This document shows positions 1 through 64,000 of a stretch of DNA of 64,000 bases, piece by piece. The DNA is from Pseudoalteromonas haloplanktis ATCC 14393 (GTDB lineage: Bacteria > Pseudomonadota > Gammaproteobacteria > Enterobacterales > Alteromonadaceae). A program made the translations under genes and the position numbers. A model generated the notes under the pieces. It was not told the DNA's origin, did not search any database, and saw nothing but the letters and a program-made list of their open reading frames with translations. The DNA is taken from positions 62,001-126,000 of the forward strand of contig NZ_AHCA01000002.1 in the NCBI RefSeq assembly GCF_000238355.1, in the 5' to 3' direction. Position 1 is the first letter of the stretch. Every line of letters starts with the position of its first letter.

Positions 1-2232
1 GGCTGTACGGCCCATCTGGCGCACACCCTTGAACTTAATTTCCGGGTTACCGTTTTCGTCAAGCACTGGGTTACCGTTTTCATCTAATACCGGTGACTCT
101 TCTGCTTCTTTAAAGCGTACCACTTTACCTGCATCGGTAAATAGCATGATTTCATTGCTACCATCGGTAATATCAACACCGATGAGGCTATCACCTTCAT
201 TCAGATTAACAGCGATAATACCACTTGCACGCTGGCGACTGTATGCAGTTAATGGCGTTTTCTTAACCGTACCGAATGCAGTTGCCATAAAGATGTATTT
301 ATCTTCTTCGTACTCACGTACTGGTAAGATTGCAGTAATACGTTCATCTGCTTCAAGTGGCAATAAGTTAACAATTGGCTTACCACGCGCAGCACGGCTT
401 GCAAGCGGTAATTGATACACTTTAAGCCAGTATAAGCGCCCTGCCGTTGAGAAACATAAAATAGTATCGTGAGTGTTCGCAACCAGTAGACGCTCGATGA
501 AATCTTCATCTTTCATCTTGGTTGCTGACTTACCTTTACCACCACGACGTTGTGCTTCGTAATCAGACAATGGCTGATACTTCACATATCCTTCGTGTGA
601 TAAGGTTACGACTACATCTTCTTCTGTGATCAAGTCTTCAAGGCTAATATCGTGAGCCGCGGCATTAATTTCTGTACGACGCTCATCACCGTATTGCTCT
701 TTAATTTCAACAAGCTCATCGCGAATAACTTCCATTAAACGCTCAGGAGAAGCAAGAATATATAAAAGCTCAGCAATTAAATCTAATAACGTTTGGTATT
801 CGCTTAGAATCTTTTCATGCTCAAGGCCGGTTAGCTTGTGTAGACGTAAATCTAGGATAGCTTGGGCTTGTTGCTCAGAAATATAATACTGACCATCACG
901 AATACCCAAGTCATCAGCTAACCAATCAGGACGTGCGACATTGGCTTCGCCCGCTTTTTCAAGCATGGCTTTAACATTACCCAATTCCCACGGACGTGAT
1001 GCTAAGGCAACTTTTGCTTCGGCTGGCGTAGGTGAGTTACGAATAAGCTCGATAATTGGGTCGATGTTAGCAAGGGCGATTGCTAAACCTTCAAGCATGT
1101 GCGCGCGATCACGGGCTTTACGTAAATCAAATACCGTACGGCGGGTAACAACTTCGCGGCGATGAATAATAAACTCTTCAAGCATTTCTTTTAAGTTGAA
1201 ACACTTAGGTTGATTGTTGATCAGCGCAACCATATTCATACCAAACACAGTTTGTAACTGCGTTTGTGCATAAAGATTGTTTAAGATTACTTCGCCTACG
1301 TCACCACGTTTGATCTCAATAACGATACGCATACCGTCTTTATCTGATTCATCACGTAATGCGCTAATTCCCTCGATCTTCTTCTCTTTAACAAGCTCAG
1401 CAATTTTTTCTATTAAACGGGCTTTATTAACTTGATAAGGAATTTCGTGAACAATGATCGTTTCGCGACCACTTTTCTCATCCACTTCAATCTCAGCACG
1501 GGCACGCATGTACACTTTACCACGACCCGTTAAATAGGCTTGTTCAATGCCTTTTTTACCGTTAATAATCGCCGCAGTTGGGAAATCTGGACCCGGGATA
1601 TATTCCATCAATTCGTGAATGGTCAATTCAGGGTTTTGAATGAGTGCTAAACACCCGTTCACAACTTCTGTTAAGTTATGAGGAGGAATGTTGGTCGCCA
1701 TACCTACGGCAATACCCGAAGAACCATTAACCAATAAGTTAGGTACTTTAGTTGGTAATACGTCAGGAATTTGCTCTGTACCATCATAGTTAGGCACAAA
1801 ATCAACCGTCTCTTTTTCAAGATCTGCTAATAGCTCATGAGACATTTTCGCCATACGAACTTCGGTATAACGCATTGCTGCTGCAGAATCACCATCAACA
1901 GAACCAAAGTTACCTTGGCCGTCAACTAACATATAACGTAAAGAGAAAGGCTGAGCCATACGTACAATGGTGTCGTACACTGCGCTATCGCCATGGGGAT
2001 GGTATTTACCAATTACGTCACCAACCACACGGGCTGATTTTTTGTAAGGCTTATTCCAATCATTATTAAGCTCGTTCATAGCAAATAAAACGCGGCGGTG
2101 AACAGGTTTTAATCCATCACGTACGTCTGGCAGTGCTCGTCCTACGATTACGCTCATTGCGTAATCTAAATAGGAGTTTTTTAACTCGTCTTCAATATTG
2201 ACTGGCAGAATTTCATTGGCGAAATCAGTCAT
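1..2232 (-). CDS. gyrA: DNA gyrase subunit A (partial, C-terminus beyond left edge)
   Basis: GyrA is the DNA-breaking subunit of gyrase, the type II topoisomerase that introduces negative supercoils. The frame is open from the ATG at 2232 to base 1 (744 codons), so the last part of the C-terminal beta-pinwheel domain is missing. The N-terminus reads [18 protein letters not shown]; the catalytic tyrosine is Y122 in [10 protein letters not shown]. Quinolone-determining positions are S83 and D87, the residues usual in susceptible strains. A likely ribosome site AAGGA lies about 11 nt before the ATG. Residues 716-731 carry an imperfect tandem octapeptide (LDENGNPV / LDENGNPE) in the C-terminal domain. 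The gene diverges from ubiG. Confidence 0.97.
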
Positions 2233-2353
2233 TTGATATCACATTCCTTCAGTATATACCCACAAAGTGCCATATATGGGCGCTTGCGGGTATGTAGTTA
2301 TTATTACCAAGTCATGCTACCACAATTAATTTAAATTTACAGGCGCTAAATCT

Positions 2354-2383
2354 TTGCGATTTATTAATTTCCCCCTATATAAT
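2354..2383 (+). promoter_or_regulatory. Sigma-70-like promoter for ubiG
   Basis: TTGCGA (2354-2359) and a perfect TATAAT (2378-2383) are 18 bp apart. Transcription would start near 2390, so the in-frame upstream start codon at 2354 cannot be in the message. This fixes the ubiG start at 2411. Confidence 0.6.
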
Positions 2384-2410
2384 GGCCTCAGATTGACGAG
2401 GAAGTTTTTT

Positions 2411-3121
2411 ATGACCGAACATCAGAATGTAGATAGTGCAGAAATTGCAAAGTTTGAATCCATCGCGGAGCGATGGTGGGATCGCGAAGGAGAGTTTAAA
2501 CCTCTTCATGAAATTAACCCATTACGCTTAGACTTTATTGCTGATAAAGCCAATGGCTTATTTGATAAAGTAACGCTGGATGTAGGCTGTGGAGGTGGCA
2601 TCCTCAGTGAAAGTATGGCTCGCATGGGCGCACACGTTACCGGCATCGATATGGGCCAAGAGCCATTAACCGTTGCTAAACTACATAGTTTAGAAACCGG
2701 TGTGAAAGTTAACTATATTAAAGTACCTGCTGAACAGTTCGCTACTGAGCACCCTGCTCGCTTTGATACTATAACTTGCATGGAAATGTTAGAGCATGTT
2801 CCTGATCCTGCTTCTATCATTCAAGCAGTAGCCACCTTAGCAAAACCTGGTGCCGATGTATTTTTTTCTACCCTTAATAAAACCCCCAAAGCGTATCTGT
2901 ATGCCATTATTGGTGCAGAAAAGTTATTGAAGATGGTGCCAGAAGGCACACACGATCACAAAAAATTTATCAAACCTGCACAACTTATTGCATGGGCAGA
3001 ACAAGCGGGACTTAAAGTACGAACGAGTGCTGGTCTAAGCTATAACCCACTATCAAAGCAATACAGTTTAAATACCGATGTTAGCGTTAATTATATTCTC
3101 CACTTTGAGAAACTTGCGTAA
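2411..3121 (+). CDS. ubiG: Ubiquinone biosynthesis O-methyltransferase UbiG
   Basis: UbiG is the SAM-dependent methyltransferase that performs both O-methylations in ubiquinone synthesis. The 236-residue product is close in length to the E. coli enzyme (240). The SAM-binding motif I is [15 protein letters not shown], followed by the family motif [11 protein letters not shown] and FFSTLN. The start ATG at 2411 has GAGGAAG about 7 nt upstream and lies just after a good promoter; a longer reading to 2354 would run through that promoter. The stop overlaps the next start (TAATG), so the downstream phosphatase is translationally coupled. Confidence 0.95.
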
Positions 3122-3804
3122 TGGCTGGGTTTAATACAGCAGCACCTGCAATTGATTACGATGCTTTTATTTTTGATCTTGACGGTACACTGCTCGACAC
3201 TGCAGATGATTTAGGTGCCGCACTGAATAACGTATTAATAGATCATAACTTTCCAGCTGTAGATTCACATATCTATCGCCCTGCGGCTTCTAATGGCGCT
3301 ATGGCTCTACTCGAAGCGGGATTCGGGCAGCATTGGCATAACCAAACTAAACAAATGGATTTACGCCAGCAATTACTTGATTCATACGCTGATAATATTG
3401 CCACCCATAGTCAGTGTTTCACAGGTATTGCACAGTTATTGATTGCACTTGAACAACAGCAGATCAAATGGGGGATCATGACCAATAAGCCTGAATTTTT
3501 GACTACCCCTTTAGTCGCCGCAATCACTGAGCTAAATGATGCACAGGCAATCGTGTGTGGCGACACTTTAAATGTGGCAAAACCCTCACCGTTACCTTTA
3601 CTGCATACAGCGCAACTATTAGATGTAGATCCAAGCCGCTGCTTGTACATTGGTGATGCCGAGCGCGACATTATTGCAGCTAAAGCAGCGAACATGCACA
3701 GTGCCACAGCTTTGTGGGGCTATATACCCAGTGAAGAGGAAGCACTGAGCTGGCAAGCTGATTTTAATTGGCAGTCACCCATTGATGCATTTAACCATAT
3801 ATAG
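3121..3804 (+). CDS. HAD-family phosphatase (phosphoglycolate phosphatase Gph or MurNAc-6-phosphate phosphatase MupP type)
   Basis: This 227-residue HAD hydrolase has motif I IFDLDGTLLDT (nucleophile Asp in DLDGT), motif II MTNKP, the lysine of motif III (VAKPSP) and motif IV YIGDAERD. It begins at the last base of the ubiG stop codon, so the two are co-transcribed. Phosphoglycolate phosphatases share this architecture, but in Pseudomonas the HAD gene next to ubiG is MupP, which dephosphorylates MurNAc-6-phosphate in cell-wall recycling. The sequence alone does not decide between the substrates, so no symbol is given. The stop codon lies inside a palindrome that resembles an NrdR box. Confidence 0.85.
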   Translation: MAGFNTAAPAIDYDAFIFDLDGTLLDTADDLGAALNNVLIDHNFPAVDSHIYRPAASNGAMALLEAGFGQHWHNQTKQMDLRQQLLDSYADNIATHSQCFTGIAQLLIALEQQQIKWGIMTNKPEFLTTPLVAAITELNDAQAIVCGDTLNVAKPSPLPLLHTAQLLDVDPSRCLYIGDAERDIIAAKAANMHSATALWGYIPSEEEALSWQADFNWQSPIDAFNHI

Positions 3805-3807
3805 TGG
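3792..3807. promoter_or_regulatory. NrdR box-like palindrome, distal
   Basis: TAACCATATATAGTGG matches about 12 of 16 positions of the NrdR box (ACACwATATATwGTGT type). It overlaps the stop codon of the HAD phosphatase. A second box begins exactly 31 bp downstream, the spacing of roughly three helical turns expected for tandem NrdR boxes. The two sites also form a 13-bp inverted repeat (3797-3809 with 3821-3833), so a hairpin is the alternative reading. Confidence 0.6.
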
Positions 3808-3822
3808 TTTACTAAAAATTAA

Positions 3823-3838
3823 CCACTATATATTGTGA
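3823..3838. promoter_or_regulatory. NrdR box-like palindrome, proximal
   Basis: CCACTATATATTGTGA matches about 14 of 16 positions of the NrdR consensus. NrdR represses ribonucleotide reductase operons, and nrdA is the next gene downstream. The site is unusually far (about 370 bp) from the nrdA start codon, implying a long leader if this is the only promoter. Confidence 0.65.
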
Positions 3839-3998
3839 CCGTGTTATTTTTTGCACATTGTTTGCTGATAAAAAAAGCAGCTTAAATTTATTTTTAAAAT
3901 GGTTAAATTTAATAGATCATGAGTTGATTTTTATAAATTTCATTTTAATCAGATGGTCAAAGGTTAATGGCTACTAACACAAACGTGTTATCCCGAAG

Positions 3999-4007
3999 TT
4001 ATCCACA
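3999..4007 (+). promoter_or_regulatory. DnaA box upstream of nrdA
   Basis: TTATCCACA is a perfect consensus DnaA box. A weaker relative (TTATCCCGA, 3988-3996) sits directly upstream. In E. coli the nrdAB promoter region is bound by DnaA, so this fits replication-linked control. The rest of the 401-bp gap (3805-4205) shows no gene; the stretch before nrdA is very AT-rich. Confidence 0.55.
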
Positions 4008-4205
4008 ATGTGGGGCATTTATGCCCCTTGCAAATGATCGCATACCACACTATCTTGTGATCCAGAGTTTGATGAACACCAGATGTTGTGGCTAAATGTT
4101 ATTCAATTAAATTCGCACTAGAATAGTCTTATGACAATAAAATATTTATTCTAAGCAAAATGTATCACTAAAAAATTTTATATCCCAAGGAATACAGGCA
4201 AAACT

Positions 4206-6488
4206 ATGAACCAACAGCTATCTGTAAGCAAACGTGACGGCCGTAAAGAGTCACTTGATTTAGATAAAATCCATCGCGTTATTGCTTGGGCCGCCGAAGG
4301 TCTAAATAATGTGTCTGTCTCACAAGTTGAGCTAAAATCACACATCCAGTTTTATGATGGCATTCGTACTGAAGACATCCATGAAACGATTATTAAGGCA
4401 GCCGCTGATCAGATCTCAAAAGAGTCTCCAGATTATCAATACTTAGCCGCCCGTTTAGCCGTATTCCATTTACGCAAAAAAGCCTATGGTCAATTTGAGC
4501 CGCCACGCTTATACGATCACATCGTGAAACTTGTTGAAGATAAGCGTTATGATGCTCATCTACTTGCCGATTACACCGAGCAAGAAATTGATCAACTCGA
4601 TGAATACCTAGATCATGCACGCGATTTAAACTTCAGCTACGCTGCAGTTAAGCAGCTTGAAGGCAAATATTTAGTGCAAAACCGCGTAACAGGCGAAATT
4701 TATGAAAGCGCACAGTTTTTATATATTCTGGTTGCCGCAAGTTTATTCTCTGATTACCCAAAAGAAACACGTTTAGATTACATCAAGCGTTTTTATGATG
4801 CGGTATCAATGTTTAAGATTTCACTACCTACGCCAATTATGGCGGGGGTACGTACACCTACTCGTCAATTTAGTTCATGTGTCCTCATTGAGTGTGGTGA
4901 CAGCCTAGATTCTATCAATGCCACGTCTTCAGCGATCGTTAAATATGTATCACAACGCGCAGGGATTGGTATTAATGCCGGTCGTATTCGTGCACTTGGC
5001 AGCCCTATTCGCAATGGCGAAGCGTATCACACAGGTTGTATTCCTTTTTATAAGCACTTTCAAACAGCAGTTAAGAGCTGTTCACAAGGTGGTGTACGCG
5101 GTGGTGCAGCCACCCTTTTCTACCCACTATGGCATTTAGAAGTTGAAAACTTATTAGTGCTTAAAAATAACCGTGGGGTTGATGATAACCGTGTTCGTCA
5201 TTTAGATTACGGTGTGCAGTTCAATAAGCTAATGTACGCGCGTTTGATCAAAGATGATTACATTACATTATTTAGCCCATCAGACGTTCCAGGCCTGTAC
5301 GACGCTTTTTTTGAAGACCAAGATGAGTTCGACCGTCTTTATGTTCAGTATGAGCAAGATGAGTCAATACGTAAAAAACGCATTAAAGCGATTGAGTTAT
5401 TCTCAATGTTTGCTCAAGAGCGTGCTAGCACCGGACGTATTTATTTACAAAATGTTGACCACTGTAATACACACAGCCCATTTATCGCTAAAGTTGCGCC
5501 AATTCGTCAATCTAACTTATGTTTAGAAATTGCCTTACCAACTAAACCGCTTAGCAATGTAAATGATGAAGAAGGCGAAATCGCCCTGTGTACGCTATCA
5601 GCCTTTAACTTAGGTGCGATTGAGTCTCTTGATGAACTTGAAGAATTAGCAGAGCTTGCCGTACGCGCCTTAGATAACTTACTTGATTTCCAAGACTACC
5701 CAGTTCCTGCGGCAAGAAATGCCACTATGGGTCGTCGTACTTTAGGAATAGGTGTGATCAACTATGCCTATTATCTTGCTAAAAACGGTAAGCGTTATTC
5801 TGATGGCAGTGCGAATGCACTAACGCATAAAACGTTCGAAGCGATTCAATATTATTTGATGAAAGCGTCAAATGAGCTTGCGAAAGAACGTGGTGCCTGC
5901 CCTAAGTTTAACGAAACCACTTATTCACAAGGGATCATGCCGACTGATACTTACAAGCGTGATTTAGATAAAATTTGTGATGAACCACTGCATTTAGATT
6001 GGGATACGTTACGTGCCAATATTAAAGAACATGGTATGCGTAATTCAACGTTATCTGCGTTAATGCCGTCTGAAACATCATCGCAAATTTCAAATGCAAC
6101 CAATGGTATTGAGCCACCTCGCGGCCATATCAGTGTTAAAGCCAGTAAAGATGGTATTTTAAAACAGGTTGTTCCAGAATATGAGCGTTTAAAAGACAAC
6201 TATGAACTATTGTGGGATATCCCATCAAATAAAGGTTACATAGAACTTGTTGGTATCATGCAAAAGTTTGTTGATCAAACTATCTCTGCAAATACTAACT
6301 ATGATCCAAGTAAGTTCGAAGGTGGTAAAGTACCTATGAAGGTATTGCTGCAAGACTTATTAGGTGCATACAAACTTGGCGTTAAAACCCTTTACTATCA
6401 CAACACCCGTGATGGCGCATCAGATGCACAAGATGATACACCGGAGCTGGAAGATGATGATTGTGCAGGCGGCGCGTGTAAAATTTAA
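4206..6488 (+). CDS. nrdA: Ribonucleoside-diphosphate reductase 1 alpha subunit NrdA
   Basis: This is the catalytic large subunit of class Ia ribonucleotide reductase, which makes dNDPs from NDPs. The 760-residue length matches E. coli NrdA (761). An N-terminal ATP-cone (about residues 5-95) gives allosteric activity control. Active-site pieces are visible: the redox cysteine in SSCVLI, the N-x-C-x-E motif in SNLCLE, the second redox cysteine in ALCTLS, and the C-terminal relay pair in CAGGACKI. A ribosome site CAAGGA lies upstream of the ATG. NrdB and the ferredoxin YfaE follow in the same operon. Confidence 0.98.
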   Translation: MNQQLSVSKRDGRKESLDLDKIHRVIAWAAEGLNNVSVSQVELKSHIQFYDGIRTEDIHETIIKAAADQISKESPDYQYLAARLAVFHLRKKAYGQFEPPRLYDHIVKLVEDKRYDAHLLADYTEQEIDQLDEYLDHARDLNFSYAAVKQLEGKYLVQNRVTGEIYESAQFLYILVAASLFSDYPKETRLDYIKRFYDAVSMFKISLPTPIMAGVRTPTRQFSSCVLIECGDSLDSINATSSAIVKYVSQRAGIGINAGRIRALGSPIRNGEAYHTGCIPFYKHFQTAVKSCSQGGVRGGAATLFYPLWHLEVENLLVLKNNRGVDDNRVRHLDYGVQFNKLMYARLIKDDYITLFSPSDVPGLYDAFFEDQDEFDRLYVQYEQDESIRKKRIKAIELFSMFAQERASTGRIYLQNVDHCNTHSPFIAKVAPIRQSNLCLEIALPTKPLSNVNDEEGEIALCTLSAFNLGAIESLDELEELAELAVRALDNLLDFQDYPVPAARNATMGRRTLGIGVINYAYYLAKNGKRYSDGSANALTHKTFEAIQYYLMKASNELAKERGACPKFNETTYSQGIMPTDTYKRDLDKICDEPLHLDWDTLRANIKEHGMRNSTLSALMPSETSSQISNATNGIEPPRGHISVKASKDGILKQVVPEYERLKDNYELLWDIPSNKGYIELVGIMQKFVDQTISANTNYDPSKFEGGKVPMKVLLQDLLGAYKLGVKTLYYHNTRDGASDAQDDTPELEDDDCAGGACKI

Positions 6489-6510
6489 TCAATACTAATT
6501 ATAAATTGGA

Positions 6511-6529
6511 AGCGGGCTATACGCCCGCT
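6511..6529 (+). other. GC-rich hairpin in the nrdA-nrdB spacer
   Basis: AGCGGGC and GCCCGCT form a perfect 7-bp stem with a 5-nt loop in the 69-bp gap. There is no immediate T-run; a six-T run follows about 12 nt later, just before nrdB. It may slow exonucleases or attenuate nrdB; function is inferred. Confidence 0.55.
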
Positions 6530-6557
6530 TTACCCTGTTCGTTTTTTGAGTGATCTT

Positions 6558-7688
6558 ATGTCTTATACTACTTTTAGTCGAAACCATAATAACCAATTAC
6601 AAGAACCGATGTTTTTCGGCCAAACCGTTAACGTATCGCGTTATGATCAACAGAAGTACCCTATCTTCGAAAAGTTAATTGAAAAACAACTGTCGTTCTT
6701 TTGGCGTCCTGAAGAAGTCGATGTGAGTAAAGACCGCTTAGATTTTCAAGCCCTACCAGAGCACGAAAAACATATATTCCTGAGTAACTTAAAATACCAA
6801 ACTTTACTTGATAGTGTACAGGGGCGTTCACCCAATGTGGCACTACTGCCTATCGTATCAATCCCAGAGCTTGAAACTTGGATTGAAACATGGGCGTTTA
6901 GTGAAACAATCCATAGTCGCTCGTACACCCATATCATTCGTAACGTAACGCAATCACCTGAACTTATTTTTGATGACATCGTCAGTAACGATAAGATCAG
7001 CGAACGTGCTGATGCCGTAACTAAGTATTATGATGAGCTGATCAATAAAGTCGCTATTTACAACTTATATGGTGAAGGCAAACATACCCTCAATGGTGAG
7101 ACTGTTCATATCAGCTTATTTGAACTTAAAAAGCTGTTATACCTTGCCATGATGTCTGTAAACATTCTTGAAGCAATTCGCTTTTATGTCAGTTTTGCCT
7201 GCTCATTCGCCTTTGCAGAGCGTGAATTGATGGAAGGTAATGCAAAAATTATCAAGCTTATCGCTCGCGATGAAGCCCTTCACCTATCAGGTACTCAGCA
7301 TATTCTTAACATAATGCAAGATGGTAAAGACGATCCAGAGATGGCTATCGTTGCTGCGCAGTGTCGTGATGAAGCAATCAAGATGTTTGTGGATGCGGCT
7401 GAGCAGGAAAAAGAATGGGCAGAATACTTATTTAAAGATGGTTCAATGATTGGCTTAAACAAAGACATTTTATGTCAATACGTTGAATACATCACCAACG
7501 CACGTATGAGTGCGGTAGGCTTGCCAACACAATTCAAAACCAGCAGCAACCCTATTCCATGGATCAACTCATGGCTCGTGTCTGACAATGTACAAGTTGC
7601 CCCACAAGAAGCTGAGATCAGCTCTTATCTTGTTGGTCAAATTGATTCGCAAGTTGATGCGTCTGACTTTGGTGACTTTGATCTCTAA
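6558..7688 (+). CDS. nrdB: Ribonucleoside-diphosphate reductase 1 beta subunit NrdB
   Basis: NrdB is the radical-generating small subunit, carrying a diiron site and a stable tyrosyl radical. Starting at the ATG of [13 protein letters not shown] gives 376 residues, exactly the E. coli length and N-terminus; a TTG four codons upstream is less likely. Family segments [32 protein letters not shown] and ARDEALH contain iron ligands. The C-terminus ([13 protein letters not shown]) is the acidic tail that docks to NrdA. The stop overlaps the yfaE start (TAATG). Confidence 0.97.
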
Positions 7689-7960
7689 TGAGCAGCAACA
7701 AAACTGCAAAGGTTTACTTTGCAGATAACAGCCAGTGCGTTGAATTTAGCACTGGCTGCCATTCCCTTTTAGACTGCCTTGAACAACAGCAATATGATAT
7801 CCCTTTTCAATGCCGAGAAGGCTATTGCGGTGCTTGTCGCGCAACACTTAGCCAAGGACAAGTTATTTACAATGAAGAGCCGCTTGCGTTTGTACGTGAC
7901 GGAGAAGTGCTACTGTGCTGCTGCAAACCCGATGGTGACATTACTCTGAGCTTTAAATAA
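7688..7960 (+). CDS. yfaE: 2Fe-2S ferredoxin YfaE-like, NrdB cofactor maintenance
   Basis: This 90-residue plant-type 2Fe-2S ferredoxin has cysteines C42, C47 and C50 in CREGYCGAC and a fourth ligand among C77-C79. In E. coli YfaE reduces NrdB iron and helps regenerate the diferric-tyrosyl radical cofactor. Translational coupling to nrdB (shared A of TAATG) and the short single-domain architecture support the same role here. The run of three consecutive cysteines (77-79) leaves the exact fourth ligand open. Confidence 0.93.
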   Translation: MSSNKTAKVYFADNSQCVEFSTGCHSLLDCLEQQQYDIPFQCREGYCGACRATLSQGQVIYNEEPLAFVRDGEVLLCCCKPDGDITLSFK

Positions 7961-7997
7961 ACCCGCTAGTAGAGAAAAATATTTAAGTCGATTGCTA

Positions 7998-8525
7998 TTA
8001 GTGCCAATCAAATTGTTTTGTTTCATAGCAATGCACTTTATCACTGATCATTAAGCTATTCTCATCGATAATAACATCCCAATTTAAACTACGCGTTAAG
8101 TCCATTTGAATATCATCTACAAACTGTTGATCAATTTCGATAATATGGCTATTTGCAAATAACTTCAAGCGTGACTCAGACTCAGTTAACCACTGACTAT
8201 TGCTTGTCGTTAAAATTAATAATTCGTCGACTTGTTTCGCTATTTTAAAAAGCTGATCAAGATTGGGCTGAGCCACACTTAACCATGTTTTATAATGATC
8301 ATCCAACGCTTGTATACCAACATCTGGCTGCAGTCTATCTGAGAGTTTATTTAGCACCGCATTACTGTCGTAAGACAAAAGGCAATACCCTACTAGCTTT
8401 AAAACAAAATGCTCGAGCGTTTCATTTCTTGTTAACGCGGTGGTAAAAACCTCTTGATGATTTCGCTGCTGACGCAAGTCTGCAATGCTAAATCGTGCTT
8501 TAAAGATCCGGGCTTTATCAGACAT
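7998..8525 (-). CDS. yaeQ: YaeQ family protein
   Basis: This 175-residue protein resembles E. coli YaeQ in length and in segments such as IFKARFSIADL near the N-terminus and the C-terminal core (residues about 130-165). YaeQ proteins have a restriction-endonuclease-like fold; their biochemical role is not settled. The ATG at 8525 is chosen because GGTGA precedes it and the next upstream in-frame codons are only TTG and GTG. The gene diverges from the TonB receptor; the 149-bp gap holds two Zur-box-like palindromes that could also affect this gene. Confidence 0.8.
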   Translation of the reverse strand: MSDKARIFKARFSIADLRQQRNHQEVFTTALTRNETLEHFVLKLVGYCLLSYDSNAVLNKLSDRLQPDVGIQALDDHYKTWLSVAQPNLDQLFKIAKQVDELLILTTSNSQWLTESESRLKLFANSHIIEIDQQFVDDIQMDLTRSLNWDVIIDENSLMISDKVHCYETKQFDWH

Positions 8526-8594
8526 AACATTCACCAAACTAGTGATTATTTCTACTTGAGTATAGCCTTACTAATGAAAATGTGTTTATTTTAA

Positions 8595-8609
8595 AGTTAT
8601 GGTATAACA
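8595..8609. promoter_or_regulatory. Zur box-like palindrome, distal
   Basis: AGTTATGGTATAACA matches 13 of 15 positions of the gammaproteobacterial Zur core TGTTATAnTATAACA (central N counted as a match). It lies between yaeQ and the zinc-type TonB receptor, 38 bp upstream of a better match. Confidence 0.55.
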
Positions 8610-8632
8610 TTATTGATTGGCTGAAATGATGG

Positions 8633-8647
8633 TGTTATATTATATCA
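8633..8647. promoter_or_regulatory. Zur box-like palindrome, proximal
   Basis: TGTTATATTATATCA matches 14 of 15 positions of the Zur core, 27 bp upstream of the receptor ATG. Zur represses high-affinity zinc uptake genes when zinc is ample, which fits the histidine-rich receptor downstream. Confidence 0.7.
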
Positions 8648-8674
8648 CAACATAATAGCCACGATGTAGTAACC

Positions 8675-11065
8675 ATGATCCGACATTCATTAGTATCAAC
8701 AGCAATTATCACTGCACTAAGTTCTTTTTCTGCTCATGCCGCGGTTGTATCAGGCCAAGTTCTAGATGATAAAAACCAACCGATCAGCCAAGCCGACGTG
8801 CATATACACGGTAAAGCTCAATCAATCAAAACTGATAATAATGGCCAGTTTAGTATTAATATCGACGCTAATAGTCAATTGCATATTAGTAAAGACAATT
8901 ATGTTGATGCCCGTATTGCAGTCAATGAAACAAGTCCAGCATTACAGATTACCCTTGTTCCAACTTCAGTTGAAACAGTCGTGGTTTACGCTTCTGCCCT
9001 GCATAAAAATAGTTTAGAGATGATTTCACCGGTGAGTGTACTTAGCGGCGATGAACTACGCAATAAAGCACAGCCAACTTTAGGTGAAACCTTAAAAGGC
9101 ATTCCTGGCGTAAATGCGAGTTATTTTGGCCCAGTCTCTTCAAGCCCGATAATCCGTGGCTTAGATGGTCCTCGCGTTAAAATCACCCAAAATGGTTTAG
9201 ACAGCAGTGACGCATCAAGAATTGGTCCTGATCACGCAACATCAAACGACAGCCTAGCTGCTGAACAGATTGAAGTTTTGCGAGGCCCTGCGACGTTATT
9301 GTATGGTTCAGGTGCAATTGGCGGTGTTGTTAATGTGGTTGATAACCGAATTCCTACCGATAACATTGATCAATTAACCGGTGCAGTAGAATACAGCCAC
9401 GATACTGTTTCAAACGCGAATACTTATGCAGCTAAGTTAGAAACAGGTCATAATAATTTTAACTTCCATTTTGATGGTACCAAACGTACTGGTGATGACT
9501 ACCAAACTCCGCGCTTCAATTTACCAGAAGAAGAACACGAAGATCATGAGGGGCATGACGAAGAAGAGCATGAAACAGCAACCTCAGTTGAAAATACATT
9601 TATTGACAGTCAAACGGTTAACTTTGGTACTAGCTATGTGGGGGAGCATTTAACGTTAGGTCTCTCTTATGGGCGTATAGAAACAGATTATGGCATTCCA
9701 GCGCATAGTCACGAGCATGAGCATGAACATGAACACGAGCATGAAGAAGGTGAAGAAGAAGCTGTTTATGCACGCGTAGAACAAGATCGTTGGCAAGGTC
9801 TTATGAGTTATGCATTGCATAATAATTGGATTGAAACCATTAATTTACGCCTTGGTTATACTGACTATCGCCATGCAGAAATTGAAGATGGTACAATTGG
9901 TACAATCTTTAGTAATGAAACCACCGAAGCACGGTTTAATGTCGAACATAAAATAGGTAACTGGCATGGTATGGCAGGCTACCACTTTAGTGAATCTGAC
10001 TACGACGCTGATGGTGAAGAAGCATTTACACCAGCGAGTAAAACCACAACCCATGCACTGTTTATCTTAGAAGAGCAACAGTTTGGCGATGTGACACTTG
10101 AGCTGGGTGCGCGTTTAGAAGATTATACCATTGATAGCAATGTTGATGCTTCAGCGCATGACCATGACCATGACCATGAAGATGAGCATACGGATGAACA
10201 CGAAAATGAAGTAACAGCCTACAGTAAAAGTTTTACTAACCTAAGTGCTTCAGCAGGTGCTATTTGGCAATATACACCGGGCCAAAACGTGTCTCTTAGC
10301 GTATCACATTCAGAGCGCGCCCCATTATCTGCAGAGCTGCTTTCTAATGGTGTACATATTGCCACTGGCACTTATGAGCTAGGTTTAGGCTATGTGATAG
10401 AAGACGGTGAAATTCATTTTGAACCGGAAAATATCAAACAAGAAACATCAACCAATATTGATTTTGGTTTTAGACGCTTTAGCGGTGATTTTGGTTATAC
10501 CGTTAATTTTTTCTATAACGATATTAAAAACTTTTACTATCAGCAAAACACAGGCTTAGTATTTGATGAAGAACACGGCCTTGAGGCTGCAGAGCCAGGC
10601 CACGATGATGGTATGGCTGTTTATCAATTCGTTAGTAAAGATGCAAAATTATACGGTATTGAATTTGATGCTCACTATCAATTAAATTCAAATGCAATGG
10701 TCAAAGTATTTGGTGATTCAACCACAGCAAAACTTGCCGATGATGAAGGTTATTTACCTCGAATTCCAGCGAATAAGCTAGGATCAGAATTACAATATAA
10801 TATAAGTGATTGGCAATTTAACTTAACCGGCACTCATTACTTTGAACAAAATGACATTACAGCTTATGAAACAGCGACTGATGGTTATACCTTATTCGAT
10901 GCACAAGCAAATTATCAATTAACTGTCGGCCCTGTCGACACGCAGTTTTATATCAATATTGATAACATCACTGATGAATTAGGTTTTGTACACAGCTCCT
11001 TTATTAAAGATCAAGCGCCATTACCAGGGCGAAACTTTAGACTCGGTGTTCGTGGTTACTTCTAA
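8675..11065 (+). CDS. znuD: TonB-dependent zinc receptor, ZnuD-like, with histidine-rich loops
   Basis: This 796-residue outer-membrane receptor has a signal peptide ending near SFSAHA, a carboxypeptidase-regulatory-like domain (about 24-95), a TonB-box-like ETVVVYAS, a plug domain (about 115-222, IRGLDGPR, EVLRGPATLLYGSGAIGGVVNV) and a C-terminal beta-barrel ending in aromatic F. Three His/Asp/Glu-rich stretches (about residues 285-300, 343-362 and 493-513) look like extracellular zinc-collecting loops, as in Neisseria ZnuD. Two Zur-like operators upstream support zinc as the substrate; nickel or another metal cannot be excluded. A bidirectional terminator follows. Confidence 0.88.
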   Translation: MIRHSLVSTAIITALSSFSAHAAVVSGQVLDDKNQPISQADVHIHGKAQSIKTDNNGQFSINIDANSQLHISKDNYVDARIAVNETSPALQITLVPTSVETVVVYASALHKNSLEMISPVSVLSGDELRNKAQPTLGETLKGIPGVNASYFGPVSSSPIIRGLDGPRVKITQNGLDSSDASRIGPDHATSNDSLAAEQIEVLRGPATLLYGSGAIGGVVNVVDNRIPTDNIDQLTGAVEYSHDTVSNANTYAAKLETGHNNFNFHFDGTKRTGDDYQTPRFNLPEEEHEDHEGHDEEEHETATSVENTFIDSQTVNFGTSYVGEHLTLGLSYGRIETDYGIPAHSHEHEHEHEHEHEEGEEEAVYARVEQDRWQGLMSYALHNNWIETINLRLGYTDYRHAEIEDGTIGTIFSNETTEARFNVEHKIGNWHGMAGYHFSESDYDADGEEAFTPASKTTTHALFILEEQQFGDVTLELGARLEDYTIDSNVDASAHDHDHDHEDEHTDEHENEVTAYSKSFTNLSASAGAIWQYTPGQNVSLSVSHSERAPLSAELLSNGVHIATGTYELGLGYVIEDGEIHFEPENIKQETSTNIDFGFRRFSGDFGYTVNFFYNDIKNFYYQQNTGLVFDEEHGLEAAEPGHDDGMAVYQFVSKDAKLYGIEFDAHYQLNSNAMVKVFGDSTTAKLADDEGYLPRIPANKLGSELQYNISDWQFNLTGTHYFEQNDITAYETATDGYTLFDAQANYQLTVGPVDTQFYINIDNITDELGFVHSSFIKDQAPLPGRNFRLGVRGYF

Positions 11066-11121
11066 CCGATTACACGATTAACTCAGTGTTTATAATGGCT
11101 GGGTTAATCAAAAATTGACTA

Positions 11122-11161
11122 TAAAAAAACCACTCTTAAATAATTAAGAGTGGTTTTTTAT
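11122..11161. terminator. Bidirectional terminator between znuD-like gene and fklB
   Basis: A perfect stem around CCACTCTTAA / TTAAGAGTGG is flanked by an A-run and a T-run, serving the two convergent genes. Confidence 0.9.
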
Positions 11162-11191
11162 TATGAGCATAAAACGCTCATAAAAAAGCTA

Positions 11192-11809
11192 TTAAAGAAT
11201 AGCGTGTAACTCAACATCAAATACAAGCGTTGAGAAAGGTGCAATCGCTGCACCTGCGCCACGTTCACCATAAGCAAGCTCATGAGGAACATAAATACGC
11301 CATTTAGTGCCAACAGGCATCATTTGTAATGCTTCAGTCCAACCTTTGATAACGCCACCAACTGGGAATTCAGCAGGCTGACCACGCTCATAAGAGCTAT
11401 CAAAAACGGTACCGTTGATAAGTGTACCGTGATAATCAACACGCACTGTAGACTCTGCTGTTGGCTTTTCGCCTTCACCTGTTGCAAGTACTTCGTATTG
11501 AAGACCTGACTCAGTTACAGTGATTTCAGCACGCTTTGCATTTTCTTCTAAGAATGCAATACCTTCAGCTGCGAGTACTTTAGCTTCTTCTTCACGACGA
11601 GCTTGAATTTCAGTGTTGATTTTTTCGAAAGCAGCTTGGATCTCAGGGATCTCAACTTGGAAATCGTCACCCGTATAAGCATCTTTCATGCCTGCAAATA
11701 CTGAATTTAAGTTTAAACCTTCGAATGGGTTTGCTTTAAGTTGCTCACCCATTTGTAAGCCAATACCGTAACTTGCTTTTTCAGCATCTGTAGTAAAATT
11801 ATCTGACAT
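11192..11809 (-). CDS. fklB: FKBP-type peptidyl-prolyl isomerase FklB
   Basis: This 205-residue protein matches E. coli FklB (206) throughout. An N-terminal dimerisation region (about 1-95) with ASYGIGLQMGEQL is followed by the FKBP catalytic domain: VDYHGTLINGTVFDSSYERG, EFPVGGVIKGW and LAYGERGAGAAIAPFSTLVFDVEL. The enzyme catalyses proline isomerisation in protein folding and lacks a signal peptide, so it is probably cytoplasmic. The ATG at 11809 (MSDNF) is preferred over a GTG four codons upstream because it matches the family length, though neither has a strong ribosome site. Confidence 0.94.
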   Translation of the reverse strand: MSDNFTTDAEKASYGIGLQMGEQLKANPFEGLNLNSVFAGMKDAYTGDDFQVEIPEIQAAFEKINTEIQARREEEAKVLAAEGIAFLEENAKRAEITVTESGLQYEVLATGEGEKPTAESTVRVDYHGTLINGTVFDSSYERGQPAEFPVGGVIKGWTEALQMMPVGTKWRIYVPHELAYGERGAGAAIAPFSTLVFDVELHAIL

Positions 11810-11883
11810 AATGTGTTTCACGTTTTGTTTATACCAAGCGTAATAACCTTGGTATCAGTTAAAAGACGCGCCTATGCTATCAT

Positions 11884-11904
11884 AAAAAAAAGCCCTTTTG
11901 GGCT
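11884..11904 (-). terminator. Rho-independent terminator after the small membrane protein gene
   Basis: On the minus strand AGCCC / GGGCT form a stem followed by a run of seven or more T, immediately after the gene ending at 11914. Confidence 0.8.
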
Positions 11905-11913
11905 TCTTTAAGA

Positions 11914-12300
11914 TTAGTTTTTAGGGAGTTTTCGCTTAATGAAGCGCGCCGCAAAAGTAAATATAGGTAAACTGATCAAAATACCAGCAAGGAGTGGACG
12001 ACTCAGTAATGCTTGCGGACCTATGAGTATTACAGGGACCACTAACAAGCCAAAAAGGCCAATATAAATTGCTGCTACTTCTGGCCAATGCTTATCATAT
12101 TTGGTGATCAAATGGGCTGATAAAATATTAAAGCCTAAGCAATACGCCATTGCAGTCATTAATACCTGCTCAGGTTGTGAATCGATAGCCATCTTAACCA
12201 ATAAATTAATTGCACTGTGGTAACAATAGCCAAATACACTCCACAACAATACATGTTTGAGTATTCTTTGAGCTGTATTTAATTGATTTTGTTTTGACAT
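11914..12300 (-). CDS. Small integral membrane protein of unknown function
   Basis: This 128-residue protein has about four hydrophobic segments (roughly residues 14-34, 44-63, 73-93 and 98-118) and a basic C-terminus (RFIKRKLPKN), which places that end in the cytoplasm by the positive-inside rule. I do not recognise the family. It has its own terminator downstream and lies between fklB and the serine tRNA on the same strand, with terminators on both sides, so it appears to be monocistronic. Confidence 0.7.
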   Translation of the reverse strand: MSKQNQLNTAQRILKHVLLWSVFGYCYHSAINLLVKMAIDSQPEQVLMTAMAYCLGFNILSAHLITKYDKHWPEVAAIYIGLFGLLVVPVILIGPQALLSRPLLAGILISLPIFTFAARFIKRKLPKN

Positions 12301-12317
12301 ACTAAACTCCAGATAGC

Positions 12318-12344
12318 AAAAAGCCGCCCATAAGGCGGCTTTTT
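12318..12344 (-). terminator. Terminator after tRNA-Ser
   Basis: AAAAAGCCGCC / GGCGGCTTTTT form a strong symmetrical hairpin 6 bp past the tRNA 3' end. It could work in both directions. Confidence 0.85.
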
Positions 12345-12349
12345 AAATA

Positions 12350-12440
12350 TGGTGGAGAGATAGGGATTTGAACCCTAGATGGGCTACAAACCCATGCCGG
12401 TTTTCAAGACCGGTGCATTCGACCACTCTGCCATCTCTCC
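12350..12440 (-). tRNA. tRNA-Ser (anticodon UGA)
   Basis: A 91-nt class II tRNA. The acceptor stem pairs GGAGAGA (5' end at 12440) with TCTCTCC. The anticodon stem-loop reads CCGGTCTTGAAAACCGG with anticodon TGA, reading UCA and related serine codons. A long variable arm is formed by ATGGG / CCCAT, as expected for serine tRNAs, and the T-arm contains GGTTCAAATCC. The 3' CCA appears to be encoded (12352-12350); the discriminator would then be A, whereas serine tRNAs usually carry G. Confidence 0.95.
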
Positions 12441-12541
12441 GTACGGCGCGGATAATAGTGGTTACTCGCCTTATTGTAAAGTCCTAAAATAAAAAAACCG
12501 AAATTAATTGTAATAATGACGCTACTAACAGCAAAACTAAG

Positions 12542-12919
12542 TTAATAATACTGTTTTGGACGTTTCGCAATCCACGAGCATAATAGACACACAAGTAAGC
12601 TAAAAGTCACAAAACTTAGCCCTTGGAAAATTAAGTCATAGCGATTGAGATCATCACTTGGTACTAAAACCAATATAAATGCAGGTAGAATACTAAGCAC
12701 TAACACATAGCAGCACACTTTAAATGCCCTGCCAAAATCAAATCGTCTGGTACGCTGCATCCACCACGCTAAAATAACAACAATACCTATTGATGACATT
12801 GCAATTAAATGAGGAGTCTGTGTGCTAAAAGCCGTGTAAAGAGTGATAGCAGCGCCAACAAAGCCCCATAGAGACCACGTTAGCCATTTTTCTTTTTCAC
12901 GTAAAAATAAATTTCCCAT
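12542..12919 (-). CDS. Small integral membrane protein of unknown function
   Basis: Starting at MGNLFLREKEKW the product has 125 residues with four hydrophobic segments (about 13-31, 36-53, 66-87 and 96-115). GACGAGAA lies just upstream of the chosen ATG; a longer reading to 12961 adds 14 residues that look unlike a natural N-terminus. The N- and C-termini are both charged and probably cytoplasmic. No family is recognised. It stands alone between tRNA-Ser and ydjA; the 191-bp gap to ydjA shows nothing further. Confidence 0.65.
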   Translation of the reverse strand: MGNLFLREKEKWLTWSLWGFVGAAITLYTAFSTQTPHLIAMSSIGIVVILAWWMQRTRRFDFGRAFKVCCYVLVLSILPAFILVLVPSDDLNRYDLIFQGLSFVTFSLLVCLLCSWIAKRPKQYY

Positions 12920-13110
12920 TGTTCTCGTCTTTTTTATCGTTATTGTTATAAGACATTCCATACACTAACAAAAAACAACAGATTAAAAAACAAACCGTAG
13001 AAGAATTATTGTTCGCATCCTAGCGCTTCTCACAGCCAACGTATAACGGAGCAAAGGTAACAAAAGCAACCTTAATACAGTATGACTATGATGGCGCTGA
13101 GAAGTTCACT

Positions 13111-13659
13111 TTATAATATACTGAAAAAATCGTCGACGTGATGTCGTGCAGGCTTAGTGCAATCAACAACCGCAGTGCCTAAATAAAGGTAACCGACAAT
13201 TTCATCTTGCTCAGCAAGGCCAAGTGCATTCTTTACTGCAGCACTTTGCGCAAAGTAGCCGGTACGCCAAATACCAGCCAACCCTTGTGCAAACGCTGCC
13301 TGTTGCATTGCAAACACCGCACAACCTGCGCTTTGTATTTGTTCAATTCGAGGAACTTTTGGGTGCGCTTGATACTTTGCCACGGCAATGATGATCATGG
13401 GTGCTCGCTGCGGTAACTCTTTAGCACGACTGATGGTTTTTTCATCTTGTTGTTCTGCAATCGCACTTTGATAATAAATCTCACCCAAGCGATCGCGCCC
13501 TGTTTCTTCTACAATAAAAAATTGCCAAGGGGCCAAACCACCATGATCGGGAACTTTTAATGCAGCCTTTTTAATGTTGTCTAATTGTGCTTGATTGGGT
13601 CCAGGGAAACTTAATTTGGGATCAGATTGGCGAGTTAATAACAGCTCAATAGCGTCCAT
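13111..13659 (-). CDS. ydjA: Nitroreductase YdjA-like (NAD(P)H flavin oxidoreductase)
   Basis: This 182-residue protein matches E. coli YdjA (183), a minimal FMN-dependent nitroreductase of the homodimeric family. Conserved pieces are KVPDHGGLAPWQFFIVE, RAPMIIIAVAK, EQIQSAGCAVFAMQQAAFAQGLAGIWRTG and EIVGYLYLGT. These enzymes reduce nitro or quinone compounds using NAD(P)H; the natural substrate is unknown. Its 5' flank is unusual: a ten-copy octamer repeat begins about 57 bp upstream of the ATG, where copy-number change could alter promoter spacing or transcript leader. Confidence 0.9.
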   Translation of the reverse strand: MDAIELLLTRQSDPKLSFPGPNQAQLDNIKKAALKVPDHGGLAPWQFFIVEETGRDRLGEIYYQSAIAEQQDEKTISRAKELPQRAPMIIIAVAKYQAHPKVPRIEQIQSAGCAVFAMQQAAFAQGLAGIWRTGYFAQSAAVKNALGLAEQDEIVGYLYLGTAVVDCTKPARHHVDDFFSIL

Positions 13660-13716
13660 AGCAATTCTCTACTTTAAAAAGAAACTAGCATAACATTGTT
13701 AGCGAACGCTAAGAAA

Positions 13717-13796
13717 GTTAGAAAGTTAGAAAGTTAGAAAGTTAGAAAGTTAGAAAGTTAGAAAGTTAGAAAGTTAGAAAGTTAGAAAGTTAGAAA
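13717..13796. repeat. Tandem repeat, 10 perfect copies of GTTAGAAA
   Basis: Ten uninterrupted 8-bp units are followed by an imperfect unit (after a GTAG interruption) and preceded by a partial unit. The array occupies most of the gap between doxX and ydjA. Confidence 0.97.
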
Positions 13797-13805
13797 GTAG
13801 TTAGA

Positions 13806-13831
13806 AAGTTTGCAGCGAGTGCTGCAAACTT
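13806..13831 (-). terminator. Hairpin after the DoxX gene, possible terminator
   Basis: A perfect 11-bp stem (AAGTTTGCAGC / GCTGCAAACTT) with a 4-nt loop lies 18 bp beyond the doxX stop. It lacks a good T-run, so it may be a Rho-independent terminator of weak type or an mRNA-stabilising structure. Confidence 0.55.
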
Positions 13832-13848
13832 ACAAACAAATATCGCGA

Positions 13849-14526
13849 TTATTCGAGCCTTCTTCGTAACCAGTGATCCACACTCACAAAGCGTCCACCA
13901 CCAGTAAAAAACAAGCTTAGTAACATAGCAAAATAGATGGCTGAAAATTCAATGCCATTATTTAATATGGAGGGTTTGCCCTTTTCATATAGGTAATCCG
14001 GGAAACCATGCTCTTCAACTAAATCGCGAATTTTTTCAATGCGATCTTTAACCTCACGAGAATTATCGAGGCTTTCTTTAGCACCGGGAATAGCTAACCA
14101 ATCAAGTACTTGAGCAGCACTGGTATCGGGATCGGTCGGCGCAATAGCAAACCAACCATTGTGCCAATGTACAGAGGTTGCAGCAACGACCATAGTAAAC
14201 ATCAGTGGAATACTCACTAGGCGTGTAAATAAACCAATCAACAACAGCCAACCGCCTAGAAATTCGCTCCAACCAGCTAAAAAAGCCAGTAAGTCAGGAA
14301 AAGGTAAGCCTAAGCCCCAATCAGCATTGCCAAACCAACTAACAACATCAGGAGAAGCTAGAAAAAATTCAAAAAAGCCCGTGTCTCCACCACTTATATT
14401 GAGCTTGTTATAACCCGCGATGATCATAACAGGCGCGAGTATCAATCTAAATAGTAAGGCAGGCAGACCATCAAACAAGGCCGTTTTTTGTAGGGACGTT
14501 TTATAGAGTGTGATCAATGTATTCAT
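13849..14526 (-). CDS. DoxX family membrane protein
   Basis: This 225-residue protein has the DoxX pattern: a first membrane segment LLFRLILAPVMIIAGYNKL, a central pair around LLAFLAGWSEFLGGWLLLIGLFTRL and SIPLMFTMVVAATSVHW, and a last one SAIYFAMLLSLFFTGGGRFVSVD. DoxX proteins are small inner-membrane proteins linked to thiol or quinone-type oxidoreduction and stress; the precise function is unknown. An inserted charged stretch (about residues 145-185) separates the third and fourth segments and makes it longer than many DoxX proteins. fadH lies upstream on the same strand, 64 bp away. Confidence 0.88.
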   Translation of the reverse strand: MNTLITLYKTSLQKTALFDGLPALLFRLILAPVMIIAGYNKLNISGGDTGFFEFFLASPDVVSWFGNADWGLGLPFPDLLAFLAGWSEFLGGWLLLIGLFTRLVSIPLMFTMVVAATSVHWHNGWFAIAPTDPDTSAAQVLDWLAIPGAKESLDNSREVKDRIEKIRDLVEEHGFPDYLYEKGKPSILNNGIEFSAIYFAMLLSLFFTGGGRFVSVDHWLRRRLE

Positions 14527-14590
14527 CGTAGCAGTCTAGTCTTTTGAAATGTATTAAACAAAGACCGCTACGACAGAAAGTTTATTTCAA

Positions 14591-16552
14591 CTAAATTTTA
14601 CGCGCAACTTGAAGCGCTTCATAAATAGCTCGTTTTGCATCAATTGCTGACGCTAACTTAGCCCCACCAATCACATGTACTTTTGGATGTTCAGTTAATT
14701 GGGACATAACCTCATTGTTAGACACTTGGCCGATACACGCAATGACTGTGTCAACAGGTAAAACTTGCTGCTCTGCTGCTACTGTAATTTTCAAGCCTTG
14801 GGAATCAAAGTGATGGTACTGACAGTCAGCAATTTGTTTTACACCATGTTGCTTTGCAACTTGGCGATGTATCCAACCCGTGGTTTTGCCAAGGTCACCG
14901 CCAAAGCGCCCTGCACTGCGTTTGAGCATAAATAGCTGGCGACTATCTTTATGCGGTGTTGGCTCGCACTCAATACCCCACTGGGTTTTAAACTCAGTGA
15001 TAGTTTGATTTTTATGCTCACTTAAAAAAGCAACCATATCAAAACCAATGCCACCGGCACCTAAAATCGCAATCGACTGCCCCAATTCAACCTCACCACG
15101 GATCACTTCATCATAAGAAAAAACCCGTTTGCCATCAGCGCAGGTAAAGTTTGCTTCTCGCGGACGAACGCCGGTGGCAAAAACAACATCATCGTATTGA
15201 TCAAGCATACTATCTGTATATGCAGTGTTGAGCGTTACTGTAACCTTGAGGCGCTCAAGTTCGTTTATAAAATACCGAAGGGTGTGATTAAAATCTTCTT
15301 TGCCTGGGATTCGCATTGCTAAATTAAATTGACCGCCCATATCGGTGTTTTTATCAATCAGTGTGACTGTATGGCCTTTTTGTGCCAAGTAGCAGCTCGC
15401 AGATAACCCCGCAGGGCCAGCACCAACGACCAATACGTTTTTAGCTTTTTGCGTGTGTTCAAGCGGGTAATCTAATTCAAAGCCCGCTTGAGGATTTACT
15501 AAACAAGTGGCTCGCTTGCCTTTGAATACATGATCTAAGCATCCTTGGTTACAGCCGATACAAATATTAATTTGTTCACTGTGTTGTGATTGGTATTTAT
15601 TAAAAAACTCAGGATCGGCAAGCAGTGGGCGTGCCATCGAAATTAAATCTGCATCCCCTGCTGTTAAAATTTCATTGGCAATTGCAGGCGTGTTAATCCT
15701 ATTTACCGCAATGACAGGCACTGACACCACTTCTTTTAAGCGTTTTGATGCTTCTTTAAATGCACCAGGGGGTACCATACTGGCAATGGTGGGCACACGC
15801 GCTTCATGCCAACCAATACCGGTATTAAATATATCAACACCAGCCTGCTCTAACGCTTTAGCTTGAATTGTGACTTCTTGCGGCGTTGATCCATTTGGGA
15901 TCAGATCCATCACTGATAAACGAAAGATGATTAAAAACTCTTTCGCTACTTTCGCCCGAACTGCTTTAACAATGTCTAACGCTAAACGCATCCGGTTTTC
16001 TAAACTTCCCCCGTATTCGTCTGTGCGTTTATTGGTATGCGGCGCCATAAACTCATTGATCAGATAACCTTCTGAGCCCATAACTTCAACGCCATCATAA
16101 CCTGCCTTTTGCGCTAAATAAGCTGACTGAGCAAAATCTTTAATGGTTTTTTTAATTGCACCAGCAGACATCGCCTTTGGTGTATAAGGGTTAATAGGCG
16201 CTTTTATTGCACTCGGGGCTTGATTAAATGGATGATAAGCGTAACGACCAGCGTGTAATAATTGTAAGCAAATCTTTCCGCCATGTTGGTGTACAACGTC
16301 AGTGTAGGCACGATGCTTAACTACATCATAATAGCTGTTAAATGAGGATGAAATAGGGGTTAACTTACCACGCAGATTAGGACTATAACCACCCGTGATA
16401 AGCATAGCGGTACCACCTTTAGCGCGTGCTTCATAAAAAGCACGAAGTCGTTTTCTATTATGCCACCCCTCTTCAAGCCCAGTGTGCATTGACCCCATCA
16501 CTAAGCGATTGCGTAATTGTGTGTGTTTTAATTGTAGTTGTTGTTCTAACAT
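14591..16552 (-). CDS. fadH: 2,4-dienoyl-CoA reductase (NADPH)
   Basis: FadH reduces 2,4-dienoyl-CoA during beta-oxidation of unsaturated fatty acids. The 653-residue protein starts with an Old Yellow Enzyme TIM barrel (about 1-330; GSMHTGLEEGWHN, QLLHAGRYA, DEYGGSLENRMRL), then a 4Fe-4S cluster motif (CIGCNQGC and a later cysteine in RATCLVNP), then FAD- and NADPH-binding Rossmann segments (VVGAGPAGLSASCYLA near 375; ILGAGGIGFDM near 500). Length and domain order match E. coli FadH (672). There is no neighbouring fad operon, as is usual for this gene. Confidence 0.95.
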   Translation of the reverse strand: MLEQQLQLKHTQLRNRLVMGSMHTGLEEGWHNRKRLRAFYEARAKGGTAMLITGGYSPNLRGKLTPISSSFNSYYDVVKHRAYTDVVHQHGGKICLQLLHAGRYAYHPFNQAPSAIKAPINPYTPKAMSAGAIKKTIKDFAQSAYLAQKAGYDGVEVMGSEGYLINEFMAPHTNKRTDEYGGSLENRMRLALDIVKAVRAKVAKEFLIIFRLSVMDLIPNGSTPQEVTIQAKALEQAGVDIFNTGIGWHEARVPTIASMVPPGAFKEASKRLKEVVSVPVIAVNRINTPAIANEILTAGDADLISMARPLLADPEFFNKYQSQHSEQINICIGCNQGCLDHVFKGKRATCLVNPQAGFELDYPLEHTQKAKNVLVVGAGPAGLSASCYLAQKGHTVTLIDKNTDMGGQFNLAMRIPGKEDFNHTLRYFINELERLKVTVTLNTAYTDSMLDQYDDVVFATGVRPREANFTCADGKRVFSYDEVIRGEVELGQSIAILGAGGIGFDMVAFLSEHKNQTITEFKTQWGIECEPTPHKDSRQLFMLKRSAGRFGGDLGKTTGWIHRQVAKQHGVKQIADCQYHHFDSQGLKITVAAEQQVLPVDTVIACIGQVSNNEVMSQLTEHPKVHVIGGAKLASAIDAKRAIYEALQVARKI

Positions 16553-16771
16553 CCTCTGCCCCGTTAACTGGTCTAACCTCTATACATTAGCGAATTTTGC
16601 TTGAATGGCAAGTAATAAGCAACAAAAGCACTAAATTATGTATGGTATTGACCGTTAACGTTGTAAATAACGACATTCATAAATACTTAGTTACGATTTA
16701 ACAGTTAAATAAATTTTTATTCTAGGCTAAGATGGAGTTAGATATAAGTTGTACCAGACTAAGGATTTATT

Positions 16772-18637
16772 TTGATTGCAAAGCTGTTTAAAGGACTCTG
16801 GGCAGGAATTAACTTTTCTCGTCGTTTAGTTCTCAATTTTTTATTTGTACTAATTGTGATTCTTTTCATTGTCTCAATAGCCAGTGATGACGATGAAATT
16901 AAAGTTGCCGATACTTCTGTGCTCAGGCTCAACCTCAATGGACCAATCGTAGAAGAAAAAACCTACGTAGATCCAATTGAAGCAGCCATCAATGATGCCA
17001 CAATGGGTAACGAAGAGCCGGCAGAAATTTTACTCGATGATATTGTTGAAGTAATTGACCAAGCAACTAAAGATGATCGTATTAGTGTCATTTTGCTCGA
17101 TTTACAAAAAATGCCGAATGCGCATTTGAATAAATTAAAGCAAATCACACAGGCGCTTGATCGTTTTAAAGCGACAGGTAAAAAAGTAATTGCATCAGGC
17201 TATTATTACTCTCAAGCGCAATATTACCTTGCGGCTCATGCAAATGAAGTCTCAATGCACCCTTACGGTGGTGTTGAAATTCAAGGTTTTGCTATGTACC
17301 CACTGTATTTTAAAGATGCATTAGAGAAGGTGGGTATCACACAGCATATCTTCCGCGTTGGCACATTTAAATCTGCAGTTGAACCATTTATTCGTAATGA
17401 TATGTCGGATGCAGCCAAAGAAGCTAACAGAGTTTGGCTAGGTGCCTTATGGCAAGAATACAAGCAAGATGTAGCCGCAGTACGCCCATTTGATGAAACA
17501 AACTTTGATGAAACTATGGATATCTTCCTTGCAAAAATGCAAGCTGTGAATGGTGATTCAGGTCGGTACGCACTTGAACATCAATGGGTAGATTCATTAA
17601 AAACGAATCAGCAAGTTCGCCAAGAATTGATTGCATTAGTAGGTACTGAAGAAACTGGTAAAACCTTTAATCAAGTTTCATTTAATGAATATTTATCATT
17701 AATTAAACCGCCTATTGAGTTTGATAACCCAGTAACTGAAAAAGTCGCTGTTGTTGTTGCTCGCGGTACTATTTCTGACGGCGAACGTAAAGCGGGTGAA
17801 ATTGGGGGTGACTCTACTGCGGCATTATTACGTAAAGCGCGCTTAGATGAAAAAGTAAAAGCCGTGGTGCTACGTATTGATTCAGGCGGTGGCAGCATGT
17901 TTGCGTCTGAAGTTATTCGCGCTGAAGTACTGGCCCTTAAAGCAGCAGGCAAGCCTGTCATTGCTTCTATGAGTTCTGTAGCAGCGTCTGGCGGTTATTG
18001 GATTGCATCAGCAGCTAATGAAATTTGGGCTGCACCAAGTACAATTACCGGCTCAATTGGTGTATTTGGTAATTTTATGACCTTTGAAAACACGATGGCT
18101 AAACTCGGCGTGTATTCTGATGGTGTAGCAACGACTGAAATGGGTGGCCTATCAATCGCTCGCCCGCTTGATGAAAAGATGGCGCAAGTTATTCAATTAA
18201 GCGTTGAAGATGCCTATCAACGCTTTTTAGAGGTCGTTGCACAAGCACGGAATATGACCCCAGAGCAAGTCGATAACATTGCCCAAGGCCGTGTATGGAT
18301 TGCAAGCCAAGCACAAGAGCTAGGCTTAATTGATAAGCTTGGTAATAAGCAAGATGCAATAAAAGCTGCCGCTGAACTTGCTAAACTTGATTTTTATGAA
18401 GTTAAAACCATCAAGCAGAGTCTTTCTGGGCAAGAGCAATTAATGCAAGATATATTTGGTAATGCATCAGTTAAGGCATTTATCGGCTCACAAAGTAGCT
18501 TGCAAAATTTATTATCAAATAAAGCGTCAATCAATGGCTTAGTGAAGCAGTTAACCTCTGAGGTTGAAAGCTTACAAGATTACAATGATCCGCAAGGAAT
18601 TTATGCACGTTGTTTAGTGTGTAACGTTATTCAGTAA
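16772..18637 (+). CDS. sppA: Signal peptide peptidase SppA, 67 kDa type
   Basis: SppA degrades cleaved signal peptides at the periplasmic face of the inner membrane. The 621-residue protein has an N-terminal membrane anchor (about 18-38) and two tandem peptidase S49 domains. The catalytic lysine is in RVGTFKSAVEPF (about K200) and the nucleophilic serine in SSVAASGGYWIAS (about S406), matching the Lys/Ser dyad of E. coli SppA. The start is a TTG at 16772 with AAGGA 6 nt upstream; no ATG fits. ansA follows after a terminator, repeating the E. coli sppA-ansA order. Confidence 0.95.
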   Translation: MIAKLFKGLWAGINFSRRLVLNFLFVLIVILFIVSIASDDDEIKVADTSVLRLNLNGPIVEEKTYVDPIEAAINDATMGNEEPAEILLDDIVEVIDQATKDDRISVILLDLQKMPNAHLNKLKQITQALDRFKATGKKVIASGYYYSQAQYYLAAHANEVSMHPYGGVEIQGFAMYPLYFKDALEKVGITQHIFRVGTFKSAVEPFIRNDMSDAAKEANRVWLGALWQEYKQDVAAVRPFDETNFDETMDIFLAKMQAVNGDSGRYALEHQWVDSLKTNQQVRQELIALVGTEETGKTFNQVSFNEYLSLIKPPIEFDNPVTEKVAVVVARGTISDGERKAGEIGGDSTAALLRKARLDEKVKAVVLRIDSGGGSMFASEVIRAEVLALKAAGKPVIASMSSVAASGGYWIASAANEIWAAPSTITGSIGVFGNFMTFENTMAKLGVYSDGVATTEMGGLSIARPLDEKMAQVIQLSVEDAYQRFLEVVAQARNMTPEQVDNIAQGRVWIASQAQELGLIDKLGNKQDAIKAAAELAKLDFYEVKTIKQSLSGQEQLMQDIFGNASVKAFIGSQSSLQNLLSNKASINGLVKQLTSEVESLQDYNDPQGIYARCLVCNVIQ

Positions 18638-18681
18638 ATCAGTCGTTCTCGACTGTACTCTATATCTGCACAGGTTATACT

Positions 18682-18710
18682 AAGCCCAGTTTTTTTTACT
18701 GGGCTTTTTT
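18682..18710 (+). terminator. Terminator between sppA and ansA, abutting the ansA start codon
   Basis: AAGCCCAGT / ACTGGGCTT with a trailing run of T ends at 18710, and the ansA ATG starts at 18711. No ribosome binding site fits between stem and start. Confidence 0.85.
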
Positions 18711-19721
18711 ATGAAACGTAAACGTATTTATATCGCATACACGGGCGGTACAATTGGCATGAAAAAATCAAGCCGAGGTTATATTCCTGCGGATGGCTTT
18801 TTAACACAAACCGTAGTAAACAATGCTGAATTTAATCGTGATGAAATGCCTTTATTCGATATTCACGAGTATTGCCCGTTAATTGATTCATCAGACATGT
18901 CCCCTGCCCATTGGCAATTAATTGCTGATGACATTAAAAGTAAGTACCAAGACTATGATGGTTTTGTGGTACTCCATGGTACAGATACCATGGCCTATAC
19001 CGCATCTGCACTGTCATTTATGTTTGAGAACTTGACCAAGCCAATAATTGTCACTGGCTCACAAATTCCCCTTTCACAGCTACGCTCTGATGGCCAAGTC
19101 AATTTACTCAATGCCATGTATTTAGCGGCAAATTACCCAATCGCAGAAGTCAGCTTATTTTTTAATAATCAACTATTTCGTGGTAATCGCGCAACGAAAG
19201 CACACGCAGACGGGTTTGATGCTTTTGCCTCGCCAAACCTCGAGCCACTGGCTTTATCAGGTATCAACATTCAGTTACTCAAGGGGCAGTTGAGTCCGTA
19301 TGTTGAAAATGAACTACAAGTCACCAACATCACACCGCAGCCTATTGGGGTGTTGTACTTGTATCCTGGGATCAGTCATGCCGTGGTTAAAAGTCTAGTA
19401 AACGATAATATCAAAGCCTTGGTATTATTGAGCTTTGGTGTAGGTAATGCTCCACAAGATCCAGAGTTTTTAGAGATCCTAGCCAGCGCAAGTAAACGCG
19501 GCATGGTGATCATCAATCTAACTCAATGCTTAAAAGGTCATGTCAATATGGGCGGTTATGCAACAGGTAATGCATTACTCAATATTGGTGTGATCAGTGG
19601 CTATGATATGACACTGGAAGCATGCTTAACTAAATTACATTACTTGTTTAGCCAAAAGCTTGAAATTGAAACCATTCGCCATCTAATGCAAGATAACTTA
19701 CGTGGTGAGTTGAGTCGCTAA
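18711..19721 (+). CDS. ansA: L-asparaginase 1 (type I, cytoplasmic)
   Basis: AnsA hydrolyses L-asparagine to aspartate and ammonia. The 336-residue product aligns with E. coli AnsA from the first residues. Catalytic threonine regions are YTGGTIGM near the N-terminus and LHGTDTMAYTASALSFM (about 85-101); RSDGQVNLLNAMY and THAD-like KAHADGFDAF follow. There is no signal peptide. The start codon abuts the T-run of a terminator hairpin and has no visible Shine-Dalgarno; a later start would delete the catalytic YTGGT motif, so 18711 must be right. Expression probably depends on terminator readthrough or an unusual start. Confidence 0.94.
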   Translation: MKRKRIYIAYTGGTIGMKKSSRGYIPADGFLTQTVVNNAEFNRDEMPLFDIHEYCPLIDSSDMSPAHWQLIADDIKSKYQDYDGFVVLHGTDTMAYTASALSFMFENLTKPIIVTGSQIPLSQLRSDGQVNLLNAMYLAANYPIAEVSLFFNNQLFRGNRATKAHADGFDAFASPNLEPLALSGINIQLLKGQLSPYVENELQVTNITPQPIGVLYLYPGISHAVVKSLVNDNIKALVLLSFGVGNAPQDPEFLEILASASKRGMVIINLTQCLKGHVNMGGYATGNALLNIGVISGYDMTLEACLTKLHYLFSQKLEIETIRHLMQDNLRGELSR

Positions 19722-19755
19722 GCTGGATTGCTGACAATAAAAACATTGTTTAAAA

Positions 19756-19786
19756 CTAAAAGGCACGCTAATTAGCGTGCCTTTTA
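19756..19786. terminator. Bidirectional terminator between ansA and gnd
   Basis: A perfect 20-bp palindrome GGCACGCTAATTAGCGTGCC is flanked by an A-run and a T-run between convergent genes. Confidence 0.9.
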
Positions 19787-19805
19787 TTTAAACCGTTTAG
19801 TCTAA

Positions 19806-21179
19806 TTAACGAACTTTTGCGTCAATATCAACTAAGTCAGTTAAATGGCATACTTCACCACTGTGGGTTTTAATACCATGCTCACCAAAGTAATCTCGCT
19901 GAGCCTGTACTAAATGACCATTACTTGGCGTAGTTAGTGTGGCGAAATACGTTTGCGTTGAGCTTAATACCGGAAATGCTAATCCGGTCATCATAGCTTG
20001 ACCTGTGACTTTACGCAGTGCGAGTGACTCTTTTTCAAGGGTATCAATAAACTCAACACCCTCAGCAATGTTATCTAAATAATCAGCACGAATAATACAG
20101 CCTGCACGCCATGTTTGTAGCGTTTTAGATAAGTCTACTTTCCACTGATGCGCACGCGATGCGCCTTTAATAAGCGCAAGGCCTTGGCGATATGCCAATA
20201 AGCTTGCAAACAAGAAAGCATCTTTAAGTTCGTCTAAATCAAGCTCAACTTGTGACGTTGCTTTCGCAGCATAAGTCATTTCTTTTGCAGCGTGTGTATC
20301 GCCGGTATTGGTTAGATGACGCGCTTGAACTGCAGCTACCAATGAAGGGACTGCTATACCTAGTTCTAGTGCATTTTGCGCAGTCCATAAACCTGTGCCT
20401 TTGGCGCCTACTTTATTGTCAATTAAATCAACAAGGGCTTCCGCTTCGTCAGTTTCTAACGATAAGATATGGCTTGAAATAGATAGTAAATAGCTATTTA
20501 GTGATCCTTCAGACCATTGGTTAAAAATTTCAGCAACTTCATGTGGTGTACGGTTGGTGCCTAAACGCAATAATTGATACATTTCAGCAATTAATTGCAT
20601 TAATGCGTATTCGATGCCGTTGTGCACCATTTTAACAAAATGACCACTGGCAGATTGACCTACACGGGCAAAACACGACTCACCTTTGTAACTTGCAGCC
20701 ACTTTTTCAAACCATGGCTCGACACGCTCCCAGCCACCTTCTGAACCACTTGCCATCATTGCAGGACCATGACGAGCACCTTCTGCACCGCCAGAAATCC
20801 CCATAGTGGCAAATTCAAATTTATTTTGATATTTAAGTTTACGCGTGATGCCATCTTTATAGTTACTATTTCCGCAATCGACAATAATGTCGTCGCAATC
20901 AACACCCGCTTCAACTAATTCGTTACACACTTTATCAACTAACTCACCTGCTGGTACTAATAACAAGATTGAGCGAGGTGGCGTTAACCGTTTTACCATA
21001 TCAGCTAAATCAGACACAATGTGCAGACGATCTGCCATGCCTTGTAATTTAGCACAGCTTAATAGCTCTTCGCCCGCATCTGGGTTTTTATCATAAGCTA
21101 CTAGCGTCATACCCTGTTCTATCAAGTTCAGAGCAAGATTTTTACCCATAACGCCTAACCCGACTAATGCAACTTGCAT
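19806..21179 (-). CDS. gnd: 6-phosphogluconate dehydrogenase (decarboxylating)
   Basis: Gnd oxidatively decarboxylates 6-phosphogluconate to ribulose 5-phosphate, producing NADPH in the pentose phosphate pathway. The 457-residue protein has the N-terminal Rossmann motif VGLGVMGKNLALNL, the substrate loops GISGGAEGARHGPAMM and KMVHNGIEYALMQ (catalytic lysine), and the late segment RAGCIIRADYLDNI with QAQRDYFGEHG near the C-terminus. The ribosome site GAGGAGGA is strong. It diverges from pykA across a 439-bp gap containing a perfect palindrome that may coordinate sugar catabolism. Confidence 0.94.
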   Translation of the reverse strand: MQVALVGLGVMGKNLALNLIEQGMTLVAYDKNPDAGEELLSCAKLQGMADRLHIVSDLADMVKRLTPPRSILLLVPAGELVDKVCNELVEAGVDCDDIIVDCGNSNYKDGITRKLKYQNKFEFATMGISGGAEGARHGPAMMASGSEGGWERVEPWFEKVAASYKGESCFARVGQSASGHFVKMVHNGIEYALMQLIAEMYQLLRLGTNRTPHEVAEIFNQWSEGSLNSYLLSISSHILSLETDEAEALVDLIDNKVGAKGTGLWTAQNALELGIAVPSLVAAVQARHLTNTGDTHAAKEMTYAAKATSQVELDLDELKDAFLFASLLAYRQGLALIKGASRAHQWKVDLSKTLQTWRAGCIIRADYLDNIAEGVEFIDTLEKESLALRKVTGQAMMTGLAFPVLSSTQTYFATLTTPSNGHLVQAQRDYFGEHGIKTHSGEVCHLTDLVDIDAKVR

Positions 21180-21433
21180 TTAGTGTCCTCCTCGGTAACA
21201 ACTATTGGTTAGTAAATGAAAATAATACCGCGCGCATTATACCCAAGCCACTTAAAAATGCGAGCCTAGAGACAGATACCACTGCGTATATATTATGAAA
21301 CCTGTACTGCGGATAATAAATTACTTATTCACAGTTCATAAGAACATACATTCTGCGCGATTATAGCAAACAACCATTCACTGAGGGCGATAAATTTTCC
21401 TAGCTTGGATGTAGCCCGATCATTGACGGAATC

Positions 21434-21447
21434 TGACACCGGTGTCA
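21434..21447. promoter_or_regulatory. Perfect 14-bp palindrome between gnd and pykA, LacI-family-like operator
   Basis: TGACACCGGTGTCA is a perfect inverted repeat with a central CG, a form typical of LacI-family operators. It sits 172 bp upstream of the pykA ATG. The rest of the 439-bp gap (21180-21618) is AT-rich with no gene visible. Confidence 0.6.
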
Positions 21448-21618
21448 TAATGTGGTAATATTTATTTTGTATAAAATAATGGCAGCATAATAAGTTACAC
21501 AGCTTTTATAGATGTATTAGCTGCCAATAAAAACCGTATTATGCGTGTAAAACGACATATATAAATAACGAAAAACCGTCAACCTGCTTATAATTTAATA
21601 AGCCTACAGGAGAATTTG

Positions 21619-23055
21619 ATGCTTAGACGCACAAAAATAGTCGCGACCCTTGGACCTGCAACCGATCGAGATAATAACTTAGAAAAAATAATCCGTGCTG
21701 GTGCAAACGTAGTGCGTTTGAACTTTTCACACGGTGTTGCACAAGATCACAAAGATCGCGCTCAAGCTGTGCGTGATATTGCTAAAAAATTAGGTAAGCA
21801 CATTGCTATTTTAGCTGACTTACAAGGCCCTAAAATTCGTGTATCTACTTTTAAAGATGGCAAAGTATCACTGGCCGTTGGCGCTAAATTTATCTTAGAT
21901 GCAAAAATGGAAAAAGGCCAAGGCGATATTAACGCAGTTGGTATTGATTACAAAGAATTGCCACAAGACGTCGCACCAGGTGATTTATTACTATTAAACG
22001 ATGGCTTAATTCAATTGACCGTTGCAAATGTTGAAGGTCATTTAGTCCATACCACAGTAACCGTGGGTGGTGTGTTATCAAATAACAAAGGGATCAACCG
22101 CTTAGGTGGTGGTTTAACTGCACCTGCGTTTACTGAAAAAGATAAAGAAGATTTAATTACTGCCGCTGAAATTGGCGTTGATTATATTGCAGTTTCATTC
22201 CCGCGTAGTGGTGATGATATGCGTTATGTGCGTTCACTTGCCGAAGCTGCAGGTTCAAACGCACAATTGCTAGCTAAAATTGAGCGTGCTGAAGCAGTAG
22301 AAACCGTTGAAGCTGTTGATGATATCGTATTAGCATCTGATGCTGTAATGGTTGCACGAGGTGACTTAGGTGTAGAAATTGGCGATGCCGCATTAATGGG
22401 TAAGCAAAAGCTTATTATTCGTCGCGCTCGTTCACTTAATCGTACTGTGATCACCGCAACGCAAATGATGGAATCAATGATTGATAACCCGATGCCAACG
22501 CGTGCAGAGGTTATGGATGTTGCCAATGCTGTACTAGATGGTACTGATGCTGTGATGCTTTCAGCTGAAACAGCTGCTGGTGATTACCCTGAAGAAACCG
22601 TTGCAACTATGGCACGCGTTTGTTTAGGTGCAGAATCACAAAAAGAAACGCATGTTTCTAAGCATCGTTTAGATAGCCGTTTCTCGTCAAACGCTGAATC
22701 AATTGCTTTATCTGCCATGTATGCGGCAAACCACCTAGATTCTGTGAAGGCGATTGTAACGTTAACTGAATCAGGCAGCACGGCTAAATTAATGTCACGT
22801 ATTAGCTCTGGGTTACCAATTTATTCATTGTCTCGTCACGCAAGTACACTTGGTCAAACAGCATTATATCGTGGTGTTTACCCCGTATTTTTTGACTCAA
22901 CACAATGTGAAAAAGATAACATGGTAAAAGATGCTCTTAACACATTAGTTGCATCAGGCTCTTTACAATCAGGTGACACTGTTATTCTTACTCACGGTGA
23001 TGCAATGGAAACCATCGGCGCAACCAACACCATGAAAATAGTGACAGTTGCTTGA
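21619..23055 (+). CDS. pykA: Pyruvate kinase II
   Basis: This enzyme converts phosphoenolpyruvate and ADP to pyruvate and ATP. Starting at the ATG of [16 protein letters not shown], with AGGAG 6 nt upstream, it has 478 residues (E. coli PykA 480). Conserved motifs are [29 protein letters not shown] (catalytic Lys), [28 protein letters not shown] and [19 protein letters not shown]. The sequence is closer to PykA than to PykF. A possible LacI-type operator lies upstream, and a bidirectional terminator follows. Confidence 0.96.
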
Positions 23056-23083
23056 TCAGCCACTTCAGCTAGAAGTTAAAACT

Positions 23084-23116
23084 AAAAAACGCGAGCACAC
23101 TGAGCTCGCGTTTTTT
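23084..23116. terminator. Bidirectional terminator between pykA and the LytTR regulator
   Basis: CGCGAGC / GCTCGCG with a 7-nt loop, an A-run before and six T after, between convergent genes. Confidence 0.92.
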
Positions 23117-23159
23117 ATTTAATAAAAAAGCGTTTTAATACAACTTGTACTAACTAATA

Positions 23160-23984
23160 TTAACTTGCTAACGCAGCTTTAACTTTGTCGCGATAACTAC
23201 GGCTTACCTTTAGTTCTTGACCATTGTCTAGCACTAACAAATACTCACCACTGACCTGGGTAACTAGCTTACTAATTTGTTTTGTATTGACTATTGCACT
23301 GCGATGTACGCGGACAAATAATTGTGGATCAAGCTCCTGCTCTAACTCTTTCATTGTTTTGCGAAGGATATGAGTTTGTCCATCTTGGCAATGCAAACAC
23401 ATATAATCACCAGCAGCGTCAACCCATTGAATTGTTGCGACAGGAACACGGATTATTTCTCCTTGTTCTTTCACAGCTAAAGACTCTGGGTAACGTCGAT
23501 CTGTTAATGTATCGCCGGTGGCGAGTTTTTTCAAAATCTCTTCACAATTATTGCCAGTAATTCCAGCGACAAAACTTGCCAATTTCTTTTTATGGGCGTT
23601 GTCTTGTTGCGTCTTCAAGTAGGTATGCACTTTCTCTACCGCCTGTTTAAGTCTATTGTCATCGACTGGTTTAAGAATATAATCTAAAGCATGAATTTCA
23701 AACGCTTTGACTGCGAACTGATCAAATGCTGTAACAAATACAATCGCAGGTAGTGCTCTGACACTTTCACTCAGTGCTCTAGCTACCTCAAATCCATTCA
23801 TTCCAGGCATTTGAATATCTAAAAAAACTAAATCTATTTTCCCTGCTTGGCATGCATCTATGGCTTCTTGTCCAGAGCTACAAAGTTGCATGACTTCAAT
23901 ATCATCAAATTCTTCTAATCTAACTGCTAAACCTCTACGAGCTAAAGGTTCATCATCAACAATCAGGGTCTTAATCTTGCTCAT
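23160..23984 (-). CDS. LytTR-family response regulator
   Basis: This 274-residue regulator has a receiver domain (about 5-120; acidic pair D10/D11, phosphoacceptor D56 in VFLDIQMPG, T in VFVTAFD, K in LKPVD) and a C-terminal LytTR DNA-binding domain (about 165-270; VQWVDAAGDYMCLH-like core and VRVHRSAIVNTKQI). It resembles the BtsR/YehT and AlgR types. Its start overlaps the kinase stop (ATGA), so the pair is an operon in the order kinase-regulator. The signal and target genes cannot be read from the sequence. Confidence 0.93.
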   Translation of the reverse strand: MSKIKTLIVDDEPLARRGLAVRLEEFDDIEVMQLCSSGQEAIDACQAGKIDLVFLDIQMPGMNGFEVARALSESVRALPAIVFVTAFDQFAVKAFEIHALDYILKPVDDNRLKQAVEKVHTYLKTQQDNAHKKKLASFVAGITGNNCEEILKKLATGDTLTDRRYPESLAVKEQGEIIRVPVATIQWVDAAGDYMCLHCQDGQTHILRKTMKELEQELDPQLFVRVHRSAIVNTKQISKLVTQVSGEYLLVLDNGQELKVSRSYRDKVKAALAS

Positions 23985-25054
23985 TTTTTCACAGCCTTTT
24001 CAAACGGAACGCGCAGATTAACCTTCAATCCACTTGGCGTATTATGTGACAACACAAACGAATAGTTATTCTCATATAAGGTTTTTAAACGGTCTTTAGT
24101 ATTTGCCACCCCAACCCCTTGTGAGTTAACCAATTGGCCATTAAGTAATTCTGTACCAGGGCCATTATCGCCTACTTCCAATAATAGTTCATTAGCAAAA
24201 ACTTGTGCTTTAATATCAATCACTCCCCCCTCTGTGAGATGAGCTATCGCATATTTAATCGCGTTTTCAATGATCGGTTGCAAAATCAAGCTTGGCACTA
24301 ATGCATTTTTTGCTTCATCGCTGACTTGTACATTCACTTGAAGTCGTTCATCAAAGCGCACTCGCTCTATTTCAAGATAGAGCATCAATGCATGTAACTC
24401 TTGTTCAAGTGGTACTTTTTTTATTGGATCAGTATTGAGTGTATAGCGTAAGAAATCACTTAACTTTGACACCATTAAATTAGCATCTTTATTTTCTTTT
24501 ACCAAAATCAACGTCGATATGGCATTCAAAGTATTAAATAAAAAGTGTGGATTTAACTGATAACGAAGCATCTTTAATTGCGCTTCATGGGCCATGGTCG
24601 TTGCTTTAAGGGCCTTTTGTCGCTCACTTTGCAAGAGCTGATAATATTTAATACCAAAATACAAACCACTCCAACAAAGGATAATATAAACCGAATCTAA
24701 ACCTTGCTGAAAATAGTAAAACCACTCTGTTGGGCGATAGCCATGGCGGTAAATTTCCCATAAATTAAATTTTTGGATCACCGCCCATAAAGTACCGGTA
24801 ACATAAGACGCAGTGAACACCACCAGCATTAAAATCCAAGGGGCTGCATTCCAGACCTTACGATACATATACCGTAATGGCACAGTCATTAAACATCCGG
24901 CGTAAGCATTGAGCACGATCACAAATACATAGATATCGCGCATTTCAAATACTTTAGAGCCAATGTAGTTAACAAGTGCATAACCTATCCAACCGGCGAT
25001 CTGTAAGACCCAAAAAAACCGTTGGCGGTTATCAACTAAGGATTGCCAATTCAA
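23981..25054 (-). CDS. Sensor histidine kinase, LytS/YehU (His_kinase) family
   Basis: This 357-residue kinase has about four membrane segments in the first 140 residues with no recognisable extracellular sensor domain, then a His_kinase domain with phosphoacceptor H170 in QLNPHFLFNTLNAIS, and a HATPase domain with the N-box PIIENAIKYA and G-box GDNGPGT and GVGVANTKDRL. It overlaps the LytTR regulator by 4 bp and surely phosphorylates it. No ATG fits the start; TTG at 25054 is used, with GAGG upstream, and an adjacent ATT is an alternative. Confidence 0.92.
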   Translation of the reverse strand: MNWQSLVDNRQRFFWVLQIAGWIGYALVNYIGSKVFEMRDIYVFVIVLNAYAGCLMTVPLRYMYRKVWNAAPWILMLVVFTASYVTGTLWAVIQKFNLWEIYRHGYRPTEWFYYFQQGLDSVYIILCWSGLYFGIKYYQLLQSERQKALKATTMAHEAQLKMLRYQLNPHFLFNTLNAISTLILVKENKDANLMVSKLSDFLRYTLNTDPIKKVPLEQELHALMLYLEIERVRFDERLQVNVQVSDEAKNALVPSLILQPIIENAIKYAIAHLTEGGVIDIKAQVFANELLLEVGDNGPGTELLNGQLVNSQGVGVANTKDRLKTLYENNYSFVLSHNTPSGLKVNLRVPFEKAVKK

Positions 25055-25191
25055 AATAGTTAATTACCTCATTTATTTGTAATTATTATATAGCGTTAAT
25101 TGGGGTGGGATCACTACCGACTATCTCGCTTTTCACGAGGCTTACCGCAAAGATTTTAGTTAGAAATGAGTACACAGTTTATTTTAGCCAC

Positions 25192-25217
25192 AAAAAAAGG
25201 AGCCATGGGCTCCTTTT
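25192..25217 (-). terminator. Terminator after rplT
   Basis: On the minus strand a stem GGAGCC / GGCTCC with extended A:T pairs ends in a run of T, 18 bp after the rplT stop. Confidence 0.9.
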
Positions 25218-25235
25218 CATTACTTATTTTAAAGC

Positions 25236-25598
25236 TTAAGCTGCCGCTAGGCCTTCTTTTGCTTTTGCAACAAGCGCTGCGAATGCAACTTGGTCATAAA
25301 CAGCGATATCTGCAAGGATCTTACGATCGATTTCTACAGAAGTCTTTTTAAGACCATTGATAAAACGGCTGTAAGACAGACCATTTTGACGTGAAGCAGC
25401 ATTGATACGTGCAATCCATAATTGACGGAAAGTACGTTTCTTAGCACGACGGTCACGGTAAGCGTATTGACCCGCTTTAGTAACAGCCTGGAAAGCTACG
25501 CGGTAAACACGTGAACGTGCTCCGTAGTAACCTTTTGCTTGTTTTAAAACTTTTTTGTGACGTGCACGTGCGACAACGCCGCGTTTAACTCTTGCCAT
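25236..25598 (-). CDS. rplT: 50S ribosomal protein L20
   Basis: L20 binds 23S rRNA early in 50S assembly and, in E. coli, represses its own operon. The 120-residue product begins [26 protein letters not shown] and contains [24 protein letters not shown], typical of L20. It lies 15 bp after rpmI and is followed by a terminator, closing the thrS-infC-rpmI-rplT cluster. Confidence 0.98.
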
Positions 25599-25613
25599 TT
25601 CTAAAAACCCCTA

Positions 25614-25814
25614 TTAAGCGAATGGTAACATACGTGAAACTAGACCATGGTCATTTTTATGAACCATCATCTTAGGACGTAGGTGTAACTTACGCTTAGA
25701 AGTTTTCTTAGTCAGAATGTGACGAAGATGCGCTTGTTTACGCTTGAAACCGCCAGAAGCAGTTTTCTTGAAACGCTTAGCTGCGCCTCTGTGACTTTTT
25801 AGCTTATAAGCCAT
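25614..25814 (-). CDS. rpmI: 50S ribosomal protein L35
   Basis: The 66-residue basic protein ([37 protein letters not shown]) is L35, one residue longer than E. coli L35. A GGAGTTATTGCAATG context supplies the ribosome site. The 208-bp gap to infC is long for this operon and probably holds the L20-responsive leader and an internal promoter. Confidence 0.98.
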
Positions 25815-26022
25815 TGCAATAACTCCAAATGTATTGCTTTAAAATTAGTAAGCAGGCGTGAGATATATTGCTACAGCTCCACTTTTAGGCCTAACTTACT
25901 GCCATATTCCGGTGAAAACTCAACATAAATGCTGCAGTTTTACTTTAAAACCGGTTAACTCAGGTGAATATTCGCATATTACTTGCAGACCTGAGCTAAA
26001 TTCGGTGCGTATTCTAGCTTGT
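25815..26022 (-). promoter_or_regulatory. infC-rpmI leader, possible L20 autoregulatory region
   Basis: In gammaproteobacteria L20 represses rpmI-rplT through a structured RNA upstream of rpmI. This 208-bp gap has the right position and size and contains several short inverted repeats, but I could not establish the pseudoknot by eye. A short plus-strand reading frame here is not supported as a gene. Confidence 0.35.
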
Positions 26023-26571
26023 TTATTGCTTTTTAGCAACAGGGGCCATCATCATAACCATTTGACGACCTTCAACACGATTTGGGAAAGACTCTACTTG
26101 CGCAAGATCTTCTAAATCAGCTTTAACACGGTTTAATAATTCTATACCAATTTCTTGGTGCGCCATTTCACGACCACGGAAACGAATAGTGATTTTAGCT
26201 TTATCACCCGCTTCTAAGAACTTACGTAAGCTACGCAGCTTGACCTGATAATCACCTTCATCCGTACCTGGACGGAATTTGATTTCTTTTATCTGGATTT
26301 GCTTTTGTTTCTTCTTCTGCTCTTTTAGTTCTTTGCTTTTTTCAAAGATGAACTTACCGTAGTCCATGACCTTACACACAGGCGGCTCAGCATTTGGGCT
26401 GATCTCTACTAGATCAACACCTGCTTCATCAGCCATAGCTTGCGCATCTCTTAATGTTTGAATGCCAGCTTGTTCGCCGTCGATGTCGATTAAACGAACT
26501 TCTTTAGCTGTAATTTCATCGTTGATACGATTTTTTTGAGCTGTTTGTTGCCCTTTCTTGCCGCCTCTAAT
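26023..26571 (-). CDS. infC: Translation initiation factor IF-3 (AUU start)
   Basis: IF-3 keeps ribosomal subunits apart and checks start-codon identity. Starting at the ATT at 26571, with GGAGG about 8 nt upstream, the product is 182 residues: (M)[19 protein letters not shown], then [23 protein letters not shown] and REMAHQEIG. The AUU start is the known device by which IF-3 represses its own synthesis in E. coli. A reading from 26595 would add eight residues unrelated to IF-3 and include the ribosome site, so it is rejected. It lies 74 bp after thrS. Confidence 0.97.
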
Positions 26572-26645
26572 GGTACGTTCCTCCAAGAATATCAAATATT
26601 AAGCGTGTAGTTAGCTGTTGTGTTAATGCCCTACACGCTGGATTT

Positions 26646-28556
26646 TTATTGTCGATGTTTAATTTCTTCACAAATTTTAGCGACGAAGTCATCAACATTA
26701 AATTTGCCCAAGTCTTCACCTGTGCGAGTCCGTACTGCCACTTCTTGTTGTTCAACTTCTTTATCGCCAACAACAAGTAAATAAGGAATACGTTTTAATG
26801 TATGTTCACGGATTTTAAAGCCAATCTTCTCATTTCTCAAGTCAGCAGCGGCTCTAATTCCAAGTTTATTTAATTTTTGTACAATTTCTTGCACATAATC
26901 CGCCTGTTTATCAGTGATATTCATGATCACTACTTGCTTAGGCGCAAGCCACGTTGGGAATAAACCTGCATACTCTTCAGTCAATATACCGATAAAACGC
27001 TCGATAGAACCAAGAATAGCGCGGTGGATCATAACCGGTGTACGACGCTCGTTGTTTTCAGCAACATACGTTGCACCTAAACGACCCGGTAAAGCAAAAT
27101 CGAGTTGCACTGTACCACATTGCCACGCTCTGTCTAAGCAATCGTACAAAGTAAATTCAATTTTCGGACCGTAGAAGGCGCCTTCACCCGGTAAATAATC
27201 AAATTCAATGTTATTTGCTTTAAGCGCATCTGCCAATGCTTGCTCTGCTTTATCCCAAATTTCGTCTTCGCCGATACGTTTTTCAGGGCGAGTAGAAAGC
27301 TTTACAACTATTTTTTCAAAGCCAAACGTTTCGTACGTGTCGTAAACCATTTTGATACATGATGATACTTCATCCATCACTTGGTCTTCGGTACAGAAAA
27401 CATGCGCATCATCTTGAGTAAAACCACGAACACGCATTAAGCCGTGCAACGCACCTGATGGCTCATTACGGTGACAACAACCAAACTCAGCCATACGCAG
27501 TGGTAAATCACGGTACGATTTTAAACCTTGATTAAAGATTTGTACGTGACCTGGACAGTTCATCGGCTTAATAGCGTACTCACGTTTTTCAGATTCAGTG
27601 GTAAACATTGCATCTGAATATTTATCCCAGTGGCCTGACTTTTCCCATAACGAGCGGTCCATCATCATTGGACCTTTTACTTCTTCGTACTGGTATTCGC
27701 GTAGTTTTTCGCGCACAAAGTCTTCTAGTTCACGGTAAATGCTCCACCCATCGTTATGCCAAAACACCATGCCCGGTGCTTCTTCTTGCCAATGCCATAA
27801 ATCAAGGGCTTTACCAATACGACGGTGGTCACGTTTTTCAGCTTCTTCTAAACGCTTTAAATATGCTTTTAGTTGCTTCTTGTCACCCCAAGCTGTGCCA
27901 TAAATACGTTGCAACATTTTGTTTTCTGAGTCACCACGCCAGTAAGCACCTGCTACTTTCATTATTTTAAAGTGTTGGCAGAACTTCATATTTGGTACGT
28001 GCGGACCACGACACATATCAACATACTCTTCGTGATGATATAGGCCTGGACGATCATCTTTAGCGATATTTTCGTCTAAAATTTCGATTTTGTATGTTTC
28101 GCCACGCGCTGCAAATGCATCGCGCGCTTCTTGCCAGCTGACGGTTTGTTTAACAACGTCGTAGTTTGTTTTTGCAAGTTGTAACATGCGCTTTTCAATG
28201 GCGTCTAAGTCTTCTTGACTAAGTGAATGTTCCATATCGATATCATAGTAAAAACCATTATCGATAGTAGGACCAATTGCCATTTTTGCTTCTGGGAACA
28301 GCTGCTTAACAGCATGACCTATTAAGTGAGCGCATGAGTGACGAATGATCTCTAAACCATCATCATCTTTTACCGTGATAATCTCTAAGCGTGAATCTTC
28401 AGAAATTAAATCACATGCATCCACACGCACGCCATTAACACGACCTGCAATGGTCGCTTTAGCAAGGCCTGGGCCGATATCATTGGCTACATCAAGGGTG
28501 CTAACTGGGTTTTCAAAACTACGCTGACTGCCGTCAGGAAGGGTAATAACTGGCAT
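26646..28556 (-). CDS. thrS: Threonyl-tRNA synthetase
   Basis: ThrS charges tRNA-Thr. The 636-residue protein (E. coli 642) has an N-terminal TGS domain (about 1-62), the editing domain ([14 protein letters not shown] near 73 and the cysteine of YVDMCRGPH near 182), the class II catalytic core (motif 2 [23 protein letters not shown], zinc ligands in MNCPGH and later histidines), and a C-terminal anticodon-binding domain (about 535-636). AAGGATTT precedes the ATG. It heads the thrS-infC-rpmI-rplT cluster. Confidence 0.98.
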
Positions 28557-28814
28557 TATAAATCCTTACTACAGTGGTGACGCCTACAATGCATCACATG
28601 TATTTATTTAAAGTAAAATGAGTAACTCGACAACGCTTTTACGAATAAGCATTGTTAATTTTAACCATATTGGTTAATGCATTTGTTGAGTCTTACCAAA
28701 CGCAAGCAGTTATTGTCGCGTTTGAGGCGGTTAAATACAAGTATTTAGCCAGACAAATTGACAAATAACCGCGGCATTTCATACTTAATGCAATTTCAGC
28801 TGTTGGATCATCGA

Positions 28815-29855
28815 ATGACCACACTTAAAAGTATTCGTTTTGCCACCTTAAATTTACTTAATTATGCAGCGCCCCCTTATTCCTTTTATCAATTACACGA
28901 ACGTTACAATGCAACACAATGGCGGCAAAAACAGCAATTTATTGCTGACTTCTTGCAACAAAGCCAAGCCACGGTGGTGGCATTTCAAGAAGTATTTAGC
29001 CCACAACAACTCGAAATACTGTGTAAAGAGCAAGGCTATAACTATTTTGCTACCGTCGCCTGCCCCCGCAGTGACAATCTCTACCCGCAAGTATTATTTA
29101 ATCCCGTCGTCGCGATTGCCGCAAAAATTCCTTTTCAGCAATGCCAGCAACTAACTCCTTGCCCTGAGCTACTGGAATATTTAAATAATCAAAATGAGTT
29201 TAAATTTAACCGTACGCCAATTAAATGTCATTTTGATATACCCGGCTTTGGCGAGCTAGCCTGTTATGTGGTGCACTTTAAATCACAACGAGTGCATTCC
29301 ATGGCGCATATGCTAAACATTCACAATCAAGACGATCCACTACTTAATTTACTGCAGCAAACGGTTGGCATGATGCAATCACATATATCACGGTCACTGG
29401 AAGCATCAATTGTTTACTACGACGCACTTAAAACGCAGCGTGAGAACAACTGTGCCACCTTAGTGATGGGCGACTTTAACGACAATATCCAAAGCCCAGC
29501 GTTATCGTTTATGACGCAAGGTTTTCACCCGACTCGATGCGAACCATGTCTAGAGCTTGAACAACCCATAGTTGGACTGACTGACGCATTTGCATTAAGC
29601 ACCGAAGCGATTGAAGGTAAAATCAAACCTGCCACCCATTATTATCAAAGCCGTGGCAATGTTCTGGATTATATTTTAGTCTCCGGCCACTTTAATACTA
29701 AGTGTGTGTTATCACGTATACACTCTATGCGCTATTTAAGCTTCGACAAGCATTTAAACCCTGCCCATACAGAGGAGGATATTTGCATCAGCGATCATGG
29801 CGGCGTTGCCATTGAAATCGCTTTTAATACTAACTGCACTCGCATCTTGAGTTGA
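28815..29855 (+). CDS. Endonuclease/exonuclease/phosphatase family protein
   Basis: This 346-residue protein has the EEP-fold landmarks: RFATLNLLNY (first catalytic Asn), VVAFQEVFS (metal-binding Glu), YVVHFKSQR, VMGDFNDN (Asp/Asn pair), NVLDYILVS and the final ISDHGGVAIEI (catalytic Asp-His). The family includes nucleases and phosphodiesterases; the substrate is not evident. There is no signal peptide. The ATG at 28815 has GGAT 7 nt upstream and begins just before the first beta-strand; upstream starts at 28758 and 28788 are weaker. Confidence 0.85.
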   Translation: MTTLKSIRFATLNLLNYAAPPYSFYQLHERYNATQWRQKQQFIADFLQQSQATVVAFQEVFSPQQLEILCKEQGYNYFATVACPRSDNLYPQVLFNPVVAIAAKIPFQQCQQLTPCPELLEYLNNQNEFKFNRTPIKCHFDIPGFGELACYVVHFKSQRVHSMAHMLNIHNQDDPLLNLLQQTVGMMQSHISRSLEASIVYYDALKTQRENNCATLVMGDFNDNIQSPALSFMTQGFHPTRCEPCLELEQPIVGLTDAFALSTEAIEGKIKPATHYYQSRGNVLDYILVSGHFNTKCVLSRIHSMRYLSFDKHLNPAHTEEDICISDHGGVAIEIAFNTNCTRILS

Positions 29856-29896
29856 CTTGGGTATAATGTAACAAACTAGTTATTTAGAGAATGACA

Positions 29897-30343
29897 ATGA
29901 GAACATGCGGTGTAGAAATTACCGGTAGTGACGTACTACTGTGTATTTTAACAAAAGATAAAGACGTATTTGATATACGCGATATTCGCCAAACTCGCTT
30001 TACCTTAGGTAATGGCAATGACACAGAAGTAATGCGCAAATTCCAGTTTGATTTTGCTAAGCTTATGCAAGATTATCAAATCGATTCCGTCGCTATTCGT
30101 CAACGTGCGCCAAAAGGTAAATTTGCAGGTAGTGCAAACGGATTTAAGATGGAGACCGCGATTCAATTAATTAAAGAGCTCGATGTGCATTTATTTACAG
30201 TGACTGAAATCAAAGAGCAATTAAAGCGCAACCCAATTCCTATCGATTTTGCAGAAACAGGGCTGAAAAAGTATCAAGAAAATGCTTTTGTTAACGCCTA
30301 CGTTTATTTAATGAAGAAAACCTACCGCAGTGAAGAGCTTTAG
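29897..30343 (+). CDS. DUF3010 family protein
   Basis: This 148-residue protein (MRTCGVEITGSDVLLCILTK...) resembles DUF3010, a small family I know from marine gammaproteobacteria; no function is assigned. It appears cytoplasmic and alpha/beta: an N-terminal strand GVEITGSDVLLCIL, a central VAIRQRAPKGKFAGSANGFKMETA and a C-terminal EIKEQLKRNPIP motif. The first segment recalls an RNase H-like strand, but that is speculation. The ATG at 29897 is preferred because AGAGA is correctly spaced; the ATG at 29891 is too near it. Confidence 0.75.
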   Translation: MRTCGVEITGSDVLLCILTKDKDVFDIRDIRQTRFTLGNGNDTEVMRKFQFDFAKLMQDYQIDSVAIRQRAPKGKFAGSANGFKMETAIQLIKELDVHLFTVTEIKEQLKRNPIPIDFAETGLKKYQENAFVNAYVYLMKKTYRSEEL

Positions 30344-30377
30344 TTTTAATTAACGCGCTAACAACTACATACTATAG

Positions 30378-30426
30378 CGCTAGTGAGTATTGCAAACCTG
30401 TTTGCATAAACTTACTAGCGTTTTTT
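30378..30426 (+). terminator. Terminator after the DUF3010 gene
   Basis: An 11-bp stem (CGCTAGTGAGT / ACTTACTAGCG, one G-T pair) encloses a smaller TGCAAAC / TTTGCA hairpin and ends in six T. Confidence 0.85.
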
Positions 30427-30540
30427 ATTGCCTCGCATTTCCTTTTTCTTGCTACATTGGTCGTATAGCCCTTCCCTTTGTCGACAATCTATGTTTTTCT
30501 AACAAAGTAAACTCTCACAACATTGACACGGAGAACGGCG

Positions 30541-32286
30541 ATGCACGTAAAAAATACAAATAAAACTGTGTTCGACAGCGATACTGAGGGCAAAGCTCCC
30601 ATTCCATTAACACAAAGCTACTATCAAGGGGCACAAAACCCAATATTGATCAATCAAACCATTGGTGACTACCTAGATAATATTGTCGACAATAACTCCA
30701 ACCACCCTGCGATTATCGTTCACCATCAAAACATTCGCTTAAGTTATAGTGAGTATCAGCAACAGATCAATCAACTCGCCATGGGCTTGTTGGCGATAGG
30801 TGTAAAGCCTGGTGATCGGGTCGGTATTTGGTCACCTAATAACCTTGAGTGGTGCTTAACTCAATTTGCCACAGCGAAGATCGGGGCCATTATGGTCTGT
30901 ATTAATCCAGCCTATCGCCCTAATGAATTACACTATGCACTTAACTCGGTACAGTGCTCTACCCTTATTACCGCCTCTAATTTTAAAGCCAGTAATTACC
31001 TTGATATGCTTAATGAGTTACTGCCAGAACTTGCAACAGCAACTCCTGGGCAACTTTGCGCAAAAAATTTACCCGATTTAAAGAATATCATTCGTATTGG
31101 CGATGAACCCGCACCGGGCATGTTTAGTTTTAAACACGTTATGGCACTGCCTGACGATGCAACACAACAAGCACTCAAAAGCATTGCAGCAACACTAAAA
31201 CCAGACCAAGATATCAATATCCAGTTTACCTCAGGCACTACGGGTAATCCCAAAGGGGCGACTTTATCGCATCGCAACATTTTGAATAATGGTTTTTTAA
31301 TGGCTAACGCCATGGGGTTAACTGCCGCAGATAAACTGTGTATCCCTGTGCCCTTGTATCATTGCTTTGGTATGGTACTAGGAAACCTTGTGTGTATCAG
31401 CAAAGGTGCCACTGCAGTGTTCCCTGGTGAATCGTTTGATCCAACCACCACCTTAGAAGTGGTTGAGCAAGAGCGCTGTACCGCGCTTCATGGCGTGCCT
31501 ACTATGTTTATCGCAGAGCTTGAACTAAAAGATTTCTCCCGTTTTGATTTATCAAGTTTACGCACCGGCATAATGGCAGGATCAATATGCCCAGAGCAGG
31601 TGATGCGAAAAGTGCACTCACTTATGCATATGAAAGAAGTGGTCATTGGCTATGGTCAAACTGAATGCAGCCCTATTAATAATGTCACAGAAATTGATTC
31701 CCCTATTGAAAAACAAGTCACCACAGTGGGTCGCGCCCTCGCCCATACAGAGGTAAAAATTATTGATGAACTGGGTGATATTCAAAAAATCGGCCTGCCC
31801 GGTGAAGTATGTAGCCGAGGCGCTGGTATTATGCGCTGCTATTGGAATGACGAAGAAAAAACCGCCGCAACGATTGATAAAGATGGCTGGCTGCATTCGG
31901 GTGATTTAGGGGTAATGGATGAGCAAGGCTTTGTTGCCATTGTAGGGAGGATAAAAGATATGATTATTCGCGGTGGAGAGAATATCTACCCGCGAGAAAT
32001 TGAAGAAGTACTCTACACTTATCCGGGCGTGCAAGATGCCGCTATTTTTGGTATCAGTGATGAAAAATACGGTGAAGAAGTCTGTGCTTGGGTGCAACCC
32101 AAAGAAGATGCGATATTAACAGAGCAAGAAATACGTACTTTCTTAAAAGATAAACTCGCCTATTTTAAAGTACCGAAGCACATACGGTTTGTTGAACACT
32201 ACCCGATGACGGTGACGGGTAAGCTACAAAAATTTAAAATGCGTGAACAAATGCAAGCTGAAATAAAAGAAAGCGCATTTTCTTAG
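30541..32286 (+). CDS. Acyl-CoA synthetase (AMP-binding enzyme)
   Basis: This 581-residue adenylate-forming enzyme activates a carboxylic acid to its CoA thioester. It has the P-loop-like QFTSGTTGNPKGATLSH, the YGQTECSP motif, DGWLHSGDLGVMDEQGF, GRIKDMIIRGGENIYPREIEE and the C-terminal catalytic lysine in MTVTGKLQKFKM. The sequence fits medium- or long-chain acyl-CoA synthetases rather than acetyl-CoA synthetase; exact chain specificity is not readable. The ATG at 30541 has GGAGAA 8 nt upstream. It is apparently monocistronic. Confidence 0.9.
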   Translation: MHVKNTNKTVFDSDTEGKAPIPLTQSYYQGAQNPILINQTIGDYLDNIVDNNSNHPAIIVHHQNIRLSYSEYQQQINQLAMGLLAIGVKPGDRVGIWSPNNLEWCLTQFATAKIGAIMVCINPAYRPNELHYALNSVQCSTLITASNFKASNYLDMLNELLPELATATPGQLCAKNLPDLKNIIRIGDEPAPGMFSFKHVMALPDDATQQALKSIAATLKPDQDINIQFTSGTTGNPKGATLSHRNILNNGFLMANAMGLTAADKLCIPVPLYHCFGMVLGNLVCISKGATAVFPGESFDPTTTLEVVEQERCTALHGVPTMFIAELELKDFSRFDLSSLRTGIMAGSICPEQVMRKVHSLMHMKEVVIGYGQTECSPINNVTEIDSPIEKQVTTVGRALAHTEVKIIDELGDIQKIGLPGEVCSRGAGIMRCYWNDEEKTAATIDKDGWLHSGDLGVMDEQGFVAIVGRIKDMIIRGGENIYPREIEEVLYTYPGVQDAAIFGISDEKYGEEVCAWVQPKEDAILTEQEIRTFLKDKLAYFKVPKHIRFVEHYPMTVTGKLQKFKMREQMQAEIKESAFS

Positions 32287-32309
32287 CCCTTCTAATTCTA
32301 GTTGAGCAA

Positions 32310-32335
32310 AAGGCTGAATAACTATATTCAGCCTT
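32310..32335. terminator. Bidirectional hairpin between acyl-CoA synthetase and esterase
   Basis: AAGGCTGAATA / TATTCAGCCTT forms an 11-bp stem with a 4-nt loop between convergent genes. The T-runs are short. Confidence 0.75.
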
Positions 32336-32346
32336 AAATACTGAAA

Positions 32347-33189
32347 TCATTCTACTGCTTTTTGCATATGGCTGGTTAAAAACAAAAATTGATAAGGAAT
32401 AACTTTTTGCCAATAGTGCCAGTCATGTACACCGGGTCGTTCTACATAATCATGGCGGATCCTAAGTGCTAATAACGCGTCATGAAGTTCACGGTTTTGC
32501 TCAATAAAAAAATCATCAACACCAATATCAAGCATAATAGGCAGGTTATCAGCGGTTTTTTTCCAACGTGTATTACCCGCAGCCAGTTTGTGTAAATTAT
32601 TGATGATGGATGCATTATCCCAGCGCTGTGGATATTGGCTATACTCACCTAATACTTTTGCAATACCAAATTCAGCAGCAAATGGTCGTAAATCAACACC
32701 ACCAGACATAGACGTAACAGCTGCAAAAACATCTTGATTATTTATAGCAACATTCAATGCGCCATATCCCCCCATTGATAGACCAGTGATCCCCCGCCCC
32801 ATTTTAGACCGGTTGGTCGAATATTTATCATCAATATAATTTACCACATCTTCTGCTATGTAAGTTTCATATTGAGAATCGTTAAGCTGCGGCGAATCTA
32901 AGTACCAGGCACCATAATTACCGTCTGGGTTTACAACTATCACATCATACTGATCGGCTAATTGTTCTATGTCGGTTAATTTAGTCCAATCAGTGTGGTT
33001 ACCGCTAAAACCATGTAATACATAGATCACATTGTAACGTTTATTGCTCGAATAATTATCCGGCAGGACTACCGTGATCGGTTGCTCTATCTTTGTTTTT
33101 TGCCCAACGAAAGTACTGCTCTTAACTTCAAATGCAATTGTGTGAGCACTAAAAATGAGGCTAAAAATAATGATAAATAGATGTTTCAT
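32347..33189 (-). CDS. Secreted esterase, esterase D / antigen 85-like alpha/beta hydrolase
   Basis: This 280-residue protein has a signal peptide (MKHLFIIIFSLIFSAHTIAF, cleavage near residue 20) and an alpha/beta-hydrolase fold: VIYVLHGFSGNHTDW (oxyanion region), nucleophile S138 in GLSMGGYGA, acid in DIGVDDFFIEQ and the histidine in GVHDWHYW. Members include feruloyl and S-formylglutathione-type esterases; here the export signal suggests a periplasmic or extracellular ester substrate. It is separate from the cytoplasmic fghA at 45.8 kb. Confidence 0.87.
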   Translation of the reverse strand: MKHLFIIIFSLIFSAHTIAFEVKSSTFVGQKTKIEQPITVVLPDNYSSNKRYNVIYVLHGFSGNHTDWTKLTDIEQLADQYDVIVVNPDGNYGAWYLDSPQLNDSQYETYIAEDVVNYIDDKYSTNRSKMGRGITGLSMGGYGALNVAINNQDVFAAVTSMSGGVDLRPFAAEFGIAKVLGEYSQYPQRWDNASIINNLHKLAAGNTRWKKTADNLPIMLDIGVDDFFIEQNRELHDALLALRIRHDYVERPGVHDWHYWQKVIPYQFLFLTSHMQKAVE

Positions 33190-33316
33190 ATTGTTATTTT
33201 ATTTATGATGTCATTGTATTTTAATCATTTCACTGTTTTTGTATGAAGTAAACAACTAATTTATCATACAATTAAAACTAATAATAAAGACGATTAATCT
33301 CGCTGTTTCCATAACT

Positions 33317-33742
33317 TCACCTTACATTATTTGCTAGGTGCTTTTTGACGAAATCTATCCGTGCAAAATTCGCCTTTTTTCCAAACTTTGGATAAAGATC
33401 TAACATACCCAACCATTGAGTAAGAAATTCTTTATTTGATAGTGCTTTAGGTTTGTTTTCGCAGTATTCACGTTCGACTCTATATAACTCAGCCTTGATT
33501 GCCCGCATTTGTTTCCAGCAGATGTAGCACAGGTTACGCTCAATCCACATATACTCTTTTCTTACTTCATAAGCCTGTTTCTGATCTTGAGCAAGAAATA
33601 CAGCCTCACTGTCACATTTGATGCAAACGTATTTAATATCTTCATAATACGCTGCGAGAAATTCGTGGCCGACAGAGCGCTTTGATTCTTGCGAGTATTC
33701 ATTTCTATTTAGCGGAACTTTATTCATTGGCGTATTAACCAT
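33317..33742 (-). CDS. Small zinc-ribbon protein of unknown function
   Basis: This 141-residue basic protein has two CxxC pairs (YVCIKCDSE and NLCYICWKQM) about 31 residues apart, with AVFLAQDQKQAYEVRKEYMW between them, resembling the zinc-ribbon family of small bacterial proteins (zf-trcl type). The rest is charged and helical. The start is uncertain: ATG codons at 33781, 33742 and 33727 all lack a good ribosome site; 33742 is a compromise. It may be a cassette-borne gene; a CACCT / AGGTG hairpin overlaps its stop (33318-33340). Confidence 0.65.
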   Translation of the reverse strand: MVNTPMNKVPLNRNEYSQESKRSVGHEFLAAYYEDIKYVCIKCDSEAVFLAQDQKQAYEVRKEYMWIERNLCYICWKQMRAIKAELYRVEREYCENKPKALSNKEFLTQWLGMLDLYPKFGKKANFARIDFVKKHLANNVR

Positions 33743-34021
33743 TTTCGTTATGTTAAGTCGAGAGACAGTAAAGTGATACATTGAGTATCAGCTTTTACGT
33801 ATATGCCTATTTATGTAATGTGTTTTACGCATGCTAATATTAGCCTTCAAGTTAATCCTCATTTATTCTTTTTCTCTGCTCTTTGTGCAAAAAAAATTTA
33901 GTGAATTATTCACAAAGAGGTCAAGAGGCGCTGCGCTTTAGAGGAATATAAGCAAATGCTGTGCTAATAATGTAAGGATTATTGCGTAGCGCTCCTTATA
34001 TGTATTTGCCGTAAGCGACCT
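33743..34021. other. Non-coding stretch in the cassette-like region
   Basis: No convincing gene on either strand. It contains CGCTGCGC, GTAGCGCTCC and other short GC-rich inverted segments in otherwise AT-rich DNA, compatible with degraded cassette or attC material. Confidence 0.4.
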
Positions 34022-34066
34022 GCTTAACTGCCAAATCGACAGAGTTAAGGCTCATATGTGTTAGGT
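34022..34066 (-). repeat. Candidate attC site B (after the membrane lipoprotein gene)
   Basis: Minus strand: ACCTAAC (34066-34060, holding the upstream gene's TAA) to GTTAAGC (34028-34022), matching RYYYAAC and GTTRRRY. CTTAACT / AGTTAAG (34023-34029 with 34043-34049) form an internal stem. Confidence 0.45.
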
Positions 34067-34936
34067 GTTTTCACTTTTGCTGCCTTTTATGAGATAGATG
34101 GATAAGAGTACACACAAAGCAGCGCTAACAATAAATGATGGTATAGCAAAAGTCTGAATTCGTGAGAAATAATCTGACCCAATTGCAGGCAAAGCCATGA
34201 CGCTCGGCAGTACTATCACAAATATTGTTGCAGCTGGAAAAGGCAGTGGTGTAGCCAAGATGGTTCCAAATAAAGCAAATGTTGCTCGCTTGTTAACAAC
34301 TGTAAACTTAGTACGGTTTAGTGTTTTTATTATTATAAACCCAAAAATTCCAATCGAAATCGTATAAACAATTAGCCACCACACCCCACCAGTAAGAAAA
34401 TTGATAGCAGAGACCTTGTAAAATTCTTTTTGGTTCGTTTCAGGGGGTGAAAAGATAATATTTATGGGCTTATTATGATTTGATTCTATAAATGAAAGTA
34501 TCTCTTCATATAACTTATGTCCCTCGATTGAAAAACCTCCAGGCCTGTAGTTGTAGATATTCAATTCCAAAGCTGGAGAATCGGATATTACTGATTCTGA
34601 GCTCGGGTAATTTACAAAACGCTTTTTGATCGCAAGGTCTGAGTAATCAATTATTACCACATCCACTTCTAATTCTTCGCTCTTAAAACGCCTTGTCCGA
34701 TGGATCCTACTTATTTGGTCGTTATTAGTATTAGCGATGGAATCACCCTTATGCTTTCCACTACTCCACTTTAATAGCTCAAGCATTTCTTCATCTTTTC
34801 CCAGATCGGCAAAATCTTTAGCCTGAAGAAAGTCTCTAATACTGCCCAGCAGTGTATTGAATTGATTTGCATCAGTAACATCGATATGCAGCGCGGCACG
34901 TGGGACGCTGTATGATGAGCCACATGATATGAGCAT
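34061..34936 (-). CDS. Membrane lipoprotein of unknown function, signal peptide apparently frameshifted
   Basis: The open frame begins at ATG 34936 and encodes MLISCGSSYSV..., 291 residues: a soluble domain (about 15-170) and three or four hydrophobic segments (about 182-205, 217-235, 235-258 and 263-284). LISC is a lipobox, but only two residues precede it, too few for a signal peptide. An upstream ATG at 34979, in another frame, encodes a basic-hydrophobic stretch (MRSTVLIILLSII) just before a repetitive AATAATCAATAATG. A one-base shift there would restore a normal lipoprotein signal. I do not recognise the family. Its stop lies inside a candidate attC heptamer. Confidence 0.6.
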   Translation of the reverse strand: MLISCGSSYSVPRAALHIDVTDANQFNTLLGSIRDFLQAKDFADLGKDEEMLELLKWSSGKHKGDSIANTNNDQISRIHRTRRFKSEELEVDVVIIDYSDLAIKKRFVNYPSSESVISDSPALELNIYNYRPGGFSIEGHKLYEEILSFIESNHNKPINIIFSPPETNQKEFYKVSAINFLTGGVWWLIVYTISIGIFGFIIIKTLNRTKFTVVNKRATFALFGTILATPLPFPAATIFVIVLPSVMALPAIGSDYFSRIQTFAIPSFIVSAALCVLLSIYLIKGSKSENT

Positions 34937-34988
34937 TATTGATTATTGATAAAAGTATTATAAGAACTGTGCTTCGCATGTCTCTTAC

Positions 34989-35045
34989 ATCTAACGAGCC
35001 TGTAGAATAACTCGTTTTTAATTTATTTTTATTGATGCGTTAACC
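34989..35045 (-). repeat. Candidate attC-like site C (before the membrane lipoprotein gene)
   Basis: Minus strand ends in GTTAGAT (34995-34989), a GTTRRRY match 10 nt before the likely original ATG at 34979. CTCGTT / AACGAG form a stem (34993-34998 with 35011-35016); the other end, GGTTAAC, matches poorly. Confidence 0.4.
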
Positions 35046-35229
35046 ATAGCCAAGTTCCTATTTTGATTCAATCGGTTACTTCGATTTTACGTAAAATATT
35101 TGCTGTTGCTTTAATTGGCGTTTTAGGAAGCATTACAAAAGCTCAAAAACAAAAGGAATTAACATTGCGCTAGGCAATAACTATCTAGCGTCATTAAGAG
35201 ATATTTGGATCAATATTCATTACGGGAGA
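35046..35229. other. Non-coding stretch upstream of the intron-like remnant
   Basis: No gene is supported. If the intron remnant is real, part of this AT-rich stretch may be decayed intron sequence; nothing in it resembles a maturase. Confidence 0.3.
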
Positions 35230-35311
35230 TGAACCGCCCATTGTACTTCCTATTAATAAAAAGCGCATGATGGGTGGTGTGGGGGCTGGAGGAGACCTCC
35301 GGCTACCCGAT
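35230..35311 (+). mobile_element. Group II intron 3'-end remnant (domain V/VI-like)
   Basis: Domain V-like arms ACCGCCCAT (35233-35241) and ATGGGTGGT (35270-35278) are followed by a domain VI-like hairpin: GGAGG-AGA-CCTCC (35288-35300) extended by GC and GGG/CCC pairs, with an unpaired TA before CCCGAT. The unpaired A (35305) is about six bases from the end at 35311, as for a branch-point adenosine. The loop of the domain V-like part is longer than the usual compact 34-nt form. No reverse transcriptase gene is present, so this is a truncated copy. Confidence 0.55.
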
Positions 35312-35320
35312 TATGTTTTG

Positions 35321-35638
35321 CTAACGAATAACCTCACATTTACTTTTAGATCCATGTTTATTCAACCTTTTTTGACATTCTTCAAGCGCACGTTTGTTAG
35401 CTTTCTTTTTAGAGCTATAACTTTCTGAATAGCCATAAAACTCCCATCCATCTTCAGTTTTCCCTAAAGCAAAGGCTTTCTTTGATTTTTTCGTTTCAAA
35501 TTCCTTGAGTGCCTGATCTGTATTGTAGTGATAAGTTTTTTGGTTGCATAAATTTGATTCAGGCTCCTTTTCACAAAAAGTTGGAGCAGTTTGGCAACCA
35601 GCCAATAAGAAAAGTGGAATTAACCATAAGTATTTCAT
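35321..35638 (-). CDS. Small lipoprotein with DUF4189-like C-terminal repeat
   Basis: Starting at MKYLWLIPLFLLAGCQTAP gives 105 residues with a clear lipoprotein signal (lipobox LAGC, Cys at residue 15) and AGGA 6 nt before the ATG; longer readings to 35731 enter the upstream attC-like site and another gene. The mature part has FALGKTEDGWEFYGYSESYSSKKKANKRALEECQKR, which recalls DUF4189-type repeats (aromatic Tyr-Gly-Tyr, then alanine-rich helix with a cysteine). Four further cysteines could form disulfides. Its stop is 9 bp from the intron-like remnant. Confidence 0.72.
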   Translation of the reverse strand: MKYLWLIPLFLLAGCQTAPTFCEKEPESNLCNQKTYHYNTDQALKEFETKKSKKAFALGKTEDGWEFYGYSESYSSKKKANKRALEECQKRLNKHGSKSKCEVIR

Positions 35639-35654
35639 CGATAGTCCTATAAAA

Positions 35655-35687
35655 ACATAACGCTTGCCGTAAACGGCCTTGTTAGGT
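35655..35687 (-). repeat. Candidate attC site A (compact)
   Basis: Minus strand runs from ACCTAAC (35687-35681, containing the TAA stop of the DUF6678-like gene) to GTTATGT (35661-35655), enclosing the palindrome GCCGTTTACGGC. The next gene's AGGA and ATG follow 17 nt later, as in cassette arrays. At 33 bp it is shorter than classical attC sites. Confidence 0.5.
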
Positions 35688-36053
35688 AAATTCTTTGTAA
35701 CACTTTGGAAAATAACCCCAAACTCTAACAAATGATTCCGTCACTTCAAATTCAAAGCCGATCCGTTTAATAAGACTTAGAACCTTTTCAGACAAATCAA
35801 TATCAATCCACTCAACGCAAAGTAATGGAAATGGTAAGTGATAATACCATTCGCTATCCCAACCCGAGATGTAGCCATTAACCACCTTAGTTCGGTAGCA
35901 AGGTGGATTAGAAATTTCACGCATTTGTGATATTAGCTCATTCCATTTTGTGTTGTTTGCAGCACCAACTAATTGCTTTTCTGCAATGAGCCTTTTAGCT
36001 TCTTTCACGTCCTTTTCATGGGACACTGTATCAGCCATTGGCAGAAGACTCAT
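35682..36053 (-). CDS. DUF6678-like small protein
   Basis: This 123-residue soluble protein contains NNTKWNELISQMREI, CYRTKVVNGYISGWDSEWYYHLPFP and CVEWIDIDLSEK, a pattern I associate with the DUF6678 family (unknown function). The start at 36053 (MSLLPMADT) directly follows an attC-type heptamer GTTAGGT (36066-36060); MADT at 36038 is an alternative, and neither has a strong ribosome site. The TAA stop lies inside the ACCTAAC of the next attC-like site, the standard layout of an integron cassette. Confidence 0.7.
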   Translation of the reverse strand: MSLLPMADTVSHEKDVKEAKRLIAEKQLVGAANNTKWNELISQMREISNPPCYRTKVVNGYISGWDSEWYYHLPFPLLCVEWIDIDLSEKVLSLIKRIGFEFEVTESFVRVWGYFPKCYKEFT

Positions 36054-36373
36054 GTGTATACCTAACAGCGTTTTACCAAGAATACCGATAAACACTTTAT
36101 GAAAGTGCCTGTATTCGTATTCGTGCCAATACGCATTAAAATTTATAATAATATTATTAACTTACTAACTTATGAGGAAGATGGCAATAAAAACTCGCCC
36201 CGCTCATAGCAAGAACTTACCTAATCGAGAATCAACATTTTTATTAAACGAGAACAATCAAAATAAACACTATTAAAGTCAATCATTTAATTTTATTAAT
36301 AAGATAAAGCGAGAACTTAAACCAAGTATATACCGAGAATTTTAGTGCAATATCCCTTCAATGAATTAAAGCT
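36054..36373. other. attC-like structure D and AT-rich non-coding DNA
   Basis: Beyond the ACCTAAC at 36060-36066 the sequence can fold with GAATAC / GTATTC outside and CACTTT / AAAGTG inside (about 36080-36117), an attC-like extended hairpin. From about 36130 to 36373 I see only AT-rich DNA without a gene. Confidence 0.4.
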
Positions 36374-36398
36374 GTAGCGCAAAAGCGCCTTGCGCTAC
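36374..36398 (-). terminator. Hairpin after the M28 peptidase gene
   Basis: GTAGCGCAA / TTGCGCTAC form a 9-bp stem 11 bp past the stop codon. There is no T-run, so termination is only likely. Confidence 0.55.
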
Positions 36399-36408
36399 GC
36401 CTAATTAA

Positions 36409-37806
36409 TTAGTTTATATCCTGCTCAAATGCACCTACATCACCTGGAAATACCACCGGTGATTCAATGCCGTCTTTATTAACAGCGGCTACGCCAAAGT
36501 AATAGTTGTCGATCACCACATTTTTAAGGGTTGCTTCGCTTACATCACCGACATAGCGGCTAAACTGCCATTGTGGCTCGCTGGTATAACGCCAGTAAAT
36601 TCTGTAACCCACTGTTGTTTTGTCGCTGTTTTTTTGCCATTTCAAAGTGGTGCTTGGCTGCACAGCACCTGAGATTTCAACGTCTTTTGGTGGCGCTGGT
36701 GCCCATGCCATAGAGGCCAGGCTTACCGCATTAAGTGAGGTGAGTTTTGCCGTGTAATCAAAATCAACACCGTCGATCGTGTCACCATAAACAATACCAT
36801 TTTCTGTACGTAGATCTTGGTGTTGGTGATTGTAATTTTCGTTGGTTTCCATCACCCTCACAGCGGCATAGCCCATGTCGTTAAATGGGCGGTGATGCCC
36901 TCCACGACCAAAACGGTCAAGCCTGTAAACCAACATAGTATCTAAGTTAGGAATGTAACGATCAGCAATGGTATCAATATAACGCGCTAGGTTACGACTT
37001 GCAGAATCGACCTCGCCGCCGGTAAAGCGGCGTTTATGAGCTTGCTCTTTGGTTTCAATAACCCGTGTACCTTCAGAGAAGATACGCGCAGTGGTGTTAT
37101 CCGTTACGCCGTTAATACCTGTAACATTACCAATCATGTCGTTGTTGAGTACACCGTGTACTTGCCAGCCTTGTTTTTGTGCATACGAGGCGAGGATTTT
37201 ACCACCAAATAATCCTTGCTCTTCACCTGAAAGCGCCGCATAAACAATCGAACCATTAAATTTATACTTAGATAACACACGAGCCGATTCAATCACGCCC
37301 GCAACGCCTGATGCATTATCATTTGCACCTGGGGCATCACTGGTAAAATCCATTACATCACTTACACGCGAGTCAATATCACCGGACATCATCACCATGC
37401 GGTTTGGTTCATCACTACCGCGCTGAATTGCAATAATATTAACCACTTCAACAGGGTTAGGAATACGTTTTTCACCTGATATGGTGTCTTTTACTTCTAA
37501 AACCTCTAAACAGCCGCCACACTCGGCAGATATTTTTTCAAATTCTGCTTTTATCCAACGACGCGCAGCACCAATCCCTCGGGTATTTGATTTAGTCTCG
37601 GACAACGTGTGACGAGTGCCAAAATCAACTAATGCTTGAATATCCTTTTCTATGCGTTGAGGTGATACCGCTGCTGCGATGTCATGAAGTTTGGCTTGAT
37701 CTTGATAATCGGGTTCGACAGCAAATGTGTTGGTTGTAATAAACAGTGTGCTGAGGAGTAACGCAGGTTTACAGGATGTAAGAAAATGGCTTTTTTGCTC
37801 AAACAT
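36409..37806 (-). CDS. Secreted M28 family zinc aminopeptidase
   Basis: This 465-residue protein (from MFEQKSHFLTSCKP) has a signal peptide ending near TNTFA, an M28 peptidase domain (about 50-370) and a C-terminal fibronectin-III-like domain (about 380-455). Metal and catalytic residues are visible in DAPGANDNASG, SGEEQGLFGG and NNDMIGN, with a late histidine cluster in YNHQHQD. The first ligand position, usually His in a H-x-D motif, reads SGDIDSR, so it is Asp. ATG 37806 is preferred over 37836 because it gives a conventional signal peptide. Probably digests peptides outside the cytoplasm. Confidence 0.88.
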   Translation of the reverse strand: MFEQKSHFLTSCKPALLLSTLFITTNTFAVEPDYQDQAKLHDIAAAVSPQRIEKDIQALVDFGTRHTLSETKSNTRGIGAARRWIKAEFEKISAECGGCLEVLEVKDTISGEKRIPNPVEVVNIIAIQRGSDEPNRMVMMSGDIDSRVSDVMDFTSDAPGANDNASGVAGVIESARVLSKYKFNGSIVYAALSGEEQGLFGGKILASYAQKQGWQVHGVLNNDMIGNVTGINGVTDNTTARIFSEGTRVIETKEQAHKRRFTGGEVDSASRNLARYIDTIADRYIPNLDTMLVYRLDRFGRGGHHRPFNDMGYAAVRVMETNENYNHQHQDLRTENGIVYGDTIDGVDFDYTAKLTSLNAVSLASMAWAPAPPKDVEISGAVQPSTTLKWQKNSDKTTVGYRIYWRYTSEPQWQFSRYVGDVSEATLKNVVIDNYYFGVAAVNKDGIESPVVFPGDVGAFEQDIN

Positions 37807-37940
37807 GGTTGGCTCTTTTATTGTTAATAAATACACAAACTACAATACGTGAGTGAATAAATGCTGCAAATAATTTTGAGACTAACAACTGATTAACTCG
37901 TTTAATTACCGATTAGTGCAATAAACTGTGTAATCACCAT

Positions 37941-37968
37941 TAAAAAGCCCACTGAAAGTAGTGGGCTT
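37941..37968 (-). terminator. Terminator after gdhA
   Basis: AAGCCCACT / AGTGGGCTT stem with five T on the minus strand, 24 bp after the stop. Confidence 0.88.
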
Positions 37969-37992
37969 AATAAGCTTAGTTTGACTTAATGA

Positions 37993-39689
<1,697 letters not shown>

Positions 39690-40163
39690 CTATTCGCCGC
39701 TAACCGTTGTACGTAATTGTAGCTGAATACCGGTTAAGAAATTACGTAACACCTGATCGTTGCAAACACGGTAATGCTTATTATCTACTTTGCGTGAAAA
39801 AGCACTTAACTCATGCTTGCTTAAGTTAAAGCCACTCAACGCCAGTGCCGCAATCACATCGTCTGCTTTCATATTCAGTGCAATACGCAATTTCATTAAA
39901 ATACTATTATTATTTAGTGTGCGCTCTGGAAGTGGCTGCTCGCCATCGCGTTTACCGCGTTTTGTATTAATAAAACCATTTAGAAAAGTCGCAAATTCAG
40001 TGTCACTTGGCTCTACATGCCCTGCTTCACTTTCTTTCGTCAGCCAACCTGTTACTTGTAGTGGTGTGACAACATGATCCGCCGCCGCAAAAATTTCAAT
40101 CATGTTAGTATCTGTTAAATTAAAGGTATAACGCAGACGACGTAAAATATCATTATTAGTCAA
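39690..40163 (-). CDS. yehS: DUF1456 family protein YehS
   Basis: This protein consists of two copies of the DUF1456 domain (NNDILRRLRYTFNLTDTNMIEIF and NNSILMKLRIALNMKADDVIAAL), each about 70 residues, as in E. coli YehS (156 residues; function unknown). The TTG at 40163 with TGGA 8 nt upstream gives 157 residues and aligns with the E. coli start; the longer reading to 40190 adds nine unrelated residues. It stands alone on the minus strand between gdhA and lolCDE. Confidence 0.87.
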   Translation of the reverse strand: MTNNDILRRLRYTFNLTDTNMIEIFAAADHVVTPLQVTGWLTKESEAGHVEPSDTEFATFLNGFINTKRGKRDGEQPLPERTLNNNSILMKLRIALNMKADDVIAALALSGFNLSKHELSAFSRKVDNKHYRVCNDQVLRNFLTGIQLQLRTTVSGE

Positions 40164-40403
40164 AGTAAATTCCAGAGTAAGATAAGACAACCAAGCAAGT
40201 ATTGCTGGCTAAGTAAGAAGCCGTGCAGTTTAACAGAGTTAATGAAGCCCCCCTATTGATATTTTTCGCCCCCCCACGCCACGATGCCAATATCGACATT
40301 ACACCACTGATACAAAGTGCGCCTTATAAACCTCATTAGCGTGCAGGTAACGTGCGAATTGATTAATAATCCTTTTATACACAGGTTCTTAAATGAAACT
40401 TGA

Positions 40404-41648
40404 TCAATTGCCAAGCACCTTAGCAGGATCAACACGGGTTGCTTGCCATGCGGGGTAAAGGGTTGCCAGTACTGCGAGAATAAATGTGACGATCACAGTA
40501 ACCACAATATCTTGCCATACTAGTTTACTCGGTAAAAATTCAATAAAATAAACACCTTCAAGAGGGTTGGCCCCGAGTAACTGACTCACTAAAGTAAATA
40601 GCTCACTAATATTCAACGCGAGCATCACACCAATAAAGCTGCCTAACACTACGCCGATAAAGGCTTGGCTAAGCCCTTGCAAAATGAACGTTGCGAGTAT
40701 AGTGCTGTCTTTTGCACCCATGGTTTTTAAGATTGCAATGTTAGCTTGCTTTTCTCGTACTTCCATCACCAATGATGAAACAATATTAAAACTTGCCACG
40801 GCAATAATTAAAAATACCACAATATAAACGATGGTTCTGACCATTTGTATATCTTGATATAAACTACCTTGGGTTCTAAACCAACTAGAGATATACACAT
40901 AATCATCAATTGTTTGACCAACACGCAGCGCTATTTGGTGTGCTTGAAATACATCGTTTACTGCTAAGCGAAGCCCAGTTACTTGTCGTTGTTCATAGCC
41001 AAGTACTGATTGTGCTTTGCTTAAATGAATAAATGCCGCACTGCTATCAATGGGGCCTCCCATTTCAATTACACCAACCAATGTTAAAGTAACCCTTTTT
41101 GGCGCGAGTATTTCAGCACCAGCTTGATTAACTTGGGGGATCAATAAAGTAATTAACTGGCCTTGTTCAACGCCTAACTGTTTAACAATTTGCTGGCCCA
41201 AAATAATTTCATCTTCGCTAATTTGGCTGACCAACTTGCCATAAGTAAACTGATTAACCGCAGACACCTCAGTTTCAAAAGCTGGATCAACACCACGCAC
41301 TTCAACCGCTTTTAGTTCGCTTTTATATTGCGCCATACCATTGACACTTATAAAAGGAGCAGCACCCGTTACCCCTGGCTGCTTCGTGAGTTTTGCCACT
41401 TTTTCAGGCCAATTATCAATTGCACGATTTGGCGCAACATACTCAACCTGCGGTACAACACTTAATAAACGATGTACAAGCTGCTGTTCAAAACCATTGA
41501 TCACTGACAAAGCCACAATGAGCACAGCAACACCGAGTAAAATACCTATGGTCGAGGCTTTTGCTATAAAGCTAACAAAACCATTTTTTTCGTCTTTACT
41601 ACCTGAACTTGCTCTAAAACGTTTACTTAAGTAGGCACTAAGCAACAT
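40404..41648 (-). CDS. lolE: Lipoprotein-releasing ABC transporter permease LolE
   Basis: LolCDE extracts outer-membrane lipoproteins from the inner membrane and hands them to LolA. This 414-residue permease has the family layout: an N-terminal membrane segment (about 33-53), a large periplasmic domain and three C-terminal segments (about 250-275, 300-325 and 360-385), ending in LYPAWQATRVDPAKVLGN. It is the third gene of lolC-lolD-lolE and its start overlaps the lolD stop by 11 bp. Assignment as LolE rather than LolC rests on position and similarity. Confidence 0.92.
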   Translation of the reverse strand: MLLSAYLSKRFRASSGSKDEKNGFVSFIAKASTIGILLGVAVLIVALSVINGFEQQLVHRLLSVVPQVEYVAPNRAIDNWPEKVAKLTKQPGVTGAAPFISVNGMAQYKSELKAVEVRGVDPAFETEVSAVNQFTYGKLVSQISEDEIILGQQIVKQLGVEQGQLITLLIPQVNQAGAEILAPKRVTLTLVGVIEMGGPIDSSAAFIHLSKAQSVLGYEQRQVTGLRLAVNDVFQAHQIALRVGQTIDDYVYISSWFRTQGSLYQDIQMVRTIVYIVVFLIIAVASFNIVSSLVMEVREKQANIAILKTMGAKDSTILATFILQGLSQAFIGVVLGSFIGVMLALNISELFTLVSQLLGANPLEGVYFIEFLPSKLVWQDIVVTVIVTFILAVLATLYPAWQATRVDPAKVLGN

Positions 41649-42336
41649 GATTAGCCTCTTTAATTGCCAACTTACCATCATCAAGGTATGCAATTTTACC
41701 TAGCTTATCGGCGAGCTCTAAATCATGAGTCACTACTACAAAGCTGGTGTTTAAACTGCTATTGAGTGTTTTGATCAAATCATAAATTTTAATCGCATTT
41801 TGTTTATCTAAGTTGCCTGTAGGCTCATCGGCTAAAACTAAATCAGGCTCAGTTACTAAGGCACGCGCAATTGCTACGCGCTGGCGTTCACCACCAGATA
41901 ACATAGAGGGTTTATGGTTACTGCGATGCGACAAGCCAACTTTATCAAGCATGGCGAGGGCTTTAACATTGGCCTCTTTAGCACTTAAACCTTTTATTAA
42001 TAAAGGCATAGCTACATTTTCAACAGCATTAAACTCCATCAGTAAATGATGAAACTGGTAAATAAATCCTAAATGGTCGTTACGAAATTTAGCTTGTTCA
42101 GCACGTGATAACTTAGCGACCTGCTGACCTTTGATTTTAGCCGTCCCAGCACTTTGCGAATCAAGTGTGCCTAAAATATGTAGCAAGGTACTTTTGCCTG
42201 AACCAGAACTGCCTACAATTGCCAACATTTCACCTTGCTGCAAGCTTAAATCAATCCCTTTTAACACTTCTACTTGGTTGGCACCATCTTGATATGTTTT
42301 GCTTAATTGTTCACATTGGATAACTAAATCATTCAT
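41638..42336 (-). CDS. lolD: Lipoprotein-releasing ABC transporter ATPase LolD
   Basis: This 232-residue ATPase energises lipoprotein release. It has Walker [17 protein letters not shown]-loop [12 protein letters not shown], signature [15 protein letters not shown], Walker [13 protein letters not shown] and H-loop VVTHD. The ATG at 42336 with GAGG about 9 nt upstream is chosen over a start at 42363 that would lie deeper within lolC. Both ends overlap neighbours, so lolC, lolD and lolE are translationally coupled. Confidence 0.97.
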
Positions 42337-43546
42337 AACGCAATACCTCTGCGGGGCTAACATTGGCAGCTTTACGTGCCGGATATAATGTGGCTAAAAA
42401 GCTCATGGTAATACTGCCAATGGCAATCACTAATAAACTCATCACGTCAAATTTAACGGGTAAAGCAATCCCCGTTAATAGGTTTAAACCAATCCCAGCT
42501 AATACTTCGTTAATATAAGCGCTGAGTAACAGGCCGAGTCCTGCACCAATACTGGTACCAATTAAACCGTTGTATAAACCTTGGATCATAAAAACGTGCT
42601 GGACTTGTGCTGGGGTTAACCCTAGAGTTTGTAAAATAGCAACTTCACTTTGTTTTTCGCTCACCATCATGGTCAACGCTGAAACAATATTAAATACCGC
42701 CACTAGCACAATAAGCCCAAGCAGCATAGACATAATGCGTTTTTCCATCGCTACAGCAGCAAATAAAGTCCCTTGTGACTGACGCCAATCGGTGACTGTG
42801 TATTGATTTAAAATGTTGCTGGCTGATGCGCTAAAGGTATCTAACTCAAAAGGGTCATAAAGTGAAATGCTTAAATTTGGTGCGCTATTAGTTGGTAGCT
42901 TTAAAATCCGTTGCAGCGATTCGCCACTAGTAAACGCCAAACTCATATCTATTTCAGAACCGGTTTCATAAATTGCCGCAACTGTAAATAAACGTTGGCT
43001 AGGGACACGACCAAGCGGCGTGTAACTTGACGCATTGGGCATGATCACCCGTACTTTATCACCTAAACCAATACCGAGTTTACGAGTTAAGTAACGACTG
43101 ATAGCAATGTTATAGCGCGATGCCATAACAGTTTGCCAATTACCTTGAGTCACTCTATCACTGATTTTATACAAAGATGCGTTATCATCGTATAAGCCTT
43201 GCAGCAATACGCCGTGAAGGTCATGGTTAGTTTGTAAAATTGCTTCACCATGACGATACAAGCTCGCGTGTTTTACAAATTCAGATGCCATAATATCATT
43301 TTGTAACTGCGTCATTTGGGCCTGTGTTTGCCCATCAGCTGCAATTTCAACATGGGGAATAAGGCCTAGCATATTAGTTTTAAGGTTATTTTCAAAACCA
43401 TTCATTACTGAACTAACAGTAAATAATGCCATTAAACCTATGGCAATACCGGCGATGGAGAAAAACGAAATAAATGAGATAAATGCATTCCCTTTCGAGG
43501 AACGACTGTATCTCAGCCCGATAAACAGGCTAACAGGTTGAAACAT
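42329..43546 (-). CDS. lolC: Lipoprotein-releasing ABC transporter permease LolC
   Basis: This 405-residue permease starts MFQPVSLFIGLRYSRSSKGNAF and has one N-terminal membrane segment (about 25-45), a periplasmic domain and three C-terminal segments, ending [19 protein letters not shown]. It is the first gene of the lol operon and paralogous to LolE. Its stop overlaps the lolD start (ATGAATGA). No outer-membrane lipoprotein receptor genes (lolA, lolB) are nearby in this window. Confidence 0.93.
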   Translation of the reverse strand: MFQPVSLFIGLRYSRSSKGNAFISFISFFSIAGIAIGLMALFTVSSVMNGFENNLKTNMLGLIPHVEIAADGQTQAQMTQLQNDIMASEFVKHASLYRHGEAILQTNHDLHGVLLQGLYDDNASLYKISDRVTQGNWQTVMASRYNIAISRYLTRKLGIGLGDKVRVIMPNASSYTPLGRVPSQRLFTVAAIYETGSEIDMSLAFTSGESLQRILKLPTNSAPNLSISLYDPFELDTFSASASNILNQYTVTDWRQSQGTLFAAVAMEKRIMSMLLGLIVLVAVFNIVSALTMMVSEKQSEVAILQTLGLTPAQVQHVFMIQGLYNGLIGTSIGAGLGLLLSAYINEVLAGIGLNLLTGIALPVKFDVMSLLVIAIGSITMSFLATLYPARKAANVSPAEVLRYE

Positions 43547-43685
43547 AATTATTTATGGTTACATTTAATGCCAATTCAGCGCCCATACTAGCATAGATAA
43601 ACGGCTGTTGGGTATGTGCAAAAATGTAAAAATTAATGACAAATCAACTACTGCCGTCAATTGGCCCGCCTATTTTTAATGATCT

Positions 43686-44555
43686 TCAATTTAGTGACGT
43701 TATAAGATGGTCAAGTAATGCACGTACATTGGTTGCCACAAACTGTCTCGGGGGATACACGCCCCACACACCTTCGGGCTTTGGCTGGCTGTTCATCAAT
43801 ATTGGTACTAAATCCCCCGCGGCTAAGTCACGCTCAATGTAATAGTTAGGCAATTGAATAATACCTAGTCCTTTTTTAGCCGCATCCGCTAATGCCCAGC
43901 CACTGTTACAGCGTAATCGTCCTGCTACTTTAATATGCTTATCACGCCCTTGTTCGCACACTCGCCAATAACTACTGTTCCCCACTAAACATTGATGATT
44001 TTGTAATTCTGCTAAGGTATGAGGCTCACCAAAACGCGCTAAATAGGCTTTTGAGCAGCAAATTACAAAATGCCGCTCGCTTAAGCGCCGTGCTTTTAAG
44101 CTAGAGTCTTTTAAATGACCCAAGCGAATAGCCAAATCAAACCCACCTTCTAATAGGTTTTCTTGCTCGTTACTCAGCGCCATTTCTACTTCAACATCAC
44201 TGTGTTGCTGCATAAATGTGTGTACAGCAGGCATCACAAAGCTTTCGCCATACATAACTGGCGCAGTAAGTTTAATTTTACCTTTGGGTGTACTTTGTTG
44301 CTGAGCGAGTAAGCCGGTGGCGTCGTCTAAGGCGTGCTGCAAGTGTTTGGTCTGGTGTAAAAATACTTCCCCTTCTTTGGTTAACACTACCTTTCGGGTT
44401 GTACGGGTTAATAATTGTGTGTTTAAACGTTGCTCTAATTGCGTAACATGACGGCTTATATGCGCTACCGATACACCCAACACACTGGCTGCACGAGTAA
44501 AACTGCCCTCTTCGCCGACTGCGATAAATTCATCTATGCCTAACCAACGACTCAT
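43686..44555 (-). CDS. LysR-family transcriptional regulator beside formaldehyde detoxification genes
   Basis: This 289-residue regulator has an N-terminal winged helix-turn-helix (FTRAASVLGVSVAHISRHVTQLEQRL, about 17-42) and a LysR effector domain (about 90-285). It diverges from frmA across 114 bp, an arrangement common for LysR activators that control the adjacent frmA-fghA operon in response to formaldehyde or glutathione adducts. The ATG at 44555 (MSRWLGIDEF) has GGTAA 5 nt upstream; two further upstream codons are possible. Confidence 0.9.
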   Translation of the reverse strand: MSRWLGIDEFIAVGEEGSFTRAASVLGVSVAHISRHVTQLEQRLNTQLLTRTTRKVVLTKEGEVFLHQTKHLQHALDDATGLLAQQQSTPKGKIKLTAPVMYGESFVMPAVHTFMQQHSDVEVEMALSNEQENLLEGGFDLAIRLGHLKDSSLKARRLSERHFVICCSKAYLARFGEPHTLAELQNHQCLVGNSSYWRVCEQGRDKHIKVAGRLRCNSGWALADAAKKGLGIIQLPNYYIERDLAAGDLVPILMNSQPKPEGVWGVYPPRQFVATNVRALLDHLITSLN

Positions 44556-44657
44556 TATTACCATACTGTAAAAGTGTTTTATTAAAATGAAGATTAACAT
44601 TGTTTGAGAAACAAATAAAATAGCGCTATTGTTTTAAACCATCTAAGTAATTAATAA

Positions 44658-45791
<1,134 letters not shown>

Positions 45792-45846
45792 TATAAAGTA
45801 CACATGCCACCCAGCTTTTGCTCGGTGGCCTGTTAGCGAGGATACT

Positions 45847-46692
45847 ATGTTAGATAATTTAAGTGCCACAAAAGTCAGCGGTGGCTGGCACAAGCAATAT
45901 AGCCATACTGCAAACAGTACTCACTGCACAATGCGTTTTGCTATCTTTTTGCCACCCGGCGCAAGCCAAACCAATAAAGTTCCCGTGCTGTATTGGTTAT
46001 CAGGCTTAACTTGCACTGATGAAAATTTTATGCAAAAAGCCGGTGCTTTTAAAAAAGCAGCTGAATTAGGCATTGCCATTGTTGCTCCTGATACTAGCCC
46101 ACGCGGTGACAATGTTCCGGATGAAGACAGCTATGACTTCGGCCAAGGTGCTGGCTTTTATGTCAATGCCACACAAGCGCCCTACAACACCCACTACAAT
46201 ATGTATGAGTATGTGGTAAATGAGCTACCTGCTTTAATTGAGCAGCACTTTCCAGTAACCGACAAAAAAGCAATTAGTGGTCATTCTATGGGGGGGCATG
46301 GCGCGTTGATGATTGCCCTACGTAACCCACAAAATTACACCAGTGCTTCAGCGTTTAGCCCGATTGTGAACCCAATTAACTGTCCTTGGGGGCAAAAAGC
46401 ATTTAGTCAGTATTTAGGCAGTGATAAATCGGCGTGGGCCCAATACGACACCTGTGAGCTAATGAAACACGCCAAGCAAAAAAATTACCTACCAATGCGC
46501 ATTGATCAAGGTGAAGCTGATAACTTTTTAGTGGAACAACTAAAAACTGAAAACTTATTCCAACAAGTGAATGAGAATGACTACCCTGCTGAAATTAACA
46601 TGCATGCAGGTTATGACCATAGTTACTTTTTTATCAGTAGCTTTATTGATGAACACCTATTATTTCATCAATCGTATTTGCAGGCTCAATAG
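45847..46692 (+). CDS. fghA: S-formylglutathione hydrolase
   Basis: FghA hydrolyses S-formylglutathione to formate and glutathione. From the ATG at 45847 (GAGGA just upstream) it has 281 residues: WLSGLTCTDENF, the variable-free SPRGDNVPDEDSYDFGQGAGFY, nucleophile S147 in SGHSMGGHGAL, acid in DQGEADNFL and the histidine of YDHSYFF. A longer reading to 45754 overlaps frmA and is unlikely. Its last 50 bases overlap the convergent lipoprotein gene. Confidence 0.96.
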   Translation: MLDNLSATKVSGGWHKQYSHTANSTHCTMRFAIFLPPGASQTNKVPVLYWLSGLTCTDENFMQKAGAFKKAAELGIAIVAPDTSPRGDNVPDEDSYDFGQGAGFYVNATQAPYNTHYNMYEYVVNELPALIEQHFPVTDKKAISGHSMGGHGALMIALRNPQNYTSASAFSPIVNPINCPWGQKAFSQYLGSDKSAWAQYDTCELMKHAKQKNYLPMRIDQGEADNFLVEQLKTENLFQQVNENDYPAEINMHAGYDHSYFFISSFIDEHLLFHQSYLQAQ

Positions 46693-47026
46693 TCTGCTCC
46701 TGTGTGAGGTTGTCAGCCGGTACTTCCTCACATTCTTTAAGTGTTTTAGTCACTCGCTTGCAGAGCACTTGCGGCTGTGATTGCTGTTGCACTAATCCGA
46801 CCAAGAATCGGTCCACTTCCAAACCGAGCTCAGAAAAAGAAAATGTTTGTTGATCACCAACGGGAAAATCCTTTTCTGGCGCCACATGCGCAGGGGAAAG
46901 CGCTAAATCAGCATCGTAATTTTCATCTGCTTTTGAATAAATAGCGCCATCAACCAATACCCCAGCCACGGTACATGCAGACAATAATTGGCTAACAGCT
47001 AAAGCTACAACAAAATGTTTGAACAT
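46643..47026 (-). CDS. Small lipoprotein of unknown function
   Basis: This 127-residue protein has a lipoprotein signal MFKHFVVALAVSQLLSAC (lipobox LSAC, Cys18), then a hydrophilic acidic body with two more cysteines (about residues 89 and 99). Aspartate is absent at +2 (TVAG follows), so outer-membrane sorting is expected. I do not recognise the family. The 3' end overlaps fghA by 50 bp on the opposite strand, which is unusual and means the last 16 residues share DNA with FghA. Confidence 0.75.
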   Translation of the reverse strand: MFKHFVVALAVSQLLSACTVAGVLVDGAIYSKADENYDADLALSPAHVAPEKDFPVGDQQTFSFSELGLEVDRFLVGLVQQQSQPQVLCKRVTKTLKECEEVPADNLTQEQTIEPANTIDEIIGVHQ

Positions 47027-47198
47027 AAATTAAATCCTTGTACTACGTTGATGTATTGTTAATTAATACTATAACTAACACAGTACAAAACACTGTAAAA
47101 AACTGTAAGTTCATGACAATGAATTAATTAATTGAATATGCTATACTTTTTTAGAAATTTTATTTCTATGAACATTTAATTCAGCACGGGGAATATCA

Positions 47199-49181
47199 AT
47201 GTCCACCACAGAAGAAAAATCAAAACTCAATCCGCCCGTGTTTTACACGGCGTCTGCACTCATTATCCTATTAGTCATGTTTACCGCGTTAGCGCCAACA
47301 ACAGCTGATAGCTTCTTTAATACTTTGCAAGCTGCAATTGTTCAAAATGCCAGTTGGTTTTATGTGTTAACCGTTGCCATTATTTTGATCACAGTGGCAT
47401 TCTTAGGTTTATCACGCTACGGAAACATCAAGCTTGGGCCTGATCATTCGACCCCCGATTATAATCATGTTACTTGGTTTGCCATGCTGTTTAGTGCAGG
47501 TATGGGAATAGGCTTAATGTTTTTTGGGGTTGCTGAACCAGTTATGCATTACATGAACCCTCCCGTTGGTGATGCACAAACCGTACAGGCTGCCCGTGAA
47601 GCCATGAAAATCACCTTTTTTCACTGGGGATTACATGCTTGGGCCATTTACGCTATCGTTGCACTGATCTTAGCCTTTTTTAGCTACCGTCATGGCTTAC
47701 CATTGACATTACGCTCAGCGCTTTACCCATTAATTGGCGATAAAATTTACGGCCCAATTGGTCATGCTGTTGATGTATTTGCCGTTATTGGTACTGTATT
47801 CGGCGTCGCCACCTCTCTAGGGTATGGCGTCCTGCAAGTGAACTCTGGGTTAAATTATTTATTTGATGTGCCCGTGGGTATTATCACCCAAGTGATCCTA
47901 ATTGCAGCAGTCACAGGCTTAGCGATAATCTCGGTTACCACAGGCCTTGATAAAGGGATCCGTATTTTATCTGAATTAAACATGGGCCTTGCGGTCATCA
48001 TGCTAGCATTTGTACTTATTCTTGGCCCTACCGTTTATTTATTACAAGCGTTTGTGCAAAACGTAGGCGCTTACGCATCCGACATTGTCAACCACACCTT
48101 CAATTTATTTGCCTATGAAAAAACGGATTGGATGGGTGGTTGGACTATTCTTTATTGGGGTTGGTGGATGTCATGGGCGCCATTTGTTGGTTTGTTTATC
48201 GCACGAGTATCCCGTGGACGTACCATTCGTGAATTTGTAATGGGTGTGCTATTTATTCCAACTGGTTTTACATTAATGTGGATGACTTTTTTTGGTAATT
48301 CGGCCATTGACTTGATCATGAATCAAGGTGTTACAAGCCTAGGTGAAGCCGTTTCTCAAGATGTCGCGATTTCAATTTTCGCCTTTTTAGAAAACTTCCC
48401 TATGTCTGGTGTACTGTCATTTATTGCCACCTGTATGGTTATCGTATTTTTTGTTACTTCCTCTGATTCAGGCTCAATGGTAGTTGATATGCTGTGCTCT
48501 AACGGTAAAGACAACACACCTGTTTGGCAACGTATTTATTGGGCCGGTGGTGAAGGTGTTGTCGCTGCGGTACTGCTGATGGTTGGTGGCTTGGGGGCAC
48601 TGCAAACGATGACCATTGCCAGTGCACTGCCCTTTGCGGTGGTGTTACTCATAGCAACATACGGCTTGATCAAAGCATTGCGAGTTGATATTGCCAAACG
48701 GGAAAGCTTGCAAATGAATATAGCACCAATTGCGCCTACCTTACCTGGCAGTGAAGGTGCAAGTTGGCAAGAACGCCTGAACAATATTGTTGATTTTCCA
48801 AATAAAACCAACGTTAATCGATTTGTTAAATCAATTGCTTTACCCGCGATGCAAAGCGTAGCCAAAGAGCTTGGCACTCATAACTTAGAGGTCATCGTTG
48901 ATGTTGATAAGCTTGAGCGTGGTCAAGTCAGCTTAAGAGTATTACTTGGCGAAGAAATAGACTTTCTTTATGTAGTAAAACGCCGCTCTTATGAAAAACC
49001 GTCGTACACAATTGATGATGAAGATGATGACGATAGTGATGAAAATTATTACCGTGCCGAGGTTCATTTACGTGAAGGTGGTCAAGATTATGATGTAATG
49101 GGATGGTCTAAAGAAGCCGTAATTAATGATCTGATCGATCAATACCATAAACACATGCACTTCTTACATACCCTACGCTAA
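47199..49181 (+). CDS. betT: BCCT family transporter, BetT-like with long cytoplasmic tail
   Basis: This 660-residue secondary transporter belongs to the betaine/choline/carnitine family. Twelve membrane segments span about 15-505, with signature motifs GMGIGLMFFGVAEPVMHY and WGWWMSWAPFVGLFIARVSRGRT. A C-terminal cytoplasmic domain of about 150 residues, with an acidic stretch DDEDDDDSDE, is typical of the long BetT group, where it senses osmotic state. Choline or glycine betaine uptake is likely, but no bet enzymes are nearby, so the substrate is inferred. Confidence 0.85.
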   Translation: MSTTEEKSKLNPPVFYTASALIILLVMFTALAPTTADSFFNTLQAAIVQNASWFYVLTVAIILITVAFLGLSRYGNIKLGPDHSTPDYNHVTWFAMLFSAGMGIGLMFFGVAEPVMHYMNPPVGDAQTVQAAREAMKITFFHWGLHAWAIYAIVALILAFFSYRHGLPLTLRSALYPLIGDKIYGPIGHAVDVFAVIGTVFGVATSLGYGVLQVNSGLNYLFDVPVGIITQVILIAAVTGLAIISVTTGLDKGIRILSELNMGLAVIMLAFVLILGPTVYLLQAFVQNVGAYASDIVNHTFNLFAYEKTDWMGGWTILYWGWWMSWAPFVGLFIARVSRGRTIREFVMGVLFIPTGFTLMWMTFFGNSAIDLIMNQGVTSLGEAVSQDVAISIFAFLENFPMSGVLSFIATCMVIVFFVTSSDSGSMVVDMLCSNGKDNTPVWQRIYWAGGEGVVAAVLLMVGGLGALQTMTIASALPFAVVLLIATYGLIKALRVDIAKRESLQMNIAPIAPTLPGSEGASWQERLNNIVDFPNKTNVNRFVKSIALPAMQSVAKELGTHNLEVIVDVDKLERGQVSLRVLLGEEIDFLYVVKRRSYEKPSYTIDDEDDDDSDENYYRAEVHLREGGQDYDVMGWSKEAVINDLIDQYHKHMHFLHTLR

Positions 49182-49197
49182 ATCAGCAAAGCAATTA

Positions 49198-49226
49198 CAA
49201 GAGTAAGTATCTTATGCTTACTCTTG
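49198..49226. terminator. Bidirectional hairpin between the two BCCT genes
   Basis: CAAGAGTAAG / CTTACTCTTG form a perfect 10-bp stem between convergent genes; the stop codon of the minus-strand gene is inside it. Confidence 0.7.
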
Positions 49227-50735
49227 TAGCTCAGCCATAAATTCTTTCACAAAACCAATCAGCTGCAGAATAAAAATAAACAAAAATGGCAGAGCACCAA
49301 TCACTGCCAGACTACGGTTAAGTAGTTCATTATTTTGTAATAACAATACCCAGCTGCTCAACGCAAGAACAAAAGACCAAGTATACAGGCTTAAACGGTG
49401 ACTGCTTTTTGCCCCAGCTAAGTTGCGTATCACTAATATTGCAGAGTCGACAGAAGTTGCCACAAAGATCAACAAAAGCAATAAACTTGCCCAAATGAGT
49501 ACACCACCTTGCCAGCCTAGCTGCTTAAAAAATACAAATAAACCTTGGGTATAATCAACTTTAATCGCGGCCATAATACCGCTGTTATGACCACTGTCCC
49601 AAGCGATTGCAGATCCAGAAAAAACACTAAACCATAAAATAGTGACACAGGTTGGCACAATAACCACACCAACAATGTATTGCCATACTGGACGTCCTTG
49701 GCTTATTTTAGCTAAAAATACACCAACGAATGGTCCCCATGCTAACCACCAAAAATAATAATTATAGGTCCAGCTATTCGCCCAACTAGGCGCATTTAAT
49801 TGGCTAGAGAACTGCCAAGTTCCCGTTACTAATAAGTGGATATAATATTGGCTACCACTGAGCGCCACATCAATGATCGGTTGCAGGGGTACCATAGTCA
49901 TTAACCAAACAAGGATAAAAAATGCTAAAAACACGTTAAACTGACTCAGTGTCTGCACACCTTTTTTAAGCCCTAATCGTGCAGATAAGCTGTAAAGTAC
50001 AGCCAATAACACAATAATAATTAACCCGACCAACCACGGCGTATGAACATCCAGCTTTAACTCAATTCCTTTACTCAGTAGTAAAGTTGAATTGGCAATC
50101 GTACCAACCACACCAAAAAATATGGCCAAAATAGCTAATAACTGAATCAAAAATTTTAACTTTAACTGCTCTGCTCTGTTAAAAAATGAGCGTGTCAAAC
50201 TCAGCACCGGGGCACTAATATCACCAGCTTTACCACTATTATGGCTTAAGCCACCTAGCACTAAGCCAAATACTGCGTACAAAGCCCACGCATGTGCACC
50301 CCAATTCACTAATGTGATAGCTAACGCGGCTGCTTGGCGATCAGGATATAAACTTTGCTTTAAAGGGGGTTGTAAAACATGCATTACGGGTTCAGCCACG
50401 CCCCAAAAAACAAGACCAGATCCCATTCCTGCAGCAAATAACATAGAAAGCCAACCAAAGTTTGAAAACTCAACTTTTGCGTGTTCACCCCCTATTTTAC
50501 GTTGCCCAAGAGGGCTGAACGCCAGTACTATCACGCCAATCAATAAAAAATTCACGAGCAGAAAAAATGGCCCGCCTAATACTGCTAACACATTAATGAT
50601 CAATGGTTTGATAGTCGCAGTCAGTGCATCCGGGAACAAAAATGCCCCCGCAACTGAGATCATACAAAGTATCAGTGCATACGTTTCAAGACTAGCAGTA
50701 AAATTGGAAAAACGAGATCGACTTGTCACACTCAT
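49218..50735 (-). CDS. BCCT family transporter, short type
   Basis: This 505-residue protein is a second BCCT transporter with twelve segments and motifs GMGSGLVFWGVAEPVMH and YFWWLAWGPFVGVFLAKISQGRP. It lacks the long C-terminal tail of its neighbour and is quite diverged from it, with several polar substitutions, so it is not a recent duplicate. It probably carries a quaternary amine or related osmolyte, but the substrate cannot be told. It is convergent with the BetT-like gene. Confidence 0.85.
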   Translation of the reverse strand: MSVTSRSRFSNFTASLETYALILCMISVAGAFLFPDALTATIKPLIINVLAVLGGPFFLLVNFLLIGVIVLAFSPLGQRKIGGEHAKVEFSNFGWLSMLFAAGMGSGLVFWGVAEPVMHVLQPPLKQSLYPDRQAAALAITLVNWGAHAWALYAVFGLVLGGLSHNSGKAGDISAPVLSLTRSFFNRAEQLKLKFLIQLLAILAIFFGVVGTIANSTLLLSKGIELKLDVHTPWLVGLIIIVLLAVLYSLSARLGLKKGVQTLSQFNVFLAFFILVWLMTMVPLQPIIDVALSGSQYYIHLLVTGTWQFSSQLNAPSWANSWTYNYYFWWLAWGPFVGVFLAKISQGRPVWQYIVGVVIVPTCVTILWFSVFSGSAIAWDSGHNSGIMAAIKVDYTQGLFVFFKQLGWQGGVLIWASLLLLLIFVATSVDSAILVIRNLAGAKSSHRLSLYTWSFVLALSSWVLLLQNNELLNRSLAVIGALPFLFIFILQLIGFVKEFMAELQE

Positions 50736-50955
50736 ACCTTAAAAATTAGCAATGCTAAGAATACGGCGCTTTCATACGGATATCAAATTAGCAATTTACT
50801 TGAGTAAAACTCCCACAGTAATATGTAAATGTTACCTAAAATACGTAAAGCTATTGACTACAGAAACATAACATATTGATAAAAAATAAAAACTATATCT
50901 ACCAAGGTGGTTTGATCTTTGCAATTTTATTTAAAAATAGCCGATGAGATCTAAG

Positions 50956-51372
50956 ATGGAACTTAACTTACAATTACATGAAATTATCGAAAATTTAATT
51001 CATTTATCAATTGCCTATTTACTAGCCCTGCCGATGGCGTTTGATCGTGAACGCTCAAACCATGGTGCCGGTTTACGTACCTTTCCGCTGGTGGCGGTTG
51101 CTTCATGCGGTTACGCATTAGTCGCTATGTCAGTCTTAACCACCTCAGAGGCTGAGGCAAAAGTGCTTGAAGGGATCATCACCGGAATTGGTTTTATTGG
51201 CGGTGGTGCAATCTTAAAAAACAAAAACTCTACATACGGTACTGCCACCGCCGCAAGTATATGGAACATGGGCTTAATTGGTATTGCCGTGGCTTTTAGT
51301 CGCTACGAAATCGCCGTGTTGATGGCCATTATCAACTTTATAACTCTGCGCTATGTGAAACGCTTAAAATAA
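50956..51372 (+). CDS. MgtC/SapB family membrane protein
   Basis: This 138-residue membrane protein has the MgtC N-terminal domain: ALPMAFDRERSNHGAGLRTFPLVAVASCGYAL, GIITGIGFIGGGAILKN and TAASIWNMGLIGIAV. MgtC proteins are linked to low-magnesium survival and to F-type ATPase inhibition in pathogens; this short form lacks the C-terminal domain. Start uncertain (50944 or 50956). A second, separate MgtC-family gene lies at 61.9 kb. Confidence 0.85.
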   Translation: MELNLQLHEIIENLIHLSIAYLLALPMAFDRERSNHGAGLRTFPLVAVASCGYALVAMSVLTTSEAEAKVLEGIITGIGFIGGGAILKNKNSTYGTATAASIWNMGLIGIAVAFSRYEIAVLMAIINFITLRYVKRLK

Positions 51373-51390
51373 CTATATTTGACTTAATAC

Positions 51391-51413
51391 AAAAAACCGG
51401 CCTAAGCCGGTTT
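51391..51413. terminator. Bidirectional terminator between MgtC-family gene and ybiT
   Basis: AAACCGGC / GCCGGTTT stem with a 4-nt loop and an A-run, between convergent genes. Confidence 0.85.
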
Positions 51414-51427
51414 AAACTATAAAAAGC

Positions 51428-53041
51428 TTACTTGGTTTCGAGTAACTTAGCTTGCTCTTGCTGGCTTGCCATAAACTCGTTGAACGTGCCATGAAAGTTG
51501 ACGACTTTCTTGTCACGAATATCAATAATGCGGGTAGCCAAAGACGACACAAATTCGCGATCATGACTGACAAAAATCAATGTGCCTTCAAAACCTTTTA
51601 ATGCATTATTTAATGCTTCAATCGCTTCCATATCCATGTGGTTTGTCGGTTCATCCATGATCAACACATTGACATCTTGCATCATCAACTTACCAAATAG
51701 TAAGCGGTTTTTCTCACCACCTGAGCAGTTACGCGCTTTTTTATTCGCGTCATCAGCGGTAAACAATAGACGCCCTAACATGCCGCGTACCATTAAGTCG
51801 TTATGTTTAGCGGTACGCCATTGTGACATCCAATCAAACAGGGTTAAATCGTTATCAAAATCTTTGCTGCTATCTTGCGGGCAATAACCAATAGAAGCAT
51901 TTTCTGACCACTTAACCACGCCGTGGTTCGCTTCAAGCTCACCTACTAAGCAACGAATAAATGTTGATTTACCAACACCATTTTCGCCAATAATCGCCAG
52001 TTTCGAACCCGCTTCTAGGATCAGTTCGCCACCTTCAAACAGTACTTCTCCATCAAACCCATGACCAAAATTTTCTAAGATCAATGCCTGACGGTGCATT
52101 TTTTTACCTTCATCAAAATACAATGACGGCGCCATACGGCTTGAAGACTTCACTTCGTCTAAACTAATTTTCTCCATGCGTTTAGCACGTGAGCTCGCTT
52201 GCTTCGCTTTTGATGCATTGGCACCAAAGCGATTTACGAAGTCTTGTAGTTCTTCAATTTCTGATTGCTTTTTCGCATTACCAGCTAGTAGTTGCTCACG
52301 GATAAGCGTTGATGCTTCAATGAATTTTTCATAGTTACCAGGGTAAATGCGCAGCTCACCATAATCAATATCTGCCATGTGAGTACACACAGCATTAAGG
52401 AAGTAGCGGTCATGAGATATAATGATCATGGTACATTTACGTTGGTTCAGCTCTTGCTCAAGCCAGCTAATTGTATGAATATCCAAGTTATTAGTTGGCT
52501 CATCCAATAATAAAATATCTGGGTTGGCAAAGAGTGCTTGGGCTAGTAGTACACGTAATTTCCAACCAGGGGCAACTTGTGACATTAAGCCAAAATGAAA
52601 TTCTTCCTCGATACCTGCTTTTAACAAAATATCACCAGCGCGGCTTTCTGCACTGTAGCCATCCATTTCAGCAAAAATACTTTCAAGCTCGGCGACTTTC
52701 ATACCATCTTCTTCACTCATTTCAGGGAGCGAATAGATGCGTTCACGTTCTTGTTTTATTTTCCATAATTCAACATCTCCCATGATCACCGTATCAACTA
52801 CTGTGTATTGCTCAAAGGCAAATTGGTCTTGGCTTAAATTACCAACCTTTAAGCCCGGTGTAATTGACACATTGCCTGAAGTAGGTGTTAGTGAGCCGTT
52901 TAATATTTTCATAAACGTTGACTTACCGCATCCATTGGCGCCAATTAAGCCATAACGGTTACCGTTACTAAATTTAGCTGAAATATTTTCGAATAAAGGT
53001 TCAGCACCAAACTGCATGGTAATGTTAGCGGTAGATATCAA
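51428..53041 (-). CDS. ybiT: ABC-F family ATPase YbiT
   Basis: ABC-F proteins are soluble tandem ATPases that act on the ribosome. This 537-residue protein has two ABC domains (Walker [10 protein letters not shown] and GENGVGKST; signatures around [15 protein letters not shown] and [14 protein letters not shown]; Walker [12 protein letters not shown] and [11 protein letters not shown]) joined by the basic linker (about 240-310). It closely follows E. coli YbiT throughout. The TTG at 53041, with AGGAAA 6-7 nt upstream, matches the YbiT N-terminus better than the reading from 53059. Confidence 0.93.
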
Positions 53042-53192
53042 GATGAATTTCCTAAGCAAATACTGGCAAGTAAACTGTTCGATAAATAAGGAAAAGTTAA
53101 TACAGGCAATAACACGGTATAAAGAGGACGCGAATTATACAGGCAGCCTGCGCACTAGTCGAGCTTAGTCTTAGTTATTTGGGTAATGAGTG

Positions 53193-53810
53193 TTAATCAA
53201 TAAACAATGCTTCGGTGGGCTGATAATAGTGGTGAAACAGCATCTGTATATCCTCAACGAGCACCCGGCCAACAGATAGCTCCGGTAAATTATCTAAAGC
53301 AAAAAAGCCAATTTCAGACACTTCTAAGTTAATTGTAGGTTCGCCGCCAATAAGCTCACACAGAAAAAATAATTTATAGATATGCTGTGCAGAGACAGGT
53401 AAGTATGGGTGAAGTGCCCGATCTTTTAAAGCGATTAAACGAGGATTCGTTACCTGATACCCAGACTCTTCTAATACTTCACGAATAATCCCTTCGCGAG
53501 GCGCTTCATTAACATCAGCCCACCCACCTGGTAACGACCATTTATCGTCAGTTCGTTCTCGTACTAGCAAGATTTTATTATCAACGATTACACCTGCACG
53601 CAAATCGACTTTAGGAGTCGGATAGCCTTGCTCATCAATAAATAGATTTTCAACCACACTGACAGGTTGCTCAGCAAGCGAAGCTAACATTTGGTGACTA
53701 ATATCAGCTAATTGCTCATAACGTTCAATGTCATAACCATCTTTTGTATAGGCTTTACCTGTTTGACTAATGGCCTGTATTTGTTTGGCCCATGCTAACC
53801 ACTGTGACAT
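53193..53810 (-). CDS. NUDIX hydrolase with N-terminal Nudix_N_2-like domain
   Basis: This 205-residue hydrolase has an N-terminal helical segment (about 1-60; AISQTGKAYTKDGYDIERYEQL), typical of the ADP-ribose pyrophosphatase-like subgroup, and a NUDIX domain (about 68-195). The NUDIX box is GWADVNEAPREGIIREVLEESGY, with all conserved positions present. It hydrolyses a nucleoside diphosphate linked to another moiety; ADP-ribose is a reasonable guess. It is a single gene between ybiT and the SulP gene. Confidence 0.9.
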   Translation of the reverse strand: MSQWLAWAKQIQAISQTGKAYTKDGYDIERYEQLADISHQMLASLAEQPVSVVENLFIDEQGYPTPKVDLRAGVIVDNKILLVRERTDDKWSLPGGWADVNEAPREGIIREVLEESGYQVTNPRLIALKDRALHPYLPVSAQHIYKLFFLCELIGGEPTINLEVSEIGFFALDNLPELSVGRVLVEDIQMLFHHYYQPTEALFID

Positions 53811-53870
53811 ATGACTTTAATCTCGATTTAAGCGACCTATTTTGATTTTACACAATAAAGCATTCAATAC

Positions 53871-53901
53871 AAAAAAGCGAAGGCAACTGCCTTCGCTTTT
53901 T
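53871..53901 (-). terminator. Terminator after the SulP gene
   Basis: AAGCGAAGGCA / TGCCTTCGCTT stem with a T-run on both strands, 16 bp after the SulP stop. Confidence 0.92.
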
Positions 53902-53916
53902 ACTCAAATAAACTGC

Positions 53917-55473
53917 TTAAGCAAGTTTGTCTGAGGCAACTTTATACGTTGGATCTTCAATCACATTTACTTCAACTAAGTCACGGGCTTTATGCAGTAG
54001 CTGAGTACAATCTTTACTAAGGTGGCGAAGATGTAACTGCTTGCCTGCTTTAGTGTATTTATCCGCTAACGCATCGATAGCTTCAATCGCACTGTGATCA
54101 GCTACACGACTGTATTTAAATTCAATGATCACGTCTTTAGGATCATTTTTCACATCAAACAATTCTGCAAACTTTTTCACCGAGCCAAAAAACAATGGGC
54201 CGTGTAACTCGTAAACTTTAGAGCCTTGTTCATCAATATAGTTTGTTGTGAAAATATGTTTTGCATGTTGCCATGCAAAAACTAACGCTGAGACAATCAC
54301 ACCCACACAGACGGCAATCGCTAGATCAGTGATTACTGTAACACCCGACACGAGCACAATCACAAAGGCATCTGACTTAGGTACACGCTTCATCATTTTG
54401 AAACTCGCCCACTCAAATGTGCCGAGTACCACCATAAACATTACGCCAACAAGTGCAGCCAATGGGATCATTTCAATTAAGCCCGCTGCAAACAGGATAA
54501 ACGCAAGCAACATAACAGCTGCCGTGATCCCAGATAAACGTGAACGACCCCCTGAGTTAATATTGATCATAGATTGACCAATCATTGCGCAGCCCCCCAT
54601 CGCGCCAAAGAAACCACACGTGACATTTGCAGCACCTTGGCCGATACACTCTTTATTACTTTGACCACGGGTCTCTGTTATTTCGTCAATTAAGCTCAAT
54701 GTTAACAACGACTCAATTAAACCAATCGCCGCTAAAATAAGTGCATAAGGGAAAATAATTTTGAACGTTTCAAACGTAAACGGCACCATTGGAATATGAA
54801 ATTCTGGTAAGCCACCAGCAATAGTCGCAGCGCTGTCCCCTGTCATATCTTTTAAGAAATCAAGTACAGTGCGCGCTTCAAGGTCCAAGCCCATCACAAT
54901 GGCTGTCACAGTTACAATAGCCACTAAAGTTGAGGGCACTGCCGTCGTTAACTTTGGTAAAAAATGGATAATAGCCATTGTTAATGCTACCAGTGCAAGC
55001 ATGATCATCAACGGAGTACCTGTCATCCATTGCACGCCGCCCGCGCCATCAGAGACTTTAAACTGGCCAAGTTGGGCAAGAAAGATCACAATCGCGAGTC
55101 CGTTTACAAATCCCAACATGACAGGGTGCGGAACCATCCGAATAAATTTACCGAGCTTAAACACCCCAGCTAATATCTGCAGGATCCCCATTAACAACAC
55201 GGTCGCAAATAAGTATTCAACACCATGATCAAGCACTAAACTTACCATCACAACAGCCAGTGCACCGGTCGCACCAGATATCATGCCAGGGCGACCACCA
55301 AAGATAGCAGTGATCAGGCCAACAATAAATGCTGCATATAAACCAACCAAAGGCTCCACATTCGCAACAAACGCAAATGCAACAGCTTCAGGTACGAGTG
55401 CAAGCGCAACCGTAATACCTGACAAAATATCGTTTTTAGCAGAGCTTGGCGCCTTGCTTAGTAAGTTAAACAT
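53917..55473 (-). CDS. SulP family anion transporter with STAS domain
   Basis: This 518-residue protein has a sulfate-transporter core (about 10-400, ten or more membrane segments; [71 protein letters not shown]) and a C-terminal STAS domain (about 420-500). SulP proteins carry sulfate, bicarbonate or other anions; several marine homologues are sodium-dependent bicarbonate transporters. No carbonic anhydrase or sulfur gene is adjacent, so the substrate is open. Confidence 0.9.
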
Positions 55474-55597
55474 TGAATTCCTCTTGCGGATGTGGGATCA
55501 AAAAAGCGCCCAATTCTAACAAATTAAGCTAAGGTTAACAATTGCAGTAAGGGGTACAGGCTAAACACGAGAGTCGTTTTAGCCTGTTGGAATATAA

Positions 55598-56056
55598 TTA
55601 AAGCGGTAGTGAAGTGCTGCGTTTTACGCAGGTCATCGTCACATTTGAATGAACTTCTTGGACAAACTCAAGGTTTAATAAATTATCACGAACAAACTGC
55701 TCGTAGCCTTCAATACCTTTTGAAATAATCCGCAACATAAAGTCCATAGTACCGGCCATGCTGTAGCATTCCGTTACTTCGTCGTAACTTAAGATCAATC
55801 GTTCAAACTCAGCAAGATTAGTACGGCCATGGTTCGACAAACGAACATGGGCGTACACTAACATATCAAAACCAAGTTTTTTCTCATCCAATAATGCAAC
55901 CTTGCCTTTGATGTAACCATCTTGTTCAAGTTTTGCAATACGACGCCAACAAGGTGACTGAGATAAGCCTACTTTATCAGCAATATCTGCGGTCGAAAGA
56001 CTTGCATCTTGCTGTAACAGTGCCAATATTTGGCGATCTACGTGATTTAGAGACAT
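55598..56056 (-). CDS. Lrp/AsnC family transcriptional regulator
   Basis: This 152-residue regulator has the AsnC helix-turn-helix (STADIADKVGLSQSPCWRRIAKLEQDGYI, about 21-50) and a C-terminal RAM/ligand-binding domain (about 65-145; MAGTMDFMLRI). The recognition helix with SQSPCWRRI is typical of the group sensing amino acids. It is not Lrp itself, which is longer. Target genes are unknown; neighbours on both sides are oriented the same way but appear separate. Confidence 0.92.
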   Translation of the reverse strand: MSLNHVDRQILALLQQDASLSTADIADKVGLSQSPCWRRIAKLEQDGYIKGKVALLDEKKLGFDMLVYAHVRLSNHGRTNLAEFERLILSYDEVTECYSMAGTMDFMLRIISKGIEGYEQFVRDNLLNLEFVQEVHSNVTMTCVKRSTSLPL

Positions 56057-56145
56057 TTTATTTCTTTTTTATTTTACTAAATTGATTAAATTATACATTG
56101 CTTTATTAGCTGAGTCTTGTGTTTTTATGCATTTTTTATGCGTAA

Positions 56146-56787
56146 CTAACCATATTTACCACTTATAAATGGATTCGATATGCGCTCTGTAACTACTTTA
56201 GTGTCAGGTCCATGCCCTGAAAGGATTTTGGTTTCATCTGGCAGAGTTAGGATTTTTTGTTTTATTGACGCAAGTAGCTGCTGTGCATCTCCTTTAGGGA
56301 AATCAGTACGCCCTACTGAGCCTTTAAAAATCACATCACCAACAATGGCCAACTGATGCTTTGCTTCATAAAAGACTATATGACCCGGCGTGTGGCCAGG
56401 GCAATGGCGAACTTCAAAGCGCAATTCACCCACAGGGAAAATATCCCCATCATTGAGCCAATGATGGGGGTAAAAAGGCGTTATTGGTGCAAAGCCAAAC
56501 ATTTGCGCTTGCATAGGTAATGCATCAAACCAAAATAACTCGTCTTGCTGTGGGCCCACAATATCAACTGAAAAATGTTCTGCCAGTATTTTTGCAGCAC
56601 CCACATGATCAAGATGACCATGAGTCAGTAAAATACATTGCACACTCACTGAATGCTTAGCCAGCTCAGCAATAATTTTTTCAGCATCGCCACCTGGATC
56701 AATCACAGCTGCTTGGCGAGTCTGTTTACAAATAATAATTCGACAATTTTGTGCAAACGCAGTAACCGGTAGAGTAATAATTTCCAT
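56146..56787 (-). CDS. gloC: Hydroxyacylglutathione hydrolase GloC (glyoxalase II, YcbL type)
   Basis: This 213-residue metallo-beta-lactamase-fold hydrolase closely matches E. coli GloC/YcbL (215). Metal ligands are in THGHLDHVGAA (H56, H58, D60, H61), HCPGHTPGH, GDVIFKGSVGRTDFP and SGHGPDT. It hydrolyses S-lactoylglutathione in methylglyoxal detoxification. It begins only 3 bp after the M14 peptidase stop, so the two are in one transcript, although their functions are not obviously linked. Confidence 0.92.
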   Translation of the reverse strand: MEIITLPVTAFAQNCRIIICKQTRQAAVIDPGGDAEKIIAELAKHSVSVQCILLTHGHLDHVGAAKILAEHFSVDIVGPQQDELFWFDALPMQAQMFGFAPITPFYPHHWLNDGDIFPVGELRFEVRHCPGHTPGHIVFYEAKHQLAIVGDVIFKGSVGRTDFPKGDAQQLLASIKQKILTLPDETKILSGHGPDTKVVTERISNPFISGKYG

Positions 56788-56790
56788 AAA

Positions 56791-58596
56791 TTAATTCTTT
56801 TCTTGGGCGTGTTCTAAAAATGTCATAAGTACAGGATACTTTAAATAGGCTTGATCATAAAATGGCGTATGTTCGTAAAGCCAGTTCAAGCGCGCTTGCG
56901 GATCGTTTGCAAAAGCAGCATCTTCACGAATTTTTTTATCAAACTCTAATGCTAATGCCGGTTTGTCTTTTAACATCTGACGAGCATAAGGCGCTAACGC
57001 GTAGTTTTCCATATACTCAGTACGTTGAAAAATCGTATTAAACTCACCCCAAGCAAAAAATGAATCCGGTGCCTTTGGCTGTAGTAAATGCGTCGCTAAT
57101 TCACCTAACGGTTGCGCAGTTTCGACTTTAGACCACCCGGTCAAATTCTTTTCCGTTACATCAACAAAGTCAAAATCAGCACTTACCCTAAAGCGACCTT
57201 CAAACGGCGTTTTAGCAAATTCATGACGTTTTACAATCGCCATTTTTAAATGGCTTGGTAGTGCATCTGCAGTCACTGTTTGTACTGCTATACCGTGTAG
57301 CTTTAACTTTTCGACAATCTGTGGATACGCTGGAGGAATATAAAATGCATTGGGTACTTTGATTGTTGTTTTTACTTCTTTCTGCCAAAAAATAGGTAAT
57401 GCATCATAATGTTGCTTTTCACCAAGGTATTTTACTTCCATCTGGCCACTCAAAGCACTTTCACTACGTGTATATTTAATGCCTTCAAATATTAGCGTAT
57501 TTGGCTCTTTAGCATAACCACGCTCAACAATCAGCTGGCTTGGTACAAATGCTAACTCTTTTTTAACCGCCTCCGTTAATTGTTGATGATGCTGCGCTAA
57601 TGCTGAAATCGCGCCATCTAAAAACACGTAAGTACCAAGCACTCGTTGCTTATAAGGTTTAAGCGAATGGTTTTCAACAAGAATTGTAGGTAGTGAGCGT
57701 AAATCGCCCCAACCATTCGAATAACGAGGAGTCGCAACCCAGCCCGCTAGGCCTTTTTTAAAGTCGCGCTTATCCATAACAAAAACTAAAGGTCCAGGAA
57801 GATGACCTTGAGCCTGTAACTTTTTATCAATAACAGGTTTAAAATACTGATCCAATGCAGCTGAAACACTGGGTGATTCACTTGCAAATACAGGATTGTA
57901 ACCATAGGTAACATCATACTGATAATCTGCCCCGTCTGTTACATGTACATCAATGTATAAGTCAGGCTTAAACTGCTTAATGACTTTTAATACGCCGCGT
58001 ACTTCTGGGGTATCTAGCTTCGTGTAATCACGATTTAAGTTAAGGTTATTAGCATTAGTGCGAAAACCCATTTCTACTGGGCCACGTTGATTGATACGGT
58101 TGAATTGACTGCGACGCTCGTGACCATCCACATTCAAAATAGGAATAAACAAGATATTTACTTGGCTTAAAATGTCACGACGCTTACCGGTTGCGATATC
58201 ACGTAGTAACATAAACGTCGCATCTTTACCGTCAATTTCACCTGCGTGAATACCCGCTTGAATGAATAGTGTTGGTTTTGTATTTTGCATCAGCTGAGAA
58301 GGCGTAAAAGCCCCCTCTTCACTGGCGACCAACATTTTTATCGCACGGCCGCTGGCACTATGGGCAATAGTTTGCACTTGAAATTGAGTCGGGTTTGCTG
58401 CTACAAGGCGATCAACAAACGCCATTGTTTGTTGGTAATTTGGCGAATTTAGCCCTTCGCTCAGTTCGAAGTCAGTGGTTAATGGGCCTTTTTGTTGTAT
58501 CAGTGTCAGACTTTGCCCTTGCCAAGGTAGTAATGGCGGTAAATGGCTATCTAATGTGGCAGTAGTTGCACTTAACAATAATAAACTGGCGATCAT
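56791..58596 (-). CDS. M14 family zinc carboxypeptidase, exported
   Basis: This 601-residue protein has a short signal peptide (MIASLLLLSATTATLDS), an M14 domain (about 45-340) with zinc ligands H117 and E120 in GIHAGEIDGKD, the histidine of YIDVHVTDGAD and the catalytic glutamate of LVENHSLK, and a C-terminal region (about 345-601) of unknown role. It probably trims peptides in the periplasm. The start at 58596 is chosen because GAGAG lies upstream; 58611 is an alternative. gloC follows immediately. Confidence 0.87.
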   Translation of the reverse strand: MIASLLLLSATTATLDSHLPPLLPWQGQSLTLIQQKGPLTTDFELSEGLNSPNYQQTMAFVDRLVAANPTQFQVQTIAHSASGRAIKMLVASEEGAFTPSQLMQNTKPTLFIQAGIHAGEIDGKDATFMLLRDIATGKRRDILSQVNILFIPILNVDGHERRSQFNRINQRGPVEMGFRTNANNLNLNRDYTKLDTPEVRGVLKVIKQFKPDLYIDVHVTDGADYQYDVTYGYNPVFASESPSVSAALDQYFKPVIDKKLQAQGHLPGPLVFVMDKRDFKKGLAGWVATPRYSNGWGDLRSLPTILVENHSLKPYKQRVLGTYVFLDGAISALAQHHQQLTEAVKKELAFVPSQLIVERGYAKEPNTLIFEGIKYTRSESALSGQMEVKYLGEKQHYDALPIFWQKEVKTTIKVPNAFYIPPAYPQIVEKLKLHGIAVQTVTADALPSHLKMAIVKRHEFAKTPFEGRFRVSADFDFVDVTEKNLTGWSKVETAQPLGELATHLLQPKAPDSFFAWGEFNTIFQRTEYMENYALAPYARQMLKDKPALALEFDKKIREDAAFANDPQARLNWLYEHTPFYDQAYLKYPVLMTFLEHAQEKN

Positions 58597-58736
58597 AGGA
58601 CTCTCAAACATTGGCCTCTTTAATAGGGTGAAATTATAACAAGGAAAAATGACAGATCGCGTAAACTGCGGTGATTCAACAAAAAAATGCAGCCAATGAC
58701 AATTTGAAAACTTTATAGGGCTAATATTTATACATT

Positions 58737-58761
58737 AAAAAAGGCGCTATAAAAGCGCCTT
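58737..58761 (-). terminator. Terminator after fabY
   Basis: AAGGCGCT / AGCGCCTT stem with six T on the minus strand, 20 bp after the stop. Confidence 0.9.
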
Positions 58762-58781
58762 GCCATTCAAGAATTATGTGC

Positions 58782-60680
58782 TTAAAACATATCTTGATAA
58801 GGATTGGTTTTAGTAAATGATATTGCTTTGTCAAATCCTGGGATCTGCATATCAGTTTCAGAAATAACAATGTCATTCTCTTCAATCATGCCATCACCAA
58901 AGCGATAAATAAGGTCATACTGACCTAAATCCGCTTGTTGCTGATAACTGGCTTGCGCAGCCGCAACGCTGTTATTGGCCACTGTGTATGCGTTCATTAC
59001 ATCACTGCCATGACGCTTTGCTAACATTTCCATGGTGACTTTAGGTGATAACACTGTCGCTGTCGCATTATTACCGCCAAAGCCTTTTGAATTGATAAAA
59101 GCAATGTCCATATCTGTACATTGGTAATGTGTTGTACGAATATCTAAATGTTGGTCATACACATCATCTGCCACTTTATCTATAGTGGTAATACCTGGCA
59201 TAATATTGTGACTAAATACACCCAATGCCATGGCTAACTGATCGCCACTAGCAGGAGCAATAGTGTGCCCAACATACGCTTTAGGCGCAGCAACTTTCCA
59301 GTTATCAATTGCAAAGGTTTGCGCTACTCGATGATAAATTAGCGATTCAGTCACACGGTTTTGCGGCGTACTTGATCCATGCGCTAAAATAAAACTGCGT
59401 TGTTGAACCGCTTCAGTGCCTAAAATATTAGCCGCTAATGCCACCGATTTTGCCATAGTAATGTAGTTACCAGGTCCTGGTGCTGTGATCGACTTTTTCA
59501 CACCATCGGCATTCACAAATACATCCGCTACAGCTCCCATAATATCTGCACCTAATGCTAATGCGAGCGCATCATCCATCAGGATAGCCACTTGTGCACC
59601 TTCACCAATTGTAAAGCCACAGTTTTCACCAAATGGACGGCTTGTACGGCGATGATCAACCGTCTCTGTATTATCTAAACGCTTCAGGCCTTCTTCGTTA
59701 GCCAGTGCGCCCATATTGCCAAAACCTTCAATGATCTCAGGTGTAATAGCACATTCAGAAGACGCTACAACAGCTACACGAGTACGCCCAGCTTGAATAT
59801 CATTAACAGCTGCACGCAGATTATATAAAAACGTCGCGCAGGCACCGGAGGTGGTAAACGTAGTACCGACATTACCAGTTACATAGGCATTGATAAAATC
59901 GGTAGACATGGTATTTAAACCCAGTGCCAACTGCTTAGTGCTGACCCGCTCGCCTTGTTGGCGCGAACGAATTAAACCACCAAAACCTTCATCATTGACC
60001 TGCCCTGCCACAGATGCTGAATAGGTACCAATTTGGTCTGGCTCAACACTGTTCATAATATGCTGCCAATCAAGTCCTGTTGAGCGTATCGCATCCGTAG
60101 CAGCGAAAATTGTGGCTTGTAAACCACGCGGTTGGTAACGGCTATTGTACATAATGGCCGGATCAAAACCTGTTGGTAACTGACCTGCGGCTTTAATGGG
60201 GTTATCACGGGTGCTGTCATGCTTTATGTCTAGCTCAGCCGCAATAGTGACTTTAACTTTTTTATCAGTAATGTCTTCAATTAACCAACTTGACGGTACT
60301 GGTTGCGGTAAGTCACGACGACGTGCTTCAAATACAATCGCTTGCTCATCGCTAAGCGTTAATGTCATTTTTTGTTGCCATGGCGTCGCATCAACATCAA
60401 AATGATTTTTTTCAATTTTACGGATCAAAGTCCCCGCGATAATCTGTTCGCCAAACTGAGCCTCTATATCACTTTGTTTAATTGAGTTACCGTGTTGATC
60501 TTTTAATTCGCCCTCTTGTAATGAAACAAGATTCATTAAAGTCGCTAAGCCTAGAAACGTTTCTTGGCGTGCGTCGCCTGCTAAATTGTCTAACACGATA
60601 CGACGATAACCTTGATGAAATGAGGTACGGCCCGCGGCGTTAATTCCGCCCATGCCGACAATAACGGGTAATGCTGTCAT
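58782..60680 (-). CDS. fabY: Beta-ketoacyl-ACP synthase FabY
   Basis: This 632-residue condensing enzyme resembles Pseudomonas aeruginosa FabY (634), which starts fatty-acid synthesis by condensing acetyl-CoA with malonyl-ACP. The thiolase fold has catalytic C281 in TTSGACATFLYNL, H434 in LAHGSSTPQNR and H472 in YVGHTIAPASGD. The N-terminal 170 residues (VIVGMGGINAAGRTSFHQGYRR) are a family-specific extension absent from FabB or FabF. The adjacent divergent GlxA-type regulator may control it. Confidence 0.9.
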   Translation of the reverse strand: MTALPVIVGMGGINAAGRTSFHQGYRRIVLDNLAGDARQETFLGLATLMNLVSLQEGELKDQHGNSIKQSDIEAQFGEQIIAGTLIRKIEKNHFDVDATPWQQKMTLTLSDEQAIVFEARRRDLPQPVPSSWLIEDITDKKVKVTIAAELDIKHDSTRDNPIKAAGQLPTGFDPAIMYNSRYQPRGLQATIFAATDAIRSTGLDWQHIMNSVEPDQIGTYSASVAGQVNDEGFGGLIRSRQQGERVSTKQLALGLNTMSTDFINAYVTGNVGTTFTTSGACATFLYNLRAAVNDIQAGRTRVAVVASSECAITPEIIEGFGNMGALANEEGLKRLDNTETVDHRRTSRPFGENCGFTIGEGAQVAILMDDALALALGADIMGAVADVFVNADGVKKSITAPGPGNYITMAKSVALAANILGTEAVQQRSFILAHGSSTPQNRVTESLIYHRVAQTFAIDNWKVAAPKAYVGHTIAPASGDQLAMALGVFSHNIMPGITTIDKVADDVYDQHLDIRTTHYQCTDMDIAFINSKGFGGNNATATVLSPKVTMEMLAKRHGSDVMNAYTVANNSVAAAQASYQQQADLGQYDLIYRFGDGMIEENDIVISETDMQIPGFDKAISFTKTNPYQDMF

Positions 60681-60806
60681 AATTTACCTTGAGAAAACGT
60701 GTTATAGGAGAAGTAACTAGTTTAGATGGATTTTACTGTAAGCATTGTGCTTAAATAGCCAAATAACAAGCTTAATAGGCCAGTAGCAACTGGTCGGAGC
60801 AATTAA

Positions 60807-61832
60807 ATGGACAACAACTTCAAAGATAGCCCGTTACAGATCAGTATGTTGGTCTATCAGCATTTATTGATCACCAGTTTAACACTGCCCATCGAAATGC
60901 TTAGAGCAGGTGAAGCCTACGCAAAAGGTCATGCAAAAGGCCATTCAACCGCAACGCAATTTCGACCATTGCAGATCAATTTGATAGCTGAAGATCGACA
61001 GCCAATCCAAAATCGCAGTGGTTTGGCGATTATACCCGAATACACCTATGCCAATGCACCATACAGTGATTTGATCATAGTGCCCGGTATTTGGCGTAAC
61101 CCGCGCCCCGTTGTTAGGGCAAACCAAGGGCTTGTGAAGTGGCTAACTTGTAGTTGGCAACAGGGTAGCTCGATTATTGGGGTCGGCACTGGTAACTGCT
61201 TAGTGGCTGAGGCAACGCTATTAAATGGTCATCCAGCAACAACTCACTGGCATTATGCAGAACAATTTAAACGCGATTACCCACAGGTATTACTCAAACC
61301 TGACTTTTTCATCACTCAGTCAGAACGTTTATACAGTGTGGCAAGTTTGAATGCATTAGCGGATGTCATTGTGCACATTATTAGTCAATACTATGGACAA
61401 GCTGCCGCTCAACATGTTGAACGTAACTTTTCTCATGAAATACGAAAACCTTATGAAGATCAGCGCTACCTTGAAGGTGCGGTGGATCGCCATCCCGACG
61501 AACTCATCGCTCAAATTCAATTTTGGCTAAAAAACAACTTAGCCACAGAACAAAGCTTAACCGAAGTGGCCCAATTATTTGGCTTAAGCTATCGCTCGTT
61601 TACACGACGCTTTAGAGTAGCCACCAATCAAAGTCCGATTGAATACTGGCAACAACTACGAGTGCAAACGGCAAAGGAGCTTTTAGCGTCATCAAACTTG
61701 TCGATTCAAGAAGTCGCATTAGAGGTGGGCTATAACGATCAGGGACATTTAACCCGAGTGTTTAAAAAGTTACTCTCGCAAACCCCTAGCGATTATCGCA
61801 ACGTGGTCAGAAGAAAGTTATTTGGCAATTAA
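60807..61832 (+). CDS. GlxA family transcriptional regulator (DJ-1/PfpI plus AraC helix-turn-helix)
   Basis: This 341-residue regulator has an N-terminal DJ-1/PfpI-like domain (about 10-195; LIIVPGIWRN, GVGTGNCLVAEATLL with a cysteine in the position of the amidotransferase nucleophile) and a C-terminal AraC DNA-binding domain (about 235-335; TEVAQLFGLSYRSFTRRFR and IQEVALEVGYNDQGHLTRVFKKLLSQTPSDYR). It diverges from fabY across 126 bp. Its ligand is unknown. Confidence 0.92.
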   Translation: MDNNFKDSPLQISMLVYQHLLITSLTLPIEMLRAGEAYAKGHAKGHSTATQFRPLQINLIAEDRQPIQNRSGLAIIPEYTYANAPYSDLIIVPGIWRNPRPVVRANQGLVKWLTCSWQQGSSIIGVGTGNCLVAEATLLNGHPATTHWHYAEQFKRDYPQVLLKPDFFITQSERLYSVASLNALADVIVHIISQYYGQAAAQHVERNFSHEIRKPYEDQRYLEGAVDRHPDELIAQIQFWLKNNLATEQSLTEVAQLFGLSYRSFTRRFRVATNQSPIEYWQQLRVQTAKELLASSNLSIQEVALEVGYNDQGHLTRVFKKLLSQTPSDYRNVVRRKLFGN

Positions 61833-61850
61833 TGATACAAATAACGCCAC

Positions 61851-62366
61851 TTAATCGTGGCGTTCAGCTTCTTTTTTATTACTTCTGTAATACCGTTTTG
61901 AGTAAATTTTCACATGGCGATGTACACCTTTGCTCAAACTTTTGAATTTCGCTTCAAGCACATCAACACCATATAAAATACCCACCACGAGAATAGACAA
62001 TTTAATCGCTGCCAGTAAATTATTCGTTGCAATCACAACTCCTATGGATGCCAATACCCAAATCGTTGCGGCCGATGTCACCCCCACCACAGCGCCATCT
62101 TTCGCAAGCATGACTCCAGCGCCTAAAAAGCCAATCCCAGTGATGATTTGACCAACCACCCGCGAATGGTCAATTACATCACCATGGAGCATAAACGCGG
62201 TGGCTAAAAACAAATACGTACCCAATATGATCAACACAGAGGTGCGGATCCCAACGGGTTTGCCTCGTAATTGCCGCTCCATGCCTATTAAGGCGCCACA
62301 AAAAGCCGCGCTACCAATTGCTGACCACGAATAAGGGGTAATATCTACTAATTCAAAAAAACTCAC
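61851..62366 (-). CDS. MgtC/SapB family membrane protein
   Basis: This 171-residue protein has the MgtC N-terminal domain with ALIGMERQLRGKPVGIRTSVLIILG, GQIITGIGFLGAGVML and GVTSAATIWVLASIGV, plus a basic C-terminal tail (SLSKGVHRHVKIYSKRYYRSNKK). It is less similar to the MgtC-family protein at 51 kb than to other bacterial MgtC proteins I recall, so the two are likely separate lineages. It lies 14 bp after the GNAT-C39 gene on the same strand and could be its operon partner. Confidence 0.88.
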   Translation of the reverse strand: MSFFELVDITPYSWSAIGSAAFCGALIGMERQLRGKPVGIRTSVLIILGTYLFLATAFMLHGDVIDHSRVVGQIITGIGFLGAGVMLAKDGAVVGVTSAATIWVLASIGVVIATNNLLAAIKLSILVVGILYGVDVLEAKFKSLSKGVHRHVKIYSKRYYRSNKKEAERHD

Positions 62367-62380
62367 TCAACATCCTAAAA

Positions 62381-63487
62381 TTACTTTATTTTTATAGCCA
62401 GTGCGGTACTCAAACGAGAGCTGCCAAAACTCGCCATTTTTACAAAATCACTTTTTGCAATGGGTACATGCTGGCAATCAATCGCTAGTTGTTTATCGTT
62501 TTCACAAAACGGATCATGCACATACAAGCAATGTTCATCTAGATGAGTCACACACACCCAATGAGGCGATTTTTTACCATCAAAGCGATATGTACTGATC
62601 AACAACACCACAGCCATTTTTTCAGCCAGCCAGCGCTCGATATGTTCCAGTGATAATTCCTGATATTTAACATCGAGTTTATGATTAATGGCTTCAACTA
62701 CAAATTGATTATGCACAGTATGCAAAATCGCTTTTTTGTTGTCGTTTCTCACGCCACCTACAAATAAAGTATCACGGGTATTAATAACCACTTCAGCCTT
62801 AAAGCCACGTTTATTTGCCGCTAGTGCAAGCCCTAATGGATGACAACCACCATGTCCTGAAGTCATGAAAATAGTCGTTGCTTCACGCCATATCGCAAGT
62901 TCACTGACCTGGGTGATCACTGCTTTTTTTAGTGATGACATGGCCATCAATAACGCAGCAGGGCCACATGTAAACTCCGTGGTTTGCTGATACCAAGGAG
63001 TTTCTCGTGTAAACTCAAGTTCATTGGTGTTACGAATGTTTTTTTGCATTCGTAGCGCATCGCTATGGTCGTCGTAATAATCACTGTATTGCCCGAATAC
63101 CCGATACCCCAGTTTCTTATACAAGGCAATGGCGGCTAAATTATTTACCGCCACTTCAAGGCGCATAAACACCCTACCGCGCTCTGCAGTAGCACGTTCA
63201 AGTGAACTTAGTAACTGCTGTGCAAGACCTTTCCCCTGCGCCTGCGGTGCTACTGCAAGTGAGTATAAACGAGCTAAACGAGTGCCTTTGTGACACCATA
63301 CTAAACCATAGCCAAGCAATTGATTGTTTGATTCGACAACCTGCAAAATTCCATGCTTAGCCGTTATCCAACGTTTCAAACTGCGGGCACTTAACCGATC
63401 TTGACTAAAGCTTTGTTGCTCTATTGCAAGTAATGCCTTTAAATCAGCGTCTGTGGCAACTCGCACTGCCACATCATGAACAGACAT
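62381..63487 (-). CDS. GNAT acetyltransferase-peptidase C39-like fusion
   Basis: This 368-residue protein joins a RimI-like GNAT domain (about 5-150; acetyl-CoA loop in LAVAPQAQGKGLAQQLL, and ALYKKLGYRV) to a papain-like C39-type domain (about 160-365) with a likely catalytic triad C174 (EFTCGPAALLMAM), H309 (KKSPHWVCVTH) and D325 (YVHDPF). Its start overlaps the stop of a RimK-like ATP-grasp ligase (TAATG), so the two are translationally coupled. Together they suggest formation, acetylation and cleavage of an amide- or peptide-linked product; the substrate is unknown. Confidence 0.88.
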   Translation of the reverse strand: MSVHDVAVRVATDADLKALLAIEQQSFSQDRLSARSLKRWITAKHGILQVVESNNQLLGYGLVWCHKGTRLARLYSLAVAPQAQGKGLAQQLLSSLERATAERGRVFMRLEVAVNNLAAIALYKKLGYRVFGQYSDYYDDHSDALRMQKNIRNTNELEFTRETPWYQQTTEFTCGPAALLMAMSSLKKAVITQVSELAIWREATTIFMTSGHGGCHPLGLALAANKRGFKAEVVINTRDTLFVGGVRNDNKKAILHTVHNQFVVEAINHKLDVKYQELSLEHIERWLAEKMAVVLLISTYRFDGKKSPHWVCVTHLDEHCLYVHDPFCENDKQLAIDCQHVPIAKSDFVKMASFGSSRLSTALAIKIK

Positions 63488-64000
63488 TAACCTCGACCTC
63501 GAGCTTCAAGACGTTGCTTAAATTCATCCATAATAAGCATGTATAATTCATCACCTAAGTAGGCATCTTCTACTTTATGATCAATACTTGGGTTGTCGTT
63601 CACTTCTAGCACATAAGCACGGCCTTGATGCTCTTTAACATCAACACCATATAAACCTTTCCCCACTGTTTTGCAGGCTTTTAAAGCAGCATCAAGCACC
63701 GCTTTAGGTAGCTCAAAAGTAGGTAATGTTTCAAAGCCACCTGAGAAGAAGCGTTTTGCGTCGTGGTTATAGATTTGCCAATGGTTACGTGCCATTAAAT
63801 AACGACATGCATAAATAGCACGGCCATTTAACACCCCTACTCGCCAATCATACTCGGTATACATGTATTCTTGCGCTAATACTAAGGCGCTAAATTCAAA
63901 CAGCTCATTTAATTTTGCAACCAACTCAGTGCGATCAGCTACTTTATACACCCCTTTAGAGAACGAGCCTTCAGGCATCTTCAGTACTAATGGGTAAGTA
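63487..64000 (-). CDS. RimK-like ATP-grasp amide ligase (partial, N-terminus beyond right edge)
   Basis: The frame runs open to the right edge, with PLVLKMPEGSFSKGVYKV at the edge supplying the ATP-binding lysine, then QEYMYTEYDWRVGVLNGRAIYACRYLMARNHWQIYNH and the metal-binding GLYGVDVKEHQGRAYVLEVNDNPSIDHK typical of ATP-grasp ligases of the RimK type. About 170 C-terminal residues are present. Such enzymes form amide bonds to amino acids. The stop codon overlaps the GNAT-C39 start, indicating an operon in the order ligase, GNAT-C39, perhaps MgtC-family gene. Confidence 0.88.
   Translation of the reverse strand, partial: TYPLVLKMPEGSFSKGVYKVADRTELVAKLNELFEFSALVLAQEYMYTEYDWRVGVLNGRAIYACRYLMARNHWQIYNHDAKRFFSGGFETLPTFELPKAVLDAALKACKTVGKGLYGVDVKEHQGRAYVLEVNDNPSIDHKVEDAYLGDELYMLIMDEFKQRLEARGRG

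Follow-up and report, generated by a model that had tools for sequence, protein, structure and literature searches.

In the N-acetylglutaminylglutamine amide (NAGGN) system, a GNAT acetyltransferase and an ATP-grasp enzyme make an N-acetylated dipeptide, and a hydrolase is found nearby. The NAGGN synthetase is one chain. The module described here, in which an RLAN/RimK-like ATP-grasp ligase is coupled to a fusion of a RimI-like GNAT with a C39-type (DUF3335) peptidase, follows a similar plan. When compared with the model of NAGGN synthetase (TIGR03103), the GNAT scored 32.2 bits with the cut-off at 569, and the ligase gave no match at an E value of 0.001.

The ligase of this locus resembles RimK, the S6 glutamate ligase, and LysX/ArgX in the fold and the catalytic core of its ATP-grasp part (Z 27-28). 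It differs from them in an extra N-terminal part of about 200 residues that contains RLAN, and it stays below the curated cut-offs of RimK: the score was 27.1 of 331 against the RimK S6--L-glutamate ligase model NF007764 and 78.4 of 143.4 against the RimK family TIGR00768. The GNAT domain resembles RimI, the S18 N-acetyltransferase, in fold and in the LEV, N, LY and YY positions. In the alignment these positions coincide with those of the RimI of the same genome, and we take them to be the catalytic and substrate-binding positions of RimI. In contrast to RimI, the GNAT here is fused to C39 and is without the insert that the genome's own RimI has after YY. Against the RimI equivalog TIGR01575 (cut-off 86.4) it scored 85.2, or 87.5 in the genome search. 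Since the same genome carries separate and better-scoring copies of RimI (116.7 bits) and RimK (231.9 bits), the fusion and ligase genes are paralogues of these.

Fusions of GNAT with DUF3335 (PF11814) are already in print, with a guess of peptide ligation or acetylation that cites Iyer et al. 2009 (PMC10318531). That is, the same fusion and the same general guess had been published, in agreement with the earlier note on this DNA, which had mentioned computational predictions of peptide-modification roles for RimK-like/GNAT/peptidase neighbourhoods. Neither the RLAN ligase partner nor the GNAT pairs without C39 nor the copies linked to importers are mentioned in the passages of PMC10318531 on the fusion. 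Our literature searches on DUF3335, RLAN, RimK/C39/GNAT and the GCS2/FGase operon found one paper naming DUF3335 (PMC10318531) and no assigned function or product. The window's pair is thus a member of a known, functionally unassigned family, and several of the observations given here may be new. The work of Iyer et al. reportedly covers RimK-like neighbourhoods as well.

Gene arrangement and catalytic residues

The features of the locus are listed in Table 1, where the window means the whole stretch of 64,000 nucleotides that was analysed. Extending it to the right, as the earlier note had proposed, recovered the full ligase of 464 residues, including the RLAN domain that had been out of that reader's view. 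The earlier note had also described the ligase, the acetyltransferase and the peptidase as one coupled unit with two of the three fused, and this description is borne out by the Pfam domains, by the 1-base overlap of the two genes and by their co-occurrence across genomes. In the fusion, DUF3335 scored 286.3 bits (cut-off 25) and Acetyltransf_1 57.4 bits (cut-off 20.7). The ligase fragment inside the window, which includes the E-x-N-D-N-P motif, matched RimK with 25 bits (cut-off 21), and the full ligase matched RLAN (PF14401) with 101.1 bits (cut-off 25), RimK with 30.4 bits (cut-off 21) and also Dala_Dala_lig_C. The gene preceding the ligase, 251 bp away from it, encodes a GreA/GreB-C-terminal-like protein.

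Table 1. Positions of the features in the window and, where marked L002, in the extended locus.
Feature	Position	Strand	Remarks
GNAT-C39 (DUF3335) fusion ORF, 368 aa	62381-63487	-	ORF list; start overlaps ligase stop by 1 base (TAATG)
RimI-like GNAT (N-alpha-acetyltransferase type) domain of fusion, about residues 1-152	63032..63487	-	
C39/DUF3335 papain-like peptidase domain, residues 163-366 of fusion	62390..63001	-	
RLAN/RimK-like ATP-grasp ligase, C-terminal part	63487..64000	-	frame open at the window's right edge
Full ligase gene, GTG start	L002:5487-6881		start beyond the window
MgtC-family ORF	61851-62366	-	starts 14 bp past fusion stop
Terminator-like stem after MgtC	61843..61864 (L002:3843-3864)	.	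consensus scan
Terminator-like hairpin before ligase	L002:6925-6987	-	just right of the window

The ORF downstream of the fusion matched MgtC with 98.5 bits (cut-off 31.4). The earlier note had suggested that this gene, 14 bp downstream, may share the transcript. The gene stands beside the pair in 12 of the 18 readable loci of the genus (a count that leaves out L009, whose stretch ends short of the ligase) and is absent from the architectures listed for other genera. We therefore rejected MgtC as a core partner, and it is an unproven candidate member of the system. The consensus scan found 7 terminator-like stems where 3.9 were expected; the stem after MgtC is possibly the end of the transcript.

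C174, H309 and D325, which the earlier note had pointed out in the papain-like peptidase, were found at these positions of the fusion, and the same domain contains Gln168 and a WREATT...GHGGC stretch. We aligned 103 fusions, picked by a GNAT anchor in tblastn, a C39 match and a length of more than 300 aa, with some genomes represented twice. Gln168, Cys174 and His309 were present in 103 of 103, and Asp325 in 102, with Glu in the remaining one. Thus the catalytic residues, whose mutation across homologues had been named beforehand as a reason to doubt the reading, are kept. Glu196, Trp200, Arg201, Thr204, Met208, Gly211, Gly213 and Gly214 were likewise found in all 103 fusions, and Cys215 in 99 of them. 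Judging from the alignment, this second conserved block (Glu196 to Cys215) is a mark of this C39 group. In the GNAT domain of the same fusions, Glu111, Asn116, Tyr138 and Asp140 were invariant (each 103/103), Tyr stood at position 123 in 89 sequences with Phe in the other 14, and the acetyl-CoA loop kept its Gly87 in 93. The ligase residues Glu455, Asn457, Asp458, Asn459 and Pro460, which form the E-x-N-D-N-P motif, were invariant among 17 ligases.

The structure model of the fusion had a mean pLDDT of 90.3. All of the 50 PDB matches listed for it were acetyltransferases, led by RimI (5isv), CBU0801, RimI (2cnm) and Ard1; 2cnm, among the first matches of the fusion's GNAT, is RimI with a bisubstrate inhibitor. 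The ligase was modelled from its Marinobacter homologue L149 (mean pLDDT 81.7). From about residue 204 on, RimK, LysX and ArgX were the best among the 50 matches listed, and the first nine of them covered 262-275 residues of the ATP-grasp part with Z values of 27.0-28.4 and an rmsd of 2.2-2.7.

Distribution of the pair and its partners

We take the window's genus to be Pseudoalteromonas or a close neighbour of it, its class to be Gammaproteobacteria and its phylum Pseudomonadota. Strong DUF3335 matches were found in 57 of 369 genomes of the window's class (weak matches in G063, G075, G108, G175 and G351 are left out of this number), RLAN was found in 81, and both were found in 56. The Fisher p value of this co-occurrence was about 3e-45, a value that ignores the kinship of the genomes. 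In 53 of the 57 genomes DUF3335 lay within 5 kb of RLAN on the same contig, in three the two were on different contigs, and one was without RLAN. The fusion came first in 42 of these 53 pairs and the ligase in 3, while 7 pairs were divergent and 1 was convergent. The earlier note had said that a rare fusion, not co-occurring with the ligase in other genomes, would speak against its reading; what we found is that 56 of the 57 class genomes with the fusion's DUF3335 carry RLAN. The fusion occurs in about 15 percent of the sampled class genomes and our literature searches gave no product for it, which amounts to a sizeable gap in bacterial metabolism.

The other samples, which overlap in part with that of the class and with the relatives, gave the following numbers. 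Among 299 genomes of the phylum, DUF3335 was present in 47 (50 copies), RLAN in 56 and both in 46, and 44 of the 50 copies were at most 5 kb from RLAN. In the order of G603, DUF3335 was found in 26 of 249 genomes, and a comparison by eye placed all of these among the 51 with RLAN. On plasmids, the ligase adjoined the fusion, by coordinates, in 8 of 13 matching records (7 Azospirillum, 1 Tistrella). In the window's genus, 23 genomes out of 36 (35 relatives plus that of the window) had a DUF3335 match, one of these matches being partial, so the pair is not universal even within the genus. The set of related loci consisted of the best 80 of 583 relatives. GNAT was in the same frame in 109 of the 111 DUF3335-like frames of the fetched loci; these 111 frames, and the 145 loci considered below, have limits like those of the 103 fusions, some genomes being represented twice. 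Genome G472 (L228, L229) has two copies of the RLAN ligase, one divergent from a GNAT-C39 fusion and the other beside a lone GNAT.

GNAT was also found near the ligase with no C39 beside it, in 42 of 145 loci having GNAT near the ligase. Among the loci of this kind that were listed, many were of Lysobacterales (Dyella, Rhodanobacter, Lysobacter), 3 were of Pseudomonas (L096, L110, L111) and 4 were viral contigs, and the Aeromonas record L195 is one further case. The C39-less GNATs beside RLAN/RimK-like ligases scored 80-220 bits with the profile of the fusion GNAT, compared to 59 for the genome's own RimI; two weak frames of the same list, L073 and L082, were not counted as partners. On these profile scores, the fusion-type GNAT is a specific partner of the ligase. 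A RimK family protein beside a GNAT is also listed for fosmids of Pseudomonas sp. ANT_H4 (PMC9756463).

The viral contigs L176:7612-8879, L177:7496-8900, L178:7493-8858 and L180:6619-7877 each have an overlapping pair of a GNAT and a RimK-like gene, in which the RimK-like match does not cover RLAN; L176 also has a phage integrase gene. Another viral contig, L174:7977-8909, has a RimK-like ATP-grasp gene, 46 percent identical to the core of the RLAN ligase, just upstream of an SU10-type portal gene, and L173:6085-7017 shows the same ORF layout.

We then considered the 25 class genomes that have RLAN without strong DUF3335. Eight had the ligase with GNAT alone and 13 had C39, ligase, GCS2 and FGase, a second operon type; the others had C39 and ligase (2), ligase and GCS2 (1), or none of these partners (1). 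An hhalign comparison of the two alignments relates the separate C39 in the second operon type to DUF3335 (E 1.5e-8, probability 95.5). In Pfam this separate C39 matched Peptidase_C39_2 and, weakly, Guanylate_cyc_2, and GCS2 and FGase genes adjoin it. The annotation of a Legionella adelaidensis plasmid gives the order ligase, GCS2-type ligase, FGase. DUF2817 occurred in 16 ligase loci, some of which are fusion operons; DUF2817, FGase and AstE/AspA are members of a single metallohydrolase clan.

Possible function of the module

We read six DUF3335 copies in which no intact GNAT was detected, and no RLAN ligase was present in the 12.6-19.9 kb read around each. Four of the six are preceded by importers, three of the oligopeptide type and one of the siderophore type. 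L193, L237 and L238 came from the plasmid searches; of the six copies of the phylum sample that had no RLAN inside 5 kb, those of G603 (two), G677 and G432 were read and those of G599 and G431 were left out, and the gene list of the G432 stretch contained no C39 frame. In L193 (Sinorhizobium meliloti AK83 plasmid), DUF3335 comes directly after an oligopeptide importer. In L237:2614-14537 (Microvirga sp. VF16 plasmid), it follows genes for SBP_bac_5, two ABC ATPases and two permeases and is itself followed by the C-P lyase genes PhnI and PhnJ and by ABC ATPase and amidohydrolase genes, with two ORFs between that were not scanned; judged by gene content, the locus looks like one for the uptake and opening of a phosphonate-bearing peptide. 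One copy of L225 lies after the genes of an oligopeptide importer and a gene for an AstE/AspA deacylase, and the other copy adjoins an SBP_bac_8 gene. In L238:3011-9705 (Streptomyces plasmid), the DUF3335 gene comes after AraC, ABC ATPase, Peripla_BP_2 and FecCD genes and overlaps the end of this FecCD siderophore-type importer operon; its GNAT-less state was assigned from Pfam alone. No transporter was found among the five neighbours scanned for the copy of L226.

The first approximately 145 residues of both L225 copies are a decayed GNAT, which scored 13-14 bits against 182-226 and has lost the acetyl-CoA loop and the LEV/YY positions. The GNAT part of L226 is weaker still (4 bits). The L225 and L226 copies keep FTCG, WREAT or WRQAT, GGC, HW and DP, and the importer-linked copies are 23-41 percent identical to two fusions.

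For the module itself, the gene order and overlap, the conservation of catalytic residues, the co-occurrence, the GNAT and ATP-grasp folds and the importer context of GNAT-less DUF3335 are directly established. With slightly less than even confidence, we think that the ligase and the fusion act as one module, by which a small, peptide-like and N-acetylated metabolite is made and turned over. The RLAN/ATP-grasp enzyme would use ATP to form an amide bond between an amino acid and a carboxylate, the RimI-like GNAT domain would place an acetyl group on the free amino group, either of the product or of a precursor, and the C39 domain of the same chain would cleave an amide bond of the compound, for recycling or for setting its level. 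We infer that the three activities share one compound, and likewise the order of the steps and the small size. A small peptide-like substrate is preferred because four of the six copies follow importers and none of the six has an RLAN ligase nearby, and because the GNAT of both L225 copies has decayed while their C39 residues are kept. DUF2817 in some of the fusion operons, and FGase in operons of the second type, are further points in favour. There are also points against this reading. The importer-linked copies are few (four, three of them from plasmid searches) and diverged, so their substrates may differ. Since ligase-GNAT pairs without C39 exist (42 of the 145 loci), turnover by C39 is not essential, and the ligase of L192, a P. 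aeruginosa plasmid record of which 13.5 kb were read without finding a GNAT or C39, counts against a module.

More broadly, we hold it as a doubtful but reasonable possibility that DUF3335 is a cytoplasmic amidase family for small acylated peptides with two uses. In one use it would be fused to a RimI-like acetyltransferase and paired with an RLAN ligase, in a cycle of synthesis and turnover of an N-acetylated peptide across gamma- and alphaproteobacteria. In the other, with GNAT lost or decayed, it would act behind oligopeptide or siderophore importers and open imported peptides, including phosphonate-bearing ones.

The earlier note had spoken of a toolkit for making, capping and trimming a small peptide or a protein tail modification. 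The coupled and conserved domains of this toolkit stand, but the protein tail looks less likely than the small metabolite because four of the six GNAT-less DUF3335 copies follow importers. If a protein end were the substrate, the ligase would extend the C-terminus of a protein as RimK does with S6, the GNAT would acetylate an N-terminus, and C39 would trim. The closest characterised relatives of the ligase (RimK, acting on S6, and LysX/ArgX, acting on the carrier LysW) and of the GNAT (RimI and NatA) modify the ends of polypeptides, and this speaks for a substrate that is a protein or a peptide; the closeness of the ligase fold to RimK, LysX and ArgX, and that of the GNAT to RimI and Ard1 with the positions shared with the genome's RimI, point the same way. 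However, the genome has a separate and better RimI and RimK, the architectures listed with 20 reference proteins contain no shared partner protein, and no conserved small gene lies upstream in the genus. We therefore consider a protein-end modification unlikely. Maturation of a ribosomal peptide similar to a graspetide, in which the ligase would crosslink a precursor encoded elsewhere, with cleavage by C39 and acetylation, is in our view very improbable. ATP-grasp enzymes, C39 leader peptidases and GNATs do all occur in ribosomal peptide pathways, but here too the genus has no conserved small ORF upstream, as far as the upstream region of the ligase was searched. Graspetides are treated in PMC8939145.

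The C39 domain might instead be an acyl- or peptidyl-transferase, like BtrH or phytochelatin synthase; the ligase would then make an acyl group and the C39 domain would hand it to a second amine. When the C39 profile was compared with sequences of solved structures, the best matches were indeed BtrH_N-domain proteins, and a section of PMC10318531 describes BtrH_N as closely related to C39 and also includes phytochelatin synthase. This match was marginal, however (E 0.0091 over 44 residues), and the position of copies beside a deacylase gene or ahead of C-P lyase genes points to breakdown, so we regard a transferase as quite improbable. The remaining explanation, that the ligase makes one core compound in all lineages while the caps differ (acetyl from GNAT, or a gamma-glutamyl-type cap from GCS2 together with FGase), can be compatible with a small metabolite, and we rate it as somewhat unlikely. 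The 13 genomes of the second operon type and the 8 with ligase and GNAT, among the 25 described above, fit such a common core. Yet the identity to a first-type reference is 42-44 percent for four second-type ligases and 44 percent for the window's own ligase, so identity is uninformative on whether a core is shared.

Upstream region of the ligase gene

The earlier note had proposed to look for a short peptide gene upstream. Between the ligase and the preceding gene there is one ORF, of 41 aa. Among seven close members of the genus, three (L002, L239, L242) have a start codon in this frame and four have none. A conserved leader peptide or a linked RiPP precursor was therefore rejected.

Seven sequences of the genus, a small set of related sequences, share a terminator-like hairpin of 21 pairs whose tail is rich in U, some tens of bases ahead of the start of the ligase. 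In these sequences, 95.9 percent of the cells were paired and 6 cells were unpaired. Four pairs were changed on both sides, which 3 of 500 shuffles reached, and the covariation score was 0.213, whereas shuffles gave 0.106 and sliding the pattern gave 0.077 at most. The hairpin of the window's organism has -29.6 kcal/mol (z -6.77), and a search of the genome found its pattern once. By eye, it is absent in L243 and L244, relatives with diverged ligases. A known Rfam family was rejected for this leader: three matches had E values of 0.18-1, all far under the gathering scores. The hairpin is possibly an attenuator of the ligase. The leader of L242 has an extra inverted repeat around ACCAATACGC.

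In most Pseudomonas sequences, a direct repeat GTAAA-N6-GTAA that resembles a CpxR box was found upstream of the ligase, the start positions for these regions being nearest-start guesses. Any GTAAA-N4-7-GTAA was present in 23 of 26 Pseudomonas regions, 1 of 104 others and 0 of 6 of the window's own genus, which was mostly not covered. The shuffle expectation for the Pseudomonas repeat was 0.135, and this evidence is overstated since the 26 sequences are close relatives. As the repeat is nearly confined to Pseudomonas, it says nothing on the window's organism.

The box GTAAAGCTTGCGTAA precedes the ligase of L192. We take this ligase to be PA1345, from its pagP neighbourhood and from the identical 15-base box. 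PA1345 with GTAAAGCTTGCGTAA at -69 is given in PMC12802237 as a CpxR motif by motif alone and not confirmed by DAP-Seq. The gene appears once in the main text of that paper, so it is not in its expression table (PMC12802237). The Cpx-like repeat and the importer-linked relatives are leads to the compound, which is perhaps tied to envelope stress in Pseudomonas. The plasmid record L192 (L192:5908-7497) has ggt, a glutamate/aspartate importer, pagP and the RLAN ligase in one stretch, with the Cpx-like box.
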